From Candidatus Uhrbacteria bacterium (GTDB taxonomy: Bacteria > Patescibacteriota > Patescibacteriia > 2-12-FULL-60-25), in NCBI GenBank assembly GCA_903893445.1, contig CAITMG010000010.1:1-38758 (forward strand): a DNA stretch of 38,758 bases. The letters run 5' to 3'. Positions 1 through 38,758 of the stretch are shown one piece after another; the first letter of the stretch is position 1, and every line of letters begins with the position of its first letter. The translations under genes were made by a program, and so were the position numbers. The notes below the pieces were generated by a model that did no database searches, was not told the DNA's origin, and saw only the letters and a list, made by a program, of their open reading frames with translations.

Positions 1-553
1 CTGCAGCGATAATAAAAATCGTTGCCCCGGTCGCGAAAGCAAAATATTGGTTTTTGATAATTCCTTTTGATCGTCGAACACCACTCCAGGCACGTACGAG
101 GCTAAAAATGATTGATCCGATAAAGAAAAGGAACCAAGCGGTGTATGTAATCGGATTAAACGTTCCATAAATGTAGAGGCCTTCTCGGACTTCTGCGGTG
201 TACACCATGAACGGTGAAATCGAGAGAAGGGCAAAAATGCTTCCTAATGTAAGCGCTACTTTTGCGCTTAATGACATTTTTGAATTTTCTGCGTTTAAAA
301 ATTCTGATGTAAACCAGATGAGTCCCGTAACAAGGACAGATGTAAAGAAAAACGTGAGTCTTCCAGCAATGAGCGTGTCGAGGAAGTGGAAGATGGCAAC
401 ATACAATGAAAGAATCCATCCGGCTGAGCCAAGTGCAAAAAGAGCAAAGGCTTGATGTGACCGCGATTTAGGATCTTTTGTAAGAATAACAATCCCCAGT
501 CCGGAGTTGATGAGGAAAGTACAAAATTGAATGATGCCGATGAACGTAAGCAC
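1..553 (-). CDS. 7TM-sensor membrane protein, probably N-terminal 7TM region of a histidine kinase (partial, runs off the left edge)
   Basis: Not in the ORF track. Minus-strand open frame from GTG at 553: VLTFIGIIQFCTFLINSGLGIVILTKDPKSRSHQAFALFALGSAGWILSLYVAIFHFLDTL...; the 'KDPKSRSHQAFALFAL' pattern resembles HisKA_7TM-type N-terminal domains. Extended -10 TGATATAAT (-10 at 560-565) lies 6 nt upstream of the GTG. Confidence 0.65.
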   Translation of the reverse strand, partial: MLTFIGIIQFCTFLINSGLGIVILTKDPKSRSHQAFALFALGSAGWILSLYVAIFHFLDTLIAGRLTFFFTSVLVTGLIWFTSEFLNAENSKMSLSAKVALTLGSIFALLSISPFMVYTAEVREGLYIYGTFNPITYTAWFLFFIGSIIFSLVRAWSGVRRSKGIIKNQYFAFATGATIFIIAA

Positions 554-589
554 CTATATATTATATCACAACTTTTTTCTTTCAAGGAA

Positions 590-621
590 GAAAAAAGCGT
601 CCAAATATTTCATGGACGCTT
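590..621 (-). terminator. Rho-independent terminator for the acyltransferase gene
   Basis: AAGCGTCCA(595-603)/TGGACGCTT(613-621) 9-bp stem followed by TTTTTT on the minus strand. Confidence 0.8.
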
Positions 622-638
622 ACGAGAGATGCGGGAAC

Positions 639-1301
639 TTAGAACCACGAGAAGCGGTGTCGTTCCTGAAGGGGCATGACGAACGGGTAGAACACATCGT
701 TGTGGTGTTCCTGCGGTTCACTGATTTGGTCGGGGATGAAACGATTGCGGTTGAGGAACGCGATCGTCATCATGTTCGCACTGTAGATCCAGTGCGTAAT
801 CCCCCGCTCGACGGACCAGTCATATGCGAATTTCATCACATCGACCATCGCTTTCTTTCCGCGCTTACCAGCGAGCGGCCTCGAGATGATTCGAGACACT
901 TCGAGCGTGGTCGTACGTGGAAGATCGGACGGAAGAATGAATCCATGGTCGTCCATGGGGAATTCGCCCCTGTGAGGGGGAATGAGCCTGACCGTGCTGA
1001 TTACCGAACCCTCAAGCGTTGCTTGAAAGTGTGTGGCGTCGCCATCGTACTCATCGATCTCCAGCCCGTAGATATTGGGCGGAAACGCGAGGAGCTGGAT
1101 GTTGTAGATTTCGTAGCGAAGCTCAAAGATTTTCCTCATATCTTCGAGCGAGGTGACGCGTTCGATGTGGTACGCGTCTGCGAGATCTGTCGTTGGCGGC
1201 AGGGCTCTCATTCGTTCATACGATTGTTTATCGGGAGCTTTCTCCGTGGCCACTTCGGTCCCACAGGAGTTTTCCGTGTCGAGTTTCTTTACTGAGTCCA
1301 T
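639..1301 (-). CDS. GNAT-fold N-acyltransferase of the LuxI autoinducer synthase / FeeM N-acyl amino acid synthase type
   Basis: Start reassigned to ATG 1301 behind a strong AGGAGG Shine-Dalgarno. Motifs FELRYEIYN, DEYDGDATHF, STVRLIPP, LEVSRII match the LuxI-like layout (R..Y / D..D / R / E-x-S-R). Confidence 0.6.
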   Translation of the reverse strand: MDSVKKLDTENSCGTEVATEKAPDKQSYERMRALPPTTDLADAYHIERVTSLEDMRKIFELRYEIYNIQLLAFPPNIYGLEIDEYDGDATHFQATLEGSVISTVRLIPPHRGEFPMDDHGFILPSDLPRTTTLEVSRIISRPLAGKRGKKAMVDVMKFAYDWSVERGITHWIYSANMMTIAFLNRNRFIPDQISEPQEHHNDVFYPFVMPLQERHRFSWF

Positions 1302-1326
1302 GGCACTTCCTCCTGTGGACGTCGCG

Positions 1327-1332
1327 AGTATA
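1327..1332 (-). promoter_or_regulatory. Extended -10 promoter of the acyltransferase gene
   Basis: Minus-strand TGC-TATACT upstream of ATG 1301; leader contains AGGAGG. Confidence 0.55.
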
Positions 1333-1337
1333 GCATA

Positions 1338-1367
1338 TGAAAAATCCTCCGGAGAAGTACGGAGGAT
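1338..1367 (-). terminator. Terminator of the methyltransferase gene
   Basis: ATCCTCCG(1344-1351)/CGGAGGAT(1360-1367) stem with TTTTT on the minus strand. Confidence 0.75.
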
Positions 1368-1369
1368 AA

Positions 1370-2089
1370 CTAGACGGCTTTCGCCTTGAACAGGACGCAC
1401 GTATTTGCGTAGATGTCCTGTCGAGCCGTGAGGATCTTGAACCCACAGCTTTCGAGCGTGCCAGAGAAGCTATGAGCAGGCGTAAAGGTATACGTCTGTG
1501 TGTGTCCCTTTGCTGCAATCAGCAAGTTGAGGGCGAAGATCGAGATGTATGACGGCATGCGAAAGCACGTCAGAGCGATTTCATCTGGACGTTTTCGGTT
1601 GAAGACCCGTCGCAGATGATCGACGAAGATGAGGTGTGGCTTCGGATTCCACGGATTGACGAGGACGAGCGTCCCGCCCTTCTTGAGGATCCGTCGAAGT
1701 TCGCGCAGATGCGCCACGGGATCGGGGAGCGTGTACAGGACGTTGGTGGAAATGACGGCGTCGAACGTTTCGTCATTAAAGGGGAGTGGCTTGGACAGGT
1801 CGCCCTGTTGAAGGACGACGTTATCATCGCGCAATTTGCGCGACGCGACTTGCAGCATCGCCTCGGATCGATCCAAACCGGAGAGTCTCCAGCTGGGATG
1901 CCGATCGCGGATCAGCTTGAGCTGGTGGCCCGTGCCACATCCGGCATCCAGGACGCGCGCCTGGTCGTTGTGGATGTGTTTGAGGCATCCGACGATTTCT
2001 CGATGCAACTGCGTGTAGGGGATGGTCGTCCCCAGCGTGTCGTACAGCCGAGCGTAAAAGTTCCAAAACGCTTGTTCGCTGATACTCAT
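1370..2089 (-). CDS. Class I SAM-dependent methyltransferase
   Basis: VLDAGCGTGHQLKLI motif I, FDAVISTNVLYTLPDP, LRRILKKGGTLVLVNPW; SD AGGAGACGAC-ATG. Confidence 0.85.
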   Translation of the reverse strand: MSISEQAFWNFYARLYDTLGTTIPYTQLHREIVGCLKHIHNDQARVLDAGCGTGHQLKLIRDRHPSWRLSGLDRSEAMLQVASRKLRDDNVVLQQGDLSKPLPFNDETFDAVISTNVLYTLPDPVAHLRELRRILKKGGTLVLVNPWNPKPHLIFVDHLRRVFNRKRPDEIALTCFRMPSYISIFALNLLIAAKGHTQTYTFTPAHSFSGTLESCGFKILTARQDIYANTCVLFKAKAV

Positions 2090-2205
2090 GTCGTCTCCTG
2101 TGGAAAACGTGAGGCACGAGCGTTGTATCGTATTTGCAGAGCGTGCGTCAATTCTAGGCTCTATTGATTGACCCTCGAGCCCGCAACTGGTAGCCTAGGC
2201 CTGTT

Positions 2206-2679
2206 ATGTTCACCGAATTTGCCTCAATCCAGCTCACGCGCGAAGAATTGATCCAGATCCATACGGCCCTGGTTCAGCGTGCGATTTTGGAAGATGAGCT
2301 CCGTGAAGAGCGTGATCAGCCGACGATTGAACGTCGGCCACTATTAGAAACGATTGAAGCGCTCCTAAACGAGCCAGATGAGCGCATGCAACAGCTGGAT
2401 CATGTCTTAGAGGATCAGTTGTGGGAGTATTCCTGGTACGCGTTTACGGATGAATGGGCACACGCTCGTGCCGCACAGGACGTTTTGCGAGATGTCGGTC
2501 CAGAGGCACGAGTCGCTGATCCGGTCGCATTTGAGAAAAAAGTCGATCTTCGGTATCAAAAGGATTTTGAACGATATGTGACGGAACTTTCGATGGATGA
2601 TGATCAAAAAAAGCGATCGTTTATTCGGTCGACGCAAGATACACCCCGTTCGGGGAAATCTGGGGGTTTAGAAACGTAA
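2206..2679 (+). CDS. Hypothetical protein, 157 aa, Glu/Asp/Arg-rich
   Basis: Intact ORF; promoter TTGACC-N17-TAGCCT ends 9 nt before the ATG. Confidence 0.6.
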   Translation: MFTEFASIQLTREELIQIHTALVQRAILEDELREERDQPTIERRPLLETIEALLNEPDERMQQLDHVLEDQLWEYSWYAFTDEWAHARAAQDVLRDVGPEARVADPVAFEKKVDLRYQKDFERYVTELSMDDDQKKRSFIRSTQDTPRSGKSGGLET

Positions 2680-2836
2680 TTGCAACGGCCGCTCCCACGT
2701 AAATGAGTAAAAATACACCAATTACCATCAAGAATTCCTTTTCTTCCTCAATAACATGCGAAAGAAAATGCTTGATGAAGTATGCGATGCTCAGGACGAA
2801 GAGGGAGATAATGACGGCCCAGGGGATTTCGATCAT
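2621..2836 (-). CDS. Small two-TM membrane protein
   Basis: MIEIPWAVIISLFVLSIAYFIKHFLSHVIEEEKEFLMVIGVFLLIYVGAAVAITFLNPQ: two hydrophobic spans. Start uncertain (ORF extends to 2932); overlaps the 3' end of the convergent + gene. Confidence 0.45.
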   Translation of the reverse strand: MIEIPWAVIISLFVLSIAYFIKHFLSHVIEEEKEFLMVIGVFLLIYVGAAVAITFLNPQISPNGVYLASTE

Positions 2837-2900
2837 ATGAAGAGGGTCAACGGGACGTTTATCATAAGGTGCGATATGATCGTTGTCTAGGCTCTGTCTT

Positions 2901-4472
2901 ATGCCAACTGTGAACCAAGGTGTTGTTTCCAACTTGTTGAGCGCGATTGTTGCGCCTCCTTTGGTATCTGTCCCGGAGGAATCCCGGATTACGGTTCATG
3001 CGGCAGTGAGCCGTTTTGCCGTTTTATACGAGAAGATCCGGAATGCGGTTGATTATAAGGATGACCATCTGCTTCGAAAGGCAGCGATACTCCGTATCCT
3101 TAAAAGACAGCTCATCTTGGAGAGTGAGGCTGGACCGATTGCTGCGCACTTGGTCCGAGAACTGATCGGAGCCAGGTATATTCCGAACGGCGAGCTCCCA
3201 GAATCGTTGATCACAGAAGTTGCTCTTCGTGTATACAAGTATAGAACAATAGAGAAAACGCACATCGGCTCATCAGAGTACATGGAGTGGTTGTTGCGAA
3301 TTGTCTCTGTTGAAATCGAAGAACTGCTCTCAGATCAGACAGCTGAAAAAGCGTTTGTGACGTTTTTATACGATCGATTAGCTGATCGGATTCAGGTCCG
3401 TGATGGGGAGCTGTCTGCGACGGATGTGAAATTGCAGGTGTATCTCGCATGTCATCGCTCACTCTTAAAAGCGGATGATGACTCGCTTTCGTTTAAGTTG
3501 ATTCGCGCGTATCTCCCAGAGTGGCTTCGTGCCCCCGAGTGGATCGAGGATCCAGCGCCGATCGCGGAACGGTTGGTTGGCATTTATCAGCGCGTGCAAA
3601 CAAGCTTGCATCATCCATACGGTCCTCGGATTCAGCGTGTTGTGAAACCGTGGGCTGTGGCACTTGGAGCTGTCCGACAGGCTGTGACGGAAAAACCGGA
3701 TCAAGCGACGACGATCTTAAAGGATGCGGACACGTTAAAGGTTGCTGTCGGTCGGATTGCGGAAAGTCAGTATGCTGCCGCAAAGACCAAACTTCGCCGT
3801 GGAGCTGTTCGTGCCACGATCTACATCTTCCTGACAAAAATGTTGATTGCGTTTGCGATCGAGGTTCCAGTAGAACGAATGGTCTATGGTGATTGGTCGT
3901 TGCCGATCTTAATGGTCAATCTCATGTTGCCACCATTTTTGATGTTTTTTGTGGCGCTGTTCATCCATGTCCCAGGGAAGAATAATACGGTTCGCATGCA
4001 GGAGAATGCGATCATGCTGTTTACGGCCGAAGGTGTTCCGATGCGCGAAGTGCGCATTCCAAAAAAACGCGGTGTACTAGCTGGGTTTATGTTTGGGTTT
4101 GCCTATGCGGTGACGTATTTGTTGATTTTTGGGGCGATTGCATCCGTCTTGTTCTCGGTTCACTTTACGTGGATTTCCGCAGGTATTTTTATCTTCTTCC
4201 TTTGCACGGTGAGCTTCTTTGCATTTCGTCTCCGACAGAATGCGCGAGAGTACGTCATCATTGAAGGTCGTCAAAGTTTGCGTGCGCTGGTGATGGATGT
4301 GATCTCGTTGCCGATTTTGCAGTCCGGTCATTTTATCGCTCGGGGGATTAATCGGATTAACGTCTTTTTGTTCTTTTTCGATTTTCTTCTCGAGGCGCCA
4401 TTCAAGATTTTTCTCACGGTGTTAGAGGAGTGGTTCGCCTTTTTGAAAGAAAAGAAAGAAGAAATTCAGTAA
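2901..4472 (+). CDS. Large hypothetical membrane protein with soluble N-terminal helical region and C-terminal TM segments
   Basis: Long ORF; start placed at MPTVNQGVV (2901); several hydrophobic spans from about residue 310 onwards. Confidence 0.75.
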   Translation: MPTVNQGVVSNLLSAIVAPPLVSVPEESRITVHAAVSRFAVLYEKIRNAVDYKDDHLLRKAAILRILKRQLILESEAGPIAAHLVRELIGARYIPNGELPESLITEVALRVYKYRTIEKTHIGSSEYMEWLLRIVSVEIEELLSDQTAEKAFVTFLYDRLADRIQVRDGELSATDVKLQVYLACHRSLLKADDDSLSFKLIRAYLPEWLRAPEWIEDPAPIAERLVGIYQRVQTSLHHPYGPRIQRVVKPWAVALGAVRQAVTEKPDQATTILKDADTLKVAVGRIAESQYAAAKTKLRRGAVRATIYIFLTKMLIAFAIEVPVERMVYGDWSLPILMVNLMLPPFLMFFVALFIHVPGKNNTVRMQENAIMLFTAEGVPMREVRIPKKRGVLAGFMFGFAYAVTYLLIFGAIASVLFSVHFTWISAGIFIFFLCTVSFFAFRLRQNAREYVIIEGRQSLRALVMDVISLPILQSGHFIARGINRINVFLFFFDFLLEAPFKIFLTVLEEWFAFLKEKKEEIQ

Positions 4473-4473
4473 T

Positions 4474-5166
4474 ATGCTTCGATCAAAGACGCTTCATGTC
4501 ATCCAGGCGGCGATCGGCGTTTTGTGGCTTTGTGTTATTGCGCTTTGTATTCGATGGATTGTTTTTTCTGGGATTCCATTGCGACACGTTCCGAAGATTG
4601 CTCGATCGGTCATTCAGGCGTATGGCTTCTACGGTCCGTTTTTGATTCTTGGGATGTACGCGATCCGCGGAGCCTTTTTTGTCATTCCGACAGCATTGCT
4701 CAATGTCCTTGCCGGATCCTTATATGGACCAGTTTGGGGGACGCTTCTTAATCTGACGGGGGAGATGCTGACAACGAATATTTCGTTTGGACTTGGCCGT
4801 CTGTTTGGCCGACGCGTTTTTCGTGCGCATGAGCATGGGTGGGTGAAGCGCTATGATGATGTTTTGAAACACGAAGGATTTTTAACAGTCCTCATTATGC
4901 GCTCCTTATATTTCCCGTTTGACCTCGTGAATTATGGGAGCGGGATTTCGAGCATGATGTATCGCCAGTATGTTCTTGGGACGTTTCTTGGACTCCTTGC
5001 GCCGGTCATCACATTGACGGTTCTTGGAAATGCGTTTACAAATCCTCGTGCACTCGTTGCGTTTGTCTTGCTTTCGGCAGTATCGATTGGCGCGGCTCTG
5101 CTGCTTCGGCAGTCCGCTTGGGCAAAACGACGACTCTACCCACCACATGTTCACGAAACGATTTGA
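4474..5166 (+). CDS. VTT/SNARE-associated (DedA/TVP38-like) membrane protein
   Basis: FFVIPTALLNVLAGSLYGPVWGTLLNLTGEMLTTNISFGLGRLFGR... and FPFDLVNYGSGISSMMYRQYVLGTFLG fit the TVP38/TMEM64 family. Confidence 0.8.
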   Translation: MLRSKTLHVIQAAIGVLWLCVIALCIRWIVFSGIPLRHVPKIARSVIQAYGFYGPFLILGMYAIRGAFFVIPTALLNVLAGSLYGPVWGTLLNLTGEMLTTNISFGLGRLFGRRVFRAHEHGWVKRYDDVLKHEGFLTVLIMRSLYFPFDLVNYGSGISSMMYRQYVLGTFLGLLAPVITLTVLGNAFTNPRALVAFVLLSAVSIGAALLLRQSAWAKRRLYPPHVHETI

Positions 5167-6271
5167 GAGTTCACTTTCCCATGCACGACGTGGGACGTTA
5201 ACGACTGGCCACGGCACCCTTGAGACGCCGTTTTTTATGCCGATCGCGACCAAGGGCGCGGTCAAGACGCTCTCGAGTTTTGATATCGAGCGACTCGGGA
5301 GCCCAATCTTGCTTTCCAATACGTATCACTTGTATCTCCGACCAGGTTTGGAGGTGATGCGTCATTTTGGCGGGTTGCATAAATTGATGTCCTGGGAAGG
5401 GGCGCTACTGACAGACTCTGGAGGATATCAAGTTTTCTCCTTGGCAAAGATGCGAAAGATTACGGAGGAGGGGGCGACCTTCGCTTCCCATATTGATGGG
5501 TCACGCCATTTGTTGACCCCAGAACTTTCCATGGAAATCCAACAAGCCATTGGAAGTGACATTGTGATGGTCTTGGATGAATGTACACCACCTGGATCCA
5601 CTTATGAGTATCTTCGTGATTCAATAGCTCGAACAACGCGCTGGGCAAAGCGATCGAAAGACGCGTTTGTTGCTGGTCGTTCGACATCGAATAATCCTTC
5701 GTCACAGCTTTTTGGTATTGTTCAGGGCGGTGTTGATGAAAAACTTCGTTGTGAAAGCGCGCGGGCATTAAAAGAAATTGGGTTTGATGGGTATGCGATT
5801 GGCGGGTTATCTGTGGGAGAAGCGTTTGCAGATTCGTGTCGGATTGTTGAAGCGCTGCATGAGGAGCTTCCAAAAGATGCCCCGCGCTATTTTATGGGTG
5901 GCGCAAAACCGGAAGAGATTGTGGCATACGTCAAACGTGGCGTTGATATGTTTGATTGCGTCATCCCAACACGAAATGCGCGTCATGGTTTGCTCTATCG
6001 ATTCGTTCACGATGACTTGAGTCGTCCGGATTTTTACGAAGCGATTCATGTCACAAATGAGGCGCATAAAATGTCCGATGAGCCGCTGGTTGCCTTTGAT
6101 GCAAATGATCCGATCACCGCAGAGCTCTCGCGTTATACGATGGGATATGTTCGTCACTTATTTACGGTTGAAGAAGTGCTCGCGCATCGGTTGATGACAT
6201 TGGCGAACGTGCGATTTTATCTTGAACTCATGCGACGCATTCGTGTCGCTATTGATGACGGAAAATTGTAA
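5147..6271 (+). CDS. tgt: Queuine/archaeosine-type tRNA-guanine transglycosylase
   Basis: MFTKRFESSLSHARRGTLTTGHGTLETPFFMPIATKGAVKTLSS...LLSNTYHLYLRPG...LLTDSGGYQVFSL...FDCVIPTRNARHG. Start corrected to 5147; overlaps the upstream gene by 20 bp. Confidence 0.95.
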   Translation: MFTKRFESSLSHARRGTLTTGHGTLETPFFMPIATKGAVKTLSSFDIERLGSPILLSNTYHLYLRPGLEVMRHFGGLHKLMSWEGALLTDSGGYQVFSLAKMRKITEEGATFASHIDGSRHLLTPELSMEIQQAIGSDIVMVLDECTPPGSTYEYLRDSIARTTRWAKRSKDAFVAGRSTSNNPSSQLFGIVQGGVDEKLRCESARALKEIGFDGYAIGGLSVGEAFADSCRIVEALHEELPKDAPRYFMGGAKPEEIVAYVKRGVDMFDCVIPTRNARHGLLYRFVHDDLSRPDFYEAIHVTNEAHKMSDEPLVAFDANDPITAELSRYTMGYVRHLFTVEEVLAHRLMTLANVRFYLELMRRIRVAIDDGKL

Positions 6272-6297
6272 TAAAAAATCCGACCAAGTGGTCGGAT
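6272..6297 (-). terminator. Terminator of the PD-(D/E)XK-like paralogue 1
   Basis: ATCCGACC(6278-6285)/GGTCGGAT(6290-6297) with TTTTTT on the minus strand, next to stop codons on both strands. Confidence 0.75.
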
Positions 6298-6301
6298 GTG
6301 G

Positions 6302-7207
6302 CTAGTCGAGAAAACGCGTGTATTCGATGAGGTCGTCCATGATCTGATGGAGGTGATGTCCGCCGCGGATGTCCCATGCGGGACGATCGTCGTTTCCAAC
6401 CCAGAGGATCATCGGGATGCATCGCAGTACGTGCTTTTCACTGAACCGTTTCATGTCACGGCGGATGATTTGGATCTCTTCTGTCTGTTCCTTTTCTTCC
6501 TGATCTTCGAGGAACATGAGTGTGGATGGAACGCCGACACCAGCTCGCTTGATCTGAAAGCAGAGATGGATCGGATCGGCTCGGTTGATCTTTCCGATTA
6601 GGTCGATGCGCGCGAACGAGTCGATCTTGCGCTTTGGAAGAATCGTGATGACACGGTGCTTTAAGAGTTGGTACGCCGTTCGTGCTACAGCAAACGCGCC
6701 GAGACATGCGCCGACCCATTCATCTGTCACGAGTTCGGATTGCGGGGGGAGACAGGTTGGCGTTTCTTCGCGTTCCTGATCGGACATGAGAAGGAATGCG
6801 CGGGTCAGCGCGGATTGTGATTTTCCTCCGAGAGCAATGGGTGTGTGAATGGATGTCTCGGGTCGATCTTCGACGTATCTCGTGAGTGTGGAGCTGACTC
6901 CCCAAAAGATCGCACGAAGCGTTTCAGAGAATGCGTCTATCCGTTGTGGGTCAATGAGGGACGCGAGACGTTTCTTTCCAAGCATCACCGCATGGTCAGG
7001 GGGAAGTCGTCCGCATTTTTGCGCGAAACTTTCTGCTTCCGAATAGATGAGAAAAACCTCTTCGTTTGCGTCATCGGGAAAGCTGTTTGATTGGCCGACG
7101 TCGTAGGGGAGATGTCGACCGAGGCGCGTTCGTTCTTTTGCAATCGCGACGGGTCCGTCTCGAGCTGACTCCTTGTCTCGAATCCTCAATCGTTTTTGCG
7201 TTTTCAA
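6302..7207 (-). CDS. Uncharacterised protein with PD-(D/E)XK (Mrr-like D...QxK) signature, paralogue 1
   Basis: ARIDLIGKINRADPIHLCFQIKRAG; C-terminal IPMILWVGNDDRPAWDIRG shared with the neighbouring ORF. TTG start with upstream GAGG SD. Confidence 0.6.
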   Translation of the reverse strand: MKTQKRLRIRDKESARDGPVAIAKERTRLGRHLPYDVGQSNSFPDDANEEVFLIYSEAESFAQKCGRLPPDHAVMLGKKRLASLIDPQRIDAFSETLRAIFWGVSSTLTRYVEDRPETSIHTPIALGGKSQSALTRAFLLMSDQEREETPTCLPPQSELVTDEWVGACLGAFAVARTAYQLLKHRVITILPKRKIDSFARIDLIGKINRADPIHLCFQIKRAGVGVPSTLMFLEDQEEKEQTEEIQIIRRDMKRFSEKHVLRCIPMILWVGNDDRPAWDIRGGHHLHQIMDDLIEYTRFLD

Positions 7208-7251
7208 GGTGCAGCCTCTTCGGTAAGGAATGACTGACTCTGGCGGAGATG

Positions 7252-7280
7252 TCTATAGCTTTTTTTTGAAGGTTTGTCAA
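7252..7280 (-). promoter_or_regulatory. Sigma70-type promoter for paralogue 1
   Basis: Minus strand TTGACA (7275-7280), 17-bp spacer, TATAGA (7252-7257). Confidence 0.8.
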
Positions 7281-7291
7281 TCCGCGTGGGA

Positions 7292-7318
7292 TAAAAAAAC
7301 GCACGAGGTTATCGTGCG
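7292..7318 (-). terminator. Terminator of paralogue 2
   Basis: CGCACGA(7300-7306)/TCGTGCG(7312-7318), TTTTTTT on the minus strand; stem overlaps the 3' end of the ORF. Confidence 0.75.
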
Positions 7319-8160
7319 GGAGAGGTGCGGATTTCTTCGAGGACCGATCGGATTCCGGCAATGAGGGATGGAGGAGGCTTGATATCCCACGTCTCATTTC
7401 CGTGGCCGACCACGATCACCACCGGGACACAGGGGCGTTGCTGTGAATGTGTGAACTCCTCAAAGTGTTTGAGGATGGAGTGGATGATCGTTTGGCAGCC
7501 GCGATCTTGATTTGACCACCGCGCGATGCGACAAAAAGGATGAATAGCTCCTTTGTTCTTTATCTGGATACAGAGGAGATGTTGCGCGGCGTCTTCGATT
7601 GGCGCTAGAAAATCGATGTTGAAGCTAATGTCGACGTTTGCGGTTGCGTGGTGCGGATAGATCTCAAACTCATGAAACCCCCTCGCAACACGAGCGCTGG
7701 CGATGGCACCAAAATAGCAGCTTCGCCAATGACGTCGTACCTGTGGTTCGTCTTGGCTAAAAAGCTGAAACAGGAGATTTCGATCTCGATCGGGGACACC
7801 CAGGAGTCCGCTGAGCAGATGGCGCTGAATCCGTGCGCCAGGAACGGCGATTTTCGCGATGCCGTCTTTGATGCCGACGCGGTCATCGATCTGCCAATAC
7901 AGCGACCAGACGCCGTACCAGAATGCGGCTCGACCAAGCTCATTGATCGGCGAGATATCATCTTCATCCTTCCTTGGAAGGACCGTATCGAGGTACTCAT
8001 CCGCACTCCGCTTAATGACCTCCATCGTCGCATCTTGCCACTTTGCGGCACAGCCGGCTCCCATGTTGGCGAGTTCGGCAAACGTATGATAGGCGTTTGC
8101 TGGGAGGGGTTCCTCGTCGTGACTCTTTCGGATCTCATAGCCAAGATCTGATTTTTTCAT
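7309..8160 (-). CDS. Uncharacterised protein with PD-(D/E)XK (Mrr-like D...QxK) signature, paralogue 2
   Basis: FNIDFLAPIEDAAQHLLCIQIKNKG; VPVVIVVGHGNETWDIKPP; aligns with paralogue 1 across W....GA.A.AR...ID..HL..QIK..G. Confidence 0.6.
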   Translation of the reverse strand: MKKSDLGYEIRKSHDEEPLPANAYHTFAELANMGAGCAAKWQDATMEVIKRSADEYLDTVLPRKDEDDISPINELGRAAFWYGVWSLYWQIDDRVGIKDGIAKIAVPGARIQRHLLSGLLGVPDRDRNLLFQLFSQDEPQVRRHWRSCYFGAIASARVARGFHEFEIYPHHATANVDISFNIDFLAPIEDAAQHLLCIQIKNKGAIHPFCRIARWSNQDRGCQTIIHSILKHFEEFTHSQQRPCVPVVIVVGHGNETWDIKPPPSLIAGIRSVLEEIRTSPAR

Positions 8161-8275
8161 TGTGAATGTCCTTTTGACGGCATGGTTTTGCTGTCGCGAA
8201 TCAATCTAGCAGACACGTCGGGGCTGTCAATTGAGGGCTTTGTCAATCTACTGCGTCTTCGATACAGTAGGTGGC

Positions 8276-11227
8276 ATGTCAGACCTTCTTGAGGAGTTGA
8301 ATGATGCCCAGCGCAAGGCCGTTACACACGAGACCGGCCCGTTATTGATTGTCGCTGGTGCCGGCACCGGAAAGACGACCGTTTTGACGCGACGGTATGC
8401 GTATCTATTGGAGACGAAGAAGTTGCATACGGAGCAGATTTTAGCGCTCACATTTACCGAGAAGGCGGCAGGGGAGATGGAGGATCGTGTTCTTCAGCTT
8501 CTCCCGAATGGAACCTATGATTTTTGGATTTCGACGTTTCATGGATTTTGTCAGCGTGTGCTAGAGAAGTATGCCTTTGAGATTGGATTGCCGAATCAGT
8601 TTCGCGTCGTCAATGAAACGGATGCGTGGTTATTATTAAAACGACGATTCGAGGAGTTGCCGCTTGATCATTATCGACCTCTTGGAAACCCGTTGAAATT
8701 TCTTGGTGGTTTACTGCGTCATTTTTCTCGCGCGAAGGATGAAGGCGTGACGCCAGAGTCGTATCTCGCGTTTGCGGAAACTGCTGTATTGGATGCAGAC
8801 GCCGATCCGAGTATGGAGCGGTCGCGTCTCAAGGAGATTGCGGATTGTTTTTTCGCCTACCGCCGGATTTTGCGGGAGGAGGGCGCGTTGGATTTTGGTG
8901 ACTTGATTACGGAAACACTCAGACTCCTTCGAGAGCGTCCACGCGTCTTAAAGGAGCTCCAGGATCAATTTGCATATGTGTTTGTTGATGAGTTTCAAGA
9001 TACCAATTGGGCGCAGTATGAGTTGATTAAGATGCTGGCGGCACCAAAGAATAACGTCACGGTTGTGGGAGATGATGATCAAGCGATTTATAAGTTTCGT
9101 GGAGCATCGTTGGCAAATATTTTGCAGTTTCGTGATGACTACCCAGATGCCGCAACGGTTGCACTGACCCAAAATTATCGGTCGCATCAGGAGATTTTGG
9201 ATACGTCATACGGATTCATTCAAAAGAATGATCCGAATCGCTTGGAGGTTCGTTTGGCGAGCACGGGACTCTCAAAGCGCCTTGTGAGCGCGACGGGGCC
9301 GGGAGGCGTTGTCTCGTCGTTTTGGTATAAGAGCCTGGAGGATGAGGCTGAGGCGGTTGCGATTCGTATTCGTGGGATGAAGGAGGAGAATCCGGAGCTG
9401 TCTTGGAACGATTTTGCGATCCTTTCGCGTTCGAATGATGGCTGTGAGCCGTTTGTGTTTGCGTTGGAGCGGCATGGGATTCCATTTCGATTTATTGCCA
9501 TGCGCGGGTTATACGCAAAGCCGGCGATTGTGGATTTAACAGCGATTTTTTCCTTGCTTGATGGGTATCGTGAATCTTCCGCCGTGTGGCGCGCCATGAC
9601 CGCGCCGTGCTTTTCCTTTTCACCGGGTGAGATGGCGGAGTTTCTCCATTTTGCGGCTCGTAAGACGGGTGGAACGCTATGGGATGCGGTGAGTCGTGCG
9701 CGAGAGATTCCGGGAATGATTCCAGAGGCGGTCCAAAGAACGGAATCGTTTGTGACGGTGATTCAACGGTTGTCGGAAACAGCGCATCGGGAACGTCCAT
9801 TGCGATTATTGCAATTGATTTTGGAAAAGACATCGTATCTCTCAGAGATTTTGAAGCGACCAGAACGAGAAAAGTTGGAGATGCTTGGGCATTTGAACGC
9901 ATTCGCGAATCGTATTAAGCGATATGAGTCTTCGACCCTTGCGCCAACGGTGAAAGGGTTTATGGAAGAGTTTCGGATGGAGATTGATAGCGGCGAAGAA
10001 GGTGCCTTGATGGATGAAGCGGACGCCGGACCTGAGGCCGTGAGCGTGATGACGGTGCACGCCTCAAAAGGGTTGGAGTTTTCCCATGTTTTTATTGTGT
10101 CGTTGGTGGATCAGCGCTTTCCGACGCGTGTACGTGGGGAGTCGATTCCGTTGCCGGACGGTTTGGTGAATGAGCGCCTTCCAGAGGGCGATGCGCATAT
10201 TGAGGAAGAGCGTCGGTTGTTTTATGTCGCCATGACGCGCGCGAAAAAATCGCTCTTCCTGACCGGTGCAGAGTCATACGGCGGAACGCGAAAAAAGAAA
10301 CCATCGGTCTTTTTGTCGGAAGCCGGTGTCGCTTCTGCCATGAAAGAGGTGAACTCTCAAGCCGAGAAGATGTTGTTGATTCCAACGATGACGGATCGAG
10401 AGTCTGCTGAGCGCGAGGTCTTTCCACTCAAGCGACGTTTTTCGTTTACGCAGTTAGCGGCGTTTCAAAAGTGTCCGTTGCAATACAAATTTTCCCATGT
10501 CTATCGGATTCCGATTTTGGGGAGTTATCAAAAAAGCTACGGGCAATCGATCCATTTATCGTTTCACGATATTTTGTCGTTGCATCTTGAACGCGGACAG
10601 GTTCAACAATCGAGTCTCTTTGGTGGAGCGGAAAAGGGGAGTGATGAGATTCGTGCGGCGTTGTTTCGAGTAACGTTGAACGAGGCGTTGGCGATTTTTG
10701 AAACTCGATGGATTGATGAGTGGTATCCAACGCGAGCGATTCACGATGAGCATAAGCAACAAGGACGCGATGCGGTGCGTCGCATGCATGAAGAGTGGTC
10801 TGTTGCTCCGCCGGACGTGGCGTTTTTGGAACAGCCGTTTGATTGGCGGATCGGCGAACATTCCATTAAAGGGTCCGTTGATCGCATTGATCGATTGGAG
10901 TCTGGTGGTCATGTGATCTTTGATTATAAGACGGGTGAAGCAAAGACCTCAGAGGATTTGGAGCGCGATCAAAAGGAGCAGTTGTGGATTTACCAGATCG
11001 CGATGGAAGGTCGTGGATTGGATATTCGTCGTTTAGCGTATGTATATCTGCGTACGGGTGGGATCGCGGATGTGCCGATTCTTCAGGGAGAAAAACGAGA
11101 TGCGTTTCGCGAAGAGCTTAAAGGACGAATGGACGCAATTCTTGCCTCACGCTTTCCACCAGCGGCGTCGTCGTTTGTGTGCCGATACTGTGACTTTCGG
11201 AATATCTGTGAGTTTCGCAAATTATGA
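8276..11227 (+). CDS. UvrD/PcrA-family helicase fused to a C-terminal Cas4/AddB-like (PDDEXK_1) nuclease domain
   Basis: LLIVAGAGTGKTTVLTRR (Walker A), VFVDEFQDTN (Walker B), VVGDDDQAIYKFRGA, MTVHASKGLEFSHVF; C-terminal GSVDRIDRLESGGHVIFDYKTGE plus Cys of QKCPLQY and CRYCDFRNIC. Start corrected to MSDLLEELNDAQ. Confidence 0.9.
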   Translation: MSDLLEELNDAQRKAVTHETGPLLIVAGAGTGKTTVLTRRYAYLLETKKLHTEQILALTFTEKAAGEMEDRVLQLLPNGTYDFWISTFHGFCQRVLEKYAFEIGLPNQFRVVNETDAWLLLKRRFEELPLDHYRPLGNPLKFLGGLLRHFSRAKDEGVTPESYLAFAETAVLDADADPSMERSRLKEIADCFFAYRRILREEGALDFGDLITETLRLLRERPRVLKELQDQFAYVFVDEFQDTNWAQYELIKMLAAPKNNVTVVGDDDQAIYKFRGASLANILQFRDDYPDAATVALTQNYRSHQEILDTSYGFIQKNDPNRLEVRLASTGLSKRLVSATGPGGVVSSFWYKSLEDEAEAVAIRIRGMKEENPELSWNDFAILSRSNDGCEPFVFALERHGIPFRFIAMRGLYAKPAIVDLTAIFSLLDGYRESSAVWRAMTAPCFSFSPGEMAEFLHFAARKTGGTLWDAVSRAREIPGMIPEAVQRTESFVTVIQRLSETAHRERPLRLLQLILEKTSYLSEILKRPEREKLEMLGHLNAFANRIKRYESSTLAPTVKGFMEEFRMEIDSGEEGALMDEADAGPEAVSVMTVHASKGLEFSHVFIVSLVDQRFPTRVRGESIPLPDGLVNERLPEGDAHIEEERRLFYVAMTRAKKSLFLTGAESYGGTRKKKPSVFLSEAGVASAMKEVNSQAEKMLLIPTMTDRESAEREVFPLKRRFSFTQLAAFQKCPLQYKFSHVYRIPILGSYQKSYGQSIHLSFHDILSLHLERGQVQQSSLFGGAEKGSDEIRAALFRVTLNEALAIFETRWIDEWYPTRAIHDEHKQQGRDAVRRMHEEWSVAPPDVAFLEQPFDWRIGEHSIKGSVDRIDRLESGGHVIFDYKTGEAKTSEDLERDQKEQLWIYQIAMEGRGLDIRRLAYVYLRTGGIADVPILQGEKRDAFREELKGRMDAILASRFPPAASSFVCRYCDFRNICEFRKL

Positions 11228-11529
11228 GTTTTGAACCGATCCGTCGTGTCCTTCAACGATCTGTGCAATCTGCACCAATCGCGAAAGAGCTTCAAATTGC
11301 TCGCGTGTTTGAGGCGTGGCAAAATGTCATTGTTGCTGTGTGGGGATCAGAGCGTGCAGCTTTTTTGACGCCTGTTTCATTTCGCGACGGTACGCTCGCT
11401 GTCGAGACGACGTCCGCGTCCGCGCAACAACAGCTTCGTGTTGATGATACGCGATTGAAAAATGAAGTGAACCGCTATTTGAGCGAGAGGGTGTTATTAA
11501 AGATTTCCGTGCGATCGAGAGGCTATTGA
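11224..11529 (+). CDS. DUF721/DciA-like protein
   Basis: ARVFEAWQNVIVAVWGSERAAFLTPVSFRDGTLAVETTSASAQQQLRVDDTRLKNEVNRYL matches the DUF721 layout; 4-bp overlap with the upstream helicase. Confidence 0.7.
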   Translation: MSFEPIRRVLQRSVQSAPIAKELQIARVFEAWQNVIVAVWGSERAAFLTPVSFRDGTLAVETTSASAQQQLRVDDTRLKNEVNRYLSERVLLKISVRSRGY

Positions 11530-11551
11530 GCGTGTGGTATCATGTGGCCGT

Positions 11552-11935
11552 ATGACGTTTCGTTCTTATCTTGTTTTCATGGCGATCATCACGCTCGTTG
11601 ATTGGGGGGCGTGGTTGTATATTGTTGAAACGGTGAACCCAAACGAAACAACGATTGTTGGTATCGGTATTTTTTTCTTGACTCTCTTTCTTGGCATGGT
11701 TGGCGTGGTGTCGTTATTGGAGTCAGTTGTCCGTGTGTGGCTCTTAAAACGCGAAGTGATTATTCGAGAAGTTGCGATTGCATTTCGACATGGTGTGCTT
11801 TTATCTTTAGTTGCAATTGGTTCGGTCATTTTGGTGAAACAGCAGTTGTTTCAGTGGTGGACACTTTTATTACTCATTATCGTCGCGTCGTTGATTGAAT
11901 ACGTCTCGTTATTGGTCCAAGTTCGTCGCCGTTAA
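11552..11935 (+). CDS. Small membrane protein, about 4 TM
   Basis: MTFRSYLVFMAIITLVDWGAWLYIVETVNPNETTIVGIGIFFLTLFLGMVG...; -10 TATCAT 8 nt before the ATG. Confidence 0.65.
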   Translation: MTFRSYLVFMAIITLVDWGAWLYIVETVNPNETTIVGIGIFFLTLFLGMVGVVSLLESVVRVWLLKREVIIREVAIAFRHGVLLSLVAIGSVILVKQQLFQWWTLLLLIIVASLIEYVSLLVQVRRR

Positions 11936-11991
11936 GAACACGGTTCGACCTCTTGCGAATCGCAGGGTGACAGCGTAAGATGGCGCGAGCT

Positions 11992-13038
11992 ATGTTTCCT
12001 TCATTTTTAGGTCGTTTTTCCAAAGATCTCGGTATTGATTTGGGTACCGCAAATACCCTGGTCTACACGAAAGGAAAAGGCATTGTGATTCAAGAGCCTT
12101 CTGTTGTCGCCGTGAACACGCGCAACGGTCAGATTCTTGCTGTTGGGACAGAAGCTCGATCGATGATTGGAAAGACGCCGCCACACATCCTTGTGACGCG
12201 TCCGTTGCAACGCGGCATTATCGCAGACTTTGAAGTGACGGAAAAAATGCTTCGTTATTTTATTGAAAAAGTTCATCGTGATACGTCATCGATTATTCAA
12301 CGACCACGCGTCGTCATTGGTGTGCCGTTGGATGTGACGGAAGTGGAACGAAAGGCTGTGGCTGATGCGGTGATGTTTGCTGGGGCACGCGAAGTCTTTG
12401 TCGTGGAAGAGCCAGTTGCCGCAGCTGTGGGGATCGGTCTTCCGATTTCCGATGCGTTTGGGAACATGGTGATCGATATTGGGGGAGGAACAACCGAGAT
12501 TGCCGTGATCTCGTTGAATGGTGTTGTGACGGCAAAGTCCATCCCGATTGCTGGTGATGAATTGAATCGCAATATCATTCAATACTCACGCGACGTTTTT
12601 AATTTGCTTGTTGGTGAACGTGTCGCGGAAGAGGTGAAGATTGCTGCAGGTTCTGCGGTGCCGTTGTCCGAACGTTTAGAGGTCTCTTTGCGTGGTCGCG
12701 ATCTCTTATCTGGGTTGCCACGCGAGATCATGGTGACGGATCATCAGATTCGAGAAGCGTTGTCTCGTTCGCTCAAGGCAATCATCGAACACGTGAAGTC
12801 GATTTTGGAAATTACACCGCCAGAGTTGGTTGCGGACATTTATCGTCGCGGCATTATTTTGACCGGAGGCGGCGCAATGCTGCGTGGATTGGATCAGGCG
12901 ATTACACAGGAGACGGGTTTGCCTGTTCGTGTGGCAGATGATCCGTTGACCGCGGTTGCGCGTGGAGCGGGAATGTTGCTAGAGAATCCAGGAATGTTGG
13001 AAATTGTTGCGTTGCCGTCAGCGGATAAGATGCGTTAA
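11992..13038 (+). CDS. mreB: Rod shape-determining actin homologue MreB
   Basis: FGRFSKDLGIDLGTANTLVYTKGKGIVIQEPSVVAVN...IDIGGGTTEIAVIS...GIILTGGGAMLRGLD. Start set to 11992 because promoter TTGCGA-N17-TAAGAT overlaps the upstream ATG, and MFPSFLGRFSKDL aligns with E. coli MLKKFRGMFSNDL. Confidence 0.97.
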   Translation: MFPSFLGRFSKDLGIDLGTANTLVYTKGKGIVIQEPSVVAVNTRNGQILAVGTEARSMIGKTPPHILVTRPLQRGIIADFEVTEKMLRYFIEKVHRDTSSIIQRPRVVIGVPLDVTEVERKAVADAVMFAGAREVFVVEEPVAAAVGIGLPISDAFGNMVIDIGGGTTEIAVISLNGVVTAKSIPIAGDELNRNIIQYSRDVFNLLVGERVAEEVKIAAGSAVPLSERLEVSLRGRDLLSGLPREIMVTDHQIREALSRSLKAIIEHVKSILEITPPELVADIYRRGIILTGGGAMLRGLDQAITQETGLPVRVADDPLTAVARGAGMLLENPGMLEIVALPSADKMR

Positions 13039-13043
13039 TTGCT

Positions 13044-13859
13044 ATGCGACGATCAACACTCGCGATTTTTTTAGCGGGCGGGATTGTCGCCGTCGTTGTG
13101 TTGTCTGTCTCTGGTATTCTTCGCGGCGTGGAAGATGGTGTGCGTTGGGCGTTTATGCCTGTCGCTCGCGTCTTTGCAAATGCTGGGAGTGCTGTTGGGA
13201 TTCATGTTGAAGCCGCTCCAACTTCGACGGATTTACAGCAACAAAATGCGGCATTAGAACAAAAATTGAAGCAGGTCACGGTTGATTACGTTCGCTTAAA
13301 GTCACTTGAAGATGAAAATGCCTCGCTTCGCCAATTGACGAAGTTTTTAGATGCGACGGGATACGATGAGGTGAGTGCACGCATTATCGCTCGACACTCA
13401 GATGCGCAAACGGCAGAAGTGCTCATTGATCGCGGCTCGCATGATGGTTTGGAGCTTGGGATGGCTGTGGTTGCGGGGAGCGGTGTGTTGTATGGAAAAA
13501 TTACACAGCTGAGCGAGCATATCGCGACTGTTACGCTTGTCTCTGATGAACGAAGTCGCGTTGCGGCAACGGTTGCTGGTGAGCATGATACGTTGACGGG
13601 ATTGGTTGTTGGCGAGGGAAATGGTGTTGCACGTATGACACTTATCCCTCAGGCCGTCACCATGAAGCAAAACGATGTGCTTGTGACCGCTGGAACCGAA
13701 GAAAAAATTCCTGCCAATCTCGCGATCGGTCTGGTGAATGATGTGGAAGGTGCGGCAACAGATCCATTTAAGTCTGCGACGCTGCAACCGTTAGCGCGTT
13801 TGGGAAGCGTTAATCTTGTTGCGGTGTTGCGTCCAGCGGCAATGCGTCCAAATCCATAA
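13044..13859 (+). CDS. mreC: Rod shape-determining protein MreC
   Basis: N-terminal TM, coiled coil (LQQQNAALEQKLKQVTVDYVRLKSLEDENASLRQL), LIDRGSHDGLELGMAVV..G.LYGKI; follows mreB. Confidence 0.93.
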   Translation: MRRSTLAIFLAGGIVAVVVLSVSGILRGVEDGVRWAFMPVARVFANAGSAVGIHVEAAPTSTDLQQQNAALEQKLKQVTVDYVRLKSLEDENASLRQLTKFLDATGYDEVSARIIARHSDAQTAEVLIDRGSHDGLELGMAVVAGSGVLYGKITQLSEHIATVTLVSDERSRVAATVAGEHDTLTGLVVGEGNGVARMTLIPQAVTMKQNDVLVTAGTEEKIPANLAIGLVNDVEGAATDPFKSATLQPLARLGSVNLVAVLRPAAMRPNP

Positions 13860-13865
13860 ACACGT

Positions 13866-14402
13866 ATGCGACCGATTGAAGCGGTTGGCATTTCCGTGGT
13901 CGCGATTGGGATCGGACTTTTTCAGTCTGTCTTTTCATCGTTTTTGCCTATGCCGTGGGCCGCTTTTCAGCCCGCTCTCCTCATCGTTGTGTATTTAACG
14001 TTGCGTGGAGGTTTACAAAAAGCGCTGTTGTTTAGCGTGCTCTGCGGTTTTCTCGCGGATGCGTTTACTCCGGGGATTGGGGGATTTTTTCTATTTCGCT
14101 ATTTATTGGTGACGTTGATGCTCTCGGCATTGGCGACGGGTTTATTGACGAATCGATCACTCCTCGCGTCGTTAACGCTCAATGTTTCGGCACACTTGGT
14201 TGATTGGTTACTTTTGATTGTTTTTTTGCTTGGAGCGACGCTGTTTGTGAAAGATGCGCATTTCATTATGCCGTCTGTCACGGTCGTTGCGGTGACATTT
14301 GCCTGGGATGCGGGGATTATCGTTATTGCGTATTTGCTGCGTGCACTGTTTGGAAAACGGTTTGTCTTTTTTGCCAACGCAAAACGAAATCGCTATGGAT
14401 GA
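13866..14402 (+). CDS. mreD: Rod shape-determining membrane protein MreD-like
   Basis: Multi-TM protein between mreC and PBP2; GFLADAFTPGIGGFFLFRYLL. Confidence 0.8.
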   Translation: MRPIEAVGISVVAIGIGLFQSVFSSFLPMPWAAFQPALLIVVYLTLRGGLQKALLFSVLCGFLADAFTPGIGGFFLFRYLLVTLMLSALATGLLTNRSLLASLTLNVSAHLVDWLLLIVFLLGATLFVKDAHFIMPSVTVVAVTFAWDAGIIVIAYLLRALFGKRFVFFANAKRNRYG

Positions 14403-16335
14403 TCGCTCCCGACATGAATTGTTTGGGATTCGCGAAGAGGGCGTAGGCATGCGCGTGAATCCATCGGATCAAAACGTCGTCAAACACGAAGTGCTTTTTG
14501 AAGATGATGTCACGGCGATGAAGGAGCAGCCGATGTTTATCGGTTCTCCAATTCCGCGATCACGGTACGTTTTGGGGATTGTTGTGGTGGTGTTGTGTGT
14601 TGGGGGGCTGATTGGCAGATCGTTTTGGATGCAGGTTGTTCAAGGCGCGGCGTTTGCGAAGCGCGCAGATCAAAATCGATTGCGTCATGTGGTGGTTGAG
14701 CCAAAGCGTGGCATTATTCGCGATCGGAATGGCATGATCTTGGCCGAGAATATTCCGGCATTTGATTTGCAGGTGATTCCACGGCTTCTCCCAACAGATG
14801 CGTCGGAACGAGATATGCTCCTTGGTCGCATTGGGCGTGAGACGGGTTTAGCGATCGATGATTTGCGACAATCAATCTCGGCGTTTTCCGATCCTGATCA
14901 ACAGGTGACGCTGGTACGCGACGTTCCCTATGATCGGGCGATTGCATTGAGTATTTTAACCGGAGATGATCCGGCTTTTTCCGTGGTCACGGGGAGTAAG
15001 CGTCGGTATCCGCAATCACCGATGACGGAAAGTCTTTCACATATTCTTGGATATATCGGACCGGTCACCGTTGAAGATTTGCAGAAGGAAGGGAATGAAT
15101 ATCGTCAAACGGATTCGATCGGTAAGACGGGCGTTGAATCTTCCTACGAGAATGTTTTACGTGGAACGGCTGGAGAAAAGGTGTATGAGGTTGATGCACG
15201 TAACCGTATTACGTCGCTTGTGAGCGAGTTGCCGGCGATTGATGGGAAAGATGTCACACTGACGATTGATGAGCGTCTCCAGGCTGCTGCAGAGCGTGCC
15301 ATGATTGCTGAAATGCAAAAGGCACATCTCTCTCGTGGCTCGGTTGTGGCGATGGATCCGCGAGATGGATCGATTTTGGCGATGGTATCGTTGCCGGCGT
15401 ATGACAATAACTATTTTTCCGGTCACGTGAGTTCGACGTATTACGCCAATCTTTTGAAAAATGAAGATCATCCGTTACTCGCCCGCGCGATGGCTGGTGT
15501 TTTTCCGTCTGGATCAACCATTAAGCCGGCGATTGCAACGGCTGCGTTAACCGAGGGCGTGATTACACCGGATACGACAGTGAACTCTGTTGGTGGGATT
15601 CGTGTTGGAGGAATTTTGTTTCCAGATTGGAAAGCGGGCGGTCATGGGATTACGAATGTCCGAAAAGCGATTGCCTGGTCCGTGAATTCTTTTTTCTATT
15701 ATGTGGGTGGCGGATATGATTCGTTTGTTGGTCTTGGTATTGATCGACTATCAAGCTGGATGAAGAAATTTGGTCTTTCTCAAAAGACAGGGATTGATAT
15801 CCCGGGGGAGGCAAGCGGATTCGTTCCAACGCGTGATTGGAAGGAAAAAACGAAGAATGAGCATTGGTACATCGGTGATACCTATAACTTATCCATCGGT
15901 CAGGGTGATTTACTTGTTACACCACTTCAAATCGCCAATGTAACGGCAGAGATTGCGAATGGAGGACATCGACTCATCCCACATGTTTCGATGAGCGCAA
16001 CATCGACGCCGGCGGACTCGTCATTGATTGCGGATGCGGCGGCGATTAAAACGGTCCAGCTGGGGATGCGCGATACGGTTGTGTATGGATCTGGGCGTGC
16101 GTTATCGAATATGGCTGTGACCGTGGCTGGAAAGACGGGAACAGCCCAGTGGCGAAACGATAAAGCGAACCATGCCTGGTTTACCTGTTTTGCTCCGGCA
16201 GAAGATCCGCAGATCGCCGTGACGGTTTTGTTGGAGGAGGGTGTCGAGGGTTCATACGTCTCTGTTCCGGTGACGCGAGACATTTTGAACGAATGGATTA
16301 AAGATCGCAGTTCAACGACGAGTACGTCTATTTGA
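14395..16335 (+). CDS. mrdA: Penicillin-binding protein 2
   Basis: RGIIRDRNGMILAENIPAFDL; GVFPSGSTIKP (SxxK context), WSVNSFFYYVG (SxN), VAGKTGTAQW (KTG). Start reassigned to 14395. Confidence 0.95.
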   Translation: MDDRSRHELFGIREEGVGMRVNPSDQNVVKHEVLFEDDVTAMKEQPMFIGSPIPRSRYVLGIVVVVLCVGGLIGRSFWMQVVQGAAFAKRADQNRLRHVVVEPKRGIIRDRNGMILAENIPAFDLQVIPRLLPTDASERDMLLGRIGRETGLAIDDLRQSISAFSDPDQQVTLVRDVPYDRAIALSILTGDDPAFSVVTGSKRRYPQSPMTESLSHILGYIGPVTVEDLQKEGNEYRQTDSIGKTGVESSYENVLRGTAGEKVYEVDARNRITSLVSELPAIDGKDVTLTIDERLQAAAERAMIAEMQKAHLSRGSVVAMDPRDGSILAMVSLPAYDNNYFSGHVSSTYYANLLKNEDHPLLARAMAGVFPSGSTIKPAIATAALTEGVITPDTTVNSVGGIRVGGILFPDWKAGGHGITNVRKAIAWSVNSFFYYVGGGYDSFVGLGIDRLSSWMKKFGLSQKTGIDIPGEASGFVPTRDWKEKTKNEHWYIGDTYNLSIGQGDLLVTPLQIANVTAEIANGGHRLIPHVSMSATSTPADSSLIADAAAIKTVQLGMRDTVVYGSGRALSNMAVTVAGKTGTAQWRNDKANHAWFTCFAPAEDPQIAVTVLLEEGVEGSYVSVPVTRDILNEWIKDRSSTTSTSI

Positions 16336-16368
16336 CGCGTTGCGCTTTTTGTTTCATTATTTCTTTTT

Positions 16369-16836
16369 ATGGCAGCCGATAAATTGACCTACATCAGTCA
16401 GGAAGGCGTTGATAAGCTCAAGGCCGAAATGGAGATGCTCAAGACGATCAAACGTCCGGAGATTGTTGAGCGTATTTCCGCTGCAAAAGCATTGGGCGAT
16501 TTGTCGGAAAATGCCGAGTATCATGACGCAAAAGAAGCGTTAGCGATCGTCCAGGGTCGTATTTATGAGATTACGGATTTGTTGAAAAACGTTTCATTGA
16601 TTGATGCGAGTGCGGCTGGAGGTGTGATTCAGATCGGATCGACCGTTAATGCCCTCGTGAATGGGAAAAATCGCGTGTATAAGATTGTTGGGGTGAATGA
16701 AGCGGATCCGGTCAATGGATTGATCTCAAATGAATCCCCGTTGGGAAGTGCGTTTTTAGGTCAAAAAGAAGGGGAGTCCGTGACCGTGGAAACGCCAGGC
16801 GGAACGACAACCTACGCGATCACGTCCGTCTCGTAG
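16369..16836 (+). CDS. greA: Transcription elongation factor GreA
   Basis: YISQEGVDKLKAEMEMLKTIKRPEIVERISAAKALGDLSENAEYHDAKEA...ISNESPLGSAFLGQKEGESV. Confidence 0.96.
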   Translation: MAADKLTYISQEGVDKLKAEMEMLKTIKRPEIVERISAAKALGDLSENAEYHDAKEALAIVQGRIYEITDLLKNVSLIDASAAGGVIQIGSTVNALVNGKNRVYKIVGVNEADPVNGLISNESPLGSAFLGQKEGESVTVETPGGTTTYAITSVS

Positions 16837-16900
16837 TCTGACCCTTGACCTTTCCCTTGACCCTGTTTTCATTAGCGCGTATCTTGCACGCAGTTGATGT

Positions 16901-18364
16901 ATGCCTGACGAACGCGTTGTCCGAATCGAAAAGCTGACGGCTCTCAAGGCCGCCGCATTGAATCCGTACCCATCCGTTGTCCACCGGACGGCGGTGATTG
17001 GGGAGACGCTCGCGCACTTTAATGTGTGGCAAGCGGAGCAGAAATCTGTGACCATCGATGGTCGTGTCATGACGACGCGTGTCCATGGTGGATTGATTTT
17101 TGCGGATGTCCAGGATGCGAGCGGTCGCATTCAGGTTTTATTAAAATTAGATGATATCGGCGTTGAGCCGTTTGAGTTGTTTCGCGATCGCATCGATCCA
17201 GGCGATATCGTCGAAGCAACGGGCGTGTTGTTTGTGACGAAGCGTGGGGAGAAGACGTTGAGTGTCTCGTCTTGGCGAATTTTGACCAAGGCGTTGCTTC
17301 CGTTGCCGGAAAAGTTTCACGGTCTTTCCGATACGGAAATTCGTTTTCGTCAGCGTGAATTGGATTTGATCTCCAACCCAGATGTTCGTGCCGGATTCAA
17401 AAAGCGTTCCGCGTTAATCCGAGCGTTGCGCGATATTTTGGACCGCGATGGATTTGAAGAGGTTGAGACGCCAATGTTGCAGGCGATTCCAGGTGGCGCA
17501 ACGGCACGACCATTTATCACACATCACAATGCGCTGGATATAGATTTGTATCTTCGCATTGCACCTGAACTCTATTTGAAGCGTCTCGTGGTTGGAGGAT
17601 ATGAAAAGGTGTACGAGATTGGCCGTCAGTTTCGCAACGAGGGGATCGATTGGTCGCATAATCCGGAATTTACCTCGCTCGAATTTTACTGGGCGTTTCA
17701 GGATTATCACGGATTGATGGACTTTACGGTCAAGCTCTTGCAGGAAGTCGTTGAACGCGTGAATGGTAGTCTGATGGTGACCTCGCGGGGAGAGCAGTTG
17801 GACTTTAGTGGCAACTGGCCACGGGTCAAATTCCGCGATGCCATTAAAGACGCTTGTGGGATTGATATCGTCGGTTTGACCAAAGATGAACTCGTCGCCA
17901 AGATGCGTGCCCTCAAGATGGATTTTGATCCAACATCGGGTCTTGGCAAATTATACGATGAACTGTATAAAGAAACGGTTCGCAGTAAGCAGGTTCAGCC
18001 GATGTTCGTCATCGATTATCCGATCGAGATGGAACCGCTCGCCAAGCGCTGTGAAGACGATCCGCGATTTGTTCAACGCTTTCAACTCATTGTGGGCCGC
18101 GTAGAGCTTTTAAAAGCCTACTCTGAGCTCAATGATCCAATTGATCAGCTCGAACGCTTTGAAGAGCAAAATCGACTGCGTGAGGGGGGAGATGATGAAG
18201 CGCAGTATATCGATCGTTCGTTCGTCGAAGCATTGGAGCATGGAATGCCACCGACCGCCGGTTGGGGGATGGGAATCGATCGGTTTGCCATGATGCTCGC
18301 AGATGTGTCCAGTGTGAAAGAAGTCATTCTGTTTCCAACTCTCAGACCAGAAAATACCGTATGA
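16901..18364 (+). CDS. lysS: Lysyl-tRNA synthetase, class II
   Basis: GRVMTTRVHGGLIFADVQDASGRIQVLL; GGATARPFITHHNALDIDLYLRIAPELYLKRLVVGG; GWGMGIDRFAMMLAD. Confidence 0.97.
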   Translation: MPDERVVRIEKLTALKAAALNPYPSVVHRTAVIGETLAHFNVWQAEQKSVTIDGRVMTTRVHGGLIFADVQDASGRIQVLLKLDDIGVEPFELFRDRIDPGDIVEATGVLFVTKRGEKTLSVSSWRILTKALLPLPEKFHGLSDTEIRFRQRELDLISNPDVRAGFKKRSALIRALRDILDRDGFEEVETPMLQAIPGGATARPFITHHNALDIDLYLRIAPELYLKRLVVGGYEKVYEIGRQFRNEGIDWSHNPEFTSLEFYWAFQDYHGLMDFTVKLLQEVVERVNGSLMVTSRGEQLDFSGNWPRVKFRDAIKDACGIDIVGLTKDELVAKMRALKMDFDPTSGLGKLYDELYKETVRSKQVQPMFVIDYPIEMEPLAKRCEDDPRFVQRFQLIVGRVELLKAYSELNDPIDQLERFEEQNRLREGGDDEAQYIDRSFVEALEHGMPPTAGWGMGIDRFAMMLADVSSVKEVILFPTLRPENTV

Positions 18365-18825
18365 AAAAAATTGTGATGTGTTTTGGGACCTTTGACGGTC
18401 TCCATCCTGGCCACGAAGATTATTTTCGTCAGGCAAAGGAATACGGCGACGAACTCGTTGTCATTGTGGCGCGCGATATTACCGTCATGGATGTGAAGGG
18501 AAACCTTCCAGCGAATGGCGAGGGTCATCGTTTGAATGTTGTCAGTGAGCACCCGCTTGTTGATGATGCGCGACTTGGTCATCCCGGTGACAAGTATCGT
18601 GTCATCGAAGACGTCAATCCTGATTTCATCTGTCTTGGATACGATCAGGAAGCGTTTACGGAAAACTTGGATGCAGAATTAGCGCGTCGCGGGTTGTCCG
18701 CCGCGATCGTTCGTCTTGAACCATTCTTCCCAGATCAATATAAGTCTTCCTTGCTCCGAGGGATGCGCGAAGAAGTTGATACGAGCGAAGAAGCCGAGTA
18801 CGAAGAAAACGGATTGCCACTTTAA
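18361..18825 (+). CDS. Nucleotidyltransferase of the TagD/RfaE-C/FAD-synthetase-like cytidylyltransferase family
   Basis: MKKIVMCFGTFDGLHPGHEDYFRQAKEYGDELVVIVARD: FGTFDGLHPGH signature; ATGA overlap with lysS. Confidence 0.88.
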   Translation: MKKIVMCFGTFDGLHPGHEDYFRQAKEYGDELVVIVARDITVMDVKGNLPANGEGHRLNVVSEHPLVDDARLGHPGDKYRVIEDVNPDFICLGYDQEAFTENLDAELARRGLSAAIVRLEPFFPDQYKSSLLRGMREEVDTSEEAEYEENGLPL

Positions 18826-18832
18826 GAAATCA

Positions 18833-18885
18833 GGCGGTAGGCAGTAGTCGGTAGCTACGGCCTACCGCCTACTGCCTATTTTTTT
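18833..18885 (+). terminator. Heptamer-repeat hairpin acting as terminator
   Basis: GGCGGTA-GGCAGTA-GTCGGTA ... CTACCGC-CTACTGC followed by T7; stems AGGCAGTAG/CTACTGCCT (18839-18847/18869-18877) and CGGTAG/CTACCG. Confidence 0.8.
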
Positions 18886-18892
18886 ACCTCAT

Positions 18893-20161
18893 ATGCTCGA
18901 TCCAAAATACATTCGTGAACATGCGACAGAGGTCCAGACGAATTGCGATCATCGCAATGTGAAGATTGATGTGTCTGCATGGCTCAAGGCGGATGAACGT
19001 CGTTTGGCGTTGCTTCAGACCGTGGAATCTCTTCGCGCCAAGCGCAACGAGGTGGCAGACAAGATGAAATCCGCGAGTGCGGAAGATCGCCCAGGATTGA
19101 TCGAGCAGGGAAAATCTCTCAAAGATGCGTTAGCTGCGGGTGAAGCGGCTTTTGGTGAAGTTGACGCGGATTGGAAACGACAGCTTCTTGCCTTTCCAAA
19201 TTTGACGCATCCAGCTTCGCCGATCGGCATGACGGATGATGACAACAAGGAACTGCGCATCGTTGGGGAGGTCAAAAAATTGGAACATCCGTTGGATCAT
19301 ATTGCGTTGGGACAAAAGCATGATTTGATTGATCTTGAACGCGGCGCAAAAGTCGCAGGCGCGAAGTTTTATTTTTTGAAAGGAAAGTTGGCGTTGTTGG
19401 AACAGGCGATGATTCAGTTTGCGTTGTCGTATCTCGCCAAAGAAGGGTTTACGGCCATGTCCACGCCAGACCTGGCAAAGGATGACGTGTTGGTTGGGAC
19501 GGGCTTTCAACCACGTGGTCCAGAGACGCAGATCTATTCCATTGAGAATTCTGATCTGTCATTGATTGGAACGGCAGAGATCACGCTTGGCGGATATCAC
19601 AAAGATGAAATCTTGCCAGCGTCAGCGGTGCCATTGAAATACGCGGGCGTCTCGCATTGCTATCGCACAGAAGCCGGGACGTATGGAAAGGAATCCTACG
19701 GCCTCTATCGCGTGCATCAGTTCTCCAAAGTGGAAATGTTTGTGTACTGCACGCCGGAACAGTCCGAAGCTGTGCATCTGGAATTGCTTCGCCATGAAGA
19801 AAATATTTTTAAAGCGCTCGAGATTCCATTTCGCGTGATTGATATTTGCTCCGGTGATCTTGGTGGTCCAGCGTATCGCAAATATGACCTCGAAGCGTGG
19901 ATGTGGGGACGCGGGGAGGGGAAGGGCGGATGGGGAGAGGTGACGTCAACTTCAAATTGCACAGATTTCCAAGCTCGACGCTTGAACGTGCGTATCAAAA
20001 ATGACAATGGCGACAACGTGTACGCGCATACGCTCAACGGCACAGCGATTTCCCTGGCTCGTGCGATAATCGCAGTTCTCGAAAACAATCAAAACGAAGA
20101 CGGCTCCATCACGATTCCAAAAGCGCTCGTTCCATTTTGCGGGTTTGAGAAGATTGGGTAA
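18893..20161 (+). CDS. serS: Seryl-tRNA synthetase
   Basis: MLDPKYIREHATEVQTNCDHRN...; LSLIGTAEITLGGYHKDEILPASAVPLKYAGVSHCYRTEAGTYGKESYGLYRVHQFSKVEMF; EVTSTSNCTDFQARRLNVR; LNGTAISLARAIIAVLENNQ. Confidence 0.97.
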   Translation: MLDPKYIREHATEVQTNCDHRNVKIDVSAWLKADERRLALLQTVESLRAKRNEVADKMKSASAEDRPGLIEQGKSLKDALAAGEAAFGEVDADWKRQLLAFPNLTHPASPIGMTDDDNKELRIVGEVKKLEHPLDHIALGQKHDLIDLERGAKVAGAKFYFLKGKLALLEQAMIQFALSYLAKEGFTAMSTPDLAKDDVLVGTGFQPRGPETQIYSIENSDLSLIGTAEITLGGYHKDEILPASAVPLKYAGVSHCYRTEAGTYGKESYGLYRVHQFSKVEMFVYCTPEQSEAVHLELLRHEENIFKALEIPFRVIDICSGDLGGPAYRKYDLEAWMWGRGEGKGGWGEVTSTSNCTDFQARRLNVRIKNDNGDNVYAHTLNGTAISLARAIIAVLENNQNEDGSITIPKALVPFCGFEKIG

Positions 20162-20180
20162 AACCGCTACAATTCGGTTC

Positions 20181-21332
20181 ATGAAACCGGAGTCAAAAAC
20201 GTGGGTTGAAGTATCGAAAAAAGCCCTCACGAATAACGTGAAGGCGTTTCGACGTCATTTGGGTGCCAAGGTGGGAGTCATGGCGGTGGTAAAGTCGAAT
20301 GCGTATGGCCATGGACTGGTGGAAACGGCTCAGATTGCGGATGCTGCCGGCGCGGCGTGGTTTGGCGTTGATAATGTGGATGAAGGGATCGCATTGCGCA
20401 AAGCTGGAATCACAAAACCGATTTTGATTTTGGGATACACGATCAAGTCACGATTACCTGATGCGGTAAAAAATGACCTTTCATTTATCTTGTCGAATTT
20501 GGAAACGGTTCTTGCGCTTAAAAAATTAAAATTAACGGGGAGAAAAGGTTCGTTGGCAAAAGTTCATCTCAAGATCGAGACGGGTACCACGCGGCAAGGC
20601 GTAGAAGGTCAGGATTTGCTCCATATCGTGCGTGAGATCAAAAAGACACCCGGAGTGCAGATCGAAGGCGCATCGACGCATTATGCGAATATTGAGGACA
20701 CGACCGAAACGTCATTTGCGCAACGTCAGCTTCAACGCTTTAAAGAAGGCGTGACGCTCATCTGCCAGGAAGGCATTGATCCAAAGGTGATGCATACGGC
20801 GTGTAGTGCGGCGGCGATTTTATTTCCAGATACCTATTTCAATCTCGCGCGCGTTGGTATCTCAATGTACGGATTGTGGCCATCAAAGGAAACACAAGCT
20901 GTTGCACAGCGTGAGAAAAAGGCGTTGCATCTTGTCCCAGCACTTTCCTGGAAGACGCGCATTGCGCAGGTGAAGCATGTGAAAAAAGGGACGCCCGTGA
21001 GTTATGGACTGACGGAGAGTGTTGTTCATGATTCCAAGATTGCGGTCTTGCCTGTTGGGTATTGGGATGGGTTTGATCGCGGGTTATCAAGCGTTGGTCA
21101 TGTTTTGGTGCGTGGTCAGCTTTGTAAGGTTGTTGGTCGTATCTGCATGAATATGTGCATGATCGATGTGACGGATGTGCGCAATCTCTCGCTTGAGGAT
21201 GAAGTTGTTTTGCTCGGCGTTCAAAAAGATGAACAAATTTCCGCCCAAGATATTGCGGGAAAAATCGGAACCATTCATTACGAAGTCGTGACGCGCATTA
21301 ATCCATTGTTGCCGCGCATTGTGAAGGCGTAA
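20181..21332 (+). CDS. alr: Alanine racemase
   Basis: VGVMAVVKSNAYGHGLVETAQIADAAGAAWFGVDNVDEGIALRKAGI (PLP Lys), ARVGISMYGLWPS, VSYGLTESV. Start reassigned to 20181: TTGAGA-N17-TACAAT then 7 nt then ATG. Confidence 0.95.
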   Translation: MKPESKTWVEVSKKALTNNVKAFRRHLGAKVGVMAVVKSNAYGHGLVETAQIADAAGAAWFGVDNVDEGIALRKAGITKPILILGYTIKSRLPDAVKNDLSFILSNLETVLALKKLKLTGRKGSLAKVHLKIETGTTRQGVEGQDLLHIVREIKKTPGVQIEGASTHYANIEDTTETSFAQRQLQRFKEGVTLICQEGIDPKVMHTACSAAAILFPDTYFNLARVGISMYGLWPSKETQAVAQREKKALHLVPALSWKTRIAQVKHVKKGTPVSYGLTESVVHDSKIAVLPVGYWDGFDRGLSSVGHVLVRGQLCKVVGRICMNMCMIDVTDVRNLSLEDEVVLLGVQKDEQISAQDIAGKIGTIHYEVVTRINPLLPRIVKA

Positions 21333-21333
21333 T

Positions 21334-22257
21334 ATGTACAAATTTCGCGCAGGGCGCGGCGATGGGACATATGTCCGAACACGGGAGGGGAGAACGATGA
21401 AGAGTCGCACCACGGCGTATCTTTTGGTTGCCAGCTGTGCGGCCATGGGAGCGATCTGGTTTGTGTTTGTGTCGCATTATTGGAGCGTCCAATCGATTGA
21501 GGTGAGCGGATTGAAGGACCTTGGGAGGGGAGAGGTGGAATCAACGGTGTACGATATTTTGGATCATGGCTCAAAGCGTCCGTGGGATCAGCGCAATTTA
21601 TTTTTCATTAATGCGAATTCGTTAGCTGCCGCATTAACGGATAAATTATTTGCGGAAAACGTGACTGTGGAAAAGTCCTATCCTAACGTTTTACGACTCA
21701 TCATTACCGAGCGTCAGAGAAGAGTGGTTTACGGTGTAAATGATCGTTTGCTCGATATTGATCCGCATGGATTTGTCACTGGTGATGAACCAACATCTAC
21801 CGCCGGATATTTTTACGATCTCGCTTCTTCCAAAACCTTCGCGGATAAAAATCACGCTACGTTTGTCCGTCAATCAACATTTATTGATACGACCGTAACA
21901 TCAACAGCGTCATCAACAGACATTATGATGGAGATTTTGTCTGATGCGACGTCAACGAGTGAAAATGCGACTGCGACAAAGCAATTTGTGGACTCAGATG
22001 TCGTAATCCGCTGGTTACAGGCCTCAAAAACACTCCTAGCCTCAAATTTGCGTTATAGGCTCTTTGAGGTGACGAACCCGACCTCTGATACCTTGAAAGT
22101 TGTCACAGAGCAGGGATATCGCATCATTTTTGATCTCAAGCAGGACTTGGGAGTCCAGATGGACTCGTATATCAAGTTTCTCAAATCCAAACCAAAGGAT
22201 CTAAACATCACAGACTACATAGATGTCAGAATCCCAGGAAAGATTTTCGCAAAGTAA
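21334..22257 (+). CDS. FtsQ/DivIB-like POTRA-domain cell-division protein
   Basis: N-terminal TM, then SVQSIEVSGLKDLGRGEVESTVYDIL...NLFFINANSLAAALTDKLFAENVTVEKSYPNVLRLIITERQRRVVY (POTRA). Confidence 0.7.
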   Translation: MYKFRAGRGDGTYVRTREGRTMKSRTTAYLLVASCAAMGAIWFVFVSHYWSVQSIEVSGLKDLGRGEVESTVYDILDHGSKRPWDQRNLFFINANSLAAALTDKLFAENVTVEKSYPNVLRLIITERQRRVVYGVNDRLLDIDPHGFVTGDEPTSTAGYFYDLASSKTFADKNHATFVRQSTFIDTTVTSTASSTDIMMEILSDATSTSENATATKQFVDSDVVIRWLQASKTLLASNLRYRLFEVTNPTSDTLKVVTEQGYRIIFDLKQDLGVQMDSYIKFLKSKPKDLNITDYIDVRIPGKIFAK

Positions 22258-22279
22258 AAAAATATTTTTTGGAGGCTGG

Positions 22280-22460
22280 GGAGTGTGAGACGATTTTTTT
22301 CGTAGATCAATCTACGGACGCGGAAACATTTGTTAAACGTCATTTAAACGAAATGACGGGCTAAAACAGGTCCAAATGGTCCAAGTAAGCCTAAACGGCC
22401 CAAAGAGGCTTTTTTAACCCCTAAGAGGCGTATAACATATATTGTGCGACGCATCATATG
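22280..22460. other. Structured convergent intergenic segment (several hairpins, dif-like 28-mer)
   Basis: CGTAGAtcaaTCTACG, CGTCATTTaaacgAAATGACG, AAGCCT...AGGCTTTTTTAA hairpins; GAGGCGTATAA-CATATA-TTGTGCGACGC at 22425-22452. Confidence 0.45.
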
Positions 22461-22766
22461 AGCGATTTTGCTGGGGTTTTGACGATTATTGGTTCCCTCC
22501 CCGTTCGTTAAAAATGATTTTTTCTTTTTTTCGACGCTCGAGTGGTTTGTGTTTTTGTGTCTGGTTTTACCTACGGAGATATATTTCTCTTTCTTGTATT
22601 GCTTAAATTTTTTTTCTAAAAAAATATTTCGTAAAATGTTTTACCAAATATTTTTAACACAGTGGTTAGAATCCATGTGATCTGACGTCACTGGTCGCCC
22701 CGCTCCCCTTTTTTCCTAGATAGGCAGGGGAGGCTCCCCTTCAGGCACGGCTTGTGGGTGGTGTGA

Positions 22767-23576
22767 TTATTTCCCTAAAACGTATTTCCCCTTCTTTGCT
22801 GCCACTTCATTCACGAAACAGACTTTATTTTCAACAGTCATTGTTTTAATCGTTTTGCTTCCGCGGAGTCGATAGATTTTTGTCTTGATATCACCAACAA
22901 GCATGCAGTTGAGAAGATCCGTTGTTGTCTTTGGTGTTCCAATGAAGTATTTGGCCAGATACTTGATCGCTGGGGCTGTTTTAAGGGGCTGGATGACGCT
23001 TGTGATGCTCTTTGGGTCGTTGAGTGGGTTTGTTGCCGTTGTGATGACTTTTGTCGCGGTCAGTGGAGTTATGCATCGTTTTTGCTTTGTATCGTAAACA
23101 TCTCCTGGATTCAGACATGCGCATTTATGTTGATACGTATCCCACGTGACGGATGTTCCATATGTCGCGCGACAATACTCCCATCCGCTTTCGCAGATAT
23201 TCGCGAAGCTAAAAAAGTTTTCCGCACATTTGCACTCATGCGCGGAATTTCTTGTGCTGTAGAGCGGACAGTACTCCCAGGGTGTTTTACCGCTTGGAAC
23301 GATGCCTTGGTAGGTCGCTGGACAGGTTGAGGGTGCCAAGACGTATCGCGCCTTTTGCTCGTCGTTGTCTGCTCGGAGCTTTGTGAGTGTCATCGGATAC
23401 GCGATGGATTGCTCTTTTTTGGTTTCTACGGCATCAAAATCATGCATGATGCCAAAATATTCATCACAGGTGTTGATGATGTAGACGCCATTGGTCGTGG
23501 TTGTCGTTGCCGCGTGAGCCGGAATAGCTAAAAACAGCAGGAAAAATGCGGCGATACCGATCTGTGTGCCTTTCAT
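22767..23576 (-). CDS. Secreted cysteine-rich protein
   Basis: Signal peptide MKGTQIGIAAFFLLFLAIPAHA; many Cys (NTCDEYF, STCPATY, EYCPLY, HECKCAENFF, NICESGWEYC, HKCACLN). Start reassigned to 23576 (TATGCT 7 nt upstream). Confidence 0.7.
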   Translation of the reverse strand: MKGTQIGIAAFFLLFLAIPAHAATTTTTNGVYIINTCDEYFGIMHDFDAVETKKEQSIAYPMTLTKLRADNDEQKARYVLAPSTCPATYQGIVPSGKTPWEYCPLYSTRNSAHECKCAENFFSFANICESGWEYCRATYGTSVTWDTYQHKCACLNPGDVYDTKQKRCITPLTATKVITTATNPLNDPKSITSVIQPLKTAPAIKYLAKYFIGTPKTTTDLLNCMLVGDIKTKIYRLRGSKTIKTMTVENKVCFVNEVAAKKGKYVLGK

Positions 23577-23622
23577 GGTCCAAAGCATACAGAGAAAACG
23601 AAGAATCTGTAAATATGCGCGC

Positions 23623-24924
23623 TTATCTGACACAACGGATCGACTGACCGCCTGTTTTTGCTGCCCCGCCCGTGCTTCCCGTCGAAAGGTTTGTTGTCCA
23701 GGCGTTGGCAAGATTTGTGGAGAGCGTTGTGGCTGACCAATACGTGCGTACGGAGCCTGCAGAGACGCCTGTTGGCTCTAAGATCCCGTAGATGCCATCG
23801 ACGTATGCCTGCAAGAGTTGTTTTTGATGCGGAAGATACCATCCTGCATTGGCTTCACAACCGGTTTTGGCAGCACCTTTTTTTGTACACGAATTTCCGC
23901 TCACTTCATTACAGTTATTTGCGATCAGCCACGTGACGGTTCCATTGCTGTCATCTAACGCGTACGTGACACTATTGAGTGTTTTGCTCCAAATGGTTCC
24001 GGTTGAAATGTCTTGATACGCGGCACCAGAATCACCCGTGCCGCAATAATTATTTCCACCTGTGCAGGCTGTCCATCCTTTGGCGTATCGATTGGCTGGT
24101 GGTGATTGCCCGACGCTACTCCCATTCGCATTAAAATCTTCGACACCACCAAATTGCTGTGTTCCTCCTGGCCATGTTGCGGGGTTGGTTGTACGAGTCC
24201 CATTAAAAACGCCTGCGAGAAGCGCGCCGGGAGTCCCGCAATAGGTATTTCCCACGCCAACGCTGTCTGCTGTCACACTCATTGAGCCTGCGGCGCTTGC
24301 GGTTGAGCAAACCTTTGAGGCGTCGATATCTCCATAAAACGCACCCGTTTGACTGACACCAAATGCAACGCCAAATTTTACCGTACTCGTCGCGAGGCCT
24401 GTGGCGTTAAATGTTCCAGGCGTGCTCGCGATGGTCAGGACTCGTGAGGGATCGGTATCGCCATACATCGTCCCGGACGGCAGGGCTGCGACGCCGTATG
24501 CGATAATATCTCCATTTTGCGTTAATGGAGCGTTGATCCAAAATCTTCCGTTTGTGGAGAGTGCGATGGTATATCCTGTTCCGTTTGTTGATGTGGTCGT
24601 TGGATCGATCGGAATGCTTGTGAGATACAGTTGTCCATTTGTGAGAACGCTGAGATCGATGAGACCGGCGCACGACCCTCCGGTGGTACAAATTTCCGTT
24701 GACGTTGGCGTAATGGTACTTGGCAGGCTCTTATGGTCGATCAAGTATTGATTCACAGCACTTGAGATGACGTTGATATCAGCGCGTCTTTTTGCATTAT
24801 TCGTACTGGCGAATTGTTTGGCGGGATTGATTGCAATAATCACAACCGATGCGAGAATGCCAATCAGCGCAACGACGAGGATGATTTCAATCAGCGTAAA
24901 ACCAGGACGAGGCAATATTCCCAT
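23623..24924 (-). CDS. Type IV pilin-like protein (N-methylation motif) with C-terminal DUF1566/Lcl-like domain
   Basis: MGILPRPG|FTLIEIILVVALIGILASVVIIAINPAKQF prepilin signature; C-terminus CEANAGWYLPHQKQLLQAYVDGIYG...RTYWSATTLSTNLANAWTTNLSTG...SIRCVR. Extended -10 TGATAAAAT 8 nt before ATG 24924. Confidence 0.8.
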   Translation of the reverse strand: MGILPRPGFTLIEIILVVALIGILASVVIIAINPAKQFASTNNAKRRADINVISSAVNQYLIDHKSLPSTITPTSTEICTTGGSCAGLIDLSVLTNGQLYLTSIPIDPTTTSTNGTGYTIALSTNGRFWINAPLTQNGDIIAYGVAALPSGTMYGDTDPSRVLTIASTPGTFNATGLATSTVKFGVAFGVSQTGAFYGDIDASKVCSTASAAGSMSVTADSVGVGNTYCGTPGALLAGVFNGTRTTNPATWPGGTQQFGGVEDFNANGSSVGQSPPANRYAKGWTACTGGNNYCGTGDSGAAYQDISTGTIWSKTLNSVTYALDDSNGTVTWLIANNCNEVSGNSCTKKGAAKTGCEANAGWYLPHQKQLLQAYVDGIYGILEPTGVSAGSVRTYWSATTLSTNLANAWTTNLSTGSTGGAAKTGGQSIRCVR

Positions 24925-24950
24925 GCATAGATATTTTATCACATTTCAAA

Positions 24951-24972
24951 AAGCCCGTTTGATAACGGGCTT
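24951..24972 (-). terminator. Terminator of yvcK homologue
   Basis: AAGCCCGTT/AACGGGCTT stem, TTTTT on the minus strand. Confidence 0.8.
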
Positions 24973-24986
24973 GAGAGGTTGTGTGA

Positions 24987-25994
24987 CTATCCTTCCTCTT
25001 GAAGGATGAGACTTACGGCATGTGCGAGACCATCTGGATCGTGACGGAGTAGGCTTCGGCGTAGCTTATCGCCAGATGCGGCGATGCTGATATCGCCAGA
25101 GATGATGGGCTTGCGGAGAACGCGTCTGTCACGCGGATCGAGGTCATCTCGAACGAGATGTTCGCCTTCTTCCCTATACCGTTCGATGATTTCCGGACTC
25201 GGTGGACGCGAATTGAGGAGAATTTCATCAATGCGTACGGGTGAGATGATCTCGTCGAGCTTGGACGCGAATGTCGAGGCCGTGTAGTCGTCTGTCTGCC
25301 CTTTTTTAGTGACAAGGTTACAGACGAAGAGGATCTTTCCTCCGGCGCGTTGGAGTGACGTGAGCGCATCCGTGATTCCCGGAACGATGAGATTTGGGAC
25401 GAGACTCGTCCAAAAGTCACCTGGACCGAGGATGACGAGATCCGCGTTTTGAATTTCCGCAACCGCTTCGGGGTTCGCGTGAACCGCGTTTTCGAGAAAG
25501 CAGCGTTGGATGGGCGCTCGTGGGCCATCAGCGTCATCGATGAGATGCTCACCAACGATCGTGTGGCCGTCTGTGAGCTCCGCACACAGCTTTGTGGCTT
25601 CGAGGGTGACCGGAATGACCTGGCCGCGCACATTGAGCAACCTGTGGGCCGTTTGAAGCGCGGAAATCGGATTGCCGTGAATCTTTTCGAGTGCGCTCAG
25701 GATGATGTTCCCGACGCTTTGACCGGTCATGTTTCCAGAGCCGTCCGCAAAACGATGCGAAAAGAGTCTTCTCCACGTATCATCCTGATCATTCGAGAGC
25801 GCGACGAGACATTGGCGTAAATCGCCCGGAGGCAACACGCCAAGATTGTCACGCAATTCGCCCGTGTGACCACCGTCATCTGACATGGTCACGATGGCTG
25901 AGAGGCTCCATTCTTTTCGTCGCTTGAGTCCACTGAGGATGGTGTACGTTCCCGTTCCACCACCAATAACCACGATGCGTTTGCGCGTATCCAT
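24987..25994 (-). CDS. YvcK/CofD-like family protein (gluconeogenesis factor type)
   Basis: IVVIGGGTGTYTILSGLKRR...IVTMSDDGGHTGELRDNLGVLPPGDLRQCLVALSND; LVILGPGDFWTSLVPNLIVPGI. Confidence 0.93.
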   Translation of the reverse strand: MDTRKRIVVIGGGTGTYTILSGLKRRKEWSLSAIVTMSDDGGHTGELRDNLGVLPPGDLRQCLVALSNDQDDTWRRLFSHRFADGSGNMTGQSVGNIILSALEKIHGNPISALQTAHRLLNVRGQVIPVTLEATKLCAELTDGHTIVGEHLIDDADGPRAPIQRCFLENAVHANPEAVAEIQNADLVILGPGDFWTSLVPNLIVPGITDALTSLQRAGGKILFVCNLVTKKGQTDDYTASTFASKLDEIISPVRIDEILLNSRPPSPEIIERYREEGEHLVRDDLDPRDRRVLRKPIISGDISIAASGDKLRRSLLRHDPDGLAHAVSLILQEEG

Positions 25995-26051
25995 AGATCT
26001 CCTAAAGATGTGAGAGGTGCCGTTGTATCCAACGTCGAAAACGCGTCGTTG

Positions 26052-27803
26052 TCAATGTGTGGATTGGCTGATTTCGTTCACGGCTTCGCCCATGGTGACA
26101 CATTTAACGTCTGGTTTTCCGCAGACATTTTCCGCGAGCGTTTTCATCGCTTCCCAGTACACGCCATCATTCCAGGTTGAAAAATGGTTGCCGATTTGGA
26201 CCGGTGCCCGATTCCCTGCGTAGTTGGTGTCAAAATACTGCTGAAAGGATTTAAGTGTTTCGTCGTACGCTTGCTGCCATTCCGGCGAGCCTTTTTTAAA
26301 CGCATCTTTTGCGGCGGATTGTTTGAAGTAAAAATTATAGTCCATCGAAAGGATTGTGCTTGTCGCGCCGTTATATTTGATCTTTGCCAGCGGGACTTCC
26401 CAGATTCCGGATGCGTCCTTTGATGGCCAGACGTTTTGTTTTGCAGCTTTACTGCAATCGTAGACGTAACCAAGCTCCTTGAGCGTGGGATAGAGTCCTG
26501 CGCTGACGCCCAAATCTGGCGCACGAAAGCCCGTGATGCCCTGAGGTGGCAGATTGATACGTTGTCGCTGATCCGGTTCGCTTTGAAGGCCATCAATCGT
26601 TCCAACGTCTTTCACGATGTGCGCGAATTGTTGGAGTTCGCTTTTCCAGTCCGTCGCGCTCCAGGAGCTGCCATTATAGTGGCCGTTCGCATGGCTGCCG
26701 ATTTCATGGCCTTCGTTGATGGCGAGATTGATTTGTTCGATGCGGTCTGCGATATCTTTCTTTCCTCCGCCAAAACCGATGGCGGATTTCCCTGGCCCAG
26801 CTTGTGGTGCGTTATAGGTTTTCGATGCGGCGTTTGTCAAAAGATAGACGCCACTAATGAAATACGTAAAGTGAACCGGTTTTCCCTGGCTGATCATGGT
26901 TTGCGCAAACGCTCGCGTGTCTTTCCACATCGGAATCGAATAGGATCCATCAAATGCCAGTAAGACATATTGAGTTGAAGAGACGCTTGTTGGATGTGTT
27001 GTGGCTGTGGTGGTAATGATGACTGGAGCGACTTGTGCAGGGACTTCAGCGGTTGGCTCTGTTGATGTTGTTGCTGGTGTTGACGTTGTCTCTTGCGGCG
27101 GAACGGTTGCCGGTGATGATGTCACGGTTGGTGCGGCTGGTTCGACGGGTTCCTCGATCAACCCTTCGGGTTTTTCGACCGGTGACTCTGGTGCCCAGAT
27201 CGCAATGTCAAACCACGCCTTGGCACTGGCAAGAAGATCGCGCATCCAAAACTGAACACCTTTTTGATACGTTGTCGGATCTGAGGCCACCCCGACACTG
27301 TCTACGCCAAGCTTATTGCAAAGGTAGAGCGCGCGTCCAATGTGAAATCGCTGCGTAACGATAATGATGTTTGAAAGGTGAAATGTATTCTTGGCATTCT
27401 TACAGCTCTCGTAGGTGCGATACCCTTTTCCGTCGATCAAAATATCTTTGTCTGGAATGTCGCGATTGCGGACATACTCCTGCATCACAGCAATCTCGGC
27501 GGCATGAAAACTTCCATCGTCTCCCGTGAGAAGGATCTTATCTGCGAGGCCTTTGCGATAGATCGCGATGCCGGTGTCTAAGCGATCACGTAACGCATCT
27601 GACGGGGTTTTATCCGCCTTGATGCTTGCGCCAAGGACGAGAACAGCCTGTGCATGAGTGAGCGTCTCCTCACGTCGCGGATCAACGATGCGTGAGACAT
27701 ACGAAAGTTGGACATACGCAATCACGACAGTGATGCTGCCGATGATTGTTAATGTTGCCGAGAGAAGAATGAGCTTCCGTCGGTGTGTCCAAAACTCATT
27801 CAT
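26052..27803 (-). CDS. Fusion: N-terminal SanA/YdcF (DUF218) domain, Pro/Thr-rich linker, C-terminal polysaccharide deacetylase-like domain
   Basis: AVLVLGASIKADKTPSDALRDRLDTGIAIYRKGLADKILLTGD (DUF218/SanA); then LLAFDGSYSIPMWKD, EGHEIGSHANGHYNG, GFRAPDLGVS, NHFSTWNDGVYWEAM (NodB-like). Confidence 0.8.
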   Translation of the reverse strand: MNEFWTHRRKLILLSATLTIIGSITVVIAYVQLSYVSRIVDPRREETLTHAQAVLVLGASIKADKTPSDALRDRLDTGIAIYRKGLADKILLTGDDGSFHAAEIAVMQEYVRNRDIPDKDILIDGKGYRTYESCKNAKNTFHLSNIIIVTQRFHIGRALYLCNKLGVDSVGVASDPTTYQKGVQFWMRDLLASAKAWFDIAIWAPESPVEKPEGLIEEPVEPAAPTVTSSPATVPPQETTSTPATTSTEPTAEVPAQVAPVIITTTATTHPTSVSSTQYVLLAFDGSYSIPMWKDTRAFAQTMISQGKPVHFTYFISGVYLLTNAASKTYNAPQAGPGKSAIGFGGGKKDIADRIEQINLAINEGHEIGSHANGHYNGSSWSATDWKSELQQFAHIVKDVGTIDGLQSEPDQRQRINLPPQGITGFRAPDLGVSAGLYPTLKELGYVYDCSKAAKQNVWPSKDASGIWEVPLAKIKYNGATSTILSMDYNFYFKQSAAKDAFKKGSPEWQQAYDETLKSFQQYFDTNYAGNRAPVQIGNHFSTWNDGVYWEAMKTLAENVCGKPDVKCVTMGEAVNEISQSTH

Positions 27804-28845
27804 TGATCAGAGGTTTATCGATCGGCATCGCCTCAAACTGATTCGAGGCGCCGGTGACGCGTAGGACGTCCTTATCGATTTTTTGAAATTCTTTGGAAGC
27901 CAAGTTGTATTGATTCACGGTTGTACCCAAGTTCTTTCCGACGGCCGTAAAGTAGCCTTCGTAGGCGGCGAGATGTCGCTTGAGGTCATCGACGCGTGTG
28001 CGGATCTCTTTTGCCTGTTCTTCGATCTTGAGCGCGCGAAGTCCTTGGAGAACGGTTTGGAGATAGGCGAGAAATGACGTCGGTGAAACGATAATGACGT
28101 GATACTTCCCTGCGGCTCGCTGAATTAAGCTCTCTGTATCCCCTTGCACGGCGCCGATCTTATTAATGAGCAAATCGTAATAAATCGCTTCGTGTGGGAT
28201 AAACATGAACGCAAAGTCCATGGTCCCCTCCTGCGGACGGATATACTTTGATGTTTCCTGCACGCGCATCTTGAGGTCGTTCACAAAGACCTTTTCCAAA
28301 CGATCCCGTTCAACCGGGTTTTGCTCTTCGACGATGCGGTTGTAGTTTTCGAGGCTGAACTTGGAATCGATTGGAACGATTTTGTCTTTCACAAAGACCA
28401 CGGCATCAACAATCTCCCCATCGTTAAACTTGTATTGCATCTCAAAGCCTCCTGGCGGCAAAATGTTTTTGAGCAATGTTTCGAGATAATATTCGCCAAG
28501 AATCCCACGTTGTTTTGGGTTTTTGAGAATGTCTTGCAGGCTTTGGAGTTGAGATGTGACATCAAGGACCTGTTTGGCGGTTGCCTCCATGCGTGTGACT
28601 TTCTCGGTGACATCGCGGATCACGTCTGTGGATGCGGCAAATGATTGGCGGACCGCTTGATGCGTCTCCCCCATGCGACTCCCCATCTCTTGTTGGAGTT
28701 GAGCGATTTGGTTTTGGAGCATGGTCAAACCCTGGCTATTATCCGCAGCAGCCGGCTTATTGGAAAGAGCGGAAATCTTGAATGCCAGCCATGCGACGAC
28801 GGCAATTAAAACGATGACAAGGACGATAAGGATTGTTGAACTCAT
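27796..28845 (-). CDS. rmuC: RmuC-family DNA recombination protein
   Basis: N-terminal TM + coiled coil; NPKQRGILGEYYLETLLKNILPPGGFEMQYKFNDGEIVDAVVFVKDKIVPIDSKFSLENYNRI; FMFIPHEAIYYDLL. Confidence 0.93.
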   Translation of the reverse strand: MSSTILIVLVIVLIAVVAWLAFKISALSNKPAAADNSQGLTMLQNQIAQLQQEMGSRMGETHQAVRQSFAASTDVIRDVTEKVTRMEATAKQVLDVTSQLQSLQDILKNPKQRGILGEYYLETLLKNILPPGGFEMQYKFNDGEIVDAVVFVKDKIVPIDSKFSLENYNRIVEEQNPVERDRLEKVFVNDLKMRVQETSKYIRPQEGTMDFAFMFIPHEAIYYDLLINKIGAVQGDTESLIQRAAGKYHVIIVSPTSFLAYLQTVLQGLRALKIEEQAKEIRTRVDDLKRHLAAYEGYFTAVGKNLGTTVNQYNLASKEFQKIDKDVLRVTGASNQFEAMPIDKPLINE

Positions 28846-28950
28846 GTGCTGTAGATTGCCATGCGCGCACGTTATTCACAACACCGGATATTCACAAGAA
28901 AAATCGCGTTTGCTACAGTCCGTTCATCCTTAAATCGATTTAATCATTCT

Positions 28951-29169
28951 ATGAATCCAAACGAAACAGACGAACTCGCCGCCGCAGGAATGCGTGTTGT
29001 TGGTCCAGATGATGAAGACGAGGACATTGTGGACGAAAAGCCCGTCAAAGCCGAAGAAAAAGACGTTGATGGTCTCGAGGCACTTGTTGCCGAAGATGAA
29101 ATTTCCGAGGAAGAAGCTGATCGTCTTGATGCGCTGGCAGACTTTATGCCAGAGGAAGACGAGATCTAG
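28951..29169 (+). CDS. Small, highly acidic hypothetical protein (72 aa)
   Basis: MNPNETDELAAAGMRVVGPDDEDEDIVDEKPVKAEEKDVDGLEALVAEDEISEEEADRLDALADFMPEEDEI; upstream TTCACA-N17-TACAGT (-10 at 28914-28919). Confidence 0.65.
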   Translation: MNPNETDELAAAGMRVVGPDDEDEDIVDEKPVKAEEKDVDGLEALVAEDEISEEEADRLDALADFMPEEDEI

Positions 29170-29798
29170 CGCGATTGAATCGTTTCAACGCGTTTCCCCT
29201 CCCCTGCTTTTACGAGTTCCTGGCTAATTGTTCCAAACATGGCGTTGCTCGCAAATGCGATCGCAACCCACCACAAAAGGCCGGCGAAAGCCCAGCCTTT
29301 TTTGTATTGCGCGCAATAGGCAAAGCCCGCGCCAAATCCAAAGATTGGAAATGCGAATGACACGACCCAATCGTTGCGATCCATGGCACTCAGATCGTTA
29401 TTGCGACCGAGATGCAACAATGCGGCTAAGCGAATAATCATCGGAAAAACGATGAGACACGCAACGAGAATACTGAGACGCGCCGGGCCAAGGGCAAAGA
29501 GAATGTTGGTGTAGGTCGTGGCGTCTGCTTTTGAGAGCGCGGATTTAACGACGTACGGAATTGAAATAAAAAAACCTAACATTGGCGTGAACAGTAACCA
29601 AAACGCCCAGCGCTTCCACACGTACCAGTACCACACCGCGGCACTAGGATTTGTCAGCATTGCTCCGACCCATAAGGCGCGCTGTGGCAGTGATGCTTTA
29701 GGCGTTGACCATGCGTGGATCATCGCCCATACCCAAAAATACGCGTAGGACAACGCAGAAATTCCCAGTAACACGTAGGCAATGGTGAGTTTTGGCAT
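29166..29798 (-). CDS. Multi-TM membrane protein, unknown function
   Basis: Repeated hydrophobic spans; 4-bp overlap with the convergent acidic ORF. Confidence 0.7.
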   Translation of the reverse strand: MPKLTIAYVLLGISALSYAYFWVWAMIHAWSTPKASLPQRALWVGAMLTNPSAAVWYWYVWKRWAFWLLFTPMLGFFISIPYVVKSALSKADATTYTNILFALGPARLSILVACLIVFPMIIRLAALLHLGRNNDLSAMDRNDWVVSFAFPIFGFGAGFAYCAQYKKGWAFAGLLWWVAIAFASNAMFGTISQELVKAGEGKRVETIQSR

Positions 29799-29804
29799 GA
29801 CAAC

Positions 29805-29850
29805 AAAAAAGCGAGAATGCCACGATGATACGCGGATTCTCGCTTTTTTT
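29805..29850. terminator. Hairpin with A/T tracts on both sides (bidirectional terminator shape)
   Basis: GCGAGAAT(29811-29818)/ATTCTCGC(29836-29843) with poly-A before and poly-T after; downstream of nrdA. Confidence 0.8.
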
Positions 29851-29865
29851 CAATGGACCCTGTCT

Positions 29866-31776
29866 TTATTGGCAAACGGCGCACTCTTCGTTGGCGAGGT
29901 CGCGTTTGACGCTCGTCGCTTCGATGGAGGTTGCTTGGATCGGTGAGGATGAGCGGAGGTAGTACAACGATTTGACTCCCAGCTTCCAAGCGAGGAAGTG
30001 AACGTCATTGAGATACTTTCCGCTGATCGGCGTTTGAAAGAAGACGTTGAGCGATTGCGCCTGACAGATGAATGGTTGGCGATCAGCGGCCTGCTGGATA
30101 ATTTCGCGCATGTTCATCTCGTAGGCCGTAAGGAAGACTTTCTTTTCTTCTTCTGTGAGCACGTCGAGGAGTTGGACGCTCCCCTTTGCGGCAATGATGT
30201 TCTTCCACGTATCTGTGTTGTTGATGCCTTTGGATTCGAGCAAGCGTTCCAGATATTTGTTTTTCACGAGGAAACTGCCTGAGAGCGTCTTTTGCAAGTA
30301 GGCGTTGCCAGCGATTGGCTCCACACTTGGCGTTGCTTCACCGCAGATGAATGCCGTTGATGCGGTTGGCTGGACGGACATAATGTAGCTGTTGCGCTGT
30401 GTCCCGCCATCCAACGGCAATCCGCGTTCTTCTCCGAGTTTGACGGAAGCGGCTTTGGCGGCTTCGTTAACGCGGCGGAAGAGGTCCTTGTTAAAGACGC
30501 GAGCCTGAACGCTTTCAAATGGAATGTTCTGTGACATGAGATATCCGTGATAGCCCATGATGCCCAATCCGATCGAACGTTCGTGTTTCACGGAGTTGAC
30601 CGCTTTTTTGAATTCAATGGAATCGGCCATCTCGATAAACGTCTCGAGATTGTTATCCAACGCGCGAACGCAAATGTCGGTTAATTCCGGAATCACGTCT
30701 TTCCATTCCTCGTAGCGTTCCAAATTGAGACTTCCCAAACAGCAGACGGCTGTGCGTTCCTCGTTGGTTGGCAAGGTGATTTCCGTGCACAGGTTGCTTT
30801 GGCGAACAAAGAGTCCTTTTTCGCGGTGATGCGGTGGGACAGCTTTGTTGATCGTGTCGATGAAGATGATGTATGGCTCCCCTGTCTCTGCGCGGATGGT
30901 CAAAATCTTGCGCCAGACCTCTTGTGCATTCAATTCACGAGTCGTGGTGCCATAATGTGGATCCACGAGCTTGTAGGGGCGATTTTCTTCAACCGCGCGC
31001 ATGAATTCATCCGTGATGACGACGCCGTTGTTGAGATTGAGACATTTGCGATCTTGATCTCCTCCGCCGGCGACGCGACGCGTTTCCAAAAAGTCTTCGA
31101 TATCTGGATGATCAACGCGAAGATACGCAGCTGCTGCCCCACGGCGTGTGCTGTTGCGCGAGATGGCAATCGTCTCCGAATCCATGATCTTCAAAAATGG
31201 AATCACGCCGGATGAGCGCAAGCCACTCGCCTTGAGCGGCGCGTTTTGTCCGCGGAGCTGTGACCAGTCTGTTCCGATGCCTCCCCCGTATTTTGCGAGG
31301 AAGGCGTTTTCGCGATAGATGTCGAAGATGCCTTCGAGCGTATCCGGGACCGTGTTGAGAAAACAGGAAATCGGCAAACCCTTTTTTGTCCCAATATTCA
31401 TCAAGACCGGCGTCGCTGGCAAAAACCAATACTTGCTCATCGCATCGTAGAGTTTTTGTGCCAATTCCTTATCTCCCCGGCACATACCGGTTGCGACGCG
31501 TGCAAAGAAGGTTTGTGGATCTTCGCAGATCGTATCGTTGGCATCGCGAAGAAAGTATCGGTCGCGAAGATTTTCGAGACCAAAATACGACATCTTGGTG
31601 TTGCTGTCTGGATTTAAGACGATACTCTCCTGAATCGCGCGGTCTGTCGTGTAGTGCGGACAGTCCCAGCTGTGTTTGTCTTTTGTGACACTGAGAATCT
31701 CGACGAGCAACAAATCGCGAGCTGCGCCGAGATCGTTGTTGGAGAGAGCTTCAATGACGGATGAGTGTGCGGCCAT
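29866..31776 (-). CDS. nrdA: Ribonucleoside-diphosphate reductase, class I alpha subunit
   Basis: TPVLMNIGTKKGLPISCFLN; QSNLCTEITLPT (NxCxE catalytic); AVCCLGSLNL; C-terminal ECAVCQ (CxxC). Confidence 0.93.
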   Translation of the reverse strand: MAAHSSVIEALSNNDLGAARDLLLVEILSVTKDKHSWDCPHYTTDRAIQESIVLNPDSNTKMSYFGLENLRDRYFLRDANDTICEDPQTFFARVATGMCRGDKELAQKLYDAMSKYWFLPATPVLMNIGTKKGLPISCFLNTVPDTLEGIFDIYRENAFLAKYGGGIGTDWSQLRGQNAPLKASGLRSSGVIPFLKIMDSETIAISRNSTRRGAAAAYLRVDHPDIEDFLETRRVAGGGDQDRKCLNLNNGVVITDEFMRAVEENRPYKLVDPHYGTTTRELNAQEVWRKILTIRAETGEPYIIFIDTINKAVPPHHREKGLFVRQSNLCTEITLPTNEERTAVCCLGSLNLERYEEWKDVIPELTDICVRALDNNLETFIEMADSIEFKKAVNSVKHERSIGLGIMGYHGYLMSQNIPFESVQARVFNKDLFRRVNEAAKAASVKLGEERGLPLDGGTQRNSYIMSVQPTASTAFICGEATPSVEPIAGNAYLQKTLSGSFLVKNKYLERLLESKGINNTDTWKNIIAAKGSVQLLDVLTEEEKKVFLTAYEMNMREIIQQAADRQPFICQAQSLNVFFQTPISGKYLNDVHFLAWKLGVKSLYYLRSSSPIQATSIEATSVKRDLANEECAVCQ

Positions 31777-31817
31777 AGAAAAAGTGCTTTTTGTTAGATG
31801 AGAGAACGGGGCAATTT

Positions 31818-31901
31818 GGTAGCTGGTAGCTAGTAGCTGGCAGCTTGTAGCTAGGTATTGTATCCGCTAGCTACAAGCTGCCAGCTACTAGCTACTTTTT
31901 T
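31818..31901 (+). repeat. Heptamer-repeat palindrome (29-bp perfect stem, 12-nt loop, T6)
   Basis: GTAGCTAGTAGCTGGCAGCTTGTAGCTAG (31826-31854) and exact reverse complement (31867-31895), flanked by extra GGTAGCT units and TTTTTT (+). Confidence 0.95.
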
Positions 31902-32868
31902 ATGTCGACCAGTCTGCGACCACGGCGCCTTTGGCGTATTCGGTCGCGCGATTTTCGAAAAAGTTGGTATGTTCTTTGGCGTTGACCATGATGTCCAACC
32001 AGCCAAGTGGATTTTTTGCGCCGTAGATCTGATCTAACCCCAGTTCATGCAATTTTTTATCGGCGGTGTAGCGAATGTACTGCTTCACTTCGCCTGGCGT
32101 TAAGCCTGGGACTTCCCCCATGCTAAAGCAGGTGTCGATAAATGCGTCTTCGAGTTTCACCATGTCTTCGCAGGCATGCGTCAGCGTATCGCGAAGGTTT
32201 TGCGTCCAGATGTGCGGGTTTTCGTGAATCAGCTCGCGAAAGAGATCACACACGGCTTCGCTATGAAGGGATTCATCGCGGATGCTCCAGGTCACGATCT
32301 GTCCAACACCGCGCAAGCGACCAAGCCGCGGAAAGTTCATGAGAATCGCGAACGAGGAAAAGAGACTAATCCCCTCCATGAATCCGCCAAACACGGCGAG
32401 ATTGATGGCAAGGTCTTCCACGCTCTTCACATCAAACGATCGGATGTAATCATACTTGGCACGCATGGCTTCGTAATCGAGGAAGGTGGAATATTCCTTT
32501 TCCGGCAAACCGAGCGAGTCGTTGAGATAGGAATAGGCCCACACATGAACGCCTTCCATCGCGGCAAACGCGGAAAGCATCATTTTGATTTCCGGCTTTG
32601 GAAAGGATGGGATGAGAAACTGGTTGTAGTTGTTGTTGACCTCGATGTCGCCTTGGGTGAAAAAGCGAAGGATTTGCGTGATCAAGCTTGTTTCCTGTGC
32701 CGTGAGATGGAAGCGGTAATCCGCAATGTCGTTTTCCATCGGGACTTCGGTCGGCAACCAATGGGCTTGGTTCTGCTTTTGGAAGTATTCGTAGTACTTT
32801 GGATATTCGAACGGACGATAGAATGGCCGGTGCGTCAGTAGCGGGCAAGCGCCGATGATCTGGCTCAT
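31900..32868 (-). CDS. nrdB: Ribonucleoside-diphosphate reductase, class I beta subunit
   Basis: TQGDIEV, AAMEGVHVWAYSYL (E-x2-H-x3-Y: ligands plus radical Tyr), FMEGISLFSSFA, IRDESLHSEAV. Confidence 0.93.
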   Translation of the reverse strand: MSQIIGACPLLTHRPFYRPFEYPKYYEYFQKQNQAHWLPTEVPMENDIADYRFHLTAQETSLITQILRFFTQGDIEVNNNYNQFLIPSFPKPEIKMMLSAFAAMEGVHVWAYSYLNDSLGLPEKEYSTFLDYEAMRAKYDYIRSFDVKSVEDLAINLAVFGGFMEGISLFSSFAILMNFPRLGRLRGVGQIVTWSIRDESLHSEAVCDLFRELIHENPHIWTQNLRDTLTHACEDMVKLEDAFIDTCFSMGEVPGLTPGEVKQYIRYTADKKLHELGLDQIYGAKNPLGWLDIMVNAKEHTNFFENRATEYAKGAVVADWST

Positions 32869-33308
32869 AGGAGAGCGGTTCCGTTTTCTGCGTGGATTTG
32901 TGCGGCTTGGCGTTCTTCTGGCGTCAGGAATTTGATGGCTAACCAGCGAAAGACGTAATCCACGATCGATGTCGCGACTTTGAGATTTGGGTTTTGCGTT
33001 TCCCCAGACGGCTCAAAGCGCATGTGGGCAAATTTATTCACAAAAATTTTGAGCGGGACGCCATACTGCAATCCAATGGAGATGGACGTGGCAAACGCGT
33101 CCACGAGACCGCTGACCGCGCTTCCCTCTTTGCTCATCGTTAAAAAGATTTCCCCTGGGTTGCCGTCATCGTACAAACCGACGATGAGATAGCCTTGGTG
33201 TCCGGCAATATCAAATTTATGGGTGATCGAGCGGCGTTCGTCTGGCAAGCGGCGACGGCGTGCGGCAAGCGAAGGGTCAACATGTGGTGGCTGCGGGATA
33301 AGGTCCAT
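32865..33308 (-). CDS. Stand-alone TSCPD domain protein (homologous to the C-terminal domain of B12-dependent ribonucleotide reductase NrdJ)
   Basis: ITHKFDIAGHQGYLIVGLYDDGNPGEIFLTMSKEGSAVSGLVDAFATSISIGLQYGVPLKIFVNKFAHMRFEPSGETQNPNLKVATSIVDYVFRWLAIKFL; 4-bp overlap with nrdB. Confidence 0.88.
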   Translation of the reverse strand: MDLIPQPPHVDPSLAARRRRLPDERRSITHKFDIAGHQGYLIVGLYDDGNPGEIFLTMSKEGSAVSGLVDAFATSISIGLQYGVPLKIFVNKFAHMRFEPSGETQNPNLKVATSIVDYVFRWLAIKFLTPEERQAAQIHAENGTALL

Positions 33309-33313
33309 AAAAA

Positions 33314-33362
33314 AATCAATATGTTGTGGTTAGCTCGCGTATGTTACCACAACATATTGTGT
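33314..33362 (-). promoter_or_regulatory. Paired NrdR-box-like sites / inverted repeat upstream of the TSCPD-nrdB-nrdA cluster
   Basis: CCACAACATATTGTGT (33347-33362) and AATCAATATGTTGTGG (33314-33329), start-to-start 33 bp; CAATATGTTGTGGT...ACCACAACATATTG is a perfect 14-bp inverted repeat. Confidence 0.55.
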
Positions 33363-33392
33363 CGCAAGAGATGCGACTGGGGATAACCTTTT

Positions 33393-33974
33393 CTAAATCC
33401 CGAGGGACAAATTTAACGGTGGTTTTTCCGAGGAAACCGGTGGAATAATGGGGAGCGGGACGGTTTGTTTTTGTCCCATGCGATCAAAATAGGCAACCTG
33501 TTGTGTGCGTAAGGCGACTTCGTACACATCACGCGTGACGCGGACATCTTGCAAGCAATACTCACGGAGTTTATCGATCTCCCCTTTTTTCCAGTACTCC
33601 ACGGCCATTAAGCCATGTCCGGATTTTCCAACTCCCAATGTGGCGTGGGCAACATCATCCAGCTTTACGCGAAATCCGATGCGTTTTTCAATTTCCAACA
33701 TGATATCGACGGTTGGAATATTGCGAAAATCTCCACTGTAGTACGACTGCATGCACGGATAATCAAATCCAAAGAGATTGTAACCGATGACACGATCTGC
33801 TTTTTCGAGTCGTGGCCAGAGTTTTGGAAGATCTTCCTCGAGAAAGGATTCAAACGTATCTGTTTCGTAAAAATAGCACCCAATCAATGAAATACTGAGG
33901 AGAGATGGATTGTAGGCGCCAACGTCTTGGAACGTATTCTGAGTTTCGATATCGAGGACGATTTCCTTGCGCAT
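33393..33974 (-). CDS. DnaQ-like / PolB-related 3'-5' exonuclease
   Basis: VLDIET (DEDD motif I), DRVIGYNLFGFDYPCM (motif II), LREYCLQDVRVTRDVYE (motif III). Confidence 0.75.
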   Translation of the reverse strand: MRKEIVLDIETQNTFQDVGAYNPSLLSISLIGCYFYETDTFESFLEEDLPKLWPRLEKADRVIGYNLFGFDYPCMQSYYSGDFRNIPTVDIMLEIEKRIGFRVKLDDVAHATLGVGKSGHGLMAVEYWKKGEIDKLREYCLQDVRVTRDVYEVALRTQQVAYFDRMGQKQTVPLPIIPPVSSEKPPLNLSLGI

Positions 33975-34069
33975 AGGGATATGGGCCAAAAGATAACATG
34001 ACCACATCAGATTGCCAAAATACGGTCCCTGTGGTTAAAGTTTGGTGGCCTTTTACGGCTGGAGGTGAG

Positions 34070-34687
34070 ATGTATACACGCTCATTTGTGCTGTTTCCCT
34101 ACGGAAGCGCCGAAGGAGTCGTGAAAACCTCCGAGGCATCCGTTCCCGTGCACGACTTTTGTCTGCGCTCGGCGATTACCTGCTGTGAGTGGCCGCCGTC
34201 GATCATTGCAAATCGGACGCACCATCTCAACGACTTCTTTCCGATGCTCGAAGAGCGTAAGCGAGAGGTCTGCTCCCCGCAAGCGCAGGTCGTCGTCGTC
34301 CTCACGATTTCCCAGCCGATTAACTCGGTCCTCAATGCGCAAAAGCGACTGACGGTAAATTATCCGTCGCTTGGTGATGCAATGTGGATTGTGTACGTCG
34401 ATGGGTTTGCGGAGACGTTTCGTCGCTCGGCGTCGCGTTGCGGCAACGAGATCACGGAGAGTCTGACGTCCTTTCCGACATGGAAGACGCGGGATTATGG
34501 ATCATTCTCGATCCTGACTCCGCAATTGGAAGATCCGGGCTATCTCTTGCTCGCGGCACGCAGATACTGGCGTAACCTCACGCCACATGCGCAGGTCGCG
34601 CAAAAGGCACGCCTATCGGGTCGTTCATCTACCTCGCTCCCGGCAACGGCTCCCCCGCCGCCGGACTCCTCAATCAAGAAGCCCTGA
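34070..34687 (+). CDS. Hypothetical protein
   Basis: ORF from ATG 34070 behind GGAGGTGAG; followed by a strong terminator. Confidence 0.55.
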   Translation: MYTRSFVLFPYGSAEGVVKTSEASVPVHDFCLRSAITCCEWPPSIIANRTHHLNDFFPMLEERKREVCSPQAQVVVVLTISQPINSVLNAQKRLTVNYPSLGDAMWIVYVDGFAETFRRSASRCGNEITESLTSFPTWKTRDYGSFSILTPQLEDPGYLLLAARRYWRNLTPHAQVAQKARLSGRSSTSLPATAPPPPDSSIKKP

Positions 34688-34715
34688 CCACATCTGGATC
34701 AGGGCTGTTTTTTAT
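34682..34715 (+). terminator. Rho-independent terminator
   Basis: CCCTGA(ccacatctgga)TCAGGG stem, followed by TTTTTTATTTT. Confidence 0.85.
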
Positions 34716-34725
34716 TTTGTGAGTT

Positions 34726-34788
34726 GTTACTGACTGAAAATCAAATGATTTTGATGTTCGGTCAGTAACCCGATGGAACACCATCGGG
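34726..34788. repeat. Two back-to-back hairpins
   Basis: GTTACTGACTGAA...TTCGGTCAGTAAC (34726-34769) enclosing ATCAAAtgatTTTGAT, then CCCGATGGaacaCCATCGGG. Confidence 0.8.
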
Positions 34789-34819
34789 GAGCATTGCTGC
34801 TCATGGAGAGAGTGAACCG

Positions 34820-35134
34820 TTACCGGTTCGGGTTGGAAAGTGCGCTGTGGAACGCCGATGTCCCGTGGTCGACGGCGACGCCGGTGCCGATCTCCGCGCC
34901 CTTGATCTGCGCGCCGCACGTGCCCAGGAAGGCCGTGATGCCCACGAGACCGAGCACTGCTGCGCCGATCAGGTATTCCGAGAGGCTCTTGCCCTCGAAG
35001 CCCTTCTCGTTGCAGTACGGGACGAAGAATAGGATCGCGGCGACGAACAGACCAGCGGCCATCGCGATGCCGTGCAAGTGGTTGAGGCTGTACATGGCGA
35101 GCAGGGCCGAGAAGACGAAGAAGATCTTGATCAT
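34820..35134 (-). CDS. Small membrane protein
   Basis: MIKIFFVFSALLAMYSLNHLHGIAMAAGLFVAAILFFVPYCNEKGFEGKSLSEYLIGAAVLGLVGITAFLGTCG; start set to 35134 with GAGG SD (GAGGCACGTC-ATG). The ORF track extends it artefactually to 35515. Confidence 0.65.
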   Translation of the reverse strand: MIKIFFVFSALLAMYSLNHLHGIAMAAGLFVAAILFFVPYCNEKGFEGKSLSEYLIGAAVLGLVGITAFLGTCGAQIKGAEIGTGVAVDHGTSAFHSALSNPNR

Positions 35135-35145
35135 GACGTGCCTCT

Positions 35146-35472
35146 TCAGCGGTTGATGGTGTTGCGGTCGAAGATGTTCATGACGCTGTGCTTGGTGTCG
35201 TTGACGAACGGGATGGATTCCAGCCCCAACTCCTTGTGCACGACGCCGAGGAACAGGATGATCACGGCCGAGACGACGAAGATCGAACCGAGCCGGTCTC
35301 CCATCTTGGTGTCGGACTTGGACTCGGCGTCCTTGTCGCGGAGCTGGTACGCCCAGATGGCGCATACGAGCTCGCCGATGATGAGAACCCAGATCGAGAT
35401 CTGATCTTGTGCCAGCCAGTACACCAGACCAAGCAACGCTGCGAAGCAAAACGGATATTTGAATCGAACCAT
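35146..35472 (-). CDS. Small membrane protein
   Basis: MVRFKYPFCFAALLGLVYWLAQDQISIWVLIIGELVCAIWAYQLRDKDAESKS...; SD GGAAGTGACAC-ATG. Confidence 0.65.
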   Translation of the reverse strand: MVRFKYPFCFAALLGLVYWLAQDQISIWVLIIGELVCAIWAYQLRDKDAESKSDTKMGDRLGSIFVVSAVIILFLGVVHKELGLESIPFVNDTKHSVMNIFDRNTINR

Positions 35473-35529
35473 GTGTCACTTCCTTTGAAAGGGGGTTTGT
35501 TGATCCCGCGAACATAGGGACTCATTTGT

Positions 35530-35600
35530 TGTCATTCCCGCGAAGGCGGGAATCTAGCGTATGAATGGGTCCATTTGTTCGCGGGAATAAATCCCCGCGG
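35530..35600. repeat. dRS3-like palindromic repeat (ATTCCC-N8-GGGAAT) plus adjacent GC-rich hairpin
   Basis: GTCATTCCCGCGAAGGCGGGAATCTAG and TTCGCGGGAATAAATCCCCGCGG; translates to the familiar spurious peptide DSRLRGND. Confidence 0.75.
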
Positions 35601-35711
35601 TTGTAAGGTGCGTAGACGGACGGTCTGAGTCGTGTGACTCCGGCAGTCTGTTTACGCCCGGACGATGGAAAAATCGTTCGTGGCACGATCTGGGCATTTA
35701 AAGAACAAACT

Positions 35712-35740
35712 AAGATACCACAAAAAGGCGGTTTTGTCAA
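35712..35740 (-). promoter_or_regulatory. Sigma70-type promoter with long leader to the small membrane protein genes
   Basis: Minus TTGACA (35735-35740), 17 bp, TATCTT (35712-35717). Confidence 0.75.
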
Positions 35741-35821
35741 CCCTTTGGTGTACAGTTCTTGGATAAGAAAAAATGGCTCAATGGAGCTAAATGAGACTCC
35801 CTCAGCTCCCTTACTTCCGTT

Positions 35822-35915
35822 CACCTCCCCCTGCCCCCTCCTGTTTCAACGGCAGGAGGGGGTGCTTAAACCAAAACCCCTCTTTTAGCGAAGGAGAGGG
35901 GGTTGGGGTGAGGTG
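35822..35915. repeat. Composite G/C-asymmetric palindromic repeat (MITE/REP-like)
   Basis: CACCTCCCCCTGCCCCCTCCTGtttcaacggCAGGAGGGGG...AACCCCTCttttagcgaaggaGAGGGGGTTGGGGTGAGGTGGG. Confidence 0.7.
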
Positions 35916-35922
35916 GGTCGAA

Positions 35923-37716
35923 TTATCCGTTGCGCTTGCGCTCGAAATCTTTCAAGTACATTTTGCGAACGCGGATGGATTTTGGGGTGATTTCCACGAG
36001 TTCATCGTCGCCGATGTATTCGATGGCTTCTTCGAGAAGCATACTGCGTGGGGTGCTGAGGCCGTCCGAGACGCCGTCGCCCTTGGAGCGCATGTTGCTC
36101 AAGCGTTTTTCCTTACAGACGTTGACCACGAGGTCATCTGGTTTGGCATTTTGACCAACCACCATGCCTTCATAGACCTGGACGCCAGCGCCGATAAAGA
36201 GCTGTCCGCGTTCCTGAGCGGCGATGAGGCCGTAGGAGTTGGATTCGCCGGTTTCGTGGGCTACGAGTGAACCGTGTGGCGTTGTGGCAAAGTCGCCAGC
36301 AAATGGGCGGTAGCCGAGCAAAAGCGTGTTCAAGATCCCCTGACCGCGCGTGTCCATCATGAATTCGTTACGGAAACCGATGAGACCACGTGTTGGAATG
36401 ACGAATTCGAGGTACGCCATGCCATTTTCGACGCGCATATCTTTCATTTCGCCTTTGCGCTTGCCGAGTTTTTCGATAACCGTACCGCTGTTGCCTTCTG
36501 GGACTTCGATGGAAACTTCTTCAAACGGTTCCTGCTTTTGTCCGTCGACTTCCTTGAAAATGACTTGTGGGCGCGAGACCTGGAGTTCAAATCCTTCGCG
36601 GCGCATGTTTTCGATCAAGATCGCAAGATGCAATTCGCCGCGACCAGAGACGATGAACTGTTCCGCAGATGTGCCTGGTTCAACGCGCAAGGCGACGTCG
36701 TTTTGCAATTCGCGTTCAAGACGTTCCTTGATGTTGCGTGTTGTCGTGTATTGACCTTCTTTGCCGGAAAACGGTGATGTGTTGACGCCAAACGTCATTT
36801 TCACGGTTGGTTCTTCGATCTTGATGACCGGGAGAGCTTCCGGGTTGGCTGGATCGGCAATGGTTTCACCAATGTTGATGTTTTCGATCCCCGCAAAGGA
36901 AACGATTTCACCGGCAAGAGCTTGTTCCGCATCAACCTTCTTGAATCCGTCGAACAGCATCAAACTGGTGACTTTTGCGGCCGCAACTTTGCCATCGCGG
37001 TTAATCCACGCCACGTTGCCTGGTTTAAAGATGCCGCGCACAACGCGACCAAGAGCCGTCTTGCCCTTAAATTGATCGTAGCCGACGTTGGCAACGGAAA
37101 CCTGGAGTGTGCCTGTGACGTCTGCTTTTGGTTCTGGAATTTCTTTGATGATCGTGTCGAACAACGGTTTGACGTCCGTCATTTTGGCGAGGTCTGGCTC
37201 AAAACCAGCTTTCCCCTGTTTTGCGGATGCGAAAATGACTGGGAAGTCTTGCTGGCGATCTGATGCGCCAAGTGTGGCGAAGAGATCGAACGTCTGATCA
37301 ACGACCCAATCCGGACGAGCGTCTGGTTTGTCGATCTTATTCACGACGACGATGATGCGATGACCAGCTTCAATCGCCTTTTTCAAGACGAAGCGTGTCT
37401 GTGGCATCGGACCTTCCTTGGCATCAACGAGCAACAACGCGCCATCAACGAGGTTCATGATGCGCTCCACTTCCCCGCCAAAGTCGGCGTGGCCCGGGGT
37501 ATCAACAATGTTGATTTTGGTGCCGTTGTACGAAACCGCGATGTTTTTCGCGAGAATCGTAATACCGCGTTCGCGTTCCAATGGGTTGGAATCCAAGATC
37601 GCATCGCCTTCAAGCGTCTTTTCCTTAAACGTGTCTGATTGGCGTAACAAAGAATCGACAAGGGTCGTCTTGCCGTGGTCAACGTGGGCGATAATCGCGA
37701 TATTGCGGAGGTCCAT
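35923..37716 (-). CDS. typA: Ribosome-associated GTPase TypA/BipA
   Basis: NIAIIAHVDHGKTTLVDSLLRQSDTF...ERERGITILAKN...NIVDTPGHADFGGEVERI...VVNKIDKPDARP; C-terminal TPRSMLLEEAIEYIGDDELVEITPKSIRVRK. Confidence 0.97.
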   Translation of the reverse strand: MDLRNIAIIAHVDHGKTTLVDSLLRQSDTFKEKTLEGDAILDSNPLERERGITILAKNIAVSYNGTKINIVDTPGHADFGGEVERIMNLVDGALLLVDAKEGPMPQTRFVLKKAIEAGHRIIVVVNKIDKPDARPDWVVDQTFDLFATLGASDRQQDFPVIFASAKQGKAGFEPDLAKMTDVKPLFDTIIKEIPEPKADVTGTLQVSVANVGYDQFKGKTALGRVVRGIFKPGNVAWINRDGKVAAAKVTSLMLFDGFKKVDAEQALAGEIVSFAGIENINIGETIADPANPEALPVIKIEEPTVKMTFGVNTSPFSGKEGQYTTTRNIKERLERELQNDVALRVEPGTSAEQFIVSGRGELHLAILIENMRREGFELQVSRPQVIFKEVDGQKQEPFEEVSIEVPEGNSGTVIEKLGKRKGEMKDMRVENGMAYLEFVIPTRGLIGFRNEFMMDTRGQGILNTLLLGYRPFAGDFATTPHGSLVAHETGESNSYGLIAAQERGQLFIGAGVQVYEGMVVGQNAKPDDLVVNVCKEKRLSNMRSKGDGVSDGLSTPRSMLLEEAIEYIGDDELVEITPKSIRVRKMYLKDFERKRNG

Positions 37717-37727
37717 AATGTTTGCGG

Positions 37728-37756
37728 AGGATAACCAAAAATTGGGATTTTGTCAA
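37728..37756 (-). promoter_or_regulatory. typA promoter
   Basis: Minus TTGACA (37751-37756), 17 bp, TATCCT (37728-37733). Confidence 0.8.
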
Positions 37757-37777
37757 AGAGGAACTCCCCTTTCGTAT

Positions 37778-37809
37778 AAAAAAACCCGTTGACCAGAGTG
37801 GTAACGGGT
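37778..37809 (-). terminator. Terminator
   Basis: ACCCGTT...AACGGGT stem with TTTTTTT on the minus strand. Confidence 0.8.
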
Positions 37810-37819
37810 AGCTGAGGTT

Positions 37820-38602
37820 TTATCCTTCGGGCTGAGAGATCTTCGCGAGCTGCTGTGCGGCAGCTTCGCGGACGTCCTTGTTGCCGTCTTGTTCGGAGAT
37901 TTTCTTGAGAACGCTCCGGTCACGAATTCGCTGAATAGCTCGTTCCTGCTGCATGAACAGGAAGGAATCCGCTTTGTCGAGTTTTCGTTGCGGAATCTGC
38001 TGGAGCAACGGGAGCATCGCGAGTTTGATGATGAATTCCTCGCTGGGATGGTTGTCGATGAACGTATCGATCTCATCATCAGTGTATTGCCACCACCAGG
38101 GCAACTCGTGGAGAAGAAGCCCCTCGTAGCCTGGCATCAACGGGACCTCTTCCGTCATTTCGTAGAGGTTCAGCGGAAACATCTGGAGTCTCGTCGTACC
38201 AAGCGGTTTGTCGTAGTAGATGCATCGGATAGAGACGGACGTCTCATTGATGTTCACGATCCATCCGACGGACAGACCGTTTACGCCCGGTTGGCCGTGC
38301 TTCGTGTCGCGGCTTTTGAGCGAAACGAGCATTCCCGGCTTGAATCCTTCCGAATCGGTTTCGACGCCGAGCGTCTTGAGGAATTCTTCCGACATCTCGC
38401 GGCCGACGCTCTGAGCGGCGTTGCGCTGCTCCGGTGTCATCTCCTCGAGCTTGCCGCGATCGACGCGGAGTTCGAGACCGAGGTCGCCGGAGCGGAGGTC
38501 GTCTCGCGAATAGTTCTTCGCGACGACGTGGCCGGAGCAGGACACGACGCACTTCAAGAGTGCGACATTCGCGCTGTTGCTGCTGTAGTGGGATTTACTC
38601 AC
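37820..38602 (-). CDS. Hypothetical protein with C-terminal HEAT-repeat-like segment
   Basis: GTG start at 38602 behind ACGAGGCATGTC; the listed start at 38740 would lie in the promoter. C-terminal IRDRSVLKKISEQDGNKDVREAAAQQLAKI is HEAT-like. Confidence 0.55.
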   Translation of the reverse strand: MSKSHYSSNSANVALLKCVVSCSGHVVAKNYSRDDLRSGDLGLELRVDRGKLEEMTPEQRNAAQSVGREMSEEFLKTLGVETDSEGFKPGMLVSLKSRDTKHGQPGVNGLSVGWIVNINETSVSIRCIYYDKPLGTTRLQMFPLNLYEMTEEVPLMPGYEGLLLHELPWWWQYTDDEIDTFIDNHPSEEFIIKLAMLPLLQQIPQRKLDKADSFLFMQQERAIQRIRDRSVLKKISEQDGNKDVREAAAQQLAKISQPEG

Positions 38603-38711
38603 GACATGCCTCGTTACGGTTTGTGTTGCGTCACGGTACCAATGCATTGGCGATGCATCAGCAGGTTTCGGTGCCTTTTGGGCAGGTGTTCTCTTGTCGA
38701 GGAACGCTTTG

Positions 38712-38740
38712 GAACTATCAAAAATTTGAATATTTGTCAA
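38712..38740 (-). promoter_or_regulatory. Sigma70-type promoter of the HEAT-like gene
   Basis: Minus TTGACA (38735-38740), 17 bp, TAGTTC (38712-38717). Confidence 0.7.
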
Positions 38741-38758
38741 CCACTCCCCTATAAAAAA

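Follow-up and report, generated by a model that had tools for sequence, protein, structure and literature searches.

The DREN nuclease of the SPARDA system has an active site made up of D41, Q60 and K62; the substitutions D41A and Q60A abolish cleavage, and K62A impairs it (PMC12205087). Patescibacteria are reported mostly to have no CRISPR and to depend on nonspecific defence, for example restriction-modification (PMC12455944). Many of their genes are unannotated, and most of these bacteria are reported to be without many classical defences as well.

We describe here a gene pair from a Candidatus Uhrbacteria bacterium (assembly GCA_903893445.1, contig CAITMG010000010.1), found in a stretch of 38,758 nucleotides, the whole of which we call the window. 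The pair belongs to a previously unannotated and fast-changing family of a known kind, namely PD-(D/E)XK-fold proteins with a conserved D...QxK site. The reading that we favour, at roughly an even chance, is that these proteins are stand-alone, Mg-dependent DNases directed against foreign DNA, acting as orphan accessory nucleases.

A tandem gene pair and its family

Both genes lie on the minus strand, between tgt (5024-6271, plus strand) and a gene for a UvrD helicase with a PDDEXK_1 domain (8231-11227, plus strand). Paralogue A (6302..7207) encodes 301 amino acids and paralogue B (7309..8160) encodes 283, the latter from an ATG start. At its full length the reading frame of A requires a TTG start, the next in-frame methionine being residue 75, near the conserved region. 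In each protein an N-terminal helical region (residues 23-119 in B) is followed by a C-terminal predicted PD-(D/E)XK-fold domain, which occupies residues 158-301 of A (6302..6736, minus strand; D196, D202, Q218, K220) and approximately residues 139-283 of B (7309..7746, minus strand; D177, D183, Q199, K201). Sequence and conservation place the predicted catalytic stretch at 6548..6604 in A (minus strand; D202 at 6602-6604, Q218-I-K220 at 6548-6556) and at 7558..7614 in B (minus strand; D183 at 7612-7614, Q199-I-K201 at 7558-7566).

The original prediction, that these are two tandem, divergent paralogues with common motifs, was borne out: pairwise comparison gave 24% identity over 198 amino acids (E=9e-13), and the two proteins have in common W....GA.A.AR.A, ID, QIK and a C-terminal (V/I)P..I.VG...WDI block. 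The WDI ending, which had been put forward as part of the signature, is indeed present in both but is confined to the pair in the window; it reads PWAI in the relative G009 and is absent from the other homologues. Each gene has, as had been proposed, its own terminator on the minus strand, at 6278..6297 after A (ATCCGACC-ACTT-GGTCGGAT, then a T run) and at 7300..7318 after B (CGCACGA-TAACC-TCGTGCG, then TTTTTTT). The promoter-like site TTGACA-N17-TATAGA upstream of A (7252..7280, minus strand) was read directly from the sequence, and is not listed by a scan rule that demands T at the last position; the scan does list a site before B, TTGACA-N16-TAGATT (8203..8230, minus strand; 10/12 matches). 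Each gene would thus be expressed from its own promoter.

Neither protein, singly or as a family, matched Pfam, PHROGs, NCBIfam, PADLOC or PDB sequences at threshold, in keeping with the earlier suggestion of a new family, and a narrow literature search found no paper on nucleases in Uhrbacteria. Single-sequence queries gave the first relatives, in genomes G009 and G019, and a profile made from these reached G040 and G011. Profile searches brought the family to about 60 proteins, mostly from Candidatus Uhrbacteria and their class. It is present in 23 of 381 genomes of the class, and in 31 of 43 genomes (72%) of one family of that class, labelled f46; weak members occur elsewhere in the phylum (16 of 380 genomes, class included). 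No relatives were found in the phages, plasmids and viral contigs searched. A match in G065 proved to be a YchF-like GTPase and due to chance, and TPR-like PDB matches at E=0.006 were repeat-protein artefacts. A HARE-HTH plus PDDEXK_5-like protein from another Patescibacteria lineage (L091:1195-1962) also matches the family profile weakly.

Predicted fold and active site

The PD-(D/E)XK superfamily is defined by an alpha-beta-beta-beta-alpha-beta core, with a conserved D on beta-2 and (D/E/Q/S)xK on beta-3. AlphaFold models of both paralogues have this core and this placement, D lying where the second strand begins and QxK on the third strand. Full-length B (29 alignment rows) was modelled with pLDDT 87.5 and pTM 0.88, and the C-terminal domain of A (57 rows) with pLDDT 94.6 and pTM 0.88. 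The A domain consists of a helix (2-26), strands 30-32, 46-50, 56-64 and 72-75, a helix (86-101), a strand (106-113) and a final helix (127-142), giving the topology a1-b1-b2-b3-(b4)-a-b-a.

Structural searches with the A domain agree with this assignment. Twelve of the best 15 Foldseek matches are proteins that we take, from established knowledge of them, to be PD-(D/E)XK nucleases. The best is SPARDA (9qcc, E 0.046, prob 0.90); the list also holds Archaeoglobus Hjc (2wiw, 2wcw and 2wj0), MspJI, I-Ssp6803I (2ost; rmsd 1.3 A over 55 residues, 22% identity) and R2 proteins, and the probabilities for SPARDA, Hjc and I-Ssp6803I are 0.84-0.93. All the nuclease matches have E>0.04, none falling below E=0.001, with TM-scores of 0.3-0.5, so the fold claim rests on many agreeing matches together with topology and motif. 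The whole protein searched against the PDB and viral models returned only helical noise, with nothing significant.

Weak profile matches to Hjc, Mrr_cat, PDDEXK_5 and DUF4365 were in register with the motif. By hhalign, PDDEXK_5 gave P=6e-4 (probability 12.4%) and one Mrr_cat subgroup P=9e-4 (9.5%), absolute probabilities that are low; the 21 controls, shuffled or reversed, stayed at or below 0.2%. Two other, divergent Mrr_cat subgroups, compared profile to profile with conditioning on the motif, gave nothing. Two confident models, the structural matches, the in-register profile matches and a near-invariant D and K thus uphold the core that had been predicted, and we regard it as very probable, from the models, that A and B have the PD-(D/E)XK fold.

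The D...QxK signature is not a chance resemblance. The first five homologues, which were gathered before profile selection, all have both D's, the Q and the K. Among 63 homologues, in B numbering, D183 is conserved in 62 (98%), K201 in 61 (97%) and the upstream D177 in 60 (95%); these are the three most conserved of 218 aligned columns, followed by G151 (92%). These percentages may be inflated, because a profile search preferentially picks up members in which the columns are conserved; the five-member comparison is free of most of this bias. The expectation that D, Q and K would all be kept held for D and K, but the residue before x-K varies, being Q in 42 homologues, S in 17, D in 2 and N in 2. 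Neither of the outcomes that the original prediction had named as refuting it, a model lacking the core or a motif not kept in homologues, came about.

Many members of the superfamily carry a glutamate in alpha-1. At this position most close members of our family have V or A (E in 6/50), whereas E is found in 6/13 distant members, giving G-x-x-A-E as in Hjc. The family site thus looks derived from a canonical one.

How far do these changes reach into function? The proteins might have kept a nuclease fold but no longer cut, serving in DNA binding or as structural components, like some PD-(D/E)XK relatives. The frequent loss of the alpha-1 Glu, the drift of QxK to SxK or NxK, and two copies in which K has become V or E would suit such a role. 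We nevertheless think it distinctly unlikely, since no columns are more conserved than those of D and K, and a Q at the same position is catalytic in DREN (PMC12205087). We instead consider A and B likely to be catalytically active. Their D, Q and K come in the same order and on the same strands as in DREN, which would make metal-dependent phosphodiester cleavage the most likely chemistry. The C-terminal domain would supply the active site, formed by the I-D motif Asp, where beta-2 begins, and by Q-x-K on beta-3, and this predicted site would hold Mg2+ and cut a phosphodiester bond, as the DREN site does. The helical region at the N-terminus probably has a part in oligomerisation or in recognising the target.

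The two exceptional copies are both tandem partners. In G365 one copy reads QIV (L024:591-1457) and has lost the upstream D too, beside an intact QIK copy; in G373 one reads QIE (L036:316-1206) beside a QVK copy. In the family tree, tandem pairs arise repeatedly, with sister copies in G354 and G373 and an older pair in g197, and the window pair is joined by G009; long branches leave the deep joins of this tree unsure. Because duplication yields pairs in which one member has a full site and the other has possibly lost it, the paralogues could be asymmetric heteromeric partners, one cutting and one sensing, that form a main innate DNA defence of the genome-reduced Uhrbacteria. We hold this to be a speculative and improbable extension of the nuclease reading.

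Evolution, chromosomal slots and neighbours

The family genes are real and under purifying selection, with dN/dS of 0.11-0.28 in nine close pairs, ratios that are rough, dS being >1 in most; values so far below 1 dispose of diversifying selection. The family nonetheless diverges far faster than neighbouring genes: A and the protein in the same slot of G009 are 29% identical, compared with 59% for tgt and 62% for UvrD between the same genomes.

The genes sit at fixed chromosomal slots. In f46, one clade (the SxK-type branch) lies between leuS and gdhA and runs opposite to both (loci L108, L109, L111 and L235-L237), and in f46 genomes without a gene at this slot gdhA and leuS abut, 12 bases apart in G186, a clean absence. 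A second group has as neighbours a small hydrolase and a surface protein with a lamin-tail domain, identities that we assigned by reading the sequences. The tgt-UvrD junction (L138-L166) is empty in some other Uhrbacteria, with gaps of 10-88 bases, and in others holds unrelated genes. Since slots are filled or empty according to genome, the family genes are accessory: each stands as an orphan single-gene unit, acquired in some genomes and lost in others at fixed positions. The occupants of this variable junction include, in some genomes, EndoIII-like glycosylases or apparently carbonic-anhydrase-like proteins, as named by eye.

This behaviour bears on a proposal that at first looked strong, that the nuclease acts on DNA imported through natural competence, degrading or processing it so that nucleotides can be salvaged or recombination can follow. 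ComEC is present in all 43 f46 genomes, and in about 15 genomes the S-type clade is found 3-11 kb from comEC. The gene order comEC-leuS-gdhA-trxB, however, exists without the family gene in G186, G390 and G275, as does comEC-leuS-trxB in G286 and G326, so the proximity is incidental and explained by the slot. ComEC also occurs in genomes that do not have the family, and the Q-type copies and the window pair are located elsewhere. The processing of incoming DNA, one of the roles offered by the original prediction, therefore loses its main support, and we now rate a competence function as improbable.

Another of those roles was repair beside the UvrD-nuclease. In its broader form, this explanation accepts the fold and the activity and assigns them to resident DNA metabolism (repair, recombination, or junction or flap cleavage) rather than to defence. 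It gains from the weak resemblance to archaeal Hjc in sequence and in fold, from purifying selection, from the near-core presence at a fixed slot in f46, and from the UvrD fusion that adjoins the family gene in G000, the window's own genome, and in G009. That adjacency, however, is retained in this one relative only and, with slot content varying as it does, a UvrD partnership falls away. With RuvC in 22 of the 23 genomes that carry the family, junction resolution is already provided for, and identity as a junction resolvase can be rejected. The family is moreover absent from most genomes of the class and diverges far faster than its neighbours. We judge a resident role unlikely, though the likeliest of the alternatives. 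The window's own assembly, for its part, has two RuvC matches (G000:C21:12887-13327 and G000:C90:31458-31850), compared with a single copy in relatives, reflecting duplication or contamination.

The proteins might alternatively serve as an effector domain within a system that is guided or made of several proteins, as SPARDA is, or as half of a Gabija-like pair with the adjacent UvrD. The first idea draws on the best Foldseek match, and the second on the scores of the neighbouring UvrD against GajB models. The Pfam Piwi domain, however, is absent from all 23 family-bearing genomes, although a very divergent short pAgo could escape this search. The GajB matches are those of a generic UvrD, the UvrD-PDDEXK fusion occurs widely among Patescibacteria that do not carry the family gene, and the ten window neighbours scanned gave no match of GajA type. 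The missing Piwi partner and the independent occurrence of the fusion largely refute an effector of either type, which we consider extremely unlikely.

Proposed stand-alone nucleases and known systems

We favour an orphan DNase acting against foreign DNA because the comEC link is incidental, RuvC is present, Piwi is absent, the neighbours are housekeeping genes and Patescibacteria are reported mostly to be without CRISPR and to rely on nonspecific defence. The accessory, fixed-slot distribution and the fast divergence with repeated duplications also speak for it. The most likely job of such an enzyme would be to cut foreign or unusual DNA, as an orphan restriction- or defence-type nuclease set beside housekeeping genes; both DNA as the substrate and the role in defence are what we infer from this combination. 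Two findings count against defence. The neighbours, whether read or scanned, are housekeeping genes that give no indication of it, with no methyltransferase or Argonaute seen among them. And the f46 gene is near-core (31/43) and passed on vertically at its fixed slot, as would befit a resident function no less than defence. If our reading is correct, the family is a candidate route by which these tiny bacteria handle foreign DNA, one that is missed by Pfam, NCBIfam, PHROGs and PADLOC.

How do the proteins compare with described nucleases? The original prediction had called them Mrr-type. They do have the D...QxK layout of Mrr_cat and of MspJI, a type IV, modification-dependent restriction enzyme, and MspJI is among the fold matches; but no member passes the curated Pfam cut-off for Mrr_cat (PF04471), the best being E=0.08 for one protein, so the layout stands and the membership does not. 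The window's genome also has a separate, genuine Mrr_cat protein that does match Pfam (G000:C1:10460-10792, L123; DGGIDIE...VVQCKK), with a zinc-ribbon-like tail. For type II restriction-modification, no methyltransferase was found among the window neighbours scanned, and the neighbours at other loci, mostly read by eye, look like housekeeping genes.

Archaeal Hjc aligns in register through a weak profile match, GA..(E)..DL..(E/Q)VK. It has ExK where our proteins have QxK, its profile scores are only E=0.51/0.3, and the carriers already have RuvC. I-Ssp6803I, of PDDEXK_5 (PF11645), is a local fold match; the family differs in its extra N-terminal helical region and in not being seen in an intron, and neither A, B, the family nor the rest of the window's own genome gave a match above the curated cut-off.

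SPARDA DREN differs in its setting, with no APAZ domain recognised in our family and no Argonaute in the carrier genomes, and in our family the helical region is N-terminal and the nuclease domain C-terminal. The two nevertheless have in common the PD-(D/E)XK fold, with D on beta-2 and both Q and K on beta-3. Overall, these comparisons add to the PD-(D/E)XK superfamily a D...Q/S/D-x-K family with recurrent tandem copies.
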